Below, piece after piece: positions 1-64,000 of a stretch of 64,000 nt of DNA. Positions within the stretch are counted from its first letter, which is position 1, and each line of letters begins with the position of its first letter. The stretch comes from Kitasatospora albolonga. Lineage in GTDB: Bacteria > Actinomycetota > Actinomycetes > Streptomycetales > Streptomycetaceae. The translations under genes were made by a program, and so were the position numbers. The stretch lies in assembly GCA_002082585.1 (NCBI GenBank), contig CP020563.1, forward strand, positions 3,218,001 through 3,282,000, read 5' to 3'. The notes beneath the pieces were generated by a model. It was not told the origin of the DNA. It was given only the letters and a program-made list of their open reading frames with translations, and ran no database searches.

Positions 1-1544
1 GACGGCGCGCAGCAGCCGGTCCAGGTGGGCGGCGACGCGGGCGACGGAGGACTCGTCGAAGAGGTCGGTGTTGTAGTTGAAGGCACCGCGCAGCCCCCCT
101 TCCCCCTCCATGAGGAAGAGTTCGAGGTCGAACCGGGTCCCGGCGGCGTGCAGCCCGAACGGCTCTACCTCCAGCGGGAGTTCATCCGATCCGGTGGCGT
201 CGGCGGCGGAGGCGTAGTTCTGGATCGCCAGGACCGCCTGGAAGACCGGGGAGCGCGAGACGTCCCGTTCGACGTTCAGCTCGGAGACCAGCTGGGCGAA
301 GGGCAGCTCCTGGTGGGCGTACGCCTCCAGGCAGGTCTCGCGGGTCCGGGCCAGCAGTTCGGTGAAGGACGGGTCGCCGTCCAGCCGGGCGCGCAGGGCC
401 AGGACGTTGACGAACATCCCGACGAGCCCTTCGAGTTCGGGCTCCGGGCGGCCCGCGACGGGCGAGCCGACGGCGAAGTCGCGCTGCCCGGCGAACCGGG
501 ACAGCACCACCTGGAACGCGGCGAGCAGCACCATGTGCACGGTCGCCCCGTGCGCCTTGCCGAGGGCGATGAGCCGCTCCAGCAGCTCCCGGTCGATGTC
601 GAAGCCGTAACCGGCGCCCTCGAAGGTCTGCTGTTCGGGGCGGGGGCGGTCGGTGGGCAGCTCCAGGGGGCGTACGTCGGCCAGCTCCCGGGCCCAGTAC
701 GCCACTTCCTGCTCCAGCCGGTCCCCGGCCAGCCGCTCCCGCTGCCAGAGGGCGAAGTCGCCGTACTGGACGGGCAGTTCGGGGAGAGGGTCGGCGCCTC
801 CGGTCGCGTACGCGGTGTAGCCGCGCAGCACTTCGGAGACCAGCACCTCGCTGGACCAGCCGTCGCCGACGCTGTGGTGCACCACGAGGAGGAGCACATG
901 GTCGTCGTCGGCGAGGCGGACCAGCAGGCCGTTGATCAGGGGGCCGGTGACCAGGTCGAAGGGGAGGGCGCCGAGCTCGTCCACCAGCCGGGCCGCGTGC
1001 GCCTCGTCGTCCGCTTCGGCGGTACGCAGGGCGAAGGGGGCGGGGTCGGCGATCTCCAGGACCGGGCGGCCGTCGTCGGTGGCCGGGTAACGGGTGCGCA
1101 GGGTCTCGTGGCGGGCGACGACGGCGTCCAGGGCCCGCTGGAGGGCGGGCCGGTCCAGCGGTCCGCGCAGCCGACGCGCCACGGGGATGTTGTACGCGGC
1201 GGTGCCGGGGGCGAACTGCTCCATGAACCACAGGCGTTCCTGCGCGAAGGAGAGCGGCGGGGCGGTGCCCTCGGGACGCCGGGACACCGCCCGCGCCGCC
1301 ACCCGCGCCCGGCCGCGCAGCCGCTGCGCGAGGAGGGCCCGCTTGGCGTCGGAGAGCGACGCGGAGGCAGCCCGGCCGGTGGCGGGGGGCGGGGAGCTGG
1401 CGGGGGCCGGGGTGCTGCCGGAGGCAGGCGTGCCGACGGGCGCCGGGGTGGCGCCGGACTGCGGGGTGCCGCCGGGGGCCGGTCGCTCCTCGGGGCCGTC
1501 GTTCGCGGTCGGATCGCCGGGGAAGTGGTCCGTACTGCTGCTGC

Positions 1545-1548
<4 letters not shown>
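1..1548 (-). CDS. Nonribosomal peptide synthetase, condensation domain (partial, runs off the left edge)
   Basis: Open on the minus strand from ATG at 1548 to the window edge (about 516 codons). The first ~60 residues are a Pro/Ser/Thr-rich linker, followed by a helix-like stretch (LSDAKRALLAQRLRGR) as often precedes a C domain, then a full condensation domain: PLSFAQERLWFMEQF near residue 105, the catalytic HHSVGDGW motif, and a C-domain tail reading HLDRLLRAV at the edge. The ATG overlaps the TGA of the upstream NRPS gene (ATGA, 1545-1548), so the two are translationally coupled. The C domain would condense the aminoacyl group held by the upstream carrier domain onto the next building block; the matching A domain must lie outside the window. 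This gene is easily missed because it has no stop in the window. Confidence 0.9.
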
Positions 1549-4838
<3,290 letters not shown>

Positions 4839-4993
4839 GTGCCGCGCTCCCCTGCTGCCGACGCCGGTGACGACACCACCGGGAATGGCGGGCAGCACCG
4901 GACGCAATTGCCGACGGGGCGTCAGAAAGCGGCCTGAGGGGTGGCGATGAAGCCTTCCGGCACCCCTTGCGGCCTCGGCCCCGGGCAACGGCA

Positions 4994-5023
4994 ACGGTAG
5001 GAGGAAGGAGCAGGTCAAGTCAA
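4994..5023 (-). promoter_or_regulatory. Candidate promoter for the NRPS operon
   Basis: Read on the minus strand, TTGACT (5023-5018) is followed after 18 nt by TACCGT (4999-4994), about 155 bp before the NRPS ATG. Two similar 15-mers, GCAACGGCAACGGTA at 4985-4999 and GCAACGGAAACGGAT at 5078-5092, flank it on the plus strand and could be a binding site pair. Sequence match only. Confidence 0.3.
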
Positions 5024-5280
5024 TGGTCTGGACCACGCGGAGGTGGCCGGTAGTGGCCGGGCGGGCGCCGACATAAAGCAACGGAAACGGATTAAATGCC
5101 CCCACCCCCTGGCTGGAATCACCGCACCTGCCCGGCGGGCACCACCCCGGAGCCCACAGCCCGAGACCGGAGAAACCCTGGGCCGACGACCGAGCCCGCA
5201 GCCCCACGCCCCACAGCCGAGACACCTTGAGCCCGCCGCCCGACGCACCCCGAGGCCCCGAGCCCCGTAAGCGCCACGAG

Positions 5281-5620
5281 CCCGCCCCGCAGCCCGAGGC
5301 GCCTATCCCGGCCTGCCAGCCCCGCCAGCCTCACCGGCCCGGCCCGCGGGCTCCGGGGTGGTGCCCGCCGGGCCCGCCAGCCCGGTCCGCTCCCCGCCCA
5401 ACCCACCAGCCCGGCCCGCAGCCCGAAGCACCCCGCCCGACCCGCCAGCCCCGCCACCCCAGCCGGCCCGGCCCGCAGCCCGAGGCACCCGCCCGGCCCG
5501 CCAGCCCGGCCCGCACCCCGCCCGGCCCGCACCCCGCCCGGCGGGCACCGCGCCGTCCAGCACCCCGGCACCCCGGCGCCCCGGCACCCCGGCACCCCGG
5601 CACCCGCCGGAGGGGCGGGG
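5281..5620. repeat. Low-complexity C/G-rich imperfect repeats in the NRPS/hydrolase spacer
   Basis: The ~895-bp gap between the divergent NRPS (start 4838) and hydrolase (start 5734) holds no convincing gene. From about 5281 it is built of degenerate units such as CCCGGCCCGCAGCCCGAGGC and CGCCCGGCCCGCCAGCCC, ending near 5560-5605 in a run of short CACCCCGG units. Open frames through it give only Pro/Arg/Gly/Ala-rich translations on either strand, which is what such composition produces by chance. It may have arisen by slippage or be an old degraded coding region. Confidence 0.6.
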
Positions 5621-5733
5621 GCCACGTCGTCCCGTGGTGCGACACGGCCCCGATCGGCTCCATCTGCCGTACGACATCGGCTCCGCCCGCCGCCCGACGC
5701 GGCCCGCGAGGGCTCGCGCCTAGCGTTGCGGGC

Positions 5734-7215
5734 ATGACGATCTTCCTTCGCGACAGGCCGACGGCGTCCATCGCTCCCGCCCTTGCGACACTGGCGGCGC
5801 TGACGGCACTGACCGCTCTGGTGGGAGCGGCCTCACCCGCATCCGCCTCCGCGCCCGGCCCTCCGCCCGCCCCGGGCCCGATATCCGCACCCCTGACCGG
5901 GCCCGCCGCCTCTCCGGCCGCCTCCCTGCCGACCCCCGCCACCTTCCTGGCAGCCCCCGCCGCCTCCCTGCCGACCCCCGCCACCTTCCTGGCAGGGCTC
6001 ACCACCTCCCCAGCAGAACCCGCGGCCTACCCCTCCCCGGCAGGGCTCGCCGCCCCCTCCCCGGCAGCCCCCACCCACCCCGCATCCGCCCACCCCGCAT
6101 CCACATCCACCCCCGCCTCGGCCACCCTCGCGCTCCCCCGCCCCACCGGCCCGCACGCCGTCGGGCGCGACACCCTGTTCCTGACCGACCGCGGGCGGCC
6201 CGATCCGTGGGTGCCCTCGGCGGGGGCGCGGCAGTTGCTGGTGTCGTTGCACTACCCGGCCCGCCCCGGCAGCGGCGGCGCCCCGGCCCCGTACCTGACG
6301 ACCGAGGAGGCGCGGCTGATGCTCGCGCAGCGCGGGCTGGAGGGCGTCGTGCCGCCCGCCGCCGTCGCCGCCACCCGGGCCCATGCCCGTACGGACGCCC
6401 GGCCGGTCCGGGGGCGGTTCCCGCTGGTGGTGCTCTCCCCCGGGTTCGGCACGCCCCGGGCCACCCTCACCGGGCTCGCGGAGGACCTGGCGAGCCGGGG
6501 TTACGTGGTGGCGAGCCTGGACCATCCGTACGAGTCGACCGGTACGCAGCTGCCCGACGGGCGGCTCCTCACCTGCGCCGCCTGCGAACGCGTGGACGCC
6601 CAGCCCGACATGGCGGCCCGGAACAGGGTCCTGGCGGCCGTCTCCACCGGGCGGGCCGCCGACGTCTCCTTCCTGCTGGACCGGCTGACCGGGCCGCGCC
6701 CCTCCTGGCGGTACGCCGGGACGATCGACCCGCTCCGGGTGGGCATGGCGGGCCACTCCATCGGCGGCAACGCGGCCGCGTCCACGATGGCCGCCGACCG
6801 CCGGGTGGACGCCGGGATCAATATGGACGGCACGTTCTTCGCCCCGGTCCCCGCCCGGGGGCTCGGCGGGCGGCCGTTCCTGATGCTGGGGACCGACGCC
6901 GGGCACCGCCCCGGCGGTGAGGACGGGTCCTGGGACACGGGCTGGGCCCGGCTGGACGGCTGGAAGCGCTGGCTGACCGTGCGGGACTCCGGGCACTTCA
7001 CGTTCACCGACACCCCGGTAATCGGCGAGCAGCTGGGCCTGGAGGACCCGGACGTCCCGCTCTCCGGCGAGCGCTCGGCCGCGATCACCCGTGCCTACGC
7101 GGCGGCCTTCTTCGACCGGCACCTGCGCGGCCGTACGGCCCCGCCCCGGCTGCTGGACGGCCCCTCCCCGCTCCACCCGGAGGTGGTCTTCCACCAGCCC
7201 CGCCCCCGGCCCTGA
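5734..7215 (+). CDS. Secreted alpha/beta hydrolase (PAF-acetylhydrolase/lipase-like)
   Basis: A 493-aa protein from ATG 5734. The N-terminus has a cationic start (FLRDRP) and a hydrophobic stretch ending ASPASASA, a plausible Sec signal. Residues ~40-145 are a low-complexity Ala/Pro/Ser/Thr linker that contains an exact internal repeat. The catalytic part follows: an oxyanion-side FPLVVLSPGFG, the nucleophile elbow GHSIGGN near residue 345, and a late histidine in RDSGHFTFTD. This pattern resembles PAF-acetylhydrolase isoform II-like and dienelactone hydrolase-type esterases, so a secreted ester hydrolase is likely; the substrate is unknown. Upstream frame extension (from 5227) runs through repeats and is not used. 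It converges with the symporter gene on a shared terminator. Confidence 0.85.
   Translation: MTIFLRDRPTASIAPALATLAALTALTALVGAASPASASAPGPPPAPGPISAPLTGPAASPAASLPTPATFLAAPAASLPTPATFLAGLTTSPAEPAAYPSPAGLAAPSPAAPTHPASAHPASTSTPASATLALPRPTGPHAVGRDTLFLTDRGRPDPWVPSAGARQLLVSLHYPARPGSGGAPAPYLTTEEARLMLAQRGLEGVVPPAAVAATRAHARTDARPVRGRFPLVVLSPGFGTPRATLTGLAEDLASRGYVVASLDHPYESTGTQLPDGRLLTCAACERVDAQPDMAARNRVLAAVSTGRAADVSFLLDRLTGPRPSWRYAGTIDPLRVGMAGHSIGGNAAASTMAADRRVDAGINMDGTFFAPVPARGLGGRPFLMLGTDAGHRPGGEDGSWDTGWARLDGWKRWLTVRDSGHFTFTDTPVIGEQLGLEDPDVPLSGERSAAITRAYAAAFFDRHLRGRTAPPRLLDGPSPLHPEVVFHQPRPRP
5917..5995 (+). repeat. Two exact 37-bp direct repeats inside the hydrolase linker
   Basis: Copies at 5917-5953 and 5959-5995, with a 42-bp period, encode AASLPTPATFLA twice in the Pro/Ala-rich linker. 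The two copies are identical at DNA level, so the duplication is recent or kept uniform by recombination. Confidence 0.85.
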
Positions 7216-7234
7216 CCACCCCCGCACGCACGGA

Positions 7235-7277
7235 AGCGCCCCCGGTCCGCCTCGCGACGAGGTGGACCGGGGGCGCT
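7235..7277. terminator. Bidirectional terminator hairpin
   Basis: Perfect 14-bp arms AGCGCCCCCGGTCC (7235-7248) and GGACCGGGGGCGCT (7264-7277) with a 15-nt loop, between the convergent hydrolase (ends 7215) and symporter (ends 7301) genes. There is no U-run, as is usual in Streptomyces. Confidence 0.8.
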
Positions 7278-7300
7278 CAGGACCGTACGGACGGAAGCCG

Positions 7301-8692
7301 CTAGGCGGTGGCGGGGACCGCCGCCTTGGGTTCCGCGTCGTGGACTCCGTCCCGGTCGGCGTCGTCGGACGGGCCGAACGTGTCGATCGAGGAGGACGAG
7401 GCCGAGTTGTACTTGTCGTGGTCGAGGATCTTCTCGCGGGCCGCGACGAGGACCGGGACCAGCGCCTGGCCGGTCACGTTGGCGGCGGTGCGGATCATGT
7501 CCAGGATCGGGTCGATGGCCATCAGCAGGCCGACGCCCTCCAGCGGGAGGCCCAGCGTGGAGAGGGTCAGGGTCAGCATGACCGTCGCGCCGGTGAGACC
7601 GGCGGTGGCCGCCGAGCCGATCACCGAGACGAAGGCGATGAGGATGTAGTCACCGATGCCCAGCTGGACGTCGAAGATCTGCGCGATGAAGATCGCCGCC
7701 AGTGCCGGGTAGATCGCGGCGCAGCCGTCCATCTTCGTGGTCGCCCCGAACGGGACGGCGAAGGAGGTGTACTCCTTCGGAACGCCGAGGCGCTCGGTGA
7801 CCCGCTGGGTGACCGGCATGGTGCCGACCGAGGAGCGGGAGACGAAGGCGAGCTGGATCGCGGGCCAGGCGCCCTTGAAGAACTGGAGCGGGCTGACCTT
7901 GGCGACGGTGGCCAGGAGCAGCGGGTAGACGCCGAACATCACCAGGAGGCAGCCGATGTAGACGTCGGCGGTGAACGTCGCGTACTTGCTGATCAGGTCC
8001 CAGCCGTAGGTGGCGATGGCGTAGCCGATGAGGCCGACGGTGCCGAGCGGGGCGAGGCGGATGACCCACCACAGGGCCTTCTGGAGCAGCTCCAGGATCG
8101 ACTGGCTGAGCGTGAGGATCGGCTGGGCCTTGTCGCCGAGCTTGAGGGCCGCGATACCGGCGACGGCCGCCATGAAGACGATCTGGAGCACGTTGAGCTC
8201 GGTGAACGGCGTGATCACGTTGCTCGGGATGATGCCGGTGAGGAAGTCGATCCAGCTGCCGGTGCGCTGCGGGAGCTCGCCGTCCTTGGGGGTCAGGCCG
8301 GTGCCCGCGCCGGGGTTGGTCACCAGGCCGATGAGGAGGCCGATGGCGACGGCGATCAGCGAGGTGATCATGAACCAGAGCAGGGTGCGGGTCGCCAGCC
8401 GGGCGGCGTTGTTGACCTTGCGGAGGTTGGTGATCGACACCAGGATCGCGAAGAAGACCAGCGGGGCGACGGCCAGCTTCAGCAGCTGGACGAAGATCGA
8501 GCCGATCTTGTCGAGCGTGGTGATCAGCCAGGAGACGTCGTGGCTGCGGGCGATCCAGCCGAGCAGGGCACCGAGGACCAGACCGGCGACGATCTGGGCC
8601 CAGAACGGGACCTTGGGTATACGTGAAGCGGGGCCGGAGCCGGTGGACGGCTGCTCGGCCTCGGGGGCTGCGGACGCGGAGTTCGCGGACAC
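7301..8692 (-). CDS. DAACS-family symporter (dicarboxylate/amino acid:cation; possibly cystine)
   Basis: A 463-aa multipass membrane protein. Start GTG 8692 is chosen because GGAG lies about 7 nt upstream; other starts lack a site. After ~28 polar residues come hydrophobic segments typical of the GltP/DctA/TcyP family. Family landmarks: a serine-rich hairpin (SRSSVGTMPVTQRV), FGATTKMDGCAAIY, and DMIRTAANVTGQ. The family couples uptake of C4-dicarboxylates, glutamate/aspartate or cystine to Na+ or H+. The gene alone does not tell the substrate, but it is preceded by a cysteine-rich leader ORF (8811-8918) and hairpin. I therefore infer a sulfur amino acid substrate such as cystine, as for TcyP of Bacillus. 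It is monocistronic and ends at the shared terminator. Confidence 0.92.
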   Translation of the reverse strand: MSANSASAAPEAEQPSTGSGPASRIPKVPFWAQIVAGLVLGALLGWIARSHDVSWLITTLDKIGSIFVQLLKLAVAPLVFFAILVSITNLRKVNNAARLATRTLLWFMITSLIAVAIGLLIGLVTNPGAGTGLTPKDGELPQRTGSWIDFLTGIIPSNVITPFTELNVLQIVFMAAVAGIAALKLGDKAQPILTLSQSILELLQKALWWVIRLAPLGTVGLIGYAIATYGWDLISKYATFTADVYIGCLLVMFGVYPLLLATVAKVSPLQFFKGAWPAIQLAFVSRSSVGTMPVTQRVTERLGVPKEYTSFAVPFGATTKMDGCAAIYPALAAIFIAQIFDVQLGIGDYILIAFVSVIGSAATAGLTGATVMLTLTLSTLGLPLEGVGLLMAIDPILDMIRTAANVTGQALVPVLVAAREKILDHDKYNSASSSSIDTFGPSDDADRDGVHDAEPKAAVPATA

Positions 8693-8769
8693 GGACACAC
8701 TCCAGTGGGGACGCATCGGAACGTACGAGGGCATACGTACGGTCGTGCGGTGGAACGGGGACGGGGTTC

Positions 8770-8796
8770 GCGGCGCCCGCGCCGGGGCGGCGCCGC
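8770..8796 (-). promoter_or_regulatory. GC-rich hairpin between leader ORF and symporter (putative attenuator)
   Basis: Perfect 8-bp arms GCGGCGCC (8770-8777) and GGCGCCGC (8789-8796) enclose an 11-nt loop. The hairpin begins 14 nt after the leader stop codon and ends about 77 nt before the symporter start. The position fits a terminator or other attenuating structure controlled by ribosome stalling on the leader. No U-run follows; alternative pairings were not modelled. Confidence 0.55.
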
Positions 8797-8810
8797 TGCA
8801 TGATGCCGTA

Positions 8811-8918
8811 TCAGACGTTGCGGCAACAGACCGCGGACATACAGCGGCAGAGATCGACGTGCAGGCGCGCCACGAGCGGGATGCCCGGGGCATGGCGGAG
8901 GCGCACTGCTGTCTTCAT
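8811..8918 (-). CDS. Cysteine-rich leader peptide (putative attenuator ORF)
   Basis: A 35-aa ORF from ATG 8918 to TGA 8811. It starts MKTAVRLRHAPGIPLVARL and continues HVDLCRCMSAVCCRNV. It has four Cys codons (residues 24, 26, 31, 32) in the last third. The HVDLC...C pattern matches the short actinobacterial 'putative leader peptides' found before sulfur-metabolism and transport genes, which are thought to sense cysteinyl-tRNA by ribosome stalling. Here the ORF lies 118 nt upstream of the symporter with a GC hairpin between them. It has no clear ribosome site: the bases before ATG read GTTAACGTGTTCGAC, so initiation on a very short 5' end is possible. The family match is from memory, not a search. 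Confidence 0.75.
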   Translation of the reverse strand: MKTAVRLRHAPGIPLVARLHVDLCRCMSAVCCRNV

Positions 8919-8940
8919 GTCGAACACGTTAACACTTGAA

Positions 8941-8957
8941 CTTTGAGAACCTCAAAG
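8941..8957. promoter_or_regulatory. 17-bp perfect palindrome upstream of the leader ORF (operator candidate)
   Basis: CTTTGAG-AAC-CTCAAAG has 7-bp perfect arms, 22 bp before the leader ATG. Read on the minus strand, the TTGAGG inside it could serve as a -35 element with TTAACG about 17 nt downstream. A dimeric repressor bound here would block that promoter. The rest of the 8958-9042 interval shows nothing else. Confidence 0.5.
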
Positions 8958-9042
8958 CCTTTCTTTGACCATGAGACATGGGGCAAACCGTCCCCCCGGC
9001 CGGAGAAAGACCGGCGAAAGACCCGACAACCGCCGCAGGAAC

Positions 9043-9092
9043 GCCGAAGCCCCGGTACGGGAGCGGTGCGGCTCCGGTCCGGGGCTTTCGGC
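9043..9092 (-). terminator. Terminator of the DUF4229 gene
   Basis: GCCGAAGCCCCGG (9043-9055) pairs with CCGGGGCTTTCGGC (9079-9092), with one bulged base, just beyond the TAA at 9107. Confidence 0.7.
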
Positions 9093-9106
9093 GGGTGTGA
9101 GGAACC

Positions 9107-9400
9107 TTACTGAACCGCGTCCTCACGGGTGCGGTTGGCGTCGAGACGGGCCTTGGTGCGGTCGACCGTGGAGACGATCTGCGCGGACATCTCGTCGCGC
9201 TGCTTGCGCAGCAGTACGTAGCTGAGCGGGGCGGAGAGGACGAGGCCGAGGAGGATCACCCAGGCGACGTTGGAGCCGCCGAGGCCGGAGGGGATCAGCC
9301 CGAAGTGGACGGCGACACCGGCGACGAGGAAGCAGCCGACGAAGATCAGCAGACGCAACGCCGTGTACCGGATCATCGCGCTCGGCTTGGCAACGGACAC
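9107..9400 (-). CDS. Small DUF4229 membrane protein
   Basis: A 97-aa protein. GTG 9400 is preceded by GAGAGGGA at good spacing, so I prefer it to longer frames. It has two hydrophobic segments (ALRLLIFVGCFLVAGVAVHF and VAWVILLGLVLSAPLSYVLL), then a charged cytoplasmic tail (RKQRDEMSAQIVSTVDRTKA). Length and layout fit the DUF4229 family, small actinobacterial membrane proteins of unknown role that often sit beside the menaquinone and haem genes in Streptomyces. It is transcribed alone, with its own terminator. Confidence 0.8.
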   Translation of the reverse strand: MSVAKPSAMIRYTALRLLIFVGCFLVAGVAVHFGLIPSGLGGSNVAWVILLGLVLSAPLSYVLLRKQRDEMSAQIVSTVDRTKARLDANRTREDAVQ

Positions 9401-9491
9401 GGCAGTCCCTCTCTTCCCGTGAACTCTCGAACTCTCGGTCTCTGCGCACACTCCTGCCCGTCCAGTGAAGCATGGCCCGAATTCTCTCGGT

Positions 9492-10055
9492 TCAGGGGGT
9501 TGCCGGGCCGGACGACGGGGCGGGGGCCGCCGGGCCGAGCGGGAGCAGCATGACGACCTCGTCGCGGTCGTCGCCCGGGGCGGCCCGGATGGCGTCCGGG
9601 ACCCGGCCGACCTCCTTGTATCCGCAGGCGGCATAGAAGCGGTCGGCGCCGATGCCGCCCCGGCAGGTGAGCCGGATCGCCTCGATGCCGTCGAGGGAGC
9701 GGGCCGCGTCGGCGGCGGCGGCCATGAGGTCGCGGCCGTACCCCCGGCCCTGGAGGCGGGGGTGGACCATGACGGTGTAGAGCCAGAGCCAGTGCTTCAT
9801 CAGCCGGTGGTCGTTGAGGACGAGAAAGGCGGTGGCGACGACCGCACCCTCCTCGTCGCGGCCGACGAGCAGCCGGGCGCGGCCCTGCTCGATGGCGACG
9901 AGGTGCTTGAGCAGCTCGGGCCGGATCTCCTCGGCCGTGACGGGCGGGACGAATCCGACGGCACCGCCCGCGTTGGTGACGTCGGCCCACAGGGCGGTGA
10001 TGCCGTCGCGCAGGGCGGGCGAGAACGCGGGAGCCAGCTCGAAGGTAAGTGCCAT
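9492..10055 (-). CDS. GNAT-family N-acetyltransferase
   Basis: A 187-aa single-domain protein. The fold is recognisable from the strand VATAFLVLN, the motif A region YTVMVHPRLQGRGYGRDLM (acetyl-CoA pyrophosphate loop Q-G-R-G-Y-G) and a late ADRFYAACGYKEVGR, which is typical for GNAT enzymes acting on small molecules or protein N-termini. The substrate cannot be told. ATG 10055 has no ribosome site, but TACTCT lies 9 nt upstream and could be the -10 of a leaderless transcript. The last ~12 residues are a Pro/Ala tail. Confidence 0.88.
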   Translation of the reverse strand: MALTFELAPAFSPALRDGITALWADVTNAGGAVGFVPPVTAEEIRPELLKHLVAIEQGRARLLVGRDEEGAVVATAFLVLNDHRLMKHWLWLYTVMVHPRLQGRGYGRDLMAAAADAARSLDGIEAIRLTCRGGIGADRFYAACGYKEVGRVPDAIRAAPGDDRDEVVMLLPLGPAAPAPSSGPATP

Positions 10056-10091
10056 TACGTGAGAGTAACCATTACTCCGCCACCGGCTCAA

Positions 10092-10162
10092 CCCGCCCCG
10101 GAACGCACGGAAGCCCCGGCCGGGGACGGCGGCCGGAGCTTCCTCCTGCGTACCGGGGCGGG
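10092..10162 (-). terminator. Large nested hairpin downstream of mqnE
   Basis: Inner arms GGAAGCCCCGGCC (10109-10121) and GGCCGGAGCTTCC (10131-10143) lie inside outer arms CCCGCCCCGG (10092-10101) and CCGGGGCGGG (10153-10162). It lies directly after the mqnE stop and before the GNAT gene. Confidence 0.75.
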
Positions 10163-10188
10163 CGTCGGACCTGCCCGGCGTACGGGGA

Positions 10189-11352
10189 TCAGACCCGCAT
10201 CGGCTGCGGCGACTCGCGCAGGCCGGCATCCGGGCCCGGGTACTCGCGCAGGATCTCGTACCGCGTGTTCCGCTCCACCGGCCGGAAACCGGCGTCGCGG
10301 ATCAGGTCGAGCAGGTCCTCCCGGCCGAGCTTGTTCGGTGTACCGAAATCGTCGGCGTCGTGCGTGATCTTGTACTCGACCACCGAGCCGTCCATGTCGT
10401 CCGCGCCGTGCTGGAGCGCGAGCTGCGCGGTCTGCACGCCGTGCATCACCCAGAAGACCTTGACGTGCGGCACGTTGTCGAACAGCAGCCGGGAGACGGC
10501 GAAGGTCTTCAGCGCCTCGGCGCCGGTCGCCATCGTCGTGCGCGCCTGGAGCTTGTTGCGGACCTTGCCGTCCTTCATGTCCACGAAGTCGTGCTGGTAG
10601 CGCAGCGGGATGAAGACCTGGAAGCCGCCGGTCTCGTCCTGCATCTCCCGCAGCCGCAGCACGTGGTCGACGCGGTGGCGGGGCTCCTCGATGTGCCCGT
10701 ACAGCATCGTCGCCGGGGTCTTGAGCCCCTTCTCGTGCGCGAGGCGGTGGATGCGCGACCAGTCCTCCCAGTGGGTGTTGTGGTCGACGATGTGCTGGCG
10801 GACCTCCCAGTCGAAGATCTCCGCGCCGCCGCCGGTCAGCGATTCGAGACCGGCCTCGATCAGCTCGTCGAGGATCTCGGAGGCGCTCAGCCCCGAGATC
10901 GTCTCGAAGTGGTGGATCTCCGTCGCCGTGAACGCCTTCAGCGCCACGTCCGGCAGGGCTTCCTTCAGCGCGCTGAGCGAGCGCGGGTAGTAGCGCCAGG
11001 GGAGGTTGGGGTGGAGGCCGTTGACGATGTGCAGCTCGGTGAGGTTCTCGCCCTCCATCGCCTTGGCGAGGCCGACCGCCTCCTCGATCCGCATCGTGTA
11101 CGCGTCCTTCTCGCCCGGCTTGCGCTGGAACGAGCAGTACGCGCACGAGGCGGTGCACACGTTGGTCATGTTGAGGTGGCGGTTGACGTTGAAGTGCACG
11201 ACGTCACCGTTCTTACGGGTGCGCACCTCGTGGGCCAGGCCGCCGAGCCAAGCCAGGTCGTCGGACGCGTACAGCGCGATCCCGTCCTCGCGGGTCAGCC
11301 GCTCGCCGGCCCGGACCTTCTGCTCCAGCTCGCGCTTGAGTCCCGCGTCCAC
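10189..11352 (-). CDS. mqnE: Aminofutalosine synthase MqnE (radical SAM)
   Basis: A 387-aa enzyme. It joins 3-[(1-carboxyvinyl)oxy]benzoate to SAM to give 6-amino-6-deoxyfutalosine, an early step of futalosine-route menaquinone synthesis. The radical-SAM cluster motif is CTASCAYC (Cys66, 70, 73), in a context (NVNRHLNMTNVCTASC) characteristic of MqnE. HIVNGLHPNLPWRYYP and GGGAEIFDWEVRQHIVDH are also family hallmarks. GTG 11352 has GGGAGG upstream at normal spacing and gives the usual start (VDAGLKRELEQK); an ATG at 11367 abuts its own GGAGGA. It is followed by a strong hairpin. The other early genes (mqnA, B, C, D) are not in the window. Confidence 0.96.
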   Translation of the reverse strand: MDAGLKRELEQKVRAGERLTREDGIALYASDDLAWLGGLAHEVRTRKNGDVVHFNVNRHLNMTNVCTASCAYCSFQRKPGEKDAYTMRIEEAVGLAKAMEGENLTELHIVNGLHPNLPWRYYPRSLSALKEALPDVALKAFTATEIHHFETISGLSASEILDELIEAGLESLTGGGAEIFDWEVRQHIVDHNTHWEDWSRIHRLAHEKGLKTPATMLYGHIEEPRHRVDHVLRLREMQDETGGFQVFIPLRYQHDFVDMKDGKVRNKLQARTTMATGAEALKTFAVSRLLFDNVPHVKVFWVMHGVQTAQLALQHGADDMDGSVVEYKITHDADDFGTPNKLGREDLLDLIRDAGFRPVERNTRYEILREYPGPDAGLRESPQPMRV

Positions 11353-11401
11353 CTGGCCGCCTCCCATTCCTCCGTACCAACAGACCCGATCCACCGTACG
11401 C

Positions 11402-11857
11402 CTACGACTCCTCGGGCAACTCCCCGACCCGGTTCTCCCACTTCGTGGAGAGCACGATCGTCGTACGGGTCCGGGAGACGCCCTTCGTGCCGCTCAGGCG
11501 CCGGATCGTCTTCTCCAGGCCGTCCACGTCACCGACGCGGACCTTGAGCATGTACGAGTCGTCGCCCGCGATGAACCAGCAGTCCTCGATCTCCGCGAGG
11601 TCCTTCAGGCGGCGCGCCACGTCCTCGTGGTCGGCGGCGTCCGAGAGCGAGATCCCGATCAGCGCGGTGACGCCGAGGCCGAGCGAGGCCGAGTCGACGG
11701 TGGCGCGGTAGCCGGTGATGACACCGGCGGTTTCCAGCCGGTTGATGCGGTCGGTGACGCTGGGCCCGGAGAGCCCCACGAGCCGTCCCAGCTCGGCGTA
11801 CGAGGCCCTGCCGTTCTCTCTGAGGGCCTGGATGAGCTGCCTGTCCACCGCGTCCAT
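11402..11857 (-). CDS. Lrp/AsnC-family transcriptional regulator
   Basis: A 151-aa regulator: an N-terminal winged helix (MDAVDRQLIQALRENGRAS, then SGPSVTDRINRLETAGVITGY as recognition region) and a C-terminal ligand-binding RAM/ACT-like domain (EIEDCWFIAGDDSYMLKVR). Such proteins form octamers or dimers and sense amino acids. ATG 11857 (GGAAGG 10 nt upstream) gives the usual family start; ATG 11875 would add six residues. It lies 49 bp upstream of mqnE on the same strand and is divergent from the small ORF at 11991, so it may control its own neighbourhood. The effector is unknown. Confidence 0.92.
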   Translation of the reverse strand: MDAVDRQLIQALRENGRASYAELGRLVGLSGPSVTDRINRLETAGVITGYRATVDSASLGLGVTALIGISLSDAADHEDVARRLKDLAEIEDCWFIAGDDSYMLKVRVGDVDGLEKTIRRLSGTKGVSRTRTTIVLSTKWENRVGELPEES

Positions 11858-11990
11858 ATGACTGAAACCTTCCATTGTTCAGCAGTACCGCGAGTTTACG
11901 TGTAGAATCTAAGGCACGCAGGGTCCACACCCTGCAAATCTTCTAGAACATCCAAGAAACGCTTTCGAATCTTCAGGAGTGAACTTCACC

Positions 11991-12125
11991 GTGTACACGA
12001 TCGAGATGGCCTACGCCCGGATGCGCGAGCTGCAGGACCTGGCCAACCGCTCGCGTGCCCACCAGCCCGCCGCCGCCCACCGCGTCGACCGGACCCGCGC
12101 CCCGCGCCCCGCCAAGAAGCGCTGA
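11991..12125 (+). CDS. Small conserved-type hypothetical protein (44 aa)
   Basis: A 44-aa ORF (VYTIEMAYARMRELQDLANR, then a His/Arg/Pro-rich basic tail ending KKR). CAGGAG precedes the GTG at 11991 by about 11 nt; an in-frame GTG at 11979 abuts the same site and is less likely. The amphipathic first half followed by a basic tail suggests a small RNA-, membrane- or protein-binding peptide. It is transcribed away from the Lrp gene and converges with ubiX, 10 bp beyond. The function is unknown; third-position G/C is very high, as expected for a true coding sequence. Confidence 0.65.
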   Translation: MYTIEMAYARMRELQDLANRSRAHQPAAAHRVDRTRAPRPAKKR

Positions 12126-12135
12126 CCAGAACCTT

Positions 12136-12819
12136 TCAGTCCCCCGGGCTGCGGGAGCCGCCACCGAGCTCTCCCTCCCAGCGGCGGTACAGCCGGTGTT
12201 CCACCCCGGCCGCGTCCAGCACCCGCCCCGCGACGAAGTCCACCAGGTCCTGGATGTGCGTCGCGCCCGCGTAGAACGCCGGAGAGGCGGGCAGCACGAT
12301 CGCGCCCGCCTCGTCCAGGGCCACCATCTGCTTCAGCGTCTGGCCGCTCAGCGGGGTCTCGCGCACCGCGACGACGAGCGGCCGGCGCTCCTTGAGCGTC
12401 ACGCTCGCGGCCCGCTGGAGCAGATCCTTCGACAGGCCGAGCGCCACTCCGGCCACGCAGGCCGTCGAGGCGGGCACGATGAGCATCCCCTTCGCCGGGT
12501 ACGACCCGGAGGACGGCCCGGCCGCCAGATCACCGGCCGGCCAGTGGCGTACGCGCTCCAGCTCCGCGTCGCCCACCGCGAAGGTGCCGGACTTCCCGTC
12601 GGCGCCGCGTTCCAGCCAACAGCGCAGGTCCTCGCGCCAGTGGCCGTCCCGGAAGGCGATGCCCGTCTCGTCCAGCAGGGTGAGGCGCGAGGCCCGGCTC
12701 ACCACCAGATCCACGCTCTCGCCGCCCGCCAGCAGCCCCCGCAGGACGGCTGCCGCGAACGGGGTCCCCGAAGCACCGGACACCCCGACAATCCAAGGCC
12801 GCCGCTGCTGATGAGTCAC
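12136..12819 (-). CDS. ubiX: UbiX-family flavin prenyltransferase
   Basis: A 227-aa enzyme that makes prenylated FMN, the cofactor of UbiD-type decarboxylases; here it presumably serves MqnL (14526-15983). Landmarks: the N-terminal FMN loop VGVSGASGTPFAAAVLRGLL, MLIVPASTACVAGVALGLSKDLLQRAASVTLKERRPL with the family's phosphate-binding region, and LPASPAFYAGATHIQDLVDFVAGRVLDAAG near the C-terminus. GTG 12819 has a weak GGGAC site. The order mqnE, (lrp), ubiX, (rhomboid), mqnP, mqnL is the usual Streptomyces arrangement. Confidence 0.93.
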   Translation of the reverse strand: MTHQQRRPWIVGVSGASGTPFAAAVLRGLLAGGESVDLVVSRASRLTLLDETGIAFRDGHWREDLRCWLERGADGKSGTFAVGDAELERVRHWPAGDLAAGPSSGSYPAKGMLIVPASTACVAGVALGLSKDLLQRAASVTLKERRPLVVAVRETPLSGQTLKQMVALDEAGAIVLPASPAFYAGATHIQDLVDFVAGRVLDAAGVEHRLYRRWEGELGGGSRSPGD

Positions 12820-12941
12820 TGAAGTCCCGGATTCCACATCCTCGAGCCTATCCGGCACACCTCCGGGGCCCGCACCCGGAACCGGGCGGCGCTCCGGGAC
12901 GTTCCACAGATGACGGGCCAACCCGGGGGCAGGGGCAGACC

Positions 12942-13577
12942 ATGGGCGATTACTGGACCACCGACGGCAACAACACCGGCTCCACCACGAGCGGCAGCGC
13001 GCGGGCACTGACGGCCGGAATCCTGATGGTGAGCTGGGTCGCCCTGCTGTGGCTCCTCGAAGGCATCGACGTGATGACCGGGCACGCCCTGGACACCTAC
13101 GGCATCAGCCCGCGCGAGCTGTCCGAGCTGCGCGATGTGGTCCCGGCCGCGTTCCTGCACAGCGGCTGGGAGCACGTCGCCTCCAACAGCGTCCCGCTGC
13201 TGGTCCTGGGCTTCATAGCCGCCCTCGGCGGGCTGCGCCGGTTCGCCGCCGTCGTCGCCACCATCATCGTGATCAGCGGGGTGGGCGTCTGGCTGACCGC
13301 CCCGGCGTTCACGGTGACGCTCGGCGCCTCCGGCGTGGTCTTCGGGCTGCTGGGCTATCTGCTGGTCCGCGGCTTCGTGGACCGCCGCCCCTGGGACGTC
13401 CTCATAGGCATCGGCGTCGCCGTGGTCTACGGCTCGCTGCTCTGGGGCGTCCTGCCCACCGACTCGGGCATCAGCTGGCAGGGCCACCTCTTCGGCCTCA
13501 TCGGCGGTGTGGCGGCGGCCTTCTTCTTCCGCCGCCCGCCCGCGCGCCGCGGCCCGGACAACCTGGTCACGGTCTGA
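12942..13577 (+). CDS. Rhomboid-family intramembrane serine protease
   Basis: A 211-aa, six-helix-type membrane protein. The catalytic serine is in TLGASGVVFGLLGY (GxSG), and the partner histidine is in SWQGHLFGLIGGVAAAFFF; the first luminal segment carries HSGWEHVASNSVPLL, matching the H/N motif of rhomboids. It should cleave membrane-spanning substrates; none can be named. It lies on the opposite strand inside the menaquinone block, convergent with mqnP (16-bp gap) and divergent from ubiX. A longer tail after the last helix is basic (RRPPARRG). Confidence 0.92.
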   Translation: MGDYWTTDGNNTGSTTSGSARALTAGILMVSWVALLWLLEGIDVMTGHALDTYGISPRELSELRDVVPAAFLHSGWEHVASNSVPLLVLGFIAALGGLRRFAAVVATIIVISGVGVWLTAPAFTVTLGASGVVFGLLGYLLVRGFVDRRPWDVLIGIGVAVVYGSLLWGVLPTDSGISWQGHLFGLIGGVAAAFFFRRPPARRGPDNLVTV

Positions 13578-13593
13578 GCCGCGCCCGGCAGCG

Positions 13594-14529
13594 CTACGGG
13601 GTGAGGCCGCGCGCCACCAGGTCGAGCAGCGCGCAGACGAAGAGCGCCATCCCGATGAAGCCGTTGACGGTGAAGAAGGCCCGGTTCAGCCGGGACAGGT
13701 CGTGCGGCCGCACCACGCGGTGCTCGTAGACGAACGCCACGGCGACGACCGCCATACCGATCCAGTAGAAGACCTCGGCGTCCGTGGCCAGCCCGAACCA
13801 GACCAGCAGCCCCGTCGTGACCACGTGGCAGACCCGCGCGCCCCACAGCGCCGCCGGGATGCCGAAGCGGGCCGGGAAGGACAGCACCCCGTGGGCCCGG
13901 TCCGCCTGGACGTCCTGGCAGGCGAAGATCAGGTCGAAGCCGCCGATCCAGATCCCGACGGCGAGCCCCAGGATCACCGCGTCCCACGACCAGGAGCCGG
14001 TCACCGCGAGCCACGCGCCGATCGGCCCCATGGCCTGGGCCAGGCCCAGGATGGCGTGCGGGTAGTTCGTGAACCGCTTGCCGTACGGGTAGACCACCAT
14101 CGGCACGACGGCCAGCGGCGCGAGCGCCAGGCAGAGCGGGTTGAGCAGGGCGGCGGCCCCCAGGAAGACGGCCAGCGCGACGAGCGCTCCCGTCCAGGCC
14201 GACCGTACGGACACCGCGCCGGTCACCAGCTCACGCCCGGCCGTACGCGGGTTCCGGGCGTCGATCTCCCGGTCGATGATCCGGTTCGCGGCCATCGCGA
14301 AGGTCCGCAGCCCCACCATCGCGAGCGTCACGAGCAGCAGGACGCCCCAGTGGATCGTGCCGTCCAGCTGGAACATCGCGGTCAGCGCGGCGATATAGGC
14401 GAAGGGCAGCGCGAAGACCGAGTGCTCGATCATCACCAGCCGCAGGAAGGACTTCACCCTGCCGCCCGACGACGCGGAACCGGGCGCGGAGCCGGGGACG
14501 GACGCCGCCGCCTCTGCCGCGCTGCTCAC
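13594..14529 (-). CDS. mqnP: Menaquinone prenyltransferase MqnP (UbiA family)
   Basis: A 311-aa membrane prenyltransferase that attaches the polyprenyl chain to the futalosine-route naphthoate. Two Asp-rich sites bind Mg-diphosphate: NRIIDREIDARNPRTAGRE and a second, FACQDVQADRAHGV. About eight or nine hydrophobic helices follow an Ala/Ser-rich N-terminus (~20 residues). GTG 14529 overlaps the mqnL stop (GTGA, 14526-14529), so it is co-translated with the decarboxylase gene. Confidence 0.94.
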   Translation of the reverse strand: MSSAAEAAASVPGSAPGSASSGGRVKSFLRLVMIEHSVFALPFAYIAALTAMFQLDGTIHWGVLLLVTLAMVGLRTFAMAANRIIDREIDARNPRTAGRELVTGAVSVRSAWTGALVALAVFLGAAALLNPLCLALAPLAVVPMVVYPYGKRFTNYPHAILGLAQAMGPIGAWLAVTGSWSWDAVILGLAVGIWIGGFDLIFACQDVQADRAHGVLSFPARFGIPAALWGARVCHVVTTGLLVWFGLATDAEVFYWIGMAVVAVAFVYEHRVVRPHDLSRLNRAFFTVNGFIGMALFVCALLDLVARGLTP

Positions 14530-15983
14530 AGCCCGTACTCCTTCCAGCGGCGGTCGACCTTCGCCGCCGTCTCCGGGTCGGACTCGACCATCTCGGGCCA
14601 GCCGCCGTCCCGGGTGTACCCCTCGGTGGGCAGCTTCCGGGTGGCGTCGATGCCCGCCTTGCCGCCCCAGAACTGCTGGTAGGAGGCGTGGTCCAGATGG
14701 TCGACCGGGCCCTCGGTGACCGTGAGGTCGCGGGCGTAGTCGGTGTTGCCGAGCGCCCGCCAGGCGACCTCGTGCAGATCGTGGACGTCGCAGTCGGCGT
14801 CGACGACCACGATGAGCTTGGTCAGCGACATCATGTGCGCGCCCCAGATCGCGCTCATCACCTTCTGCGCGTGCTTCGGGTACTTCTTGTCGATCGAGAC
14901 GATCGCGCAGTTGTGGAAGCCGCCCGCCTCGGGGAGGTGGTAGTCCACGATGTCCGGCACGATGATCTTCAGCAGCGGCAGGAAGAACCGCTCGGTGGCC
15001 CGGCCCAGCGGCCCGTCCTCGGTCGGCGGGCGGCCGACCACGATGGACTGGAGCAGCGGGCGCTTGCGCATGGTGACGCAGTCGATGGTCAGTGCGGGGA
15101 ACGGTTCCTGCGGGGTGTAGAAGCCGGTGTGGTCCCCGAACGGGCCCTCCGGCAGCATCTCCCCCGGCTCCAGCCACCCTTCGATGACGACCTCGGCCTG
15201 GGCGGGGACCTGGAGCGGCACGGTCTTGCAGTCGACCATCTCGATCCGCTTGCCCTGGACGAACCCGGCGAACAGGTACTCGTCGATGTCCCCGGGCAGC
15301 GGGGCGGTGGAGGCGTACGTCACGGCGGGCGGCGCGCCGAAGGCGATGGCGACGGGCAGCCGCTCACCGCGCCGGGCGGCGACCTGGTAGTGGTTGGCGG
15401 AGTCCTTGTGGATCTGCCAGTGCATCCCGATGGTGCGCTTGTCGTGGCGCTGGAGCCGGTAGAGCCCCAGGTTCCGTACGCCGGTCTCGGGGTGCTTGGT
15501 GTGGGTGAGGCCCAGGTTGAAGAAGGAGCCGCCGTCCCCGGGCCAGGTGAAGAGCGCGGGCAGCGCGTCCAGGTCGACCTCGTCGCCCTTCAGCACGACT
15601 TCCTGGACCGGCGCGTCGTCCGACTTCACCTTCTTCGGCGGTACGTGGACCATCGAGCCGAGCTTGCCGAAGGCTTCCCGTACGCCGACGAAGCCCTGCG
15701 GCAGCTCCGGCTTGAGCAGCCCGGCGATCTTGTCGCTGATGTCGCTGTAGGACTTCAGCCCGAGCGCCTTGAGCAGGCGCCGGTCGGTGCCGAACACGTT
15801 CATGGCCAGGGGCATCGAGGAGCCCTTGACGTTCTCGAAGAGCAGGGCGGGGCCGCCCGCCTTGTTCACCCGGTCGACGATCTCGCCGACCTCCAGGTGG
15901 GGGTCGACCTCGGCCTTGACGCGCTTGAGATCACCATCGCGTTCAAGAGCCCGGAGCAGGGAGCGGAGATCGTCGTAAGCCAT
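14526..15983 (-). CDS. mqnL: Menaquinone biosynthesis decarboxylase MqnL (UbiD family)
   Basis: A 485-aa UbiD-type, prenyl-FMN-dependent decarboxylase acting late in the futalosine route. Family sequence runs throughout: GGPALLFENVKGSSMPLAMN, GMHWQIHKDSANHYQ, EGPFGDHTGFYTPQEPFPAL (catalytic region with the conserved E and D residues) and KAGIDATRKLPTEGYTRDGGWPE. ATG 15983 starts MAYDDLRSLLRALERDGDL, the usual UbiD N-terminus; longer frames upstream are not used. It needs the UbiX product (12136-12819) and is coupled to mqnP by a 4-bp overlap. Confidence 0.95.
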   Translation of the reverse strand: MAYDDLRSLLRALERDGDLKRVKAEVDPHLEVGEIVDRVNKAGGPALLFENVKGSSMPLAMNVFGTDRRLLKALGLKSYSDISDKIAGLLKPELPQGFVGVREAFGKLGSMVHVPPKKVKSDDAPVQEVVLKGDEVDLDALPALFTWPGDGGSFFNLGLTHTKHPETGVRNLGLYRLQRHDKRTIGMHWQIHKDSANHYQVAARRGERLPVAIAFGAPPAVTYASTAPLPGDIDEYLFAGFVQGKRIEMVDCKTVPLQVPAQAEVVIEGWLEPGEMLPEGPFGDHTGFYTPQEPFPALTIDCVTMRKRPLLQSIVVGRPPTEDGPLGRATERFFLPLLKIIVPDIVDYHLPEAGGFHNCAIVSIDKKYPKHAQKVMSAIWGAHMMSLTKLIVVVDADCDVHDLHEVAWRALGNTDYARDLTVTEGPVDHLDHASYQQFWGGKAGIDATRKLPTEGYTRDGGWPEMVESDPETAAKVDRRWKEYGL

Positions 15984-16169
15984 GCGGTCCAGTTTGTCAT
16001 CCCCGCCCGCGCGGCCCCGCCGGGGCTCCCCCGCCGCCGCACCCCGAAAGTCCGGGCGGTTGCCCGGAAAGTGCTGCTCCGGGCCGGGGATCGAAGGTGA
16101 CGAGCCGGTACCCTGGCCGCGACACCGGGGAAACACCGAGCCCCACCACCACTCACTGGGGGACGCACC

Positions 16170-16523
16170 ATGTTGAGAGCCCTGATGTTCATCGTTCCGC
16201 TGGCTCTGACGATCTACGCGTTCATCGACTGCCTGAACACCTCGGAGGAGGACACCAAGCATCTGCCGAAGATCGCCTGGGTCTTCATCATCCTGCTGTT
16301 CTGGATCGTCGGCCCGGTCGTCTGGCTCGTCGCGGGCAAGACCCGCCAGAACGCGGCCGGTGGCACGGGCCCGGCCGGATGGCAGCGGAACCGGCGGCAG
16401 CAGTGGGTGGCCCCGGACGACAACCCGGACTTCCTGAACTCGCTGAAGGAGCAGGAGCGCGAGGAGCAGGAGCGCCGCGAGGGCGGCAAGGGGCCGGACG
16501 ACAAGACCCCGCCCGCGTCCTGA
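16170..16523 (+). CDS. Small membrane protein with PLDc_N-type (phospholipase D nuclease N-terminal) domain
   Basis: A 117-aa protein with two hydrophobic helices (ALMFIVPLALTIYAFIDCL and IAWVFIILLFWIVGPVVWLV) separated by a short acidic/basic hinge containing LNTSEEDTKHLPK. This is the PLDc_N layout, small membrane modules also found in front of cardiolipin synthases. The C-terminal ~55 residues are charged (EQEREEQERREGGKG), probably cytoplasmic and helical. It stands alone on the plus strand and ends at a very strong bidirectional hairpin. The function is unknown. Confidence 0.85.
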   Translation: MLRALMFIVPLALTIYAFIDCLNTSEEDTKHLPKIAWVFIILLFWIVGPVVWLVAGKTRQNAAGGTGPAGWQRNRRQQWVAPDDNPDFLNSLKEQEREEQERREGGKGPDDKTPPAS

Positions 16524-16549
16524 GGCGCGAGGCCACCGCCGTACGCGAG

Positions 16550-16595
16550 ACGTACAGCGCCCCCGGACGGAGACCCGTCCGGGGGCGCTGTACGT
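16550..16595. terminator. Perfect 21-bp-arm bidirectional terminator
   Basis: ACGTACAGCGCCCCCGGACGG at 16550-16570 and its exact complement at 16575-16595 leave a 4-nt loop (AGAC). It sits between the convergent PLDc_N gene (ends 16523) and ccsB (ends 16629). Confidence 0.9.
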
Positions 16596-16628
16596 GTGCG
16601 GCCGATGTTCCGAAGGCCCCTGAAGGGC

Positions 16629-17708
16629 TCAGACCCCGGCGTAGGAGTGCAGGCCGGAGACGAAGATGTTCACGCCGTAGTAGTTGAACAGCCAGCAGCC
16701 GAAGGCGACGAGCGCCAGATAGGCGGCCTTGCGGCCCTTCCACCCGGCGGTGGCGCGGGCGTGCAGATAGGCGGCGTAGGCGACCCAGGTGATGAAGGAC
16801 CAGACCTCCTTGGGGTCCCAGCCCCAGTACCGGCCCCAGGCGTCGCCCGCCCAGATCGCGCCCGCGATGATCGTGAACGTCCAGAGCGGGAAGACCGCCG
16901 CGTTGACGCGGTACGAGAACTTGTCCAGCGACGACGCCGAGGGCAGCCGCTCCATGACCGAGGTGGCGAACTTCCCGGGCGCGCCGCCGGAGGCGAGCTT
17001 GTTCTCGTAGCTGTCGCGGAAGAGGTAGAGGACCGTGCCGACCGCGCCGAGGTAGAAGACCGCGCCGCAGAGGATCGCGGTCGAGACGTGGATCCACAGC
17101 CAGTACGAGTGCAGCGCGGGCACCAGCTGGTCGCTCTCGGTGTAGAGGACCGTCGTCGCGAGACCGAGGTCCAGCAGGACCGTGGTGACCAGGGGGAGGC
17201 CGATCCAGCGGACGTTCTTCTTCAGCGCGAGCAGCACCAGGTAGGAGCCGACCGCCACGGTGGAGAAGGTGATCGAGAACTCGTACATGTTGGCCCAGGG
17301 GGCCCGCTGCACGGAGAGGGCGCGGGTGATGACCCCGCCCGCCTCCACGGCGAAGGCCACCACGGTCAGCGAGACCGCGATCCGGCCCCACAGGTCGCCC
17401 TTGAACGTGCCGCCCGCCGCGCCCGGCCCGTCGGGCACGTCACGGGTTCCGGCGGCGGCGCGGGTGACGACCTTCGGCCGCTCCAGTACGGCGGTGCCAC
17501 CGGCCTGGGTGACCACCTGGGGGGCGGCGGCGCCACCGGCCCGGGAGCCGGACAGCCCGGCGGCCGTACGGCCCACCTTGCTGCGGCTGCCGAGGACCCA
17601 CTCCGCGATGTGCGCGAAGAAGGCCAGGGTGTAGACGGCCATCGACGAATAGATCAGTACGTTGCTGATCTCCGCCAGGTTCTCGTTGGTTGCGGCGGCG
17701 AGATTCAC
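16629..17708 (-). CDS. ccsB: Cytochrome c biogenesis protein CcsB (ResC)
   Basis: A 359-aa multipass protein of the system II (ResBC) haem-handling complex, which carries haem across the membrane and ligates it to apocytochrome c. The tryptophan-rich WWD-type motif is clear (WGRYWGWDPKEVWSFITW), followed by a conserved histidine (YLHAR). A non-conserved Ala/Gly-rich loop occupies residues ~45-95. GTG 17708 overlaps the resB stop (GTGA, 17705-17708), giving the tightest coupling in the operon. It is the last gene of resA-ccdA-resB-ccsB. Confidence 0.95.
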   Translation of the reverse strand: MNLAAATNENLAEISNVLIYSSMAVYTLAFFAHIAEWVLGSRSKVGRTAAGLSGSRAGGAAAPQVVTQAGGTAVLERPKVVTRAAAGTRDVPDGPGAAGGTFKGDLWGRIAVSLTVVAFAVEAGGVITRALSVQRAPWANMYEFSITFSTVAVGSYLVLLALKKNVRWIGLPLVTTVLLDLGLATTVLYTESDQLVPALHSYWLWIHVSTAILCGAVFYLGAVGTVLYLFRDSYENKLASGGAPGKFATSVMERLPSASSLDKFSYRVNAAVFPLWTFTIIAGAIWAGDAWGRYWGWDPKEVWSFITWVAYAAYLHARATAGWKGRKAAYLALVAFGCWLFNYYGVNIFVSGLHSYAGV

Positions 17709-19504
17709 TTCTCAGCCCCTTCGGCAGGTGCTTCGGCAGGGTGTACGGGCCGGCTCCCGGCCTCGTTGGTGGCGTCCGCGTCGGTGGACCCGGGCGTGTC
17801 CGGTTTCTCCTCGGCGGCCGGCGCGACCGGCGCCGTCGTGATCAGGGCGGCCGCGAGGTCGCCCAGCTCCTCGGGGAGCTTCGCGGACTCGCTGCGGCCC
17901 AGGCCCGCCATCTCCACGACGGTCACCCCGTCCGCGCCCCGGACCGCCCGCACCCAGACCCGGCGGCGCTGGATGAACAGCGAGGCGGCGAGTCCGGCGA
18001 TGGCGGCGATGGCGCCGCCGAGCGCCCAGCCGTTGCCCGGCTGCTGCGAGATCTGGAAGCTGGCCCACTCCTCGATGCCGTCGAATGTGATCGAGCCCTC
18101 CCCGTCGGACAGGTCCAGCTTCTCGCCGGGGCGCAGCATCTTCTTCAGCAGCTCGCCGTCCTCGTTCTTGAACTCCTTCATCTTGGACGTGTCGAGCTGG
18201 TAGACGTTCTGCGGCAGCCCGGAGTCGACCCCGAGGGAGCCCCGGTAGGCGCTCAGGGCGAGCACCGGGAACTCCGCGCCGGGGAACTGCGAGAACATCT
18301 GGCCCTTGCCGTGGCCCGCGAAGGTCGGCACGAAGAACGCCTTGAAGCCGAGCTGGGTCTTGACGCCGTTCTTGTCGCGGTAGCCGTCCATCACCTTGAT
18401 CGCGCCGGTGGAGGTGATGTTGTTGTCGATCGGCAGCAGCGGTACGGAGCTCCGCGAGACAACCTTGCCCTTGCTGTCCCGGACGGTGACGACGGGGGCG
18501 TACCCGTGGGCGATCAGATAGACCTTGGTGCCGTTCACGACGAGCGGTTCGTTGACGCGGATGACGGCCTTGCGGTCGGGGCCGTCGGCGCCCTCGTTGT
18601 AGGTCACCCGGGCCTCGAAGGTGCGGGGCGTGCCGCGCTGCGGGCCCTTCTCCTCGTACGTACCGACGAACTTGTCCAGGGTGAAGCTGAAGGGGGCCAG
18701 CGTGTCGGAGTCGTAGAGCGAGCCGGACTTGAAGTCGTCGTACTGGGTGAGCGTGTTGGCGAAGCCGCCGCCCTCGACGATCAGCTTGCCGCCCTCGGAC
18801 TTGAAGAGCTGCCCGGCGGCGAAGGCCACCAGCATCACGATCAGCGCGATGTGGAAGACCAGGTTCCCGGCCTCGCGCAGATACCCCTTCTCGGCGGCGA
18901 CCGCGTCGCCCACCGGGTGGGCCCGGAAGCGCCGCTTGCCCAGCACGCCGAGGGCCGCCTCGCGGACCGCCTCCGGTTCCGCCTCCGTACGCCAGGTGGT
19001 GTACGCGGGCAGCCGGGTCAGCCGCTTGGGGGCGCCCGGCGGGCGGGAGCGGAGCTGGCCGACGAACTGGCCGGTGCGCGGCACGATGCAGCCGATGAGC
19101 GAGACGAACAGCAGGATGTAGATCGCGGAGAACCACACCGAGCTGTAGACGTCGAAGAGCTGGAGCTTCTCGTAGATCGGCGTGAGGGTGGTGTGCTGCT
19201 CCTTGAACTCCTGGACCTTGAAGTCGTCGACGCTGGTCTGCGGGATCAGCGAGCCGGGGACCGCGCCGAGGGAGAGCAGGAAGAGCAGGATCAGCGCGAC
19301 CCGCATCGAGGTGAGCTGGCGCCAGAACCAGCGGACCCAGCCGATCACCCCCATCGCGGGGACGCCGCTCCCGGCCCCGGATTCCGGCTCCGGGCGCTCC
19401 TCGCGGGGCGCGGTGGAGAGCCGCTCCCCGGCCGCGCGGTCGGCGGGCTCGTCCGCCGGGACGTCCGTACGGGCGTCGGTGTCCGTGCTGTTCGTCTTGC
19501 TCAT
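17705..19504 (-). CDS. resB: Cytochrome c biogenesis protein ResB
   Basis: A 599-aa membrane partner of CcsB in system II haem delivery. After an acidic ~55-residue N-terminus, transmembrane segments start at WFWRQLTSMRVALILLFLLSL. Family landmarks: GSLIPQTSVDDFK and the LFDVYSSVWFSAIYILLFVSLIGCIVPR helices, a large extracytoplasmic domain, and a last membrane helix (LGGAIAAIAGLAASLFIQRRRV) before a ~90-residue cytoplasmic tail. ATG 19504 follows the ccdA stop by 4 bp; a longer frame to 19573 overlaps ccdA and is rejected. Confidence 0.95.
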   Translation of the reverse strand: MSKTNSTDTDARTDVPADEPADRAAGERLSTAPREERPEPESGAGSGVPAMGVIGWVRWFWRQLTSMRVALILLFLLSLGAVPGSLIPQTSVDDFKVQEFKEQHTTLTPIYEKLQLFDVYSSVWFSAIYILLFVSLIGCIVPRTGQFVGQLRSRPPGAPKRLTRLPAYTTWRTEAEPEAVREAALGVLGKRRFRAHPVGDAVAAEKGYLREAGNLVFHIALIVMLVAFAAGQLFKSEGGKLIVEGGGFANTLTQYDDFKSGSLYDSDTLAPFSFTLDKFVGTYEEKGPQRGTPRTFEARVTYNEGADGPDRKAVIRVNEPLVVNGTKVYLIAHGYAPVVTVRDSKGKVVSRSSVPLLPIDNNITSTGAIKVMDGYRDKNGVKTQLGFKAFFVPTFAGHGKGQMFSQFPGAEFPVLALSAYRGSLGVDSGLPQNVYQLDTSKMKEFKNEDGELLKKMLRPGEKLDLSDGEGSITFDGIEEWASFQISQQPGNGWALGGAIAAIAGLAASLFIQRRRVWVRAVRGADGVTVVEMAGLGRSESAKLPEELGDLAAALITTAPVAPAAEEKPDTPGSTDADATNEAGSRPVHPAEAPAEGAEK

Positions 19505-19508
19505 GAAC

Positions 19509-20303
19509 TCAGATCCCCACAACGAAGCCGCTGGACCAGCTCTGCATCTGCTGCATGAGCGTCGCCCACACACCCGTCAGCAACAGGATTCCGGTCACGA
19601 TCATCATGCCGCCGCCGATCCGCATGACCCAGGCGTAATGGCGCTTGACCCAGCCGAACGCGCCGAGCGCCTTGCGGAAGGCGACGGCGGCCAGGATGAA
19701 CGGGACGCCGAGTCCGAGACAGTACGCGACGGTCAGTATCGCGCCACGTCCGGCGGTGGCGCTCTGGGTCGAGAGCGCCAGCACGGAGGAGAGCGTCGGG
19801 CCGATGCACGGGGTCCAGCCGATCCCGAACAGGGCGCCGAGCAGCGGTGCTCCGGCCAGACCGGTCACCGGCCGCTTGTGGAGGCGGAACTCGCGCTGCG
19901 TCACCCCCGGCAGGAGCCCCATGAAGAAGATCCCCATGAGGATCATCAGCCCGCCGAGCACCTTGTTGAGCACCTCGGCGTGCGTCTGGAGCTCGTTGCC
20001 GAAATAGCCGAAGAGGGCCCCGGTGGAGGCGAACACGGCGGTGAAGCCGAGGACGAAGAGCGAGGCGCCCGCCACGACCCGGCCACGCCGGGCGTCGGCC
20101 AGGTCGGTGCCGCTGACCCCGGTGACGTAACTCAGGTAGCCGGGGACGAGCGGCAGGACGCAGGGCGAGAAGAACGAGATGAGCCCGGCCAGCAGGGCGA
20201 TGGGCAGGGCCAGCAGCAGGGCACCGGACATGACGGTCTCGTTGGTGGCGGCCAGCGTGACGGTGCTCACGACGGTGTCGTTGTACGGGGCGAGCGGGAT
20301 CAC
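19509..20303 (-). CDS. ccdA: Thiol-disulfide transporter CcdA (DsbD-like)
   Basis: A 264-aa, six-helix protein that moves electrons from cytoplasmic thioredoxin to extracytoplasmic ResA, keeping the haem-binding cysteines of apocytochrome c reduced. The paired redox cysteines are in SFFSPCVLPLVPGYLSY and GIGWTPCIGPTLSSV, each in the conserved Pro-Cys setting. GTG 20303 lies 4 bp after the resA stop. The N-terminal ~25 residues before the first helix are less conserved, so the true start could be an internal ATG. Confidence 0.94.
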   Translation of the reverse strand: MIPLAPYNDTVVSTVTLAATNETVMSGALLLALPIALLAGLISFFSPCVLPLVPGYLSYVTGVSGTDLADARRGRVVAGASLFVLGFTAVFASTGALFGYFGNELQTHAEVLNKVLGGLMILMGIFFMGLLPGVTQREFRLHKRPVTGLAGAPLLGALFGIGWTPCIGPTLSSVLALSTQSATAGRGAILTVAYCLGLGVPFILAAVAFRKALGAFGWVKRHYAWVMRIGGGMMIVTGILLLTGVWATLMQQMQSWSSGFVVGI

Positions 20304-20307
20304 CGGA

Positions 20308-20910
20308 TCACTTCTCCGCGATGATCGGGTCGATCATCTCGCGCAGCTGCTCGGCGTCCAGCGGCTGGAGCGTGCGGGCCGCGATCTTCCCCTCCCGGTC
20401 GACCACCACGGTGGACGGGATGGCCTGCGGGTTCAGGGTGCCCTTGGGGAAGCGGAGGATGAGCTTGCCGATCGGGTCGAAGTAGCTCGGGTAGGTGATC
20501 CCGTAGTCCTTCTCGAAGTTCACCGCGGGGTCCCGCTCCGCGTCCCGGGTGTTGATCCCGAGGAACTGGACGCCCTGGTCGGCGGTCTCCTCGGAGACCT
20601 GCGCGAAGTACTTCGCCTCCAGGCGGCAGGGGCCGCACCAGGAGCCCCAGACGTTGAGCACGACGACCTTGCCCTTGTAGTCGGCGAGGTCGAGCGGCTT
20701 GCCCTCCAGGCTCTCGCCCTGGAGCTTCGGAGCCTCGGGCCGCTCGCCCTTCGCGACGGTGGAGATGCCCCCGCTGCCGGTGATGAAGTTGGTGTTGCCA
20801 CCGCCCTGGGCCTTGTTGCCGTCCCCGCACGCGGACAGCGTCAGGGCACCGGCCACGGCGGTGGCGGCGAGCAGGGTGAAGCGGCGTCGGGACGCACGGC
20901 CAAAGCTCAT
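20308..20910 (-). CDS. resA: Thioredoxin-like lipoprotein ResA/TlpA
   Basis: A 200-aa exported thioredoxin. The N-terminus has a twin-arginine-like basic run (RASRRRF), a hydrophobic core, and the lipobox LTLSAC (Cys28 lipidated). The thioredoxin fold carries WCGPC at residues 91-95 and the cis-proline region AIPSTVVVDREGK. It reduces the CXXCH disulfide of apocytochromes c, using electrons from CcdA next door. It is the first gene of the four-gene operon; the 67-bp gap on its upstream side has no strong terminator, so readthrough from the deacetylase gene is not excluded. Confidence 0.94.
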   Translation of the reverse strand: MSFGRASRRRFTLLAATAVAGALTLSACGDGNKAQGGGNTNFITGSGGISTVAKGERPEAPKLQGESLEGKPLDLADYKGKVVVLNVWGSWCGPCRLEAKYFAQVSEETADQGVQFLGINTRDAERDPAVNFEKDYGITYPSYFDPIGKLILRFPKGTLNPQAIPSTVVVDREGKIAARTLQPLDAEQLREMIDPIIAEK

Positions 20911-20977
20911 GTGAAAAGTTTCGCATGGCAGTTCCGGCGATCTCCCGCACCCCCCTCGGTGCCCGTAAAGCCCCTTG

Positions 20978-22261
20978 TCAAGCCTGTTTAAAGAAGGAGT
21001 TCCAACCGCCCGCGGGCGACTGTCCGACCTCCAGGGTGCGGAGCTTGGCGAGGACGGCGGGGTCCTGTACGTCGAGCCAGTCGACGAACTGCCGGAAGGA
21101 GACGAGCCGTACGTCCTTCTTACCGGCGGTCTTCTTGATCACTTCTTCCACGGCGTCCATATAGATGCCGCCGTTCCACTGCTCGAAGTGGTTGCCTATG
21201 AAGAAGGGCGCGCGATTCGTCGTATAGGCGCGCTCGAAACCGGCGAGATAGGCACCGGTGGCCTGCTTGCGCCAGCCCGGATAACGCGAGGGCATGCCCT
21301 TGGTCGAATTCTTCGACTGGTTGGCGAGGATGTTGTAGTCCATCGAGAGCACCTCGAAGGAGTGCCCGGGGAACGGCATCGCCTGGAGCGGGAGGTCCCA
21401 GACGCCGCCGCGCTTCACGGGCCAGGTCTGACGGCCGCCGGGCGAGCTGGCGTCGTAACGCCAGCCCAGCTTGCTCGCGGTCGGCAGGAGATTGTCCTGG
21501 CCGAGCAGACAGGGGGTACGGCCGCCGATCAATTCCTTGCGGTAGTCGAACGGCAGCGGGTCCTCGTCCTCCCAGCCGGTATTGGTCCGCCATTCCGTGA
21601 CGAAGGACACAGCCTGATCGATCTCGCTCTGCCATTGCGCGGGGGTCCAGCGCTCGACGGAACCGGAACCGCCGCAGAAATGCCCGTTGAAGTGGGTGCC
21701 TATCTCATGGCCGTCCAGCCATGCCTGGCGTACGTACGTCAGCGTGTCCTTGACGTGATCGTCCGTGAGATAGCCGATGTCGGAGGCGCCGCGCGGGTTG
21801 TTCGGGGGACGGTAGAGGGATTTCTTCGACTCGGGCAGCAGATAGAGCCCGGAGAGGAAGAAGGTCATCGCGGCGTCGTGGTCCTTGGCCAGCTTCAGAA
21901 AGCGCGGGAAGAGCCCGTTGCCGACCTCGCCCGCCCCGTCCCAGGAAAAGATCACGAACTGCGGCGGCGTCTGGCCGGGTTCGAGCGGGACGGGGGCGGC
22001 GGGCTGGTGGGGCTGCTTGCCGGTGTCGGCGGTGGAGCCGTCGCCGATCAGCCGGGCCTTCTTCTTCGGCGAACCGTTTCCGCCGCCCGTGCCGTCCTTG
22101 CCGGTGTCCCCCTTGCCACCACTGCCACTTTCGCCGCCGTCCCCGGACCGGCCGCCCTCCGCCGAGCCGGAGGAACTGGAGAAGCCGCAGCCCGCGAGTC
22201 CGATCGCGGCGGCGGTGCCGAGCCCAGCGCCGAGCAGTCCCCTTCGATTGATGTCGCGCAT
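20978..22261 (-). CDS. Tat-exported lipoprotein with polysaccharide deacetylase (NodB-like) fold
   Basis: A 427-aa protein. It has a Tat signal with lipobox (RRGLLGAGLGTAAAIGLAGC, Cys25), then a ~45-residue Gly/Ser/Asp linker. The NodB-like core starts with FVIFSWDGAGEVG (metal/base Asp), then TFFLSGLYL and the double-histidine motif HEIGTHFNGHF. It therefore probably removes N-acetyl groups from, or otherwise acts on, a cell-wall polysaccharide. The stretch GRTPCLLGQDNLLPTASKLG and WDLPLQAMPFPGH recall the second half of the barrel. Adjacent resA suggests nothing specific. The 5' region is unusually AT-rich for the window (GATAAAACGA), consistent with a promoter. Confidence 0.85.
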   Translation of the reverse strand: MRDINRRGLLGAGLGTAAAIGLAGCGFSSSSGSAEGGRSGDGGESGSGGKGDTGKDGTGGGNGSPKKKARLIGDGSTADTGKQPHQPAAPVPLEPGQTPPQFVIFSWDGAGEVGNGLFPRFLKLAKDHDAAMTFFLSGLYLLPESKKSLYRPPNNPRGASDIGYLTDDHVKDTLTYVRQAWLDGHEIGTHFNGHFCGGSGSVERWTPAQWQSEIDQAVSFVTEWRTNTGWEDEDPLPFDYRKELIGGRTPCLLGQDNLLPTASKLGWRYDASSPGGRQTWPVKRGGVWDLPLQAMPFPGHSFEVLSMDYNILANQSKNSTKGMPSRYPGWRKQATGAYLAGFERAYTTNRAPFFIGNHFEQWNGGIYMDAVEEVIKKTAGKKDVRLVSFRQFVDWLDVQDPAVLAKLRTLEVGQSPAGGWNSFFKQA

Positions 22262-22444
22262 GCCGTCCCCATCTGCGGTCGTTTTATCTCAAGGCCATAC
22301 AAACTGCTGAAGAGTGAGAGGCCCGAGACAACGCGGCGGTTCCGTGCAATTGGGGACTTTTTCTACGCTTTACCTTGCGGCGGGGCGGCCGCCCCGTCCG
22401 CAGGCGCGGCGCGGCGGCCGGTCACTTGGGGGCGGACCCGCCGG

Positions 22445-23938
22445 TCAGCTTCCGGCAAGGTGGCCGGCCGGACCCGCGGGCAGACCCCGGGGACGTACGA
22501 CCGGGCCGTGCGCGACCGGGCCCCGGGCCACCGCACCGTCGGCGGCCGGACCCGTCCCACCCTGGAACCCCGCCGCGTCCACGTCAAGACCGGCGCCCAG
22601 CAGATCCACCAGGGCGTCGGCCAGGAACCCGCGCCAGCAGGCGTAGTCGTGGCCGCCGTTGTGGACGGTACGGGTGACCCGGTGGCCCCGGGCGCGGAGC
22701 ACCGCCCGGAGGGCCTCGCTGTGTTCCGCCAGGGCCCCCTCGTGCAGGCCGACATCGAAGTGGACGACGGCCCCGGGCGCCCCCTGCCCCCCGTCTTCGG
22801 GGAGGCCGTCGCGGAGCCCGGCGGCGAGGGTGGCCAGCCAGGGCGTCCCGACCGCGTCCGGCGCCCGGACCCCGGGGTCGAGCGCGGGCCGCCACCACAG
22901 GGACGGGGACTGCGCGACGACCCTGCCGAACCGTTCGGGCCGGGTGAGACCGGCGTACAGGGCGGTCATCCCGCCGAGCCCCTGACCGGCCACCGCGGTC
23001 AGCTCCGCCCGCGCGGTCAGCGGCCACCGGGCGCCCGCCCAGGGCACCACCTCGTCGGCGAGGAAGGAGGCGTAGCTCTCCCGGCCGCCCAGCTCCAGCC
23101 TGCGGGTGACGGGGTCGGCCGCGTCCGGGGCGAGGACCACGAGCGGCGGGAGGGCCCCGTCGGCGATCAGCGCGTCCAGGGTGTCCTGGAACCCGAGCCG
23201 CCCGAACCACATGTCGCCGTCGCAGAGCACCAGCAGCGGCAGACGGTCCCGCTCCCCGGCCCCGGACGCGGACCGGAACGGAACGGCGTCCGGCGGCAGG
23301 TACACCCACACATCCCGCTCCACGCCCAGGACTCCGGCCGGAACGGTGTGCCGCTCGACGGTGCCGCGCGGGATGTCGGCACGCCGGGCGGTCCAGGGCT
23401 GGGGCGGGGCGTCGGGCAGGGCGAGGACCGAGCCCTGTGCCGTACGCCAACGGGCCGGTATCCGGTCCTGGTTCAGCGGATCGGGCCCCGCGTGCGCCCG
23501 CAGCGCCAGCAGCCGCCGCTGGAGCAGGGCCGGGTCGGTGGGGGCGGGCCCGGCGGAGATGTCGGCCACCATCCGGTAGGAGGCGCGGTGGTCGGCGCGC
23601 AGCCGGTAGCCGAGGTACCAGACGTCGGTGCCCGGCAGCTGGTGGAGGAGCGAACCGGCGAGCCGGTCGGGGTCGCCGATGCCGGGGGCCAGCAGCAGGA
23701 CCCGGCGGGTGGCGCGGTGGCCGCGCCACAGGAAGGTGACGGCCCGGTGGCCGGGGGCGTCGTCGAGTTCCTCGACGAGGGGGGCGCCGGTACGGGCGGC
23801 CTCGGCCCAGAACGCCTCGGTCAGCGCGGACCGGGCGGCGGCGTCCCGGGCGCCTTCGACCTGCCGGGCGAGCCGGGCGATACGGGGGCCGGTGACGGGC
23901 CAGGGGGCGGTGTCCGCCGCGTCCGTACAGTCACTCAT
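22445..23938 (-). CDS. Enterochelin esterase-like protein (Fes family), iron-box controlled
   Basis: A 497-aa protein of the Fes/IroD type, which cleaves trilactone or ester-linked ferric siderophores in the cytoplasm to release iron. An N-terminal beta-rich domain (residues ~45-160, AVTFLWRGHRATRRV) is followed by an esterase-D-like alpha/beta hydrolase: DVWVYLPP, a nucleophile elbow written GQGLGGMT (Gly in place of the usual serine position; the adjacent context should be checked), SPSLWW, and the catalytic-histidine motif NGGHDYACWR. A DmdR-type iron box lies ~105 bp upstream. ATG 23938 lies inside the 3' end of a 27-codon ORF. No siderophore synthesis gene is adjacent, although an NRPS lies 18 kb away. 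Confidence 0.86.
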   Translation of the reverse strand: MSDCTDAADTAPWPVTGPRIARLARQVEGARDAAARSALTEAFWAEAARTGAPLVEELDDAPGHRAVTFLWRGHRATRRVLLLAPGIGDPDRLAGSLLHQLPGTDVWYLGYRLRADHRASYRMVADISAGPAPTDPALLQRRLLALRAHAGPDPLNQDRIPARWRTAQGSVLALPDAPPQPWTARRADIPRGTVERHTVPAGVLGVERDVWVYLPPDAVPFRSASGAGERDRLPLLVLCDGDMWFGRLGFQDTLDALIADGALPPLVVLAPDAADPVTRRLELGGRESYASFLADEVVPWAGARWPLTARAELTAVAGQGLGGMTALYAGLTRPERFGRVVAQSPSLWWRPALDPGVRAPDAVGTPWLATLAAGLRDGLPEDGGQGAPGAVVHFDVGLHEGALAEHSEALRAVLRARGHRVTRTVHNGGHDYACWRGFLADALVDLLGAGLDVDAAGFQGGTGPAADGAVARGPVAHGPVVRPRGLPAGPAGHLAGS

Positions 23939-24014
23939 CGGCGGGCCGCCTCACCGGGCCGGACCGCGGCACCGGTCTGGGGTCGGGGGCGTTCATCGGG
24001 GCAGTACGCGTCAT
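23931..24014 (-). CDS. Possible 27-aa upstream ORF coupled to the esterase gene
   Basis: ATG 24014 (GGTGGAG directly before it) opens a 27-codon frame, MTRTAPMNAPDPRPVPRSGP and so on, ending TGA at 23931. It overlaps the esterase ATG (23938) by 8 bp. It begins 28 bp downstream of the iron box, so it would be the first frame on an iron-regulated transcript. The translation is Pro/Arg-rich and resembles no family I know; it may act only by translational coupling or be fortuitous. Confidence 0.3.
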   Translation of the reverse strand: MTRTAPMNAPDPRPVPRSGPVRRPADE

Positions 24015-24041
24015 CGCTCCACCGCTCTCGTCACAGCGAAC

Positions 24042-24060
24042 TTAGCTTAGCCTAACCTAA
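24042..24060. promoter_or_regulatory. Iron box (DmdR/IdeR-type operator)
   Basis: TTAGCTTAGCCTAACCTAA matches the actinobacterial iron-box consensus TTAGGTTAGGCTAACCTAA at 17 of 19 positions. It lies upstream of the esterase gene and should repress it when iron is plentiful. Confidence 0.88.
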
Positions 24061-24105
24061 TTTAACGCACCGCCATGTCCTGTCCGTACGGCGTCGGCAA
24101 CGAGA

Positions 24106-24137
24106 ACGGGACCGACCGCGACGGCGGTCGGTCCCGT
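24106..24137 (-). terminator. Terminator after the phosphatase gene
   Basis: Perfect 13-bp arms ACGGGACCGACCG (24106-24118) and CGGTCGGTCCCGT (24125-24137) with a 6-nt loop, 57 bp beyond the phosphatase stop. Confidence 0.85.
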
Positions 24138-24193
24138 ATGTTCACGTGCTCACGTGTACGGAGCTGTTCACGTACGCACGGCGTACGGAGCGA

Positions 24194-24901
24194 TTACGCG
24201 CCGAACGCCTTCGACTTCCCCTTCACCGGCTTCGCCCCGGCCAGCAGATGTACGGGCACCAGGTCGCGGGCCGGCTCCGAGTAGCCGACCGAGACGATCG
24301 TGTCGCCCTGATAGGTGAAGCTGGTCAGCGAGGCCAGCGTGCACTGGCGCCTGCGCGGGTCGTGCCAGAGCCTGCGGCGCTCCACGAAGGAGCGGACGAT
24401 CCAGATCGGCAGCTGGTGGCTGACGCAGACCGCCTCGTGCCCGCGCGCCGCGTCCTTGGCGGCGTCCAGCGCCCCCATCATGCGGACGACCTGCTCGATG
24501 TACGGCTCGCCCCAGGACGGCCGGAACGGGTTGGTGAGGTGCTTCCAGTTGTCCGGCTTGCGCAGCGCCCCGTCACCGACGCCGAAGGTCTTGCCCTCGA
24601 AGACATTGGCGGCCTCGATGAGGCGGGGGTCGGTGGCCAGGTCCAGGCCGTGCGCCTTGGCGACGGGCGCGGCCGTCTCCTGGGCGCGCTCCAGCGGGGA
24701 GGCGACGACATGGGTGATGTCGCGCTTCTCCAGGTGGTCGGCGACCCGGTCGGCCATCTGCCGCCCCAGCTCGGAGAGGTGGTAGCCGGGGCGGCGCCCG
24801 TACAGGACACCGTCCGGGTTGTGCACCTCGCCGTGGCGCATCAGGTGCACCACGGTCAGCTGCTCGTCGCGGTTCACGTTCCCGTTGCTTCCGCTGCTCA
24901 T
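24194..24901 (-). CDS. Histidine phosphatase family protein (phosphoglycerate mutase-like)
   Basis: A 235-aa enzyme with the branch-2-type catalytic motif [15 protein letters not shown] (phospho-accepting His in RHG) and partner residues in [12 protein letters not shown] and [11 protein letters not shown]. Size and motif order fit a small-molecule phosphatase or phosphoglycerate mutase-like enzyme; the substrate is unknown. ATG 24901 overlaps the hemL stop (ATGA, 24898-24901), so it is made together with HemL, and this pairing is common in Streptomyces. Confidence 0.92.
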
Positions 24902-26205
24902 GCGGTGGCCTCCGATGCGGCACGGGCGGCGGCGGGCAGGGCGGCGGCGACACGCTCGATCGCCCGCTCGTCGTGGGCGGTGGAGACGAACCAGGACTCG
25001 AAGGCCGAGGGCGGCAGGTAGACGCCCTGCTCCAGCATCGAGTGGAAGAAGGCGGTGAAGCGGAAGGCTTCCTGCTTCTTGGCGTCGTCGTAGTTCCGGA
25101 CCGGCTGGTCCGTGAAGAAGACCGAGAACATGTTGCTCGCGGACGACACGGTGTGCGCGACGCCTTCCTTGGTGAACGCGTCGCCCACCAGGGTGCGCAG
25201 TTCGGCGGAGACCGCGTCGATCCTCGCGTACGCCGCGTCGTCGAGCAGCCGCAGCTGGGCGAGCCCGGCGGCGGTGGCGACCGGGTTCCCGGAGAGGGTG
25301 CCCGCCTGGTAGACCGGGCCGGCCGGGGCGAGGTGCGCCATCACGTCGGCGCGACCGCCGAAGGCCGCGGCGGGGAAGCCGCCGCCCATGACCTTGCCGA
25401 AGGTCATCAGGTCGGGGCGGACGCCGTCGACGCCGTACCAGCCGGCCTTCGACGTACGGAACCCCGTCATGACCTCGTCGGAGATGTACAGGGCGCCGTT
25501 GGCCGCGCAGAGCTCCTTGAGCCCGGCGTTGAAGCCGTCGGCGGGCGGGACGACGCCCATGTTGCCGGGCGACGCCTCGGTGATCACGCAGGCGATCTCG
25601 CCGGGGTGCGCGGCGAAGGCGGCCCGTACCGCGTCCAGGTCGTTGTACGGCAGCACGACGGTGTCCCCCGCCGTGGCGCCGGTGACGCCCGGGGTGTCGG
25701 GCAGGCCGAAGGTGGCGAGCCCGGACCCGGCGGCGGCGAGGAGGGCGTCCACGTGGCCGTGGTAGCAGCCGGCGAACTTCACGACCTTGGCCCGGCCGGT
25801 GAAACCGCGCGCCAGCCGGATCGCGGACATGGTCGCCTCGGTGCCGGAGGAGACCAGACGGACCTGCTCGACCGGTTCGATCCGCGCCACGATCTCCTCG
25901 GCCAGCGCGACCTCGCCCTCACCCGGCGTACCGAAGGACGTGCCCCGGGAGACCGCTTCCTGGACGGCGGCGATGACCTCCGGGTGGGAGTGGCCGAGAA
26001 TCATCGGCCCCCACGAACAGACGAGGTCGACGTACTCGCGGCCGTCGGCGTCGGTGAGGTACGGACCGGTGCCGGACACCATGAACCGGGGCGTACCGCC
26101 CACGGCCCGGAAGGCACGCACGGGTGAGTTCACGCCGCCGGGCGTCACGACGGACGCCCGGTCGAACAGCGACTGCGAAACTGGGGCTTCGTATGAATAC
26201 GCCAC
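24898..26205 (-). CDS. hemL: Glutamate-1-semialdehyde 2,1-aminomutase HemL
   Basis: A 435-aa class III aminotransferase that converts glutamate-1-semialdehyde, the product of HemA, to 5-aminolevulinate. The PLP lysine is Lys271 in [13 protein letters not shown]; the cofactor aspartate is in [31 protein letters not shown] and [10 protein letters not shown] are also diagnostic. GTG 26205 has CAGGA six bases upstream. The first codons contain a 15-bp sequence repeated ~157 bp upstream. Its haem partners hemA, C, D and B lie at the other end of the window. Confidence 0.96.
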
Positions 26206-26344
26206 TTTGGTCCTGATCTGCGGTTCGGGTATCGGGAGGCCGGGCCGGAAAATCCAAGGTAATCCCGGCCACCGGTGAGCAGGGAGCGCGCTCCCCTCGT
26301 ATCACGAAAGAGCGTCGGCACCCTCACGTCTGCGAAACTGGGGC
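26173..26344. repeat. Two identical 15-bp repeats flanking the hemL start
   Basis: CTGCGAAACTGGGGC occurs at 26173-26187 (inside codons 7-11 of hemL) and at 26330-26344 (upstream). Between them is a 14-bp palindrome GGGAGCGCGCTCCC (26282-26295). Together these could be a regulator site pair, or the upstream copy could be a duplicated fragment of the hemL 5' end. Confidence 0.5.
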
Positions 26345-26489
26345 GACATAGGGAAAGCTCACCCATGCCATGGTGTCAGAGCCACGGACGGTCTTGCGGA
26401 CAGGTGTTTCACCGCACGCCCGCGGGGGAGGTCACTGACACGATGATCGGGTTGCGCGGCGGGGGCTGTGTCTCCTAAGAAGTAGTCGG
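26206..26489. other. Intergenic region upstream of hemL
   Basis: Divergent promoter region between hemL and the hypothetical gene to its right. Apart from the 15-bp repeat and palindrome described separately, I see no RNA gene, iron box or clear promoter. Confidence 0.5.
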
Positions 26490-26647
26490 GTGGATGAGAT
26501 ATGCATCGCGGTGGCGGAGTGGGCGAAGGGACCGACGACCTGGGGCCCGAGCCTGCCCGGCGAGGGCGGCACCGGCGCAGGGCCGAGCGCGCACAGGGCA
26601 GGGGCGCGGAGAGCACTCCGCCCCCCGGGAGCAGGAGCGGTGGCGGA

Positions 26648-27085
26648 ATGGGGGTGACCTACAAGTACTTCGGTGCCCCGGACGGGGCGACCGCGGCACG
26701 CGTGCCCATTTCGATGCGCCCGGAGGAGCTGGGCGGTGACGAGCTGGGCATGGGCGGCATGTTCACCAAGATCAAGCCGGAGACGGTGGCCGCCATGGTC
26801 CTGACCGGCATCCAGGGCATACCCCTGCACAAGGTCCCTCCGCTGGAGCTGGTCGTCCTCCACCCCGACTACGCGGTGGTCAAGCTCCCCATGACCGTCG
26901 TCGACCCGCTGCGCGGCGTCGGCGAGGAATCGGTCGGCGCGGCGGCCTTCATCTGGTCCACGGTCCCCGACCGCGGCGGCCCGCGCGACGCCTTCAACGT
27001 CTACCAGCTGCTCCACGAGTGGCAGGACTTCTCGCACCGGCTGCATGACGCGGGGCACCAGGCGTACTGCCTGGTCTGGCCCTGA
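26648..27085 (+). CDS. Conserved-type hypothetical protein
   Basis: A 145-aa protein from ATG 26648 (MGVTYKYFGAPDG), with AGGAG 11 nt upstream. The same frame stays open to ATG 26501, which would add 49 Gly/Arg-rich residues; that part looks less protein-like, so I use the shorter form. The sequence is compact with no membrane segment (MFTKIKPETVAAMVLTGIQG, then ELVVLHPDYAVVKLPMTVVD, ending HDAGHQAYCLVWP). I do not recognise the family. Proteins like this stand next to hemL in Streptomyces as far as I recall. Another frame, 26490-26657, overlaps the start. Confidence 0.72.
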   Translation: MGVTYKYFGAPDGATAARVPISMRPEELGGDELGMGGMFTKIKPETVAAMVLTGIQGIPLHKVPPLELVVLHPDYAVVKLPMTVVDPLRGVGEESVGAAAFIWSTVPDRGGPRDAFNVYQLLHEWQDFSHRLHDAGHQAYCLVWP

Positions 27086-27490
27086 CGGCGCCTGGTCCAG
27101 CTCTGACGGCAGGGGCGGATTCCGCTTCCGCTTCCCCTCTGATTCCCCGCCGGTCCCTCGCCGATCCCCCGCCGATCCCCCGCTGACGGGAGCCGCGCCG
27201 ACGCATCGGGGCACCGCCCTGCCCGAGCTCGGCGAGCTCTCACGGGGCCGAGCGTGCCGCCCCCACCCGCCCTCCCCCGCTCCCCCGGCCCCCGCTCCCC
27301 CGGCCCCCGGCCTGACATCACCGCCCGGAACCCGGGCATCAGTGACGTACACCCGCTCGAACCGCTCACACACCCGCACCCACGCGCACCCATTCGGTCG
27401 AAACGGGCCAATAAATGGCTGAAGTCTGATCTTCAGCCCACCCGCCCGATCCGCCGATGCAGAGGACAACGACCCTCAAGGAGGTCCGCC
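27086..27490. other. Intergenic region with a perfect 8-bp inverted repeat
   Basis: About 400 bp with no convincing gene. It contains short C-rich direct repeats (GCCGATCCCCC twice near 27160-27181; CCCCCGCTCCCCCGGC twice near 27285-27315) and, at 27417-27438, GGCTGAAG-N6-CTTCAGCC, next to an AT-rich patch (AATAAATGG). The inverted repeat may be a terminator or an operator for the gene starting at 27491. Confidence 0.45.
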
Positions 27491-27817
27491 GTGGGCGACG
27501 TACTGCTGGCTCTGTCCATCCCCGTCCTCGTCTTCGGCGGCGGGATCTACGCGGCCTGCGACTGCTGGTGGCGCCGCAGGCACCCGGCGCCACCGTCCCC
27601 GTACACCCACCGGGCGGCCCGCCTCGCCGAACAGGACATGCTGCTCCTGGCCGAGGAGATCGTCGACGACGCGTACGCCGCGCTCGCCCCGCTCTACGAC
27701 CCCCCGGCCGCCCCGCCTTCCACGCGCGCCGCCGCCCGGCCCACCGTCCTCAGCCCCCGGCCGGACGCCACCCCGGATCGCGCCCCGTCACCCCCAGCAG
27801 CCGCTCGAAAGCCGTAG
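27491..27817 (+). CDS. Small single-pass membrane protein, unknown
   Basis: A 108-aa protein from GTG 27491, which has an ideal AAGGAGGT site five bases upstream. One N-terminal membrane helix (LLALSIPVLVFGGGIYAACDC) is followed by WWRRR, so the tail is cytoplasmic. Then comes a short amphipathic acidic helix (LAEQDMLLLAEEIVDDAYAA) and a Pro/Ala-rich end. The last 68 bp overlap the 3' end of the convergent gene 27750-28328. The ribosome site makes translation likely; the function is unknown. Confidence 0.7.
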   Translation: MGDVLLALSIPVLVFGGGIYAACDCWWRRRHPAPPSPYTHRAARLAEQDMLLLAEEIVDDAYAALAPLYDPPAAPPSTRAAARPTVLSPRPDATPDRAPSPPAAARKP

Positions 27818-28328
27818 CACCGGGCCCCACCGGGACCGGCTCGCCGAACACCTTCATTTCCCGGCCCTGCGGTGCCATGGCCGTCAGCACCGGCTCCACC
27901 TCCTCGACCGCCACCGGGTCCGGGACGAACTCCGCGCCCGTCGCCCGCGCCAGGTCCCACGCGTGCAGGGTCAGATCGCCCAGCACCATCAGCCCCACGG
28001 TCCGGGCGGGCAGCCCCATCTGACCGGCCGTCCCCTCCTCGGCCCCCGGCGCGTCCCACGCGGCCACCAGGCGGGCGGTCTCCTCCCCGAACCGGTCCCG
28101 CCAGTCGCCGTCCGCCACGAAATCCGGCTCCTGGGTGAAGTCCGCCTCCTCCCGGGCCGCGAGGGCCTGGAAGTTCACGACCACCAGGAACAGGTGGTTC
28201 AGCAGGGCCCGTACGTCGTACTCGGCGCAGGGCGTACGGTCGCCCAGCCGCTCGTCGTCGATCCCCCGCACGACGGGCAGGGCCCGGCCGGCGGCGGCTT
28301 CCAGCAGTTCACTGATCTTCTGCGTCAT
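27750..28328 (-). CDS. TIGR03086-type / maleylpyruvate isomerase-like metal-binding protein
   Basis: A 192-aa DinB/MDMPI-fold protein. Characteristic features: the N-terminal helix ending TPCAEYDVRALLNHLFLVV with the metal-binding histidine, and GDLTLHAWDLARATG with the second histidine, as in mycothiol-dependent maleylpyruvate isomerase relatives and the TIGR03086 family. Members are thought to use mycothiol or bind metal; the reaction here is unknown. ATG 28328 is 85 bp from the divergent AraC gene, so the two may share a control region. Confidence 0.86.
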   Translation of the reverse strand: MTQKISELLEAAAGRALPVVRGIDDERLGDRTPCAEYDVRALLNHLFLVVVNFQALAAREEADFTQEPDFVADGDWRDRFGEETARLVAAWDAPGAEEGTAGQMGLPARTVGLMVLGDLTLHAWDLARATGAEFVPDPVAVEEVEPVLTAMAPQGREMKVFGEPVPVGPGATAFERLLGVTGRDPGWRPAGG

Positions 28329-28413
28329 GGGTCCCACGCTCCCCCTCCGGACCGCCCGCGTCTTGAAGAAACGCGACAGGCCGGCCGTGGCACCGCACTT
28401 TAGGATCAGCGCC

Positions 28414-29274
28414 ATGGCCACCGGACCGGGCCCCGGCCCCGAGCACGGCCCCGGACCGCGCCGGGACACCCGGGGCATCGTGGACGCCCCGGACCTGTTC
28501 GCGCACGTACGCTTCCGCCGCCGCGAACCCGCGCCCGCGCTGCGCCCGTACCTGGAGCACTACTGGCTCATCGACTGGCAGCTCGACCGGCCGTACACCG
28601 CCCATGTCGTCCCGCACCCGTCGGTCAACCTCGTCGCGCAGCGGTACGGGGCCGGGGAGACCGGCCGGGAACGGGCCGGGTACGCCGAGGTGGCGGGCAT
28701 CGCCCGCGGGCTGTTCACCCGGAAGCTGACCGGGCGCGGCCGGGTCTGCGGGGTGCAGTTCCGGCCCGGCGGCTTCCGCCCGTTCGCGCCGGAGCACGCC
28801 CTGAGCGACCTGACGGGGCGCCGGGTCGACGCCGCCGAGGTGCTCCGTACCCCGCCGGACCTCCACGCGGTCCTGGACCCGGACGACGAGGACGCCCGGG
28901 TCGCCGCGCTGGACGCCTGCCTGCTCGCCCTGGAGCCGCGCCCGGACCCGCAGGCCACACTGGCGATGGAGCTGGTCGACCGGGTGCGTACGGACCGCTC
29001 GGTGCGCCGGACCGGGCAGCTCGCCCGGGACGCGGGCCTCTCCCCCCGTACGCTGCAACGGCTCTTCGCCGCGTACGTCGGGGTGGGCCCGAAGTGGGTC
29101 ATCCTCCGCTACCGCATCCACGAGGCGCTGGAGCGAGCGGAGTCCGACCCGGGGGTGGAGTGGGCGCGGCTGGCGGCCGACCTCGGCTACAGCGACCAGG
29201 CCCATCTGGTACGGGACTTCACCGCCACGGTGGGCGTCCCCCCGACGGCGTTCGCCCCGCCACCGCCTCCGTAG
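28414..29274 (+). CDS. AraC-family transcriptional regulator
   Basis: A 286-aa regulator. The N-terminal part (RPYLEHYWLIDWQLD, VVPHPSVNLVAQ, GVQFRPGGFRPF) is the DUF6597-type sensor half common in actinobacterial AraC proteins. The C-terminal HTH pair is AGLSPRTLQRLFAAYVGVGPK and LAADLGYSDQAHLVRDF. ATG 28414 is preceded by TAGGAT at 28401-28406, eight bases away, the classic -10 of a leaderless Streptomyces transcript. It is divergent from the TIGR03086 gene and may regulate it. The effector is unknown. Confidence 0.92.
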   Translation: MATGPGPGPEHGPGPRRDTRGIVDAPDLFAHVRFRRREPAPALRPYLEHYWLIDWQLDRPYTAHVVPHPSVNLVAQRYGAGETGRERAGYAEVAGIARGLFTRKLTGRGRVCGVQFRPGGFRPFAPEHALSDLTGRRVDAAEVLRTPPDLHAVLDPDDEDARVAALDACLLALEPRPDPQATLAMELVDRVRTDRSVRRTGQLARDAGLSPRTLQRLFAAYVGVGPKWVILRYRIHEALERAESDPGVEWARLAADLGYSDQAHLVRDFTATVGVPPTAFAPPPPP

Positions 29275-29324
29275 GCGCCCCAATTCCCTGGCAGCCCGCC
29301 CCGCCCCGGTGGCATCCTGGCCGG

Positions 29325-30059
29325 GTGAACGGACCCGAGATCACCCTCGAAGTAGCCCCTGAGCTGCGGCTCTTCGTCCCGCACGACCGACGCCGGGGCG
29401 CCACGCCGCTCACCACCGACGGCGCCTCCACCCTCGGCCATGTCATCGAGTCCCTCGGCATCCCGCTCACCGAGGCCGGCCCGCTCCTGGTGAACGGCGC
29501 CCCGGCGCCCCGCTCCCACATCCCCGGACCGGGCGAACACATCGCCGTACGGGCGGTCGAGCGCCCCCAGCAGGTCCCCGGCGCCCCCCTGCGCTTCCTC
29601 CTCGACGTCCATCTCGGCACGCTGGCACGGCGGTTGCGGCTCCTGGGCGTGGACGCGGCGTACGAGAGCGAGGACATCGGCGACCCGGCGCTCGCCGCCC
29701 TCTCCGCGCGGGAGCGGCGCGTCCTGCTCTCCCGGGACCGGGGGCTGCTGCGCCGCCGGGAGATCTGGGCGGGGGCGTACGTCTACAGCGACCGCCCCCA
29801 GGAGCAGCTCCGCGACATCCTCGGCCGCTTCGCCCCGGCCCTCGCCCCGTGGACCCGCTGCACGGCCTGCAACGGCACGCTCGCGCAGGCCGACAAGGAC
29901 GCGGTGAGCGACCAGCTGGAGCACGGCACGCAGCAGGCGTACGACGTGTTCGCGCAGTGCACGGAGTGCGCCCGGGTGTACTGGAGGGGCGCGCACCACG
30001 GCCATCTGGAGACGATCGTCTCCGACGCGGTACGGGAGTTCGGCGACGCGGCGGCGTGA
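29325..30059 (+). CDS. Ubiquitin-like/Mut7-C RNase-fold fusion protein
   Basis: A 244-aa protein with two domains. Residues ~3-85 are a ubiquitin-like Mut7-C_ub domain (ITLEVAPELRLFVP, ESLGIPLTEAGPLLVNGAP). Residues ~90-240 are a Mut7-C PIN-like RNase domain starting FLLDVHLGTLARRLRLLGVDA, with SRDRGLLRR and a zinc-ribbon pair CTAC...CTEC. The acidic residues of the PIN site (D in LLDVH, ED, DRG) are present. A nuclease acting on RNA is expected; nothing is known to me of the target. GTG 29325 has no strong ribosome site. No partner gene is linked; both neighbours are unrelated. Confidence 0.9.
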   Translation: MNGPEITLEVAPELRLFVPHDRRRGATPLTTDGASTLGHVIESLGIPLTEAGPLLVNGAPAPRSHIPGPGEHIAVRAVERPQQVPGAPLRFLLDVHLGTLARRLRLLGVDAAYESEDIGDPALAALSARERRVLLSRDRGLLRRREIWAGAYVYSDRPQEQLRDILGRFAPALAPWTRCTACNGTLAQADKDAVSDQLEHGTQQAYDVFAQCTECARVYWRGAHHGHLETIVSDAVREFGDAAA

Positions 30060-30102
30060 GCGGACGGCACGGGCCTCACTCCGGGGCATGACGGCATGGA
30101 CC

Positions 30103-30810
30103 TCACTCCAGGACATGGCGGAGGTACGCCTGCGGATCGGCCAGATAGCGCCGCCAGTGGTCGACCAGCTCCAGGTCCGCCCACCGCACCCGCTCCATGC
30201 CGCCCGCCCCCACCTGCACGATGTCGGCGCCCGGCAGCGCGGTGAGCAGCGGTGAGTGCGTGGCGCACACCACCTGCCCGCCCGACGCCACCAACCGGTC
30301 GATGTGCCCGAGGAGTTCGAGGCAGGAGCCGAAGGAGAGCGCGGCCTCCGGCTCGTCCATGACGTACAGCCCCGGCACCACAAACTTCTCCCGGAAGGCC
30401 GCGAGGAACCCCTCCCCGTGGCTGCGGGCGTCCGGATCGAGGCTCTCCCGCTCCAGGGCGTCGAGGGCGGTCTCCGCGCGCAGGAAGAACCCCTTGCGCG
30501 CGGACCGGCTGTAGGCCATGCGCCGCCCCCGGGGCGCGGTGTCGAAGCGGACGCGCTCACCGAGGACGGACTTGCCCCGCGAGGTGGCGTACTTCCAGTC
30601 GAGCGAGCCACCGTACGAGTCCAGCCCGAACCCCTCCGCGAGGGCCTCCACCAGCGTGGACTTCCCCGAGCCGTTCTCGCCCACGAGGAAGGTCACCGGC
30701 GCCCGGAACGGCAGCCCCTCGGCGAGGAACTGCCGTACGCACGGCACCGACCAGGGCCACTCGTCCTGATCGGGGGAGTCCACATGGGCATAGGCGCGTT
30801 CGACGATCAC
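30103..30810 (-). CDS. AAA-type ATPase (ABC/RecF-like)
   Basis: A 235-aa soluble ATPase: Walker A FLVGENGSGKSTLVEAL near residue 45, signature-like region, Walker B LYVMDEPEAALS near 150, and a switch histidine in VVCATHSPLL. This is the compact form of ABC-type ATPases related to RecF/SMC heads and the AAA_21 group, found singly or in defence modules; here no nuclease, transporter or reverse transcriptase partner is adjacent. The role is unknown. It converges with the Mut7-C gene, with a 43-bp gap. Confidence 0.9.
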   Translation of the reverse strand: MIVERAYAHVDSPDQDEWPWSVPCVRQFLAEGLPFRAPVTFLVGENGSGKSTLVEALAEGFGLDSYGGSLDWKYATSRGKSVLGERVRFDTAPRGRRMAYSRSARKGFFLRAETALDALERESLDPDARSHGEGFLAAFREKFVVPGLYVMDEPEAALSFGSCLELLGHIDRLVASGGQVVCATHSPLLTALPGADIVQVGAGGMERVRWADLELVDHWRRYLADPQAYLRHVLE

Positions 30811-30843
30811 GTCACCATCATCGCCTGCCCACCGGCCACCGGT

Positions 30844-31416
30844 TCAGAAGGCGTAGGCGTCCCCCGTGGAGGGCGCGAGCACCTCGTGCGCGTCGTTCTT
30901 GGGGTTCGTGTCCCGCACCCCGCCGTTCCATACGGTGTCGAGCCGTACGACGACCTCGTCGGGGCTGCTCGCCAGCTTCAGGTCCAGCGCGGTCTGCCGG
31001 GCCCCGCCACCGGAGCGCAGCCCGCCCGTCTCGCAGAGCACGGCGGCCCCGCCGCTCCGGAGGCACCCGTACGGCAGCTCCTGCCGCGGGGCGAGCGGCT
31101 CGGAGAAGCGCAGCCGTACGGTCGAGGCGGGCACATCGGAGGGGCCGCGGTTCTCGCTCCGGATGCGGATGGCGATGCGGTCGCCCCAGAGGGAGACATG
31201 CCCATGATGGGAGAGGTCGGCTTCAGGCAGAGGAACGGCCTCAAGCAGAGGAACGGCTTCCGGCACGGGAGCGGCGGCAGCGGCCCCACCCCCCTCCCCG
31301 GCCGTCACAGGCACTCCGACGGCCGGCATCACGGCCCCCGCCAGTACGGTCATCGCCGCCGCCATCGCCGCGACGGCGGACAGCGGCATCAGCAGTCCTT
31401 TACGCGTCAGTCCCAT
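30844..31416 (-). CDS. Secreted hypothetical protein
   Basis: A 190-aa protein with a signal peptide (RKGLLMPLSAVAAMAAAMTVLAGAV, then a likely cleavage after AVG-VPV). A short Ala/Pro/Glu-rich linker (near-repeat EAVPLLEAVPLPEA) is followed by a ~120-residue beta-rich domain (VSLWGDRIAIRIRSENRGPSD, VRLRFSEPLAP, DLKLASSPDEVVVRLDTVW) with a pair of cysteines (YGCLRS, VLCETG) that could form a disulfide. The layout resembles secreted DUF11/CARDB-like immunoglobulin folds, but I do not claim a family. Confidence 0.75.
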   Translation of the reverse strand: MGLTRKGLLMPLSAVAAMAAAMTVLAGAVMPAVGVPVTAGEGGGAAAAAPVPEAVPLLEAVPLPEADLSHHGHVSLWGDRIAIRIRSENRGPSDVPASTVRLRFSEPLAPRQELPYGCLRSGGAAVLCETGGLRSGGGARQTALDLKLASSPDEVVVRLDTVWNGGVRDTNPKNDAHEVLAPSTGDAYAF

Positions 31417-31601
31417 GACCGGAAGATACCGATATCACCGGATAACCCTATGAAAGGACAGACTCGACGCGCTCTTACCCACCCGCACAGCCCACGAGGA
31501 CTACAAGGACGACGGGTACGGGGACACGGGGACCGCGGACCGTCCGGTCACCAGCTGCCTATCCTTTCCCCGTCACCGGTCAACTGCCCGAGGAGATCGC
31601 C

Positions 31602-32360
31602 ATGCCCGCCACCCCCATCGCCGTCGTCACCGGCGCGAGCAGCGGCATCGGCGCCGCGACCGCCCGTACGCTGGCCGCCGAAGGCTTCCGGGTCGTGCTC
31701 ACCGCGCGCCGCAAGGACCGGATCGAGGCGCTCGCCGCCGAGATCACCGAGGCGGGCCACCAGGCGACGGCCTACGCCCTGGACGTCACCGACCGCGCCG
31801 CCGTCGACGAGTTCGCCACCGCGTTCCGCTCCCTGGCCCTCCTCGTCAACAACGCGGGCGGCGCACTGGGCGCCGACCCGGTGGCGACCGGCGACCCCGC
31901 CGACTGGCGCCAGATGTACGAGACGAACGTCATCGGCACCCTCAACGTCACCCAGGCCCTGCTGCCCGCCCTCACCGCGAGTGGCGACGGCACGATCGTG
32001 ATCCTCTCCTCCACGGCCGCGCTCTCCTCCTACGAGGGCGGCGGCGGCTACGTGGCAGCCAAGCACGGCGAGCACGTCCTGGCCGAGACCCTGCGCCTGG
32101 AGATCGTCGGCACCCCGGTCCGCGTCATCGAGGTGGCCCCCGGCATGGTCAGGACCGACGAGTTCGCCACCACCCGCTTCCGCGGCGACACCGAGAAGGC
32201 CGCGAAGGTCTACGCGGGCGTGGACGCCCCCCTCACCGCCGAGGACGTGGCCGACACGATCGGCTGGGCCGTCACCCGCCCCAGCCACGTCAACATCGAC
32301 CTCCTGGTGGTCCGCCCCCGCGCCCAGGCATCCAACACGAAGGTCCACCGGGTGCTCTGA
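31602..32360 (+). CDS. SDR-family NAD(P)-dependent oxidoreductase
   Basis: A 252-aa classical short-chain dehydrogenase of the YdfG/serine dehydrogenase-like subgroup: cofactor loop VVTGASSGIGAATARTL, TARRKDR (basic residues after the second strand favour NADP), NNAGGALG, and the catalytic Ser/Tyr/Lys set in ILSSTAAL...GGGYVAAKHG. C-terminal VNIDLLVVRPRAQ is as in YdfG. GAGGAG lies six bases before ATG 31602, and TATCCT at 31559 may be a -10. The substrate is unknown. Confidence 0.94.
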   Translation: MPATPIAVVTGASSGIGAATARTLAAEGFRVVLTARRKDRIEALAAEITEAGHQATAYALDVTDRAAVDEFATAFRSLALLVNNAGGALGADPVATGDPADWRQMYETNVIGTLNVTQALLPALTASGDGTIVILSSTAALSSYEGGGGYVAAKHGEHVLAETLRLEIVGTPVRVIEVAPGMVRTDEFATTRFRGDTEKAAKVYAGVDAPLTAEDVADTIGWAVTRPSHVNIDLLVVRPRAQASNTKVHRVL

Positions 32361-32441
32361 GCGGGGCAAAGCCTGCGCCGTCTGCTAGGAAGAGTCCGGC
32401 CGGACGCCCGGTCGGCCACCCCACCCGAGGAGCGGCACACG

Positions 32442-33056
32442 ATGAAGCTGGTGGTACAGGAGTTCCTGACCCTCGACGGCGTATCCCAGGGCCCCGGGGC
32501 CCCGGACGAGGACACCAGCGACGGGTTCACCCGAGGCGGCTGGTTCGTGCCTCACCTGGACGAGGAGTTCGAACGGCTGGCCGGTGAGTGGCTCGGCGAG
32601 GCGGACGCCTTCCTCTTCGGGCGGCGCACCTACGAGAACTTCGCGCGGGACTGGCCCGGAATGACCGACCACCCCAACGCCCGCATCCTCAACGGCCTGC
32701 CCAAGTACGTGGCCTCCGACAGCTTGACCGAGGCCGCCTGGAATCCGACCACGGTCCTCTCCGGCGACGTACCCGCCCAGGTCGCCGAGTTGAAGCGGCG
32801 CCCCGGACGGGAGCTCCAGATCCACGGCAGCGCCCGGCTGGCCCAGTCGCTGCTCGCCGCGGGTCTGGTCGACGAACTGCGCCTGGCCATCGCCCCGGTC
32901 GTCATCGGCCAGGGCCGCCGCCTCTTCCCCGACAGCGGGGCCCCCACCGGCCTGCGCCTCATCAGCCACAGGACGACTCCGGGAGGGCTCTCCGTACACG
33001 TCTTCGGCACCACGGGGGCCCCGGAGTACGCGACCTACGGAGCCGGCACCCCTTAG
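32442..33056 (+). CDS. Dihydrofolate reductase-family protein (RibD C-terminal-like)
   Basis: A 204-aa protein of the RibD_C/YyaP-YwjB group: MKLVVQEFLTLDGVSQGP, FLFGRRTYENFARDWP, and LVDELRLAIAPVVIGQGRRLF are signatures of these small NADPH-binding reductases. Most members have no assigned reaction and are not folate enzymes. CCGAGGAG lies upstream of ATG 32442. A related protein is at 55453-56046. It converges with rtcB, with a 33-bp gap. Confidence 0.9.
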   Translation: MKLVVQEFLTLDGVSQGPGAPDEDTSDGFTRGGWFVPHLDEEFERLAGEWLGEADAFLFGRRTYENFARDWPGMTDHPNARILNGLPKYVASDSLTEAAWNPTTVLSGDVPAQVAELKRRPGRELQIHGSARLAQSLLAAGLVDELRLAIAPVVIGQGRRLFPDSGAPTGLRLISHRTTPGGLSVHVFGTTGAPEYATYGAGTP

Positions 33057-33089
33057 CCCCCGCCCTGCTCGGCCAACGCCCCTCGCCCA

Positions 33090-34283
33090 TCAGCCCTTCA
33101 CGCACACCACCTGCTTGAGCTTCGCGACGACCTCGACCAGGTCCCGCTGCTGGTCGATGACCTGCTCGATCGGCTTGTACGCGCCGGGAATCTCGTCCAC
33201 CACCCCGGAGTCCTTGCGGCACTCCACACCCCGCGTCTGCTCCTCCAGATCCTTGGTCGAAAAGCGCCTCTTCGCGGCGTTCCGGCTCATCCGCCGCCCC
33301 GCTCCGTGCGACGCCGAGTTGAACGACTTCTCGTTGCCGAGCCCCTTCACGATGTACGAGCCGGTGCCCATGGAGCCCGGGATGATCCCGTAGTCCCCGG
33401 AGCCGGCCCGGATCGCGCCCTTACGGGTGACCAGCAGGTCCATGCCCTCGTACCGCTCCTCCGCCACGTAGTTGTGGTGGCAGGAGATGACCGGCTCGAA
33501 GGTGACCCGCGCCTTCTTGAACTCCTTGCGGACCACGTCCTGGAAGAGCCCCATCATGATCGCGCGGTTGAACTGCGCGTACTCCTGCGCCCAGAAGAGG
33601 TCGTTGCGGTACGCCGCCATCTGCGGGGTGTCCGCGATGAACACCGCCAGGTCCCGGTCGATCAGGCCCTGGTTGTGCGGCAGCTTCTGCGCCTGGCCGA
33701 TGTGGAAGTCGGCCAGTTCCTTGCCGATGTTCCGCGAACCGGAATGGAGCATCAACCAGACAAAACCGGTCTCATCAAGACAGAACTCGATAAAATGATT
33801 CCCCGATCCGAGCGTTCCCATCTGCTTCGTGGCACGTTCCTGACGGAACTTGACCGCTTCCGCGATCCCGTCGAACCGCCCCCAGAAGTCGTCCCACCCC
33901 GCCGTCGGGAACCCGTGCAGCCGCCCCGGGTCCACGATGTCGTCGTGCATCCCCCGGCCCACCGGAATGGCCTGCTCGATCTTGGAGCGGAGCCGTGACA
34001 GGTCGCCGGGAAGATCGTTCGCCGTCAGGGACGTCTTCACCGCGGACATCCCGCAGCCGATGTCGACCCCGACCGCGGCCGGGCAGACCGCACCCTCCAT
34101 CGCGATCACCGAACCGACCGTGGCCCCCTTGCCGAAGTGGACGTCCGGCATGACGGCGAGACCCTTGATCCAGGGCAGCGTGGACACGTTCCGCAGCTGC
34201 TGCATCGCCACGTCCTCGACCGACTCCGGGTCGGTCCACATCCGGATGGGGACCTTCGCCCCCGGCACCTCTACGTACGACAT
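33090..34283 (-). CDS. rtcB: RNA-splicing ligase RtcB
   Basis: A 397-aa GTP-dependent RNA ligase joining 2',3'-cyclic phosphate or 3'-phosphate ends to 5'-OH. Metal and catalytic residues are present: GVDIGCGMSAV (metal Cys77), GSGNHFIE, HSGSRNIGK, CHHNYV, and the guanylylated histidine in SASHGAGRRMSR. ATG 34283 (GGAG just upstream) starts MSYVEVPGAKVPIRMW; longer frames are not used. No archease or RtcR regulator is adjacent. Codons 154-178 have conspicuously low GC. The upstream region contains GATTCCCCCG twice with an 11-bp period (34292-34312). Confidence 0.95.
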   Translation of the reverse strand: MSYVEVPGAKVPIRMWTDPESVEDVAMQQLRNVSTLPWIKGLAVMPDVHFGKGATVGSVIAMEGAVCPAAVGVDIGCGMSAVKTSLTANDLPGDLSRLRSKIEQAIPVGRGMHDDIVDPGRLHGFPTAGWDDFWGRFDGIAEAVKFRQERATKQMGTLGSGNHFIEFCLDETGFVWLMLHSGSRNIGKELADFHIGQAQKLPHNQGLIDRDLAVFIADTPQMAAYRNDLFWAQEYAQFNRAIMMGLFQDVVRKEFKKARVTFEPVISCHHNYVAEERYEGMDLLVTRKGAIRAGSGDYGIIPGSMGTGSYIVKGLGNEKSFNSASHGAGRRMSRNAAKRRFSTKDLEEQTRGVECRKDSGVVDEIPGAYKPIEQVIDQQRDLVEVVAKLKQVVCVKG

Positions 34284-34456
34284 AACTCCTCGATTCCCCC
34301 GTGATTCCCCCGAAAAGACCGAAAGCGCAAAACCGGTGCCAAGGTCGGCAAACAAGTCGGCCGACCGGCATTCACAGCGGCGCGTGCGATACACATTGTG
34401 TCCATCGGCCGCCTCCGGGCGGCAACCCGTTTTCGTACCGAAGGGAGCCTGGGACG

Positions 34457-35308
34457 GTGCGACACATGGCGTACGTACCCGGCGTCGCGCTCCTCGCGGC
34501 GCTCGCTGGCGGCTGCAGTGCCGGCTCCGAGGGCAGCCCGAGCGGCGCCGACAGCAAGCCGGGCAGCCCGACGGTGACCACCGCGCCCCCGGGCAAGTAC
34601 CGGACCCTGCCCGCGCCCTGCCGTGCCGTACCGGGCTCCACGCTGAAGGACCTCCTGCCGGGGGTCTCGGAGCTGGCCCAGCCGCAGCAGCGGAAGGCGC
34701 TGCGGGGGACGGCGAGCGTCACGTACGACACCGACCGCAAGGTGGGCTGCACCTGGAAGGCCGACGCGCCGGACTCCACGCGGAACCTCTCGATCGACTT
34801 CGAGCGCGTCGTGTCGTACGACCCCGCCGTGAGCGACGACGACCGCGCCCGTGCCGTGTACGTGAAGAAGGAGAACGCGGCCGACCTCTCGGCCCCCACC
34901 CCCGGCACGGGCGCCGGGAAGGGCTCGACGGGGAGCGCGGAGGACGGGGAGCGGGCGGGAGCCTCCGGGAAGCCCGGTGACGCCCAGGGGGCGGCAGGCC
35001 CCTCCGCCGAAGCCGACACCGGCGGAGGCACCGGCGCCTCCGCCAGCCCCGGAAGCAGCGACGAGGACCTCCGGCCGCGCGTCCTCGACCGGCTCGGAGA
35101 TGCCGCATTTCTGGATGATCTCCTCACCCGGGCAGGTTCCACCGCACAGCACCGCACGGTGAGCGTGGTATTCCGCACATCGAACGTGATCGTGACCGTC
35201 CGGTACGGCGAGCAGCCGGCCCTCGTCACCAAGGTGCCCGACAGCAAGGAACTGCAGGAAAAGGCCCAGGCACTGGCCCGGAAGCTGGCCGAGGTGATCA
35301 GCGAGTAG
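34457..35308 (+). CDS. DUF3558-type lipoprotein
   Basis: A 283-aa secreted lipoprotein: a signal of about 20 residues ending in the lipobox LAGGC, a Gly/Ser linker, and then a cysteine-containing domain (LPAPCRAVPGSTLKDLLPG ... DRKVGCTWKADAPDSTRNLSI) as in DUF3558 proteins. Residues ~150-205 are a low-complexity Gly/Ser/Ala insert splitting the domain. GTG 34457 has AAGGGAG nine bases upstream; ATG 34466 is an alternative. It is followed after 127 bp by a paralogue, suggesting a tandem duplication. The function is unknown; such proteins are cell-surface anchored. Confidence 0.82.
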   Translation: MRHMAYVPGVALLAALAGGCSAGSEGSPSGADSKPGSPTVTTAPPGKYRTLPAPCRAVPGSTLKDLLPGVSELAQPQQRKALRGTASVTYDTDRKVGCTWKADAPDSTRNLSIDFERVVSYDPAVSDDDRARAVYVKKENAADLSAPTPGTGAGKGSTGSAEDGERAGASGKPGDAQGAAGPSAEADTGGGTGASASPGSSDEDLRPRVLDRLGDAAFLDDLLTRAGSTAQHRTVSVVFRTSNVIVTVRYGEQPALVTKVPDSKELQEKAQALARKLAEVISE

Positions 35309-35435
35309 GGGCGGGTGCGGCGGGCTTCCGGGCGGTCCGGGGGAGCCCGACGGGGGCACCACCGGGCCGCCGCCCGTCGTAACGTGGCTTCCCGGAAGAC
35401 GACCGAGACCTCCGTGCCATCCGAGTGAAGGAACC

Positions 35436-36269
35436 ATGCACCGATCAGCTCCGCGACTGTCCCGCATCCTCGCCTGTGCCGCCGTTCCGGTGATGCTCGT
35501 AGCCGTCGGCTGCTCGTCGGACTCCGGCTCCGGCGCCGAGAAGAACGCGGGCTCCTCGTCGTCCGCCACCGCCAGCGCCGAGCCGACGAAGCCCGCGGTC
35601 GAACCGGCGAAGTACACCGACCTGCCGGACGCGTGCACCTCGATCTCGAAGAAGACGGTCAAGGACCTGGTGCCCGAGGCCAAGAAGAAGGGCGGCACCG
35701 CGGGCAGCTCCAGCGACCTCTCCGTACGCGCCAGCTGCTCGTGGAACGGCCTGGACGACAAGGGCGTCAAGGGCTCGCTCTACCACTGGCTCTCCGTCGG
35801 CTTCACCCGCTTCGACTCGGACGAGACCCTGGGCAGCGGCGCCACCCGCGCCACCGAGGGGTACACGAAGCAGATCGCCAAGGAGAAGGCGACCGAGGGC
35901 GCCCAGAAGACCGCCGCCGCGCCCGCCCCCGGCATCGGCGACGAGGCCACCGTGATCACGTACAGCCTCAACCAGACCGGCGAGGACTTCGCGTACGCCA
36001 CGGTCGTGGCCCGTACGGGCAATGTCGTCGTCTCCCTGACGTACAACGGCACCGGTTACGCGGGCGCGAAGGCGCCCTCCGCCGCCGACATCCTCAAGGG
36101 CGCCCAGAAGGCGGCGAAGGAGGCGGTCGGCGAGGTCGACGCCACCGCCGCTTCCGCCGCCGCGGAGGCCACCCCGTCGGCCGGGGACGCCAAGAAGGGC
36201 GACAAGGCCGACGAGGGCGCGGACAAGGACGCGGAGAAGTCCGGCTCCGAGGCCACGCCCAAGTCGTGA
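35436..36269 (+). CDS. DUF3558-type lipoprotein (paralogue)
   Basis: A 277-aa lipoprotein with lipobox LVAVGC (Cys26) and a Ser/Ala linker, then YTDLPDACTSISKKTVKDLVPE and ASCSWNGLDDKG, the same Cys-pair layout as the gene before it. The domain runs to about residue 215 (ATVVARTGNVVVSLTYNG). The last 45 residues are a Lys/Glu/Ala-rich tail (KKGDKADEGADKDAEKSG). GAAGGAACC precedes ATG 35436. It ends at a hairpin terminator. Confidence 0.85.
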   Translation: MHRSAPRLSRILACAAVPVMLVAVGCSSDSGSGAEKNAGSSSSATASAEPTKPAVEPAKYTDLPDACTSISKKTVKDLVPEAKKKGGTAGSSSDLSVRASCSWNGLDDKGVKGSLYHWLSVGFTRFDSDETLGSGATRATEGYTKQIAKEKATEGAQKTAAAPAPGIGDEATVITYSLNQTGEDFAYATVVARTGNVVVSLTYNGTGYAGAKAPSAADILKGAQKAAKEAVGEVDATAASAAAEATPSAGDAKKGDKADEGADKDAEKSGSEATPKS

Positions 36270-36319
36270 CCTGATCGGGTCCGGAAACCCGAACTCCCAG
36301 GCCCGCACCGGTTTTCCGG

Positions 36320-36347
36320 AGCCCGGCCCTCCGCCCGGGGCCGGGCT
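36320..36347 (+). terminator. Terminator after the DUF3558 pair
   Basis: Perfect 10-bp arms AGCCCGGCCC (36320-36329) and GGGCCGGGCT (36338-36347) with an 8-nt loop. Confidence 0.7.
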
Positions 36348-36450
36348 TCGCCCCTCCCCACGTCACAGGACTCGCACACATGTGCCAGGCTGTGCCAGCG
36401 CCGGACGTCGGATGCCGGACGGAGAGAAGAAGTCGGGGAGGGGAGCGCCG

Positions 36451-37887
36451 GTGGCCGCCATACCGCTGACACGCACGCACCGGATACTCATCGGGATCGT
36501 CGTCGCCGGTGCGGTGATCATCGCCGCGATCGGGTTCGCGGGCTCCTACGCGGCCGTGCGCGAGCTGGCCGAGGCCAAGGGGTTCGGCCAGTTCTCCCTG
36601 GTCTTCCCGATCGGCATCGACGCGGGCATCTGTGTCCTGCTCGCCCTGGACCTGCTGCTGACGTGGATGCGCATCCCGTTCCCGCTGCTGCGTCAGACGG
36701 CGTGGCTGCTGACCGCCGCGACCATCGCCTTCAACGGCGCCGCCTCCTGGCCCGATCCGCTCGGCACCGCGATGCACGCGGTGATCCCGGTCCTGTTCGT
36801 CGTCTCCGTGGAGGCCGCCCGCCACGCGGTGGGCCGGATCGCGGACATCACGGCCGACAAGCACATGGAGGGCGTACGCCTCACCCGCTGGCTGCTCTCC
36901 CCCATCCCGACGTTCAAGCTGTGGCGGCGCATGAAGCTGTGGGAGCTGCGCAGTTACGAGCAGGTCATCAAGCTCGAACAGGAGCGGCTGATCTACCAGG
37001 CCCGCCTCCAGGCCCGGTTCGGCCGCAACTGGCGCCGCAAGGCCCCGATCGAGGCGATGATGCCGCTGCGGCTGGCGAAGTACGGCGTCCCGCTCGCCGA
37101 GACCGCCCCGGCCGGACTCGCCGCCGCGGGCATCGAGCCCGCCCTCCTGCCGCCCGCCCCGAAGGCCGAACTGCCGGAGCTGCCGTACGAGCCCCAGAGG
37201 GAGCGGGAGCAGGAGCACGGGCACCAGCAGGGGCGCGAGGAGCAGGCGCCCTCGCAGGAGCAGGCCCAGCAGCACCCACAGCAACAGCAACACCAGCCGC
37301 AGCCGCAGCCGATGTCACTCCAGAAGCAGACCCCCCAGCAGCAGCCTCAGCCACAAGAGCCCCAGGAACCCCAACTCCCCCAGCAGCAGGCACCGGAGGA
37401 AGCCCCCCAGGTCCCGCCCACCCACGACAGCCCCTGGTTCGCCGCCCAGAAGCTTCCGGAGGGCCCGCACACGAGCGCGTACGACCCCGAGTACGACGAG
37501 GGCCTGGAGCCCACCCCCGCCGCCGTCCCCCTGGGCCCGGGCCGCACCCGCCCCCTCGGCGACGTCGGCACGATCGGCGCGGTCCCGCACCCCCACACGG
37601 CAGCGGAGCCGCCCGCCGCGGTGGAGCCCGTACCGGAAGTCTCGGAGGAGGCGCCCCAACTGGAGCCGTGGACCCAGGAGGACGAGGACTTCGCCAACCG
37701 GGCCTACGAGGAGTTCAGCGCGCTGACGGAGCAGGAGGGGCAGCACCCGAGCATCGAAGCCCTCGACATCACCCTGGCCGACCGGCACGACGTGCGGCAC
37801 CCGCGCTCGACCGAGCTGCTCCAGAACCTGATGCCGCAGTTCAAGAACCTCTACATGCAGCGGACGACGGCCGACCAGAGCGCCTGA
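36451..37887 (+). CDS. DUF2637 membrane protein with Gln-rich linker
   Basis: A 478-aa protein. GTG 36451 has GGGGAG seven bases upstream; ATG 36412 would add 13 residues. The first ~130 residues hold four or five membrane helices (ILIGIVVAGAVIIAAIGFAG, FPIGIDAGICVLLALDLLL), the DUF2637 domain shared with Streptomyces Spd/plasmid-spread proteins and chromosomal relatives. A cytoplasmic charged region follows (IADITADKHMEGVRLTRWLL), then a ~90-residue Gln/Pro-rich stretch (QQHPQQQQHQPQPQP) and an acidic C-terminal segment that may be helical (DEDFANRAYEEFSALTEQEG). The C-terminus resembles a degenerate DNA-binding region in some relatives, but I see no clear HTH. Confidence 0.85.
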   Translation: MAAIPLTRTHRILIGIVVAGAVIIAAIGFAGSYAAVRELAEAKGFGQFSLVFPIGIDAGICVLLALDLLLTWMRIPFPLLRQTAWLLTAATIAFNGAASWPDPLGTAMHAVIPVLFVVSVEAARHAVGRIADITADKHMEGVRLTRWLLSPIPTFKLWRRMKLWELRSYEQVIKLEQERLIYQARLQARFGRNWRRKAPIEAMMPLRLAKYGVPLAETAPAGLAAAGIEPALLPPAPKAELPELPYEPQREREQEHGHQQGREEQAPSQEQAQQHPQQQQHQPQPQPMSLQKQTPQQQPQPQEPQEPQLPQQQAPEEAPQVPPTHDSPWFAAQKLPEGPHTSAYDPEYDEGLEPTPAAVPLGPGRTRPLGDVGTIGAVPHPHTAAEPPAAVEPVPEVSEEAPQLEPWTQEDEDFANRAYEEFSALTEQEGQHPSIEALDITLADRHDVRHPRSTELLQNLMPQFKNLYMQRTTADQSA

Positions 37888-38379
37888 CGCACGGCCGCAC
37901 AGCATGGCGAAGAGCCGAGGCAGCCTCAATCCCAGCTGCACAGACCGGAATCGCCCGCACTGCTTTCGTCTTGCTCCGGGGCCCTCAGCCGGCGACTGAC
38001 CGCAGCCGCCGGGGCGGCCCCCGGGCGGCGCCGAAGGGCATCGGACGGGGTACTGCCGGTAGGCCGTCTGAGGCAAGAACAACAAGCAGCGTACCGACTG
38101 CCTCGGCTACGGGACCGCACGATCCCGTAGCGCGTTGACGGGTCCCTGAGATCCGAGCCGGTTGACAAGTGCCCACTTCCGCACGCACCGGAGCGTCCGC
38201 CTCGGAGCGAAGGAACCCATTATTGGCCAGTGGGCAGAATCACGCGGGATCAAAATCAATAACGCCGAAAACAAAAGGCAGATCCGAACTGGGACACCCG
38301 GCAGGAAATGGGGCGCAAACCCTGGCAGCCCTATACCTCTTCCCGCTCCGACGCAGCGGCCTATCTCGAGTGGGGCTGA
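37888..38379. other. Gene-free low-GC stretch at the left edge of the accessory region
   Basis: No convincing coding sequence. A perfect inverted repeat, GCTACGGGA-N8-TCCCGTAGC (38106-38131), could terminate the DUF2637 transcript. From about 38200 GC falls well below the window average (for example AATCAATAACGCC and AACAAAAGG). A short open stretch reading IIGQWAESRGIKIN is faintly reminiscent of a nucleoid-protein helix but is isolated. Confidence 0.5.
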
Positions 38380-38527
38380 GGGCTGTCCCGTAAATGATCA
38401 CGGTCGTGCTTGCTGACCTGCCTGCTCGGTTCAGCAGGTGATGGTGACGTTGTGGAGGCGGGCGATGCCGAGCATGGCGTGGTGAACGCCGTTGCGCTTC
38501 AAGCGGCGTCGCGGAGGATCTTCCAGC
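38380..38527 (-). mobile_element. Truncated, frameshifted end of an IS5-family-like insertion sequence
   Basis: GGGCTGTCCCGTAAATGATC at 38380-38399 looks like a terminal repeat of Streptomyces IS5-type elements. On the minus strand, 38526-38431 encodes the transposase C-terminus: WKILRD, then after one missing base RLKRNGVHHAMLGIARLHNV, with TGA at 38431. The missing base (GAC-GCC instead of GAC-TGC) breaks the frame. The rest of the element, including the DDE core and other end, is absent: the next bases belong to a different sequence. It is a relic, not a working element. Confidence 0.7.
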
Positions 38528-39007
38528 TCTTCGTCCGGGCGAAGGCGTACACCAACGACCTCTACTGCCGGAACTGGCTACACGAGGCATGGATCCTGCT
38601 GGACGAACACATCGTCCAGCTCTGGACACCGCGGATCAAAGCTCTGGACGACCGGTACAGGGCCGCGACCGTCGACGGCGACGGCCAAGCACTCGACCAG
38701 TTCCGGAGGGAGCAGACCTGCACCTCAAGGAGCCCGGCGACCCACGCGGGGTGACGCAGGACTCGCCTGGATTCCCGAAGAATCAGCATCTCGCCTGTTT
38801 GGGCAAGATCCTGAAAGCCATAGAATACCCTGCTGAACCACTCATCTGGTCGGGCAGCACGGCCGGCATACCACCCGATCACTTGAACGAACCAGTCGAG
38901 GCCCGATTTCGGATATCCCCCAGAAGTACGAGGAATGGGCCGCAGGGCGACTGGCCGAGGAACAGAGCAAAAAATGCCAAGTAGCACTGAAGGACTTCGG
39001 CAAGTGA
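38528..39007 (+). pseudogene. Broken gene remnant upstream of the leucine-rich paralogues
   Basis: Two protein-like stretches lie in different frames. Bases 38528-38715 read LFVRAKAYTNDLYCRNWLHE, WILLDEHIVQLWTPRIKALD and on to QALDQFRREQ. About 38845-39007 reads PISDIPQKYEEWAAGRLAEE, QSKKCQVALKDFGK then TGA. Between them no single frame stays open, so at least one frameshift or internal deletion has occurred, and the 5' end is lost at the IS relic. I do not recognise the family. The last stretch ends 25 bp before the first leucine-rich gene, so the intact gene and that gene were probably one operon. Confidence 0.5.
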
Positions 39008-39032
39008 AATAAGCGATAGAGAGGCTAACCCA

Positions 39033-39707
39033 GTGGATGTCGCCATAGAGCAGGCCGTCAGCCGAGAGACCGGACAGCAGCCCCCATTCCCGGATGAGTC
39101 TCTGCGGTCCGTCACCTATCTCCACGTGTACTACGCCCGCACCCTGGAAGACCTGTCACGTTGCCGAGACCTTGAGATTGTCCAACTCGTCGGCTGCGAC
39201 CCCGTTGACCTGGGCCGACTGACTCATCTGGCCGAACTCTCAACGGTTGTCGTCGAATTCGGAAGTCTCAAGGATCTCGCCGGAGTGCAAAATCTTCCGT
39301 CACTACGGCGATTCTCGGCAGGGATGAACATGATCGAAGATCTCACCCCGCTCCTGGAGTGCCCGAAACTAAGGCGGCTGGATGTACGTGGGAACCCTCT
39401 GTCCGAGCACTCCTATCGGACGCTGGCTCCTCAACTGGAGAAGAAAGGTATCCACGTCTCTCTGTCCGACGAATCCGAATGGAAGATGACGCTCGATCTA
39501 CGGCGCCACGGATTCCCTTACTCATTTTACAAGGCGCACGATGGGACCAGGATTTGCCGTCCCGGCCTGGCGCTCACCGACATGCCCGACAAGAGCCACC
39601 CCATCGTGGATCGAGAGGAACTGGAGGAGTTGCTCGACCACCAGCCGGAAACCATCCCGAAACTCTTCGAACGGGACGACAGAATGCCTACTACTTTTGC
39701 CCCGTAG
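39033..39707 (+). CDS. Leucine-rich-repeat-like protein, tandem paralogue 1
   Basis: A 224-aa soluble protein from GTG 39033 (AGAGG nine bases upstream). Residues ~25-125 show a loose leucine-rich-repeat pattern (LHVYYARTLEDLSRCRDLEI, LKDLAGVQNLPSLRRFS, LTPLLECPKLRRLDVRGNPL). The C-terminal ~100 residues form a separate domain: GNPLSEHSYRTLAP (120-133), SDESEWKMTLDLRRHGFPYS, YKAHDGTRICRPGLALTDMP. The same two-part layout recurs in the gene at 40229. Codon use is poorer in G/C-ending codons than in its neighbours. I recognise no named family beyond LRR; location and duplication suggest an accessory, possibly immunity-type, role. Confidence 0.78.
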   Translation: MDVAIEQAVSRETGQQPPFPDESLRSVTYLHVYYARTLEDLSRCRDLEIVQLVGCDPVDLGRLTHLAELSTVVVEFGSLKDLAGVQNLPSLRRFSAGMNMIEDLTPLLECPKLRRLDVRGNPLSEHSYRTLAPQLEKKGIHVSLSDESEWKMTLDLRRHGFPYSFYKAHDGTRICRPGLALTDMPDKSHPIVDREELEELLDHQPETIPKLFERDDRMPTTFAP

Positions 39708-40228
39708 TCCCGAAACGAGTCGAGTGACAACGTTCCTGGGACGGTCGGCACGCAGGCTTCTGCGGCGCGTTGATTCAAAACTTCTCCGCCGCAAGGGCCT
39801 GCCCGGTGCGGTTCCGTGCCGCGCGCGTCACCCTTAACCTTGATCTTTCTTGACGGACCGGAAATCAGAAACCCGCACTTACTACAGTGTGTTCGCGTGA
39901 CGGCCCGATACCGATGCCCCGTCGCACGAACCTGTTGACCCCAGATGAACAACAGGCTACCGTCCTCTCCGTCCCAAGAATCAGACGGGCCGAATCCTCA
40001 TTCTCGGAGCACCACGAAAGCCCTGCGGGAAAGGCCACGATCCCAGCGCGGGCAGGATTGCAGAACGCCACCTGATGAACCCCTCGGGCCTGGGTCTGCG
40101 CAGCTCCGGCGCTCCGATCGCCCTGCGTCTCACCCGCCCCGGCCAGCCCGGCGTGCCTCATCACCCAGGCCGGTTGCCACCTGTCGGCCCTCTGGTCCTG
40201 GGCTGCTGCCCGACCTCACTCACCTGGG
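39708..40228. other. Spacer between the leucine-rich paralogues
   Basis: About 520 bp, lower in GC than the genome average, with no supported gene. A short open frame from 39945 gives a Pro/Arg-rich translation with no protein-like pattern. TTGACG at 39851 resembles a -35 but no matching -10 follows. No remnant of a third paralogue or transposase was recognised. Confidence 0.5.
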
Positions 40229-40942
40229 ATGGACCCCGTGGACGAACTCTCAGATCCAGCAGTACAGACAGCACTGAAGCGTCACCTCGGGCATGCTGCT
40301 CCCTTCAGCGAGAAGGAACTGAGTAGCGTAGAGGACCTGCATGTCCGGCATGCCCGGAGCCTCTTCGGATTGAACCGGTGCAGCAACCTGGAGGTGCTCA
40401 CCGTTGTGGGGTGCGACGCCGCCATCGACCTGGCCGATGTGATCATGATCGAACGCTTGAGAAGCCTGAACGTGAGGGACAGCGGCCTCAACAGCCTCGA
40501 CGCCCTGGCCGAGAGGCCCTGGACCACGACTCTCAGCTGCTACATCCCCAGAAACTGCATCACCGACGTTACGCCTCTGACCCGGATCCCCAGGCTGCAG
40601 AACGCGGACCTGACAGGCAACCCCCTGTCCGAGCACTCCTACAGGAAGGTCGTTCCGGCTCTCCGGGAGCAGGGCACACGCGTCCTGATCTCCGACGAAC
40701 TCGAATGGAAGCTCACGCGTCACCTTCACGAGCAAGGCGTTCCGGTCTCCTGCTACAAGAAGAAGGACGCATTCGCCCTGTGCCGCCCGGGGATGAAACT
40801 CACCGAGTTCCCCGATTTCGGGCACGTGGAGATCCAGGAGAAGGAAGTGGAATCACTTCTCCACGGAAACCCTGAAAGCGCACTTCGCTTCTTTCCCGAT
40901 GTACTGGAATCGGCTCCAGGAAGTGCGCACCGAAGCCCGTGA
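40229..40942 (+). CDS. Leucine-rich-repeat-like protein, tandem paralogue 2
   Basis: A 237-aa paralogue of 39033-39707. Shared blocks: VVGCDAAIDLADVIMIERLR opposite the first repeat region, CITDVTPLTRIPRLQNADL, GNPLSEHSYRKVVPALREQG (130-149), SDELEWKLTRHLHEQGVPVS, CYKKKDAFALCRPGMKLTEF, and a closing acidic segment. Identity is strongest after the LRR part, so the C-terminal ~100 residues look like the functional domain while the repeats have diverged. ATG 40229 has no strong ribosome site; CCTGGG lies close by. A bidirectional terminator follows. Confidence 0.78.
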   Translation: MDPVDELSDPAVQTALKRHLGHAAPFSEKELSSVEDLHVRHARSLFGLNRCSNLEVLTVVGCDAAIDLADVIMIERLRSLNVRDSGLNSLDALAERPWTTTLSCYIPRNCITDVTPLTRIPRLQNADLTGNPLSEHSYRKVVPALREQGTRVLISDELEWKLTRHLHEQGVPVSCYKKKDAFALCRPGMKLTEFPDFGHVEIQEKEVESLLHGNPESALRFFPDVLESAPGSAHRSP

Positions 40943-41036
40943 TCTCCCGCATCAGGCCATGCGGGGCCAGGGCATGACTCCGGCCGTCGACGCCACCGGT
41001 TCGATTTCACCCCCGCAGCACTGAGCTCTCGACGGA

Positions 41037-41078
41037 AAGGGCCGCCGCCCGGGAGGGGTTCCCGGGGCGGCGGCCCTT
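41037..41078. terminator. Bidirectional terminator between paralogue 2 and lysS
   Basis: Perfect 14-bp arms AAGGGCCGCCGCCC (41037-41050) and GGGCGGCGGCCCTT (41065-41078) with a 14-nt loop, serving convergent genes ending at 40942 and 41108. Confidence 0.85.
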
Positions 41079-41107
41079 CGCCGTAGTCACGTACGTACGG
41101 ACGGACG

Positions 41108-42871
41108 CTACGCGCCCAGCAGCCTCCGCACCCGGTCCGCACCCACCGCGAGGAGCAGCGTGGGCAGGCGCGGGCCCGTGTCGCGGCTGACGAGAAGCCG
41201 GTACAGCAGCACGAAGAACGACCGCTGGGCGGCCTTCAGTTCGGGCGTCGGCTTGGCGTCCGGCTCCAGGCCCGCCAGGACCTTCGGCACGCCGTAGACG
41301 AGCGTGGTGAGCCCGTCCAGCGACCAGTGCGTGTCCAGCCCCTCCAGGAGGAGGCGCAGCGACTCGCGGCCCTGGTCGTCGAGCGAGCCGAGGAGCTCCT
41401 TGTCGGGCTCGTCGCGGACGATGGTGCGGGCCTCGGCCGGGACCTGGGTGGTGATCCAGTTCTCGGCGCGGTCCAGGCGCGGGCGCGCCTCGTCCAGCGA
41501 GGTCAGCGGGTTCTCCGAGTCGAGCTCGGTGAGGATGCGCAGGGTCTGGTCCTCGGCTCCGGCGGTGATGTCGGCGACCGAGGCGAGCGTCCGGTACGGC
41601 AGCGGGCGCGGGGTGCTCGGGAGCTCCCCGGCCGCCGTGCGGACGGCCCGCGCGTACGCGGCGGCGTCGGCGGGCAGCACCGTGCCGTCCTCGACCTTGC
41701 GGACCAGCGAGTCCCACTCGTCGTACAGCCGCTGGATCTCCTGGTCGAAGGCGATCTTGAACGACTGGTTGGGCTTGCGGCGCGCGTAGAGCCAGCGCAG
41801 CAGCGGCGCCTCCATGATCTTCAGCGCGTCGGCCGGGGTGGGCACCCCGCCCTTGCTGCTGGACATCTTGGCCATGCCGGAGATGCCGACGAAGGCGTAC
41901 ATGGGCCCGATGGGCTGCACACCGCCGAAGACCTCGCGGACGATCTGGCCGCCGACGACGAAGGACGAGCCGGGCGAGGAGTGGTCGACGCCGCTGGGCT
42001 CGAAGATCACGCCCTCGTACGCCCAGCGCATCGGCCAGTCGACCTTCCAGACCAGCTTGCCCCGGTTGAACTCGTTGAGCCGGACCGTCTCGGCGAAGCC
42101 GCACGCCGAGCAGGTGTAGTTCAGCTCGGTGGTGTCGTCGTCGTACGAGGTGACGACGGTGAGGTCCTTCTCGCAGTTGCCGCAGTACGGCTTGTACGGG
42201 AAGTAGCCCGCGCTGTTGCCGCTGCCGTCGTCCTCGGCGGCGGCGCCGGAGCCCTCGGCGGCCTCCAGCTCGGCTTCGTCGACCTTCTTCTGCTGCGGCT
42301 TCTTACCGCCCTTGCCCTGAGCCGCCGACGGGTCCTTCTTCGTCCGGTAGCGGTCGAGTACGGCGTCGATGTCGGCCCGGTGCTTCATCGCGTGCAGGAC
42401 CTGCTCGCGGTAGGTCCCGGCGGTGTACTGCTCCGTCTGGCTGATTCCGTCGTACTCGACGCCCAGCTCGTCCAGGGCTGCCGTCATGGCGGCCTTGAAG
42501 TGCTCGGCCCAGTTCGGGTACGCCGAGCCGGCCGGGGCGGGCACCGAGGTCAGCGGCTTGCCGATGTGCTCGGCCCAGGACGCGTCCACGCCCGGGACCC
42601 CGTTCGGGACCTTCCGGTAGCGGTCGTAGTCGTCCCAGGAGATCAGGTGGCGCACGGTGTACCCGCGGCGGCGGATCTCGTCGGCGACCAGGTGCGGGGT
42701 CATGACCTCGCGGAGGTTGCCGAGGTGGATCGGGCCGGACGGTGACAGGCCGGAGGCGACGACGACCGGTTTGCCAGGCGCACGACGCTCCGATTCGGCG
42801 ATGACATCGTCCGCGAAGCGGGAGACCCAGTCGGTCTCGGTGCTGGTCTGACTCTCGGCCACGGTCGGCAC
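41108..42871 (-). CDS. lysS: Lysine--tRNA ligase, class I
   Basis: A 587-aa class I (archaeal-type) lysyl-tRNA synthetase, as is usual in Streptomyces. The HIGH-type motif is in [16 protein letters not shown], and KMSKS-type in [16 protein letters not shown] zinc site is suggested by CGNCEKD and CSACGF; an acidic/Lys-rich insert (residues ~200-235) precedes it. GTG 42871 gives the family start VPTVAESQT; another GTG nine bases further in is possible. It is divergent from argS with a 137-bp shared control region. Confidence 0.95.
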
Positions 42872-43008
42872 GTCCTTCTCTCGTTCTGTCGGTCCCAGTG
42901 GGTTACCGACCATTCTCCCAGCTACCCCCCGCAGCGCGAAAACGGCTTTACGCCCCGTGGGATACTGGACCGATCCCTTGTACCCCTACGGAAACGGCAG
43001 CCCGTCCC

Positions 43009-44790
<1,782 letters not shown>

Positions 44791-44843
44791 CGCCCGAGCG
44801 CCTCTGACGGCACACGTTTGTACGCAGCCGCCTCTACGTACGT

Positions 44844-44876
44844 CGGCCCCGGCGCCTTCCACAGGTGCCGGGGCCG
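44844..44876. terminator. Terminator between argS and the convergent hypothetical gene
   Basis: CGGCCCCGGCGCC (44844-44856) pairs with GGTGCCGGGGCCG (44864-44876), with one G-U pair and a 7-nt loop. Confidence 0.75.
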
Positions 44877-44893
44877 GTCGCGTACGTACGACG

Positions 44894-45346
44894 TCACTGC
44901 GGGCGCCCCAGCGTCCACCCCGACACGTCCGAGAGCCGTCCGCGCCAGAGCGGCAGCGAGACCGCGCTCATGGCCCCGCCGAGGAACGTCACGTCCCGCA
45001 GATGAATCCAGCGCGGCAGCCGGGCCGCCTCCGCGTCCTGCTCCCGCCCGTGCAGCTCCCGTACGCCCTGGTCGACCGTCTCGGGGAACTCGGCGAGCAG
45101 GTTGGCCCCCTCGCCCTCGACCTGGCGCAGGCTCCTGGCCCACTCGGCCTTCCACTGCTCGTGCCCGATCACATCGCCGTGCAGCAGGCCGCCGGGGTGC
45201 GTGAGGGTGAGGGGCAGGCTCGAGCGCGGGTCCTCGTCGAGGAGCTGGATGAGCAGCTGGAGCTGGAGATCGGGCAAGGGCTCGGTGATCACCGCGGCTG
45301 ACGGTGCCGGTGCCGCTGCCGGTGAGGTGTCGGCGGAGACGCTCAT
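44894..45346 (-). CDS. Hypothetical protein
   Basis: A 150-aa soluble protein from ATG 45346 (GAAGGGCCC upstream). After an Ala/Pro-rich start it reads LPDLQLQLLIQLLDEDPRSS, LTHPGGLLHGDVIGHEQWKA, GANLLAEFPETVDQG and PRWIHLRDVTFLGGAMSAVS, ending LPLWRGRLSDVSGWTLGRP. There is no membrane segment or recognisable motif. Many Streptomyces carry a gene of this kind beside argS, but I cannot name a family. Confidence 0.8.
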   Translation of the reverse strand: MSVSADTSPAAAPAPSAAVITEPLPDLQLQLLIQLLDEDPRSSLPLTLTHPGGLLHGDVIGHEQWKAEWARSLRQVEGEGANLLAEFPETVDQGVRELHGREQDAEAARLPRWIHLRDVTFLGGAMSAVSLPLWRGRLSDVSGWTLGRPQ

Positions 45347-45423
45347 GGGCCCTTCCCTTCAACGACGTGGCTGCTCTCCCCGCCTGCCCGGTCAGGCCCG
45401 GAGCACACCCGAACAGACCGGCC

Positions 45424-46686
45424 TCAGAGATAGCGCCGGATCGGCAGGACGGCCGCTTCCCGCACCCGCTGGAGGACATCGCGCCGCTTCCACCGCCCGC
45501 GCTCGATCAGCACGCTCTTCTCCCGGTCCTCGTCGAAGTGGCCGTCGAGCGCGGCCGTGAACTCCCCGTCCAGGACGGCGAGCATGACCTCCTCGTCGTG
45601 GTCCAGGGAGCGCCGGTTGAAGTTGGTGGAGCCGATGAGGGAGGCGATCCGGTCGATGGTGACGGCCTTGGTGTGCATCATCGTCGGCTGGTACTGGTAG
45701 ATCTTCACCCCGCACGCGGTCAGCTCCTCGTAGTGGCGCTGACCGGCGAGCTGGCAGACCCGCTTGTCGGTGTGCGGGCCCGGCAGCAGGATCTCGACCT
45801 CCACCCCGCGCCGGGCGGCGGCGCAGAGCAGACCGGTGAAGTAGTCGTCGGGCGCGAAGTAGGCCGTGGTGAGGCGGATGCGCTCCTCGGCGGATTCGAG
45901 GACGACCCGCATCAGGGTCTGCATGTCCTGCCAGCCGAAGGACGACGATCCGCGCACGACCTGCACAACCGCGCCCCCGTGCCGGCCGCTCTCCACGAAC
46001 CGGTCGCGCTCGTCGAACAGCTCCTCCTGGCACTCCGCCCAGTTCTGCGCGAAGGCGGCGGCCAGCCCGTCGACGGCGGGCCCGCGCAGCCGGACATGGG
46101 TGTCCCGCCACTCGTTCTCGTTGCGCGCGTCGCCGCACCACTCCTCGGCTATCCCGACGCCCCCGGTGAACGCGGTGGACTCGTCGATGACGAGCACCTT
46201 GCGGTGGCAGCGGTGGTTCTGCTTGAGCGGGGAGAGGTGGAGCGGCTTCCGGAACCAGGCGATGGTCACCCCCGCCTCGTCCATCAGCGCGAGCTGGTCC
46301 TTCTCGATCAGGCGGCAGCCGAAGCCGTCGAGCATCAGCCGGACCCGGACGCCCGCGCGGGCCCGGTCGGCGAGCGCCTCGGCGAACTCGTGCGCGATGT
46401 CGCCCCGCCAGTAGACGAAGGTCATCATGTCGACGGTGTGCTCGGCGGACCGGATCGCCGCCAGCATCGCGCCGAAGATCTCGTCGCCGTTGCGGAGCGG
46501 GACGAGCGCGTTGCCCTCGGTGGCGGCGATCCCGATCAGCCGCTCCAGCCTGCGTCTCAGCCGCTGGGAGCGCTCCTCGCAGACGCGCGGGTCGAGCTGT
46601 TCGGCCGGGGCGGAGCCCCCTGCACGGCCCCGGTCGCGCGGATCGGGTTCGGCTGCTCGTTCGGAGGCTTCGGCTATGCCGGACAT
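45424..46686 (-). CDS. Phospholipase D-family protein (cardiolipin synthase-like)
   Basis: A 420-aa protein with two HKD motifs: NHRCHRKVLVIDESTAFTGG near residue 185 and MHTKAVTIDRIASLIGSTNF near 345, so both halves of the active site are present. The downstream NEWRDTHVRLRGPAV and NRRSLDHDEEV are typical of cardiolipin synthases. Unlike membrane-bound ClsA it lacks N-terminal transmembrane helices, so it may act on phospholipids peripherally or be a related phosphodiesterase. ATG 46686 follows an Arg/Gly-rich spacer. It is divergent from the iron-box operon. Confidence 0.9.
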   Translation of the reverse strand: MSGIAEASERAAEPDPRDRGRAGGSAPAEQLDPRVCEERSQRLRRRLERLIGIAATEGNALVPLRNGDEIFGAMLAAIRSAEHTVDMMTFVYWRGDIAHEFAEALADRARAGVRVRLMLDGFGCRLIEKDQLALMDEAGVTIAWFRKPLHLSPLKQNHRCHRKVLVIDESTAFTGGVGIAEEWCGDARNENEWRDTHVRLRGPAVDGLAAAFAQNWAECQEELFDERDRFVESGRHGGAVVQVVRGSSSFGWQDMQTLMRVVLESAEERIRLTTAYFAPDDYFTGLLCAAARRGVEVEILLPGPHTDKRVCQLAGQRHYEELTACGVKIYQYQPTMMHTKAVTIDRIASLIGSTNFNRRSLDHDEEVMLAVLDGEFTAALDGHFDEDREKSVLIERGRWKRRDVLQRVREAAVLPIRRYL

Positions 46687-46926
46687 CGGTCACCTGGGGG
46701 TACGGGAACGGGGCGGCCCGTCGACCGGCGCGCGCACGCGGCACCGGCGCGGGCTGCCAGGGCCTCGCCGACTGTACTCCCGGCCGCGCTCCCGGTCTCC
46801 GGTGCGTCCGGGCACGCCTCGGCCCGCCGTCTCCCCCGCTCCGTCCCGCACCGCTCGCCCGCCCCGGACTCCGCGTCCCGGCGGTCCGATCCGGCCGAAA
46901 TCCTCCACCCCCAGGCCCGATGTGAC
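46687..46926. other. Spacer upstream of the iron box
   Basis: GC-rich, no gene seen on either strand; short open frames are Arg/Pro-rich. Together with the iron box and the 5' untranslated part it makes a 329-bp divergent control region. Confidence 0.5.
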
Positions 46927-46945
46927 TATGGTTAGCCTAACCTAA
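46927..46945. promoter_or_regulatory. Iron box (DmdR/IdeR-type operator)
   Basis: TATGGTTAGCCTAACCTAA matches TTAGGTTAGGCTAACCTAA at 16 of 19 positions, including the whole TAACCTAA half. It lies 70 bp upstream of the TTG start at 47016, and TATGGT inside it could be part of a -10. Confidence 0.82.
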
Positions 46946-47015
46946 CTAACGGCTCGTCTCCGGTCGTCCGAAACGCGCCGCCCGCCCCCGGACACCCACG
47001 CCCCCGGAGGACCCG

Positions 47016-48992
47016 TTGACGTCCGCGCCACCGCTCTCCCCGCTCACCACCAGCGAGGCCCTCCCGCTCGACGGCCACCTGGTGCATCTGCCGCCCGCCC
47101 CGCCCGCCGGCCTCGCCACCGCGACCGAGGTCGTCCGCGACCACCTCACACGGCTCGGCGCCCGGTTCGGCCCCAGCTCGCGGTCCTGGCACGGGAGCAC
47201 GGCCGCGGCGCGGGACCCGTACACCCCCACCGGACCCGGCACCGGCCACCCGTACACCCCCACCGGCCCCGAAACCGTCATCGGCCTCAGCGGCCCGCAC
47301 CACCCCCCGGGCACGGAGCTGACCCTGCGCGGCTGGCCCGCCGGGGACCCTGCCCCCTTCGACGAGACCACCGCCCAGGCCGCGACCGGCCTCATGGCCC
47401 TCCACGGCCGCGCCAACGGCGGCCCCCGCCCGCTCGGCACCGACTTCCTCTCCACCCTCGCCGGGGTCGCCGCCACCCAGGCCCTCCTGGCCGCCGCCCT
47501 CTCCGGGCTGCGCGGCACCCCGGTCCGCACCGCGCGGGTCAGCGTGACGGAGGCGGCCCTCTTCTCGCTGAGCCCGTACGTGGCCGCCGCGACCGCCGGG
47601 GACGAGCCGGAGGAGGTCCCCAGCCCGCCCTACCGCCGCGCCGCCCGGCCCCCGTTCCGCTCGGCGGACGGGGTGCGGTTCGAGGTGGAGGCGCTGGAGG
47701 TCCAGCCCTGGCGCGACTTCTGGAAGGCGACCGGCGCCCCCGCCAAGGACATCGCGAACAGCTGGCGCGCCTTCGCCGCCCGGCACGCCCGCGCGGCCTC
47801 CCCACTGATCACGACGCTCGCCCAGTGCGCGGCCCGCCACTCCTACGCCGAGCTCCGCCTGATCGCCGAGCGCACCGGGATGGGCCTCTGCGCCCTGCGC
47901 ACGCTCGCGGACCGGCGGGCCGACAGCGACGTACGGTACGACGACGACCCCTGGGAGCTGCGCGAGCTCCCCCGGGACGACGGCCTGCCGGACATCCCCC
48001 ACCGGGGCACCCGCCACCCCTCCCTCCTCCCGCTCCCCCTCACCGGCCTCACCGTCGTCGAGTCCACCCGGCAGCTCCAGGGCCCCCTGGCCACCGCCGT
48101 GCTGCGGGCGCTCGGGGCACGCGTCATCCGGATCGAGCAGCCGGGCGGCGACCCCTCGCGCGGGGCGGCGCCCCTGGTGGACGGGGTCTCGGCCCGGTTC
48201 ACGGCGCTCAACGCGGGCAAGGAGGTCCGGCACATCGACGTCCGTACGGCGGCGGGGCGCCGCGCGGTCGCCGAGACCGTGGCGGAGGCGGACGTCTTCC
48301 TGCACACCTGGGCCCCGGGCGAGGCGGCCCGGCTCCGCCTGGACGAGGAGGACCTCGCCCGCGCCCGCCCCGGGCTGATCTACGCCTGGGCCTCCGCCTG
48401 GGACCGCGCCCCCGGCGCACCCCGCCCGCCGGGGACCGACCCGATGGTCCAGGCGTGGTCGGGCGTGGCCGACACCGTACGGACCCCGGACGGCAGCCCG
48501 GCCCCCTCCCTGGTGGCCCTGCTCGACGTGCTGGGCGGCCAGATCGCGGCCGAGGGCATCCTGGCGGCGCTGCTGGCCCGTGAGTCAGGAGCGGCCACCG
48601 GGCGGCTCCGCGTCGACACCTCTCTGCTCGGGGCCTCCCGGGTCCTGCTGCGGCCCCAGCTGCGCGGCCTGGACGAGCTCCCGGCGACCACCCCGCCGCC
48701 GACGGCCGGTTTCGTCGCCCCGACCGCCGACGGCCTGATCGCGGTCGGCGCGGCGCCGGAGACGGCCCTCGCCGCGACCGGCGACCCGCTGCCGCACCGG
48801 ACCACGAAGAACGCGCCCGCGCAGTTCACCACCGCCCCCTCCGCCACCTGGCTGAAGCGGCTGACCGCGGCGGGAATCCCCGCCCGCGAGGTGGTCACCG
48901 ACCTCGCCGATCTCCCCCAAGCCCCTTCCCTCGCCCCGTACTTCACCCATGACGGCTGCGCCCGGCCCACACCTCCCTGGAGTTTCTCGTGA
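47016..48992 (+). CDS. CoA-transferase (CaiB/BaiF, family III), iron-box controlled
   Basis: A 658-aa protein from TTG 47016 with GGAGGA five bases before it. It has two CaiB/BaiF-type halves: residues ~120-290 (TGLMALHGRANGG, STLAGVAATQALLAAALSGL) and ~340-650, the better-conserved one (GLTVVESTRQLQGPLATAVL, GARVIRIEQPGGDPSRG, NAGKEVRHIDVRT, LLDVLGGQIAAEGILAALLA). Family III enzymes move CoA between carboxylic acids using a catalytic Asp. At the usual first-half position here (ARFTALNAGKE) the Asp is not evident, so activity needs checking. Two PYTPTGP repeats lie near residue 70. It is coupled (GTGA) to the flavoprotein gene. Confidence 0.85.
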   Translation: MTSAPPLSPLTTSEALPLDGHLVHLPPAPPAGLATATEVVRDHLTRLGARFGPSSRSWHGSTAAARDPYTPTGPGTGHPYTPTGPETVIGLSGPHHPPGTELTLRGWPAGDPAPFDETTAQAATGLMALHGRANGGPRPLGTDFLSTLAGVAATQALLAAALSGLRGTPVRTARVSVTEAALFSLSPYVAAATAGDEPEEVPSPPYRRAARPPFRSADGVRFEVEALEVQPWRDFWKATGAPAKDIANSWRAFAARHARAASPLITTLAQCAARHSYAELRLIAERTGMGLCALRTLADRRADSDVRYDDDPWELRELPRDDGLPDIPHRGTRHPSLLPLPLTGLTVVESTRQLQGPLATAVLRALGARVIRIEQPGGDPSRGAAPLVDGVSARFTALNAGKEVRHIDVRTAAGRRAVAETVAEADVFLHTWAPGEAARLRLDEEDLARARPGLIYAWASAWDRAPGAPRPPGTDPMVQAWSGVADTVRTPDGSPAPSLVALLDVLGGQIAAEGILAALLARESGAATGRLRVDTSLLGASRVLLRPQLRGLDELPATTPPPTAGFVAPTADGLIAVGAAPETALAATGDPLPHRTTKNAPAQFTTAPSATWLKRLTAAGIPAREVVTDLADLPQAPSLAPYFTHDGCARPTPPWSFS

Positions 48993-50173
48993 GCGTCGCC
49001 ACCACCGCCGTGAACGCCACCGCCTGGGTACCGGCCACCCCCGGGAGCCCCGCACCCGGCCCGCTCCGGGCCCACTTCCCCGCCCACTCCCACGACGAGG
49101 CGGTGGCCGCCGCGCGGGCGCTGGTGCCCCGGCTCCGGGCGTACGCGGCCGAGGCCGACCGGCAGCGCGTCCTGTCGGCCGAGGCCGTGCAACTCCTCGA
49201 CACGGCCCGCCTCTTCGATGTCCTGACCCCGCGCGTCTGGGGCGGCAGCGGCCTCGGCTTCGCCACCGCCCTCCTGACCGCGGAGGAGCTCTCCCGGGGC
49301 TGCGCGTCGGCGGGCTGGCTGTGCGCGGTCATGGGCGGCACCACCTGGACGGTCGCCCAACTCCCCCCGGAAGCACGCCGGGAGGTCTTCGCCGCGCCCT
49401 CCACCCGGGTCGCCCTGCAACTCCGCCTCAGCGGCCCGCCCGCCCAACGGGTGCCCGGCGGCTTTCTGTTGCGCGGGATGTGGGGCCGCTTCTGCTCCGG
49501 CATCGACCACGCCCAGTGGATCGTCGCCGGGGTGAACGCCCCGCCCGCCCCCGGCGCCGAACCGGAACCGCACGTCATGCTCCTCCCACAGGAGCGGACC
49601 GTGGGCATCGACGACTGGCACACGAGCGGTCTGCGCGGTACGGGCAGCCGCTCGTTCACCGTCCCCGAACTCCGCGTCCCCGCACACCGCGTGCTCCCGC
49701 TGAGCGCCCTGAACCCGCTGGTCCCCGCGCCGTACGGCCGCCCGAGGACGGCCGCGTACCGGATGGCACCCGACGCCGTCGGCACGGTGGCGTTCGCGGG
49801 CGTCCTCCTCGGCACGGCACGGGCGGCCCTGGACGCCTACGCGGGCCCGGCCCGGGACGGGCGCGGCTCCGGGCTCGACGCCACCGCGCTCACCGCCACC
49901 GTCGACACCGCACGCGCGCTGCTCCTCGCCGATCTGGAGATGCTCGCCGCCTCCGGCACCCCCGGCGGCACCCCGGAGGAGCGGGCCCGGATGCGCCGGA
50001 CCATCGCGTACGCGGGGACGCGGTGCCGCGAGGTCGTCAACACGGTGTACGAGGCGTCCGGTTCGGCCGTGATCTACGACGACTCCCCGGTCCAGCGCAT
50101 CTGGCGCGACGCCAACACCGCCGCCCAGCACCCCGCGTTCGACCTCCGCCGCTGGGGGCAGTCCCCCTCCTGA
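48989..50173 (+). CDS. Acyl-CoA dehydrogenase-fold flavoprotein (possible group D monooxygenase)
   Basis: A 394-aa flavoprotein overlapping the CoA-transferase stop by 4 bp (GTGA, 48989-48992). The acyl-CoA dehydrogenase fold is visible: EAVQLLDTARLFDVLTPRVW, GCASAGWLCAVMGGTTWTVA, FLLRGMWGRFCSGIDHAQWI, and a closing VQRIWRDANTAAQHPAFDLR. The ending and the missing catalytic glutamate context fit FADH2-dependent hydroxylases (HsaA/DszC/HpaB-like) as well as dehydrogenases. These need a flavin reductase, not present nearby. With the iron box it probably acts in making or modifying an iron-related metabolite; this is inference. Confidence 0.83.
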   Translation: MSVATTAVNATAWVPATPGSPAPGPLRAHFPAHSHDEAVAAARALVPRLRAYAAEADRQRVLSAEAVQLLDTARLFDVLTPRVWGGSGLGFATALLTAEELSRGCASAGWLCAVMGGTTWTVAQLPPEARREVFAAPSTRVALQLRLSGPPAQRVPGGFLLRGMWGRFCSGIDHAQWIVAGVNAPPAPGAEPEPHVMLLPQERTVGIDDWHTSGLRGTGSRSFTVPELRVPAHRVLPLSALNPLVPAPYGRPRTAAYRMAPDAVGTVAFAGVLLGTARAALDAYAGPARDGRGSGLDATALTATVDTARALLLADLEMLAASGTPGGTPEERARMRRTIAYAGTRCREVVNTVYEASGSAVIYDDSPVQRIWRDANTAAQHPAFDLRRWGQSPS

Positions 50174-50177
50174 GACG

Positions 50178-50212
50178 GGGTCCGGCCGCTGCCACGGACA
50201 GCGGCCGGACCC
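50178..50212. terminator. Terminator between the flavoprotein and HTH genes
   Basis: Perfect 14-bp arms GGGTCCGGCCGCTG (50178-50191) and CAGCGGCCGGACCC (50199-50212), 7-nt loop, between convergent genes. Confidence 0.88.
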
Positions 50213-50235
50213 TCCTCAGCCTCTGCGGGAACGGC

Positions 50236-51651
50236 TCAACCCGCTTGGTACGGCTCCCACTTCACCTCGTCGTTGCCGTACGCGTACGCGGGCCGCCCCC
50301 GCATCCCGCTCGTCCGGAACGGCTTCCCGTGGTCGTCGATCCGCAGCATCCCCTCACGCCCGCCGCTGCTCCACTTCAGCTCCAGGTACCAGGTCACGTC
50401 GTACCCGGCGGCCTTCATGTCGAGGTTGAGGACCTCCACGTCCTCGGAGGACACCTTGAACGGGAAGGGCCGAGCGGGAAGCGTACGGTCGCCCTGCGTC
50501 CCCGGTACGGGAGTGATGACCGGGTGCCCCGTGTCGAGGTCGGAGGCGAAGGTCTGCGGCACGATGCTGCTGCCGCAGCCGTTGCCCATCAGGTACGCCG
50601 ACCAGGGCGGCGGCGACTTCCGGGACACCACCCGCACGTACAGGCCCTTCAGGACGACCGCCTCACGCACGGTGCCCTGCACGGTCAGCTGGAGCAGCGT
50701 GTTCCCGCCCTCCACCCCGCCGTACTTCCGCGCCCAGCCACGCCGGTCCTGCGGCGGGGGCGGCGGATCGACGCCCTCCGGCCCCCGGTTCAGCAGGTAG
50801 AACTGCCCGCAAGGCTCCTCCCAGTTGTACGAGGAGAGGGTGACGGCCGGGGGTGCGCCGAGGCCCGTACCGGGGGCGGCGGACCCGTCGTCCTCCGGCG
50901 GTTCGTCGGCCGAGGGCTCGGCCGACGGTTCGCCGGAGGGTTCGTCTGCGGACTCGTCGGCGGACCCGGACGGGGAGGGGTCCCCGGAGGGAGCGGCGGA
51001 GTCCGGGGAGCCGGAGGGGCCGGGCGAGGTGGTGGCGGGCGGGAAGAAGGTGTCGTCGCCCGCCCGCTCGCCCCGCCCCGGAGCCGCCGCCCCGCCCTCC
51101 GCCCGCGCCCCGACGAGATCAGCGGCGACGACGGAGGTGGGGACGAGGAGGGCGGCAACCCCGGCGGCGGCGATGAGCACCCGCGTACGCCGGGAGAGCC
51201 GGGCCCACGGGGAGCGACCGCCGCCCACCGCGTCAGCGACCGGTACCTCGGCCGGTGCGACACCAGCGGCCGAGGACTCCGGAACAACAGGTTCCGGATC
51301 AGGGACAACAGGAGCAGAAGCAACAGCAGCAGGAGCCGGAACAGGAGCAGACGCGGGCGCAGGAGCCGGAGCGGGCGCCACCACCCCCGCCCCCGCCGGT
51401 CGCCGCCGGGCCGCGTCCGCCACGATCCACCGCCGGTGCAGCTCCACCAGCTCGTCGCCCGTCGCCCCGCACAGCCGGGCGAACCGCTCGACCGGGGCGT
51501 ACTCGTTGGGCACCGCGTCACCGTTGCAGTACCGGTGAAGGGTCGATGTGCTGACGTGCAGTCTCCCCGCGAGCACCCCGTAGCTGCGCCCCGAACGGCC
51601 CTTCAGTTCCTTGAGCAGGGCCGCGAAATGCTCGGCCTCCGGCGTAGCCAC
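50236..51651 (-). CDS. Membrane-anchored XRE-family regulator with extracytoplasmic domain
   Basis: A 471-aa protein. GTG 51651 has GGGAGGGAG eight bases upstream; ATG 51699 is an alternative with no good site. Residues 1-75 are an HTH (FAALLKELKGRSGRSYGVLA, GRLHVSTSTLHRYCNG). Then come an Ala/Pro-rich linker (85-145), one membrane helix (RVLIAAAGVAALLVPTSVVA, 157-180), a Ser/Pro/Glu linker, and a ~200-residue outer domain (PCGQFYLLNRGPEGVDPPPP, YVRVVSRKSPPP, YDVTWYLELKWSSGG). It may be a one-component transmembrane sensor regulating genes directly, probably including the divergent DUF4232 lipoprotein. Confidence 0.82.
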   Translation of the reverse strand: MATPEAEHFAALLKELKGRSGRSYGVLAGRLHVSTSTLHRYCNGDAVPNEYAPVERFARLCGATGDELVELHRRWIVADAARRRPAGAGVVAPAPAPAPASAPVPAPAAVASAPVVPDPEPVVPESSAAGVAPAEVPVADAVGGGRSPWARLSRRTRVLIAAAGVAALLVPTSVVAADLVGARAEGGAAAPGRGERAGDDTFFPPATTSPGPSGSPDSAAPSGDPSPSGSADESADEPSGEPSAEPSADEPPEDDGSAAPGTGLGAPPAVTLSSYNWEEPCGQFYLLNRGPEGVDPPPPPQDRRGWARKYGGVEGGNTLLQLTVQGTVREAVVLKGLYVRVVSRKSPPPWSAYLMGNGCGSSIVPQTFASDLDTGHPVITPVPGTQGDRTLPARPFPFKVSSEDVEVLNLDMKAAGYDVTWYLELKWSSGGREGMLRIDDHGKPFRTSGMRGRPAYAYGNDEVKWEPYQAG

Positions 51652-51843
51652 GAAGGCGCTCCCTCCCTCTTCCGTCCCGGAACGGCGTTCCAGGGACATC
51701 ACGTTCCCGCAGGTCACCGTATGCGTAGACGTTCCGGCGTCCCCAATGGTTGGCCGGGCGTTGCGGCCGGAATCCGTCACCCCGCAAGCTCGGACCAGAC
51801 CACGGAAACGACCGATCCACCGAACACGGGGAGTACCACCCTC

Positions 51844-52566
51844 ATGCGCACCAACCGCATCCGCACCACCGCGCTCGCCGCCACCGCACTCGTGGCCGCC
51901 CTCTCGCTGACCGCCTGCAACGGGAACGAGGGCACGAAGAGCGCCGGTTCGGCCCCGGCGGCCTCCACCGCCCCGGAGACGCCGGAGACGCCGGAGGCAT
52001 CGGAGAGCCCGGAGGCGTCGGAGGCCCCGGAGACCTCCGCGTCCCCGACCGAGGCCCCCTCCGGGAGCGCCGCCACGCCCGCCCCCGGCAACACCAACGG
52101 CACCGCCCAGAGCGCGAAGGGGACGGCGGCCAAGGACCCCGGCCCGGTCCGCACCGCCTGCACGACGGCGAACACCAAGGTGACGGTCACGAAGGTGACC
52201 CGCCCGATCAACCACCTGCTGCTCACGCTCAAGAACACCGGCTCCGGCCACTGCAACGCCTACTACGCGCCGCACCTCGGCTTCGACGGAGCGCAGTCCG
52301 TCTTCCCGATCCTGGAGGACAGCAAGCCGCAGGCCGTGACCACGCTCGCGCCCGGCGAGGAGGCGTACGCGGGCATCGGCCTCAGCGGCGAGCCGGGCCA
52401 GGGCAAGCCCCACCGGAGCAAGAACCTCACGGTGCACTTCGCCAAGAGCAACGGCTCGACCTACGACAAGCCCGCCACCCTGAAGCTCCCGTCCGAGACC
52501 TTCTGGGACGGCAACGGCTTCGTCACCTACTGGCTGTCGGACCGCGCGGACGCCCTGATGTACTGA
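51844..52566 (+). CDS. DUF4232 lipoprotein
   Basis: A 240-aa lipoprotein: signal with lipobox LSLTAC (Cys25), a Thr/Pro/Glu/Ser repeat linker (ETPETPEASESPEASEAPET), then the DUF4232 domain (ACTTANTKVTVTKV, HLLLTLKNTGSGHCNAYYAP, LAPGEEAYAGIGLSGEPG) ending TYWLSDRADALMY. DUF4232 proteins are surface-exposed beta-rich domains of unknown role in actinobacteria. It is divergent from the membrane-anchored XRE regulator, with a 192-bp intergenic region, so control by it is plausible. Confidence 0.88.
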   Translation: MRTNRIRTTALAATALVAALSLTACNGNEGTKSAGSAPAASTAPETPETPEASESPEASEAPETSASPTEAPSGSAATPAPGNTNGTAQSAKGTAAKDPGPVRTACTTANTKVTVTKVTRPINHLLLTLKNTGSGHCNAYYAPHLGFDGAQSVFPILEDSKPQAVTTLAPGEEAYAGIGLSGEPGQGKPHRSKNLTVHFAKSNGSTYDKPATLKLPSETFWDGNGFVTYWLSDRADALMY

Positions 52567-52686
52567 CCACTGAAACCCCAAGCAAAAGCCAGAGCTTGAT
52601 GGCCTGTCACCCCGTGCCCGCCCGTACATATTTCTTGTACGGGCGTGGCGTGCGTGAAGTGCCTTCCGGGGTGGGAGTGGGACCGT

Positions 52687-53511
52687 ATGCACCCCAGAAA
52701 GCGACCGCGCAAGAACGCGACGGCGATGAAGCTCGTGGGCCAGTTGGTTGCCCTCTTCCGTGTCGAGGCGGGCCTCACGCAGGCCCAACTGGCCGAGATC
52801 GCAGGCGTACAGGAGGACACGATCGCCTCCATCGAGCAGGGCAGACGCTCGCTGCTCCCGGATCTCGCGGCGATCCTGGACAAGCACTTCAAGACGAAGG
52901 GCGTCCTGGCGACGGCGGTCGACAACCTGCCGGATCTCGACCTGATCCCGCTCTGGGCCGAGCAGTACATCACGATGGAGAACGAGGCGCTGACGCTGTC
53001 CTGGTACGACAACCAGGTCATCCCGGGGCTGCTCCAGACGAAGGCGTACGCGGAAGCGGTGTTCAGCAACAAGATCCCGGTCTACAGCCCGGAGGAGATC
53101 GAGACGCAGACGGCGACGCGTCTGCAACGCCAGGAGATCCTGCACCGGAGCAAACCGCCCACGCTCAGCATGGTGATCTGGGAACCGGTCCTGATGATGA
53201 AACTGACCTCGGACGAGGACCACCGGGAACAGCTCCGCCACCTGTACGAAATGGCCCAACTCCCGGGCGTCTGCCTTCAGGTGCTCCCGCTCGACAGCAG
53301 GGTGCACGCGAGTCTCGCCGGCCCCTTCACCCTCCTGGAAACACCCGACCACCAGTACGCCGCCTACACCGAAACCCAACGCGGCAGCCAGCTGATCTCC
53401 GACCCGAATGAGATCAGCATCCTGGCCCAGAAATATGCGATGCTGCGAGCCCAGGCGCTCACCCCTCTTGAGACCCTGCGCCTGCTGGCCCGTTTACTGG
53501 GAGAGACATGA
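52687..53511 (+). CDS. XRE-family regulator with DUF5753 domain (TTA-containing)
   Basis: A 274-aa regulator: an N-terminal HTH (GQLVALFRVEAGLTQAQLAE, IAGVQEDTIASIEQGRRSLL) and a C-terminal DUF5753 domain (DNQVIPGLLQTKAYAEAVFS, RLQRQEILHR, SMVIWEPVLMM, LPLDSRVHASLAGPFTLLE). These proteins pair with DUF397 partners in Streptomyces. ATG 52687 has GGGA upstream. The fifth codon from the stop is TTA (53494-53496), making it a candidate bldA-dependent gene. Its ATGA overlap (53508-53511) couples it to the DUF397 gene. Confidence 0.9.
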   Translation: MHPRKRPRKNATAMKLVGQLVALFRVEAGLTQAQLAEIAGVQEDTIASIEQGRRSLLPDLAAILDKHFKTKGVLATAVDNLPDLDLIPLWAEQYITMENEALTLSWYDNQVIPGLLQTKAYAEAVFSNKIPVYSPEEIETQTATRLQRQEILHRSKPPTLSMVIWEPVLMMKLTSDEDHREQLRHLYEMAQLPGVCLQVLPLDSRVHASLAGPFTLLETPDHQYAAYTETQRGSQLISDPNEISILAQKYAMLRAQALTPLETLRLLARLLGET

Positions 53512-53813
53512 GCACCGCACTGAACTGGTTCAAGTCGAGCTACAGCAGCGACGAAGGGGGTCAATGCCTGGAAGTCGCCTACGACTGGCGGAAGTCGAGT
53601 TACAGCGGTAGCGAGGGCGGGCAGTGCCTCGAAGTCGCCTACAACTGGCAGAAGTCGAGCCACAGCTCCGACGAGGGCGGGGCCTGCGTAGAGATCGCCG
53701 CGCACCCCGCCGCCGTCCACATCCGCGACTCCAAGGACATCGAGGGTCCGACGTTCAGCGTCACGCCCGCCGCTTGGACCACGTTCGCCGCGTACGCCGG
53801 TACGGCCAACTAG
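53508..53813 (+). CDS. DUF397 protein with a three-copy internal repeat
   Basis: A 101-aa partner of the XRE regulator. DUF397 proteins normally have one W-x-K-S-S-x-S motif block. Here it occurs three times with an exact 20-residue period: WFKSSYSSDEGGQCLEVAY (7-25), WRKSSYSGSEGGQCLEVAY (27-45) and WQKSSHSSDEGGACVEIA (47-64). The normal C-terminal half (HIRDSKDIEGPTFSVTPAAW) follows. The stop TAG shares CTAG with the stop of the convergent propeller gene. Confidence 0.92.
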   Translation: MSTALNWFKSSYSSDEGGQCLEVAYDWRKSSYSGSEGGQCLEVAYNWQKSSHSSDEGGACVEIAAHPAAVHIRDSKDIEGPTFSVTPAAWTTFAAYAGTAN

Positions 53814-55426
53814 TCGTTCTCGTACGGCCGTACGGAGCACTCCAGAACGCGACCGTCAACGGTCCCGATCAGCACGTGCCCCTGGGGCGCCACCGCGAGG
53901 GACAGTGCGGCGGTCGGTGCCCCGTCGACCTCCAGCTCGGTGTGCCAGCGCACCGAGCCGGTGTCGGCGTCCAGGCCCGTCAGGGTGCCGGAGTTGCAGG
54001 CCACGAAGACCGTGTCACCGTCGGCGTCCAGGGCGGTGGCGGGGTGATCGGTGCGGTGCTGCCACCGCACCGCACCGTCCGGTGACCGCCGTACGACGTA
54101 GGCGCCACCGGGCTGGAGCCCCTGCCCGTGGTGGACGGTCCCGGCGTGGACCAGGGACCGTCCGATGTCGACCGCGGGCCCCCCGAAATGGTGCTCCCCG
54201 GGCACCCAGGCATGAGGGAAGAGCCGCCGCAGCGTCCCGTCGGTGCCCACGGCGGTCACCCACTTGTCCCGGTGCGACGCCTCCGGGTCCATGCCCACCA
54301 GAACGTAGGGACCGTCGGCGCGACGGACCGCGAACGGGTGATTGAACGCGTCGAAGGCCCCGACCTCCGCACCGGTCTCCCCGCTGCCGAGGTCGAACAT
54401 CATCAGCCGTTCGGGGCGACCGCGGCGGCCGGCCAGCGGCCTCAGGACCACCCTCCGGCCCCCGGCGACGAGAACCGCGAACACCCCCGGGCTCAGCGTC
54501 TCCAGCACCTCCCCCGTATCGACGGAGATCCGGGCCGTCCGGGGCCCGGACGTCTCCCGGCCGCCTCCGGTCCCCCTGCGGAGATCGCGGCGTTCGGCGT
54601 TGGCCCAGACCGATGTTCCGTCGGCCCCCGGAACCAGCTGGCGACCGCCCTCCTCGTCCTCGACGGCCCACGCCCGTTCCCCCGACGGCAGCCAGCACTC
54701 CGCCAGAACCCCGTCCAGAGCGGCCAGCACCCGGCCGTCGTCCGTCCCTTCGACCGCCCACACCCTCCGGCGTACGGCCCACCGCTGCCCGTCCGAGGCC
54801 GCGAGCCGCGTGAGGAGCCGCCGGGCCTCCGCCCCGCGCTCCGGCGGGAGGAAGGGCTCCGCCGGGGCGGCCAGTTCCTCGGGACCGACCGTTTCCGGCC
54901 CGACCGCGCCCCAGTCCGCACGCGTGACGACGACGGCATGACCCTGTTCATGTGCGCGCGGGTTGTTCCAGTCGTCGCACGGCGCGAGGACCAGGCCCAG
55001 CTCGGTCGCGCTGCGCCACTCCACGTCGTGCACCTGCCGTGGGTACCGCAGGGCGGAGACCACATCGCCGGTGTCCAGGCGGATCAGCAGCAGTTCGCCC
55101 TCGAACGAGTAGCCGCCGTCGTAGCTCCCGGTGCCGACGGCCAGCAGGGGGAGGCCGGGGTGAAAGGCGAGGGACCGTACGGGGTACCGGGACCGCACCA
55201 GGTTCCGGCACCGCAGGCCGTCCTGCTCGTAGATCCCGATCCGGTGTCCCGTCCACCCGGATTCCGCGGCCGCGCCGCCGCTCCACTGGACCGGCCCGAG
55301 GTCCCCGCCCACGGCAACCCTCCGCGCACGCTCGTCGACGACGGCCGACGCCGGTTCTCCGATCTCGGCGAACGGCCCGCCGCCGAACACGCGCCGGACG
55401 ACGGGGACACGGGTCGTACGGGTCAT
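53810..55426 (-). CDS. Beta-propeller (PQQ/WD-like repeat) protein
   Basis: A 538-aa protein, no signal peptide, GGGAGGG upstream of ATG 55426. It has several propeller-blade-like repeats: HRIGIYEQDGLRCRNLVRSR, YPVRSLAFHPGLPLLAVGTG, GELLLIRLDTGDVVSALRYP, VWAVEGTDDGRVLAALDGVL, VFVACNSGTLTGLDADTGSV. The final blades resemble PQQ-type repeats (TGSVRWHTELEVDG). Such cytoplasmic propellers usually serve as protein interaction platforms. No linked enzyme suggests a role. Confidence 0.82.
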   Translation of the reverse strand: MTRTTRVPVVRRVFGGGPFAEIGEPASAVVDERARRVAVGGDLGPVQWSGGAAAESGWTGHRIGIYEQDGLRCRNLVRSRYPVRSLAFHPGLPLLAVGTGSYDGGYSFEGELLLIRLDTGDVVSALRYPRQVHDVEWRSATELGLVLAPCDDWNNPRAHEQGHAVVVTRADWGAVGPETVGPEELAAPAEPFLPPERGAEARRLLTRLAASDGQRWAVRRRVWAVEGTDDGRVLAALDGVLAECWLPSGERAWAVEDEEGGRQLVPGADGTSVWANAERRDLRRGTGGGRETSGPRTARISVDTGEVLETLSPGVFAVLVAGGRRVVLRPLAGRRGRPERLMMFDLGSGETGAEVGAFDAFNHPFAVRRADGPYVLVGMDPEASHRDKWVTAVGTDGTLRRLFPHAWVPGEHHFGGPAVDIGRSLVHAGTVHHGQGLQPGGAYVVRRSPDGAVRWQHRTDHPATALDADGDTVFVACNSGTLTGLDADTGSVRWHTELEVDGAPTAALSLAVAPQGHVLIGTVDGRVLECSVRPYEND

Positions 55427-55452
55427 ACAGGGTCCCTCCCAGGGGCAGCGGC

Positions 55453-56046
55453 TCAGTCGCCCCGGACCGTCGCGTACCGCAGGAGCACCACCCCGTTGCC
55501 GAACGCCCGGGTCTCCAGCAGCCGCAGCCCCTGACGGCTGTCCACGTCCCGGAAGAAGGGGCGCCCGCGCCCCAGGAGCACGGGGTGAACGTAGACACGG
55601 TACTCATCCACGAGATCCAGCCGCCGGAACGTCTCCAGCAGCCCCGCCCCACCGGCCACCAGGTCCCCCGATGCGGCATCCCGCAGACCGCGCACCTGCT
55701 CGGGGTCGACCTCGCGCAGCAGGGTCGCGTTCGGCCCCACGGTCTCCAGCGTCCGGGAGTACACGTACTTCGGCATCCCGCGCCAGATGCCCGCGAACTC
55801 GGCCATCGGCCCTTCGTTGGCGGGGTCCTGATCGGCGGTCGGCCAGAACTCCTCCATCAGCTCGTAGGTGACGCGCCCTTCGACGAACGCGCCCATCGTG
55901 CGGAGGTAGTCGTTGAAGTGCTGGTGCAGCTCCTCGTCGACGGTGTGCCAGTCGATGTCGTGACCGGGCCCTTCGAAGAAGCCGTCGAGGGAGACCGAGA
56001 CAGAGAAAACGATCTTGTTGGTGGGCGTGTTCACGGACGTGTTCAT
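55453..56046 (-). CDS. Dihydrofolate reductase-family protein
   Basis: A 197-aa RibD_C/YyaP-like reductase: KIVFSVSVSLDGFFEGPGHD, MGAFVEGRVTYELMEEFWPT, and LDLVDEYRVYVHPVLLGRGR carry the family pattern. ATG 56046 has AGGTGG six bases upstream; longer frames are not used. It is related to the protein at 32442-33056. It lies 26 bp downstream of the propeller gene's start on the same strand; the gap leaves room for co-transcription with it. Confidence 0.9.
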   Translation of the reverse strand: MNTSVNTPTNKIVFSVSVSLDGFFEGPGHDIDWHTVDEELHQHFNDYLRTMGAFVEGRVTYELMEEFWPTADQDPANEGPMAEFAGIWRGMPKYVYSRTLETVGPNATLLREVDPEQVRGLRDAASGDLVAGGAGLLETFRRLDLVDEYRVYVHPVLLGRGRPFFRDVDSRQGLRLLETRAFGNGVVLLRYATVRGD

Positions 56047-56374
56047 GGGAACCACCTGCCGGATCGGCCCGATCGGCGATGACCGGGCGGCGCACAACGG
56101 GGCACGACGATACGTTCCCCGCAGCCGATCCACCGGGACATGGGCCCTTCCGCGACAGGCGTCGCCCTTGGGGTCGGTGTTCCCGGGCCGGGGCGCGTAC
56201 GGTCAACGGCTCCGGCGGGGCGTCAAGTCCAGCATGCCCACCGCACTCAATCGTGCGGATATGCCCCTGTCAGGGGCCTGCGGGGCTTCTTGATCACTTA
56301 GCGTCGGCCACGCACTCCGTTGGACTTCACCGATGCCGTCCGCTCGAAGCGCGGGCGCGAACGAAGGGCTGGTC
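56047..56374. promoter_or_regulatory. Divergent control region with two inverted repeats
   Basis: No gene in this ~330 bp. CCGCAC-TCAATC-GTGCGG at 56241-56258 and GCCCCTG-T-CAGGGGC at 56263-56277 are perfect inverted repeats four bases apart, about 100 bp before the gene at 56375. They could be operators or a hairpin in the leader. No iron box or standard promoter match was seen. Confidence 0.45.
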
Positions 56375-57100
56375 ATGCCGAAGATCAAGGCGGAATTCAG
56401 GATCAACTCGAAGACGTGGGCCACCTTCGACGGATACGTGGAGCCGGACACCGCGACCGGCTACCGGTTCGAAGGCACCATCACCGCCATCACCATGCTC
56501 GACCGCAGCAGCGCCGACTTCCCCAACAAGGTGCGTATCGGGCACGGGGGCACCAAGAACAAGTACGAGCGCCTGGAGTTCGAGATCCAGGGCGTCGAGA
56601 CGGAGAACACCTTCACGGTGAAGGGCCACGGAAGCCGCCAGGCCAACGACACCGTGGACTTCTACGTCGGCCTGAACAACGGCGTGACCGGCTCGTTCAA
56701 GGACGGCCCGGAGGTGACCACCGCGGTCGGGGGCCCGTCCCAGAAGCTCACCCCGGTGTACCAGAAGCGGGACTCCTACGACGCCCTGACGTACGACGTG
56801 CGCTTCGACGGTTCGGCCCGCGCCGACGGGGAGACCGGATTCGTCCTGACCGGGGCCTTCGACGGGTCCGACGGCCCCGGCACGATGACGACCCAGTCCG
56901 CGACCCTCGGGTACAAGACGGACAGCGGCTCCTGGCAGTACAAGACCTACGCGTTCAAGGACCTGCCGCAGGAGATCAGGGTCGTCGGCACCCGCAAGCC
57001 CGGTGAGGGGCTGACGCTGCAACTGGGCGCCACCAGCGGCGTCGCGAACATCTATGAGTACGGCGACCAGGAAAAGGTGACGCTGCCCGACACGTTCTGA
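56375..57100 (+). CDS. Unknown beta-rich protein with two similar-looking halves
   Basis: A 241-aa protein from ATG 56375 (GAAGG seven bases upstream). No signal peptide or membrane helix. The sequence is polar and beta-rich, with two parts of about 110 residues: FRINSKTWATFDGYVEPDTA, YRFEGTITAITMLD, NTFTVKGHGSRQANDTVDFY; and YDALTYDVRFDGSARADGET, FVLTGAFDGSDGPGTMTTQS, SWQYKTYAFKDLP. GTITAI and LTGAFD/F-D-G positions suggest distant internal duplication. I recognise no family. Confidence 0.78.
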   Translation: MPKIKAEFRINSKTWATFDGYVEPDTATGYRFEGTITAITMLDRSSADFPNKVRIGHGGTKNKYERLEFEIQGVETENTFTVKGHGSRQANDTVDFYVGLNNGVTGSFKDGPEVTTAVGGPSQKLTPVYQKRDSYDALTYDVRFDGSARADGETGFVLTGAFDGSDGPGTMTTQSATLGYKTDSGSWQYKTYAFKDLPQEIRVVGTRKPGEGLTLQLGATSGVANIYEYGDQEKVTLPDTF

Positions 57101-57163
57101 CCGGCATCTGCCGAAGCGACTCCGCAGCTTCGAGACTCCGAAGCTCCGAAGCTCCGAAGGCCC

Positions 57164-57194
57164 CGGCCCTCCCGCCGATCCGGTGGGAGGGCCG
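57164..57194 (+). terminator. Terminator after the unknown beta-rich gene
   Basis: CGGCCCTCCC (57164-57173) and GGGAGGGCCG (57185-57194) are perfect 10-bp arms with an 11-nt loop. Just before it, CTCCGAAG is repeated in tandem (57136-57159). Confidence 0.7.
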
Positions 57195-57269
57195 CCCGGT
57201 TTCGGCGGCCGGACCGCTCAGAGCCTTCCATCCCTGGCGTTGTCAGTGCCGCCGCCTAGGCTCCCCACC

Positions 57270-58085
57270 ATGGCGACGCTCCCGAACCCCCTGCCCTCCC
57301 TGGCCACCTCCGGCCTGGACCTCCCGCCCGGCTCCCTGGTGACCGACACGATCGACGGCCCCTGGGACGAACCGCTGCTCTGGTACGCGGACGGGCCCGC
57401 CGCTCCCCGTGACTGGGCGGCCCTGCGCACGGCCGGGCGGCGGCTGGGCCTGCTGCCGGTGCTGGTCCACGGCGGCTCGCGCGACCAGTGGCCCGAGGAG
57501 TGGGACCTCTGCCCGGACACCACGACGTACGCGGGCGACCACGACGCGGACGAGGTGCTGGCGGGGTACTGGACGGCGTACGCGGACGACGAGGTGGACT
57601 CCGGGGAGGGCGGGGAGGGTTCGGGCCACGCCCCCTGGCCCGGTCTCGCCCCGGCGCCCGCTCAGGAGGGCCCGGGCGACCCGGACACAGCGGCGGCCGA
57701 GCTGGCCGACTTCATCACAGCCGACCCGGACGGCTGGCTCTCCGGGTCCCGGCTCGCGCTCGTCCCGGCCCGCCGCAGCGCGGACATACCGGCGGCGATG
57801 GGCTGGTCGGGCCCGATGAACCACGAGAACGACGTGGCCCGGCTCTGCGCGGTGCTCCGCTCCTGGGAGGACCGCTACGACGCCCGGGTCGTGGTGCTCG
57901 GCTTCGACACGATGATCGTCTCCGTGGGGCGCCCGCCGACCACACCGGAGGAGGCCCACGCCCTGGCCGCCGAGCACTACGCGTTCTGCCCGGACAACAT
58001 CGACCAGTCCCCGCCGTACGATCTGGGCGTCTACGCGGAGAAGCGCGTGCTCGATCAGGAAGTGTGGTCGTTCTGGTGGGACTGA
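57270..58085 (+). CDS. DUF4253 protein
   Basis: A 271-aa soluble protein with a C-terminal DUF4253 domain: GLLPVLVHGGSRDQWPEEWD, SRLALVPARRSADIPAAMGW, EDRYDARVVVLGFDTMIVSV, AAEHYAFCPDNIDQ. The last block is the family signature. ATG 57270 has TAGGCT eight bases upstream (57257-57262), suggesting a leaderless transcript. DUF4253 proteins have unknown function and sometimes act as immunity proteins of toxin systems, but no toxin gene is adjacent. Confidence 0.86.
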   Translation: MATLPNPLPSLATSGLDLPPGSLVTDTIDGPWDEPLLWYADGPAAPRDWAALRTAGRRLGLLPVLVHGGSRDQWPEEWDLCPDTTTYAGDHDADEVLAGYWTAYADDEVDSGEGGEGSGHAPWPGLAPAPAQEGPGDPDTAAAELADFITADPDGWLSGSRLALVPARRSADIPAAMGWSGPMNHENDVARLCAVLRSWEDRYDARVVVLGFDTMIVSVGRPPTTPEEAHALAAEHYAFCPDNIDQSPPYDLGVYAEKRVLDQEVWSFWWD

Positions 58086-58232
58086 CGGGCGGGTGGAACT
58101 GACGGGCTTATGCCCGGTGCCCGGGCCTGCCTGCCGGATGTACCGGATCTGCCGGATCTGCCGGATCTACCGACGGACGACTGAGCCCCGGTACTCATGC
58201 GGGCGCCGGGCCCACCGGGTTCACTCGTACGC

Positions 58233-58574
58233 ATGCGCGACATCACACGTGACCCCCGCGGCTGGATCGCCCCGCTGACCGCCACCCTCGTGACGGTACC
58301 GGCGGGGTTCATCGCCCTGCTCTTCGGCGGCCTCACCCCGATGGCGTGCGACGCGTGCAACGGCGCGGCGGCCGACCGCTTCGACGCGAGCTTCGGCCCC
58401 GCGTGGACCGTCCTGTGGGTGGGGCTGCTCATCGCCCTGCTGGTGCTGATCGCGGGCTGGACCACCCCCTGGCAGGTTCGCAACGCGTCCCGCCGTCTGG
58501 CCCTGGCGCTCACCGCGCCTGCCACCGTCCTGGTCACTTTCGTAGCATTCATGGCACTGGTCGACTGGCCCTGA
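58233..58574 (+). CDS. Small membrane protein, unknown
   Basis: A 113-aa protein from ATG 58233 with three hydrophobic helices: APLTATLVTVPAGFIALLFG, AWTVLWVGLLIALLVLIAGW and LALTAPATVLVTFVAFMALV. Cysteines in PMACDACNGAAAD on the first outer loop could bind metal or form a disulfide. An in-frame ATG at 58197 would add 12 residues. It is followed after 6 bp by the next gene, so the two may be one operon. Confidence 0.72.
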   Translation: MRDITRDPRGWIAPLTATLVTVPAGFIALLFGGLTPMACDACNGAAADRFDASFGPAWTVLWVGLLIALLVLIAGWTTPWQVRNASRRLALALTAPATVLVTFVAFMALVDWP

Positions 58575-58580
58575 CAGAAA

Positions 58581-59069
58581 GTGTCCACCCCCATGAACGA
58601 CACGAACCCCCCGACCACGGCAGCCGCGGCAGCGGCCGAAGCCGCCGAACGCCTGATAGCCGAGTTCCGCGCCCTGCCCCCGGGCAGTGACCGCAAGCGC
58701 GAGATCATCACCGAACTGGACGCCAACGCCCAGGCGTTGCCGTTCCTCGTGTCGGTGGTCGCCGACGCCGAGGAGTACGGCCTCGCCCGCGTCGAGAGCG
58801 CCACCGTCCTGCGCCTCTGGCCCCCGGCCGACCCCGACCTCCGCCGCCGCGCGGGCCGTGCCCTGCTCACCGCCCTGCGGGACCCGGAGGAGGACCTCGT
58901 CCGCCAGTACGCGGCGATGTCGCTGGCGCCCTACACGTCCGACCCGCTGGTGGCGATGGCCCTGGACTCCACCGCCCGCGCGGACCAGGACCCGCTCGTA
59001 CGGGACAGCGCCCGCTTCTCCATCAAGGAGGCCCACCGGCTCCAGGAGACCGGAGCCGGCGGCCCCTGA
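58581..59069 (+). CDS. HEAT-repeat-like helical protein
   Basis: A 162-aa protein; GTG 58581 or ATG 58593 are both possible and neither has a good ribosome site. It is all-helical by pattern, with ~40-residue repeats (ATVLRLWPPADPDLRRRAGR, ALLTALRDPEEDLVRQYAAM, ALDSTARADQDPLVRDSARF) typical of HEAT/lyase-like repeats. An Ala-rich helix starts it. Such proteins mediate protein contacts; no partner is evident except the small membrane protein just upstream. It converges with hemB, with a 22-bp gap. Confidence 0.75.
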   Translation: MSTPMNDTNPPTTAAAAAAEAAERLIAEFRALPPGSDRKREIITELDANAQALPFLVSVVADAEEYGLARVESATVLRLWPPADPDLRRRAGRALLTALRDPEEDLVRQYAAMSLAPYTSDPLVAMALDSTARADQDPLVRDSARFSIKEAHRLQETGAGGP

Positions 59070-59091
59070 GACCTCGGCCCCCGGCCGGGGT

Positions 59092-60102
59092 TCAGCCCCG
59101 GCCCGCGTCCCGGCCGAGCCACTGGGCGACCTCGGTCGCCCAGTAGGTGAGGATCATCTGCGCCCCGGCCCGCCGGATACCGGTCAGGCTCTCCAGGACC
59201 GCCTTGTCCCGGTCGATCCAGCCCTTCTCGGCGGCGGCCTCGATCATCGCGTACTCGCCGCTGATCTGGTACGCCGCGACCGGCACGTCCACCGCGTCCG
59301 CGACCCTGGCGAGGATGTCCAGATACGGTCCGGCGGGCTTCACCATGACCATGTCGGCGCCCTCCTCCAGGTCGAGCGCCAGCTCCCGCAGCGACTCCCG
59401 GGCGTTGGCCGGGTCCTGCTGGTAGGTCTTGCGGTCGCCGCTCAGCGAGGAGCCGACGGCCTCGCGGAAGGGCCCGTAGAAGGCGGAGGAGTACTTCGCG
59501 GTGTAGGCGAGGATCGACACGTCCTCGTGGCCGGTCTGGTCCAGGGCGTCCCGGATCACGCCGACCTGGCCGTCCATCATCCCGCTGGGGCCCACCACAT
59601 GGGCCCCGGCGTCCGCCTGGACCTGGGCCATCTCCGCGTACCGCTCCAGGGTCGCGTCGTTGTCCACCCGCCCGTCGGCGTCCAGGACCCCGCAGTGACC
59701 GTGGTCGGTGTACTCGTCCAGGCACAGGTCCGACATGACGACCAGGTCGTCCCCGACCTCCTCGCGCACCGCCCGCAGAGCGACCTGGAGGATGCCGTCC
59801 GGGTCGGTGCCCGCCGTGCCCTGGGCGTCCTTCTTCGCGTCCTCCGGCACCCCGAAGAGCATGATCCCCGAGACCCCGGCCGACACCGCCTCGACGGCCG
59901 CCTTCCGCAGGGTGTCCAGGGTGTGCTGGTGCACGCCGGGCATGGCCGAGATGGCGACCGGGGCGTCGATGCCCTCCCGTACGAACGCGGGGAGGATCAG
60001 GTTCGCCGGGTCGAGCCGGGTCTCGGCGACCATCCGCCGCATCGCCGGGGTCGTCCGCAGCCGCCGGGGGCGGGAGCCGGGGAAGTTTCCGTACGCAGTC
60101 AT
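59092..60102 (-). CDS. hemB: Delta-aminolevulinic acid dehydratase HemB
   Basis: A 336-aa enzyme condensing two 5-aminolevulinate molecules to porphobilinogen. Schiff-base lysines are in [20 protein letters not shown] and [14 protein letters not shown]. The metal-binding loop [20 protein letters not shown] carries only two of the three cysteines of zinc enzymes, so Mg/K-type use is possible. ATG 60102 directly abuts GGAGG, and TATCGT lies seven bases upstream, so a leaderless start is likely. It is separated from hemD by a hairpin, so it may have its own promoter. Confidence 0.95.
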
Positions 60103-60174
60103 CCTCCGACGATAGACCCGCCCCCACCGCCCGCTTACCGACACCGGCGCCGGGAAAGACCGGGCAACGACAGC

Positions 60175-60202
60175 GGGCCCGGCCGCCGAAGCGACCGGGC
60201 CC
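60175..60202 (-). terminator. Hairpin between hemD and hemB
   Basis: GGGCCCGG (60175-60182) and CCGGGCCC (60195-60202), 12-nt loop, beyond the hemD stop. Just upstream GTAAC-N3-GTTAC (60213-60225) includes the hemD stop codon. Confidence 0.65.
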
Positions 60203-60221
60203 ACTCACCGCCGTAACGCTG

Positions 60222-61892
60222 TTACGTCGTCGTCCGGCGCCTGCGCGCGCCCGGGCGGCGCTCGCTCGGCCGGGTCACCGGGTCACCGGCCTCCTTCGCC
60301 GCGTCGCGCCGCTGCGCACCGAAGGCGGAGAGCGCCTCGGCGAGCTTGTGCACGGACGGCTCCGGGGACAGGACGTCCACGCGCAGGCCGTGCTCCTCGG
60401 CGGTCTTCGCGGTGGCCGGGCCGATACACGCGATGACCGTGACGTTGTGCGGCTTGCCCGCGATGCCGACCAGGTTCCGGACGGTCGAGGACGAGGTGAA
60501 CAGGACCGCGTCGAAGCCGCCGCCCTTGATCGCCTCGCGGGTGTCGGCAGGCGGCGGCGAGGCGCGGACCGTGCGGTACGCGGTGACGTCGTCGACCTCC
60601 CAGCCCAGCTCGATCAGCCCGGCCACCAGGGTCTCGGTGGCGATGTCGGCGCGCGGCAGGAACACCCGGTCGATCGGGTCGAAGACCGGGTCGTAGGGCG
60701 GCCAGTCCTCCAGCAGCCCGGCGGCGGACTGCTCGCCGGAGGGCACCAGGTCCGGCTTGACGCCGAAGTCGACCAGCGCGGCGGCCGTCTGCTCGCCGAC
60801 GGCCGCGACCTTGATCCCGGCGAAGGCCCGGGCGTCGAGCCCGTACTCCTCGAACTTCTCCCGGACCGCCTTGACGGCGTTGACGCTGGTGAAGGCGATC
60901 CACTCGTAGCGCCCGGTGACCAGGCCCTTGACCGCGCGCTCCATCTGCTGGGGCGTACGCGGCGGCTCGACGGCGATCGTCGGGACCTCGTGCGGGACGG
61001 CACCGTACGAACGCAGCTGGTCGGAGAGCGAGGCGGCCTGCTCCTTCGTGCGCGGGACGAGCACCTTCCAGCCGAACAGCGGCTTGGACTCGAACCACGC
61101 GAGCTGGTCGCGCTGGGCGGCGGAGCTGCGCTCACCGACCACGGCTATGACCGGCCGGTGCCCCTCGGGGGAGGGCAGCACCTTGGCCTGCTTGAGGACC
61201 TGGGCGATCGTCCCGAGGGTCGCCGTCCAGGTGCGCTGGCGGGTGGTGGTGCCCGCGATCGTCACGGTGAGCGGGGTGTCGGGCTTGCGGCCCGCCGAGA
61301 CCAGCTCACCGGCTGCGGCGGCGACCGCGTCCAGCGTGGTGGAGACGACGGCGGTCGCGTCGCTCGCGCCGACCTCGCTCCAGCACCGGTCGGATGCGGT
61401 ACGCGCGTCGACGAAGCGCACGTCGGCGCCCTGCGCGTCCCGCAGCGGCACCCCGGCGTACGCGGGCACGCCGACGGCGTTCGCGACGCCCGGGACCACC
61501 TCGAAGGGCACCCCGGCGGCGGCGCAGGCGAGCATCTCCGCACCCGCGTTCCCGTCCAGGCCCGGGTCCCCGGCGACAGCGCGGACCACCCGCCTGCCGC
61601 CCTTCACGGCCTCCATGACAAGATTGGCCGCATCCCTGAGAACGGGTACTCCGGCGGTTGTTGACGCCACGTCAACAACCGTCAGCTCAGGCGTGCTCAC
61701 GCCTGCCCGCGCATGCCCGCGGACGACGTCGAGCACATCGGGCTCGGCGACAAGGACGTCCGCGCTCGCAAGCGCCTCGACGGCGCGCAGCGTCAGCAGT
61801 CCCGGGTCGCCGGGACCGGCGCCGAGGAAGGTGACCTGGCCTTGTGGGGACAGGGGCGGAAAGTCGGATGCGGCGGGGCCGGTGGGGCTCAA
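60222..61892 (-). CDS. hemD: Bifunctional uroporphyrinogen-III C-methyltransferase/synthase
   Basis: A 556-aa fusion. Residues ~15-250 are a SAM-dependent uroporphyrinogen-III methyltransferase (CobA/SUMT-like): VTFLGAGPGDPGLLTLRAVE, VRAVAGDPGLDGNAGAEMLA, PFEVVPGVANAVG. Residues ~285-520 are uroporphyrinogen-III synthase (HemD): WKVLVPRTKEQAASLSDQLR, WIAFTSVNAVKAVREKFEEY, VLFTSSSTVRNLVGIAGKP. It thus makes uroporphyrinogen III and possibly diverts it to sirohaem or cobalamin. The start is TTG 61892, overlapping the hemC stop (TTGA, 61889-61892). The end is a basic tail (RRPGARRRR). Confidence 0.94.
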   Translation of the reverse strand: MSPTGPAASDFPPLSPQGQVTFLGAGPGDPGLLTLRAVEALASADVLVAEPDVLDVVRGHARAGVSTPELTVVDVASTTAGVPVLRDAANLVMEAVKGGRRVVRAVAGDPGLDGNAGAEMLACAAAGVPFEVVPGVANAVGVPAYAGVPLRDAQGADVRFVDARTASDRCWSEVGASDATAVVSTTLDAVAAAAGELVSAGRKPDTPLTVTIAGTTTRQRTWTATLGTIAQVLKQAKVLPSPEGHRPVIAVVGERSSAAQRDQLAWFESKPLFGWKVLVPRTKEQAASLSDQLRSYGAVPHEVPTIAVEPPRTPQQMERAVKGLVTGRYEWIAFTSVNAVKAVREKFEEYGLDARAFAGIKVAAVGEQTAAALVDFGVKPDLVPSGEQSAAGLLEDWPPYDPVFDPIDRVFLPRADIATETLVAGLIELGWEVDDVTAYRTVRASPPPADTREAIKGGGFDAVLFTSSSTVRNLVGIAGKPHNVTVIACIGPATAKTAEEHGLRVDVLSPEPSVHKLAEALSAFGAQRRDAAKEAGDPVTRPSERRPGARRRRTTT

Positions 61893-62875
61893 AGTGCTCG
61901 CTCCCCCATAAGACCGGCCGCACCCTTGGCGAGCATCTCGGCCGCGAGTTCGCGTCCGAGGGCCGCCGCGTCGTCGTACGACGTGGGAACGGGACCGGTG
62001 GTGGACAGCTGTACCAGCGAGGAACCGTCGGTGGAACCGACGACTCCGCGCAGGCGCAGTTCGTTGACAACCTGTCCGTCGACCAGGAGGTCGGCCAGCG
62101 CACCCACGGGTGCGGAGCAGCCGGCCTCCAGGGCGGCGAGCAGGGCGCGTTCGGCGGTCACGGCGGCCCGGGTGTACGGATCGTCGAGCTCGGCGAGCGC
62201 GGCGGCGAGGTCGGCGCTGGACGCAGCGCACTCGATCGCCAGTGCTCCCTGGCCGGGAGCGGGCAGAACGGTGTCGACCGGCAGGAAGTCGGTGACCTCA
62301 CCGGTGCGGCCGAGGCGGCTGAGCCCGGCGGCGGCGAGGACCACCGCGTCGAGCTCCCCGTCCCGCACGAACCCGATCCGGGTGTCGACGTTGCCCCGGA
62401 TGGGGACGGTCTCGATCCGCAGGCCGTGCGAGCGGGCGTACGCGTTCAGCTGCGCCATGCGGCGCGGCGAACCGGTGCCGATGCGGGCGCCGTCGGGCAG
62501 CTGCGCGAAGGTCAGCCCGTCGCGGGCCACCAGGGCGTCGCGCGGGTCCTCGCGCTGCGGCACGGCGGCGAGCAGCAGCTCCTCGGGCTGGCTGGTGGGG
62601 AGGTCCTTGAGCGAGTGGACGGCGAAGTCCACCTCGCCCCGCAGCAGCGCCTCGCGCAGGGCCGCGACGAACACACCGGTGCCGCCGATCTGCGCCAGGT
62701 GCTCGCGGGAGGTGTCACCGTACGTGGTGATCTCGACGAGCTCGACGGCGCGCCCGGTCACCTCGCGGACGGCCTCGGCCACCAGGCCGGACTGGGCCAT
62801 GGCCAGCTTGGAGCGCCGGGTGCCCAGCCGGAGCGGCGCGGCGCTCCGCGCGTCCGGCGTTGAGTTGTCGGTCAT
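61889..62875 (-). CDS. hemC: Porphobilinogen deaminase HemC
   Basis: A 328-aa hydroxymethylbilane synthase. The dipyrromethane cofactor attaches to Cys253 in ALLAALEAGCSAPVGAL. The N-terminal LRLGTRRSKLAMAQSGLVAE and the active-site VHSLKDLPTSQPEEL (catalytic Asp in LKDLP) are present, as is IGTGSPRRMAQL. ATG 62875 overlaps the hemA stop (ATGA, 62872-62875). Confidence 0.96.
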   Translation of the reverse strand: MTDNSTPDARSAAPLRLGTRRSKLAMAQSGLVAEAVREVTGRAVELVEITTYGDTSREHLAQIGGTGVFVAALREALLRGEVDFAVHSLKDLPTSQPEELLLAAVPQREDPRDALVARDGLTFAQLPDGARIGTGSPRRMAQLNAYARSHGLRIETVPIRGNVDTRIGFVRDGELDAVVLAAAGLSRLGRTGEVTDFLPVDTVLPAPGQGALAIECAASSADLAAALAELDDPYTRAAVTAERALLAALEAGCSAPVGALADLLVDGQVVNELRLRGVVGSTDGSSLVQLSTTGPVPTSYDDAAALGRELAAEMLAKGAAGLMGERAL

Positions 62876-64000
62876 GACCGCCCTCTATTCGGGTCGTTCA
62901 GGTCGGCCCGGGAGACGGCGGCCACCGTCTGCGGGTCGAGGTCGAAGAGTTCGCGCAGCGCGTCCGCGTACCCGGCGCCGCCGGGCTCGCTGGCCAGCTG
63001 CTTGACCCGCACGGTGGGCGCGTGCAGGAGTTTGTCGACGACGCGGCGCACGGTCTGGGTGATCTCGGCGCGCTGCTTCTCGTCCAGGTCGGGGAGGCGG
63101 CCGTCCAGCCGGGCGATCTCCCCGGCGACCACGTCGGCGGCCATGGTGCGCAGGGCGACCACGGTCGGGGCGACATGGGCGGCGCGCTGGGCGGCGCCGA
63201 AGGCGGCCACCTCGTCGGCGACGATCGTGCGGACCTGGTCCACGTCGGCGGCCATCGGGGCGTCGGCGGAGGCGTCGGCGAGCGACTCGATGTCGACGAG
63301 CCGGACACCGTCGATGCGGTGGGCGGCGCCGTCGATGTCGCGCGGCATGGCGAGGTCGAGCAGGGCGAGCCGCACCGGGCCGGTGGACTGCGCGGGCAGC
63401 GTGACGCGGCGCGGGGCCTCGGGCGCGGAGGTGGCGGAACCGTTCTCCACCCAGGCGGCGTGCTGGTCGACGTCGGCCGGGGCCGGGATCGGGGCGAGGG
63501 CGACGGCGGGCGCCCGGTCCGGGACGTCCAGGGTGACCCCGAGGGCGTCCGCGAGGGCGTCGGCGGTGAGGACGAGGCCGGTGGAGCCGGTGCAGGAGAC
63601 GACGATGTCGGCACGTGTCAGTTCGTCGCCGACCGCGGACATCTCGACCGCGTGCGCGCGGACGGTGGTGTCGTCGCCCTGCTGGAGGATCTCCACCAGC
63701 CGGTCGGCGCGGGCGCGGGTCCGGTTGGCGACGACGATCTCGGCGACCCCGGTCCGGGCCAGGGTGGCGGCGGCCAGCGAGGACATCGATCCGGCGCCGA
63801 TCACCAGGGCGCGCTTGCCCCGGGCCCAGAGACCCGGGTCGGCCCCGGCGGCGAGTTGCTGGAGCCCGAAGGTGACGAGCGACTGCCCGGCCCGGTCGAT
63901 CCCGGTCTCGCTGTGGGCGCGCTTGCCGACCCGCAGGGCCTGCTGGAAGAGGTCGTTCAGCAGCCGTCCGGCGGTGTGCAGCTCCTGGCCGCGCGCGAGC
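62872..64000 (-). CDS. hemA: Glutamyl-tRNA reductase HemA (partial, runs off the right edge)
   Basis: The C-terminal ~376 residues of HemA, open to the window edge. Visible parts: the end of the catalytic domain (GKRAHSETGIDRAGQSLVTF), the NADPH-binding domain (VIGAGSMSSLAAATLARTGV, VVANRTRARADRLVEIL) and the C-terminal dimerisation helices (QTVRRVVDKLLHAPTVRVKQ). An insert of about 45 residues in the middle (ALAPIPAPADVDQHAAWVEN) is longer than in enterobacteria. HemA makes glutamate-1-semialdehyde for HemL. The active-site cysteine and the promoter, often a Rex target in Streptomyces, lie outside the window. Confidence 0.95.
   Translation of the reverse strand, partial: LARGQELHTAGRLLNDLFQQALRVGKRAHSETGIDRAGQSLVTFGLQQLAAGADPGLWARGKRALVIGAGSMSSLAAATLARTGVAEIVVANRTRARADRLVEILQQGDDTTVRAHAVEMSAVGDELTRADIVVSCTGSTGLVLTADALADALGVTLDVPDRAPAVALAPIPAPADVDQHAAWVENGSATSAPEAPRRVTLPAQSTGPVRLALLDLAMPRDIDGAAHRIDGVRLVDIESLADASADAPMAADVDQVRTIVADEVAAFGAAQRAAHVAPTVVALRTMAADVVAGEIARLDGRLPDLDEKQRAEITQTVRRVVDKLLHAPTVRVKQLASEPGGAGYADALRELFDLDPQTVAAVSRADLNDPNRGRS

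Follow-up and report, generated by a model that had tools for sequence, protein, structure and literature searches.

In mycobacteria, upstream ORFs containing cysteine codons have been reported to act as cysteine-responsive attenuators (Canestrari 2020, as cited in PMC9031893 and PMC13236596). The NCBIfam model NF042934 (cis_reg_atten) describes a putative leader, and stands beside two further models of Cys-rich leaders, NF042936 (Ms4527A) and NF042933 (Ms5788A). For Streptomyces lividans, the accessible part of one survey names eight leaders, none of them cysteine-dependent, and gives the metL leader three cysteines (PMC8079986). In E. coli, YdjN/TcyP is a cystine symporter, according to the excerpt of PMC4383340 used here.

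Here we analyze a 64,000-nucleotide stretch (the window) of the 8.03 Mb Kitasatospora albolonga genome (CP020563.1, positions 3,218,001–3,282,000). On the basis of sequence comparison we are fairly confident that a short ORF in this window is a cysteine-sensing leader peptide. It would control how much is made of a TcyP-like symporter, whose substrate would be cystine or a sulfur compound related to it. This description, a conserved cysteine leader of a known kind in a new place, is likely right. What the sequences themselves show is a leader that is conserved and specific to this gene, a UGU rule among the leaders sampled, two pairings that exclude each other, and TcyP-like residues in the transporter.

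Layout of the leader and the symporter

The leader ORF occupies positions 8811–8918 of the minus strand (ATG at 8918, stop at 8813–8811) and encodes a 35 amino acid peptide, MKTAVRLRHAPGIPLVARLHVDLCRCMSAVCCRNV, with the motif RLHVDLCRCMSAVC and cysteines at residues 24, 26, 31, and 32. An earlier sequence-only reading had reported this ORF with its four Cys codons, together with a hairpin at 8770–8796, 14 nt past the leader stop; the sequence confirms both, and the arms of the hairpin are GCGGCGCC and GGCGCCGC. Downstream lies the gene for a DAACS symporter (SDF, PF00375) of 463 amino acids (7301–8692, minus strand), which starts at GTG 8692 behind a Shine-Dalgarno sequence GGAG (8700–8703, minus strand). 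The (A)GGAG-7-GTG arrangement is found again in 72 of 79 loci. No stop interrupts the symporter reading frame as far upstream as an ATG at 8893, within the leader (window 8692–8893), so automatic callers may misplace the symporter start. Elsewhere in the window, the translation of a minus-strand ORF at 1545–5225 resembles, by eye, a nonribosomal peptide synthetase module.

A candidate −10 element, TAACGT (8926–8931, minus strand), lies 7 nt before the leader ATG, which suggests a leaderless start, and is invariant in a 19-row alignment. The spacing TTGAGG-18-TAACGT-7-ATG fits such a start; a scan for consensus promoters gave none. The likely −35 element TTGAGG (8955–8950) is overlapped by a palindrome, CTTTGAG-GTT-CTCAAAG (8941–8957, minus strand), a possible operator that is present among 79 loci in strict form in 46, in looser form in 7 and in neither form in 26, and that was also called terminator-like on the plus strand. 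Repeats of the form CAAAG...CTTTGAG-N3-CTCAAAG, at window positions 8941–8975, recur in many orthologues and are likewise operator candidates.

Conservation of the leader among orthologues

Our Streptomyces sample consists of the best 80 of 590 relatives found, all from Streptomyces and 75–92% identical. A first finder, H[VIL]D[LMIV], matched at 78 of the 80; it missed L065 and L067 and counted L033, whose leader looks frameshifted. A wider finder, numbered from the H of the motif, needs D(+2)-type residues, R/K(+5) and C(+11) and demands no codon; it was defined after five misses had been seen and was then run unaltered on paralogues. Applied uniformly, it places a leader upstream of 78 of the 80 orthologues, the misses being L033 and L067. 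The apparent absence of a leader at L065, L111, L116, L126, and L129 proved to be an artefact of requiring H, and the wider finder recovers all five. Upstream of L067 the leader has been naturally lost, with the promoter and the symporter Shine-Dalgarno sequence retained.

Searching 148 genomes sampled across the class gave 34 orthologues with at least 423.9 bits, whereas the other 50 matches listed, some of them fragments, reach at most 194.7. Within the genus, 6 of 11 genomes carry an orthologue. A leader precedes 30 of the 34, window included (28 of 30 loci and 2 of 4 extra stretches), and the wider finder detects none at L130, L134, L189, and L191. Nor is a leader found in the ∼600 bases upstream of 20 paralogues, drawn from those 50 lower-scoring matches, or in the same interval before the genome's own DctA-like gene (L104). 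The comparison across orthologues that the sequence-only reading had proposed therefore comes out in favor of the ORF, which is kept in both samples and absent from all 21 paralogues sampled.

For 76 unique Streptomyces leaders (window and L033 among them), constancy of H, V/I, D, L, and C(+4) is built in, since the search pattern asked for these residues. Residues nonetheless stay the same where some of the codons differ. Their H is encoded by CAC in 40 and CAT in 36, their D by GAT in 52 and GAC in 24, and R(+5) by CGC in 63 and CGG in 12. Residues that the pattern did not require are nevertheless constant: R(−2) and L(−5) in all 76, and S(+8) and A(+9) in 75 each. L(−5) is CTC in 75 of 76 and S(+8) is TCC in 73, and since these codons hardly vary, a constraint at the RNA level is also possible. 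With the wider finder, R(−2) is arginine in 77/78 family, 28/28 class-wide and 78/78 Streptomyces leaders; at the H position of the motif, 49 of the 78 wider-family leaders have H and 28 have A.

A family of cysteine leaders before sulfur genes

Against NF042934, the window's peptide scores 25.3 bits (E 8.2e-6; 24.0 bits in another search), below the curated cut-off of 27. Two of three orthologue leaders pass (32.2 and 33.9) and one fails (18.0), and two other leaders of the window's genome pass as well (38.3 and 30.9). By sequence, then, the window's leader is a homologue at the edge of the model, not a formal member, and this homology bears out the resemblance to actinobacterial cysteine-responsive leader ORFs that had been suggested for it. 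At E 0.001, 110 of 148 class genomes contain NF042934-type leaders, and the 14 control genomes, E. coli included, contain none. In a phylum sample searched at E 1e-5, the family appears in 11 of 198 genomes, class members only.

In the window's genome the model matches at 22 places with E ≤10, and the 12 with E <0.02 were examined. Sulfur-related genes lie behind 8 of the 11 leaders other than the symporter's: a nitrite/sulfite reductase, a cysteine dioxygenase with a rhodanese, a ThiS-type protein with a cysteine synthase (CysO-CysM), SfnG, an SsuC-like permease, a second rhodanese, a TauC-like permease and a TauD family protein. The remaining three, SBP_bac_5, a flavin reductase and a ROK regulator, are not counted. 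Cysteine synthase and SfnG are named from matches over cut-off, and the other names come from Pfam or NCBIfam matches below it; the nitrite/sulfite reductase scores best as a nitrite reductase, at 337.9 against a cut-off of 594. The symporter's own leader is a short ORF directly upstream on the same strand, and the sulfur link of its target is the inference under test. One family leader (L082; G000:C1:6378632-6378688) precedes the cysteine dioxygenase-rhodanese pair. Cysteine dioxygenase degrades cysteine, so control may run differently, or the other way, between genes.

A fixed UGU codon at position +11

Comparison of the leaders reveals one universal cysteine codon, a TGT located 11 positions after the H of HVDL in RxHVDLxR (8826–8828, minus strand). 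It is TGT in 78/78 Streptomyces and 30/30 class-wide symporter leaders, and in all 78 wider-family leaders that bear the motif (79 sampled; L201 lacks the motif). The family set comprises 12 leaders from the window's genome, the 30 best class-wide, 15 more class-wide and 21 from sampled genomes of the genus. These cases are non-independent, since the window, or the copy of it in its own genome, belongs to both the family and the class-wide set, and orthologous leaders recur within the genus set. At other Cys positions from H on, the same family leaders have 99 TGC and 21 TGT. For the first 30 leaders, the TGT:TGC ratio is 30:0 at +11 versus 7:32 at two other Cys positions (Fisher p 3e-13, relatedness ignored). 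As background, TGT accounts for 20 of the 119 Cys codons counted across 38 window ORFs and for 2 of 152 in Streptomyces symporter genes. Position +6, which is TGT in 40 of 65 Streptomyces symporter leaders, indicates that UGU is not rare at every other leader position.

A single cysteine from H to the stop is found in 14/78 family, 11/28 class-wide symporter and 0/78 Streptomyces symporter leaders. Conservation of the Cys codons, a check that the sequence-only reading had proposed, gives a divided result: the +11 codon is universal and the other Cys positions are not fixed class-wide, and a need for several Cys codons is not sustained by the 11 class-wide leaders with one. At L022 the stop codon immediately follows the +11 codon (TGT TAG), and 4/78 family leaders end in the same way; nothing past that codon seems to be needed.

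Our tRNA scan of the genome gives 66 matches, two of them tRNA-Cys and both with anticodon GCA (L265 received no call). The GCA anticodon decodes UGU via wobble, and with both tRNA-Cys of this type the +11 codon should be read in that way. The second tRNA-Cys is divergent (G000:C1:2646763-2646837; L255, L281) and has matches in 9 of 11 genus and 13 of 148 class genomes, as judged with a 75-base BLAST query that may miss distant copies. This tRNA is an unlikely reason for UGU: those 13 matching class genomes compare with leaders in 110 of the 148, and G089, which has no match, still has UGU leaders (L167, L288).

The UGU rule is unexpected, and is the part of this analysis worth a specialist's time. 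It is a simple, testable trait of a widespread leader family, in which two synonymous codons served by one anticodon are seemingly not interchangeable at one site. In our literature search we recognized no paper giving a UGU rule or this leader, though Canestrari 2020 might contain the rule. Tentatively, at somewhat less than even confidence, we propose that actinobacterial Cys leaders, as an entire family, sense cysteine through a single codon with help from the nascent chain: RxHVDLxR (or RxAVDLxR) would prime the ribosome from within the tunnel, and UGU, not UGC, at +11 would be the trigger. Such a sensor would account for the many leaders in which one Cys codon suffices, for peptide conservation that extends past the cysteines, and for a codon held constant although its synonym encodes the same amino acid. 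Attenuator theory, in the portion of PMC1183508 available, holds that sensitivity grows as regulatory codons make up more of the leader, and that it varies with the codon chosen. On that view a lone codon would require assistance, and the conserved peptide may supply it.

RNA pairings and a proposed mechanism

Two helices can form in the leader and the spacer that follows it. In helix A, the leader codons TGC CGC TGT ATG (8838–8849, minus strand) pair over 12 bp with CATGCAGCGGCG in the spacer (8791–8802, minus strand), so that the spacer arm pairs with Cys codons. Helix B is the hairpin at 8770–8796 (minus strand), with 8-bp arms at 8796–8789 and 8777–8770. Its 5′ arm overlaps the spacer arm of helix A, making the two mutually exclusive. 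For helix A, the best-helix score averages 23.0 over 77 loci, compared with 15.25 (sd 0.33) in 50 single-base shuffles.

Rows for a pairing alignment were chosen by CAG[CT]GGC, which selected 49 of 78 loci; the alignment holds 45 of these together with the window, and 29 of the 78 (site absent or duplicate) and 4 more were left out. Helix A is paired in 93.8% of cells, with one both-sided change in 536 cells. Covariation is absent from helix A in this chosen alignment, and because the helix hardly varies, this speaks neither for nor against it. Helix B is paired in 84.1% of cells (45 distinct rows), with 10 compensated cells, and none of 500 shuffles reaches as high, a control that kindred rows can pass without structure. 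The hairpin is only partly conserved, and the longer pairing of Cys codons with CATGCAGCGGCG competes with it. A role for it as the working attenuator is not supported: the hairpin has no U-tract, covariation is weak, and with a blocked ribosome the modelled access of the Shine-Dalgarno sequence averages 0.265–0.288 in all five states (77 loci), with no consistent change. An intrinsic terminator, and with it a classical transcription attenuator, is ruled out, as no terminator hairpin with a U-tract is found on the minus strand between 8600 and 9100. No Rfam family reaches its gathering score anywhere in the window. Clades seem to use differing spacer structures; in one Streptomyces clade (L072, L073, L078–L080), the stop-region TGACGT can pair, by eye, with a downstream ACGTCA instead of forming helix A.

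These features are best explained by a mechanism in which the leader ATG probably coincides with the transcription start or lies right beside it. Under a shortage of Cys-tRNA, translation would slow at the Cys codons, chiefly the fixed UGU at +11, at which time the RxHVDLxR of the nascent peptide would sit in the upper tunnel. The stalled ribosome would cover the leader arm of helix A, leaving the spacer arm free and allowing helix B to form; with plentiful cysteine, the ribosome would run on and helix A could form. The choice of helix would be read out as more or less symporter, via translation attenuation or Rho. We infer the leaderless start, the stalling, the ON structure and the readout, as we do the substrate.

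Identity of the symporter

The symporter matches its Pfam family with 354.7 bits (longer start). Pairwise scores against E. coli proteins are similar, at 32% identity (155 bits) with TcyP, 29% (165 bits) with DctA and 29% (164 bits) with GltP, so the overall score does not choose among them; signature residues do. GCAxxYP is present in 110/110 symporter orthologues and DPxLDMxRT in 107/110 (all except L032, L060, and L125), and GCAxxYP is present in 117 of 120 TcyP matches (the best 120 of 7999, all near E. coli TcyP). GCAxxYP and DP/EP, a signature noticed in the present comparison and not taken from a curated model, are common to the symporter and TcyP and missing in GltP, DctA, GltPh, 9bgz, and the DctA-like L104. 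No TcyP-named NCBIfam model matched, and E. coli TcyP itself matches only GltP/DctA models, below cut-off.

Trees join the symporter clade to TcyP with support of 100/100 (13 rows) and 96/96 (15 rows), and with a long-branch warning. When either group is left out, the remaining one, symporter or TcyP, branches next to 9bgz and GltPh and away from GltP/DctA; the join is open to long-branch error and is not secure. Cystine or some other sulfur compound is the probable substrate of the transporter, a prediction of the sequence-only reading that leader homology, the sulfur genes behind related leaders and the TcyP-type residues support at the sequence level. A transporter clade that carries the label dicarboxylate/amino acid in many Actinomycetes would thereby gain a sulfur substrate, and Cys leaders offer a means to guess the substrates of other transporters behind them.

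Alternative explanations

The fixed codon might be an RNA signal (S-UGU-Y) and not act through codon reading. The base 3′ of UGU is indeed a pyrimidine in 73/78, 26/28 and 78/78 leaders of the three sets, and the 5′ base is C or G with one exception. However, no longer nucleotide context is common across genes and genera, and the codon keeps a constant in-frame distance from the peptide motif, and we regard such a signal as unlikely. The conserved peptide residues could also point to a functional small protein, binding a metal or taking part in redox chemistry, and not to a cis-acting leader. We consider this very improbable: the ORF sits just upstream of the gene in the loci seen, +11 is the one cysteine fixed class-wide, 11 of 28 leaders having no second one from H on, L022 ends directly after the +11 cysteine, and a codon is fixed, not just a residue.

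How a cysteine-sensing leader would act on the symporter can be read differently from the helix switch proposed above. Translation of the leader could work via Rho-dependent termination or plain translational coupling, with helices A and B as GC-rich by-products. The missing U-tract, the absence of covariation in helix A and the unchanged Shine-Dalgarno access all fit this account, and Rho has been suggested for mycobacterial cys leaders, as a weak prediction, in the available part of PMC1262725. Yet helix A far exceeds shuffled spacers, its spacer arm is kept in near relatives with variable flanks, and helix B lies above all 500 shuffles, for what that control can tell among kindred sequences; we hold by-product helices to be possible, if somewhat doubtful. 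Doubt of a slightly higher degree attaches to the view that the leader senses cysteine and the symporter carries an acidic sulfur-containing analogue of aspartate (cysteate, cysteinesulfinate, sulfocysteine) or plain aspartate/glutamate, not cystine. In its favor, an aspartate transporter scores highest among solved relatives (263.7 bits), the symporter places near 9bgz/GltPh once TcyP is omitted, E. coli TcyP is annotated cystine/sulfocysteine, and other leaders of the genome precede sulfonate- and taurine-type genes. The symporter also retains the TM8 arginine, presumably the substrate residue known from GltPh work, but TcyP has the same arginine, which therefore does not discriminate between substrates. 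Against an acidic substrate, GCAxxYP and DP/EP are shared, among the proteins compared, with TcyP alone.

Comparison with known systems

Among the known systems closest to the cysteine-sensing leader proposed here, NF042934 has the same RxHVDLxR...C and sulfur genes downstream. It differs in that the window's peptide falls short of the cut-off, and a protein model cannot hold a UGU rule. The leaderless uORFs of mycobacteria, as far as the available text of PMC4633059 describes them, are also short Cys-rich ORFs before sulfur genes in Actinomycetes, and the leader here is probably leaderless too; their Cys codons are described as contiguous, whereas the leader here has them scattered, many relatives have scattered or single ones, and the gene downstream here encodes a DAACS symporter. 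In Rhodobacterales, uORFC-8-2 before cysS is another Cys-codon uORF, with control thought to run via ribosome stalling, but the accessible part of PMC8632094 gives it a U run at the end and UGC as the dominant codon. E. coli TcyP/YdjN shares the DAACS family, GCAxxYP and EP/DP in TM8 with the symporter; it is 32% identical, and the leader family turned up in class members only within the phylum sample at E 1e-5, and in none of the 14 controls, which include E. coli. Finally, the leu attenuator with its rare CUA codons is alike in that synonymous codon choice sets the sensitivity of the sensor. In the portion of PMC1183508 available, that theory rests on several isoacceptors, whereas both tRNA-Cys genes found here carry GCA.
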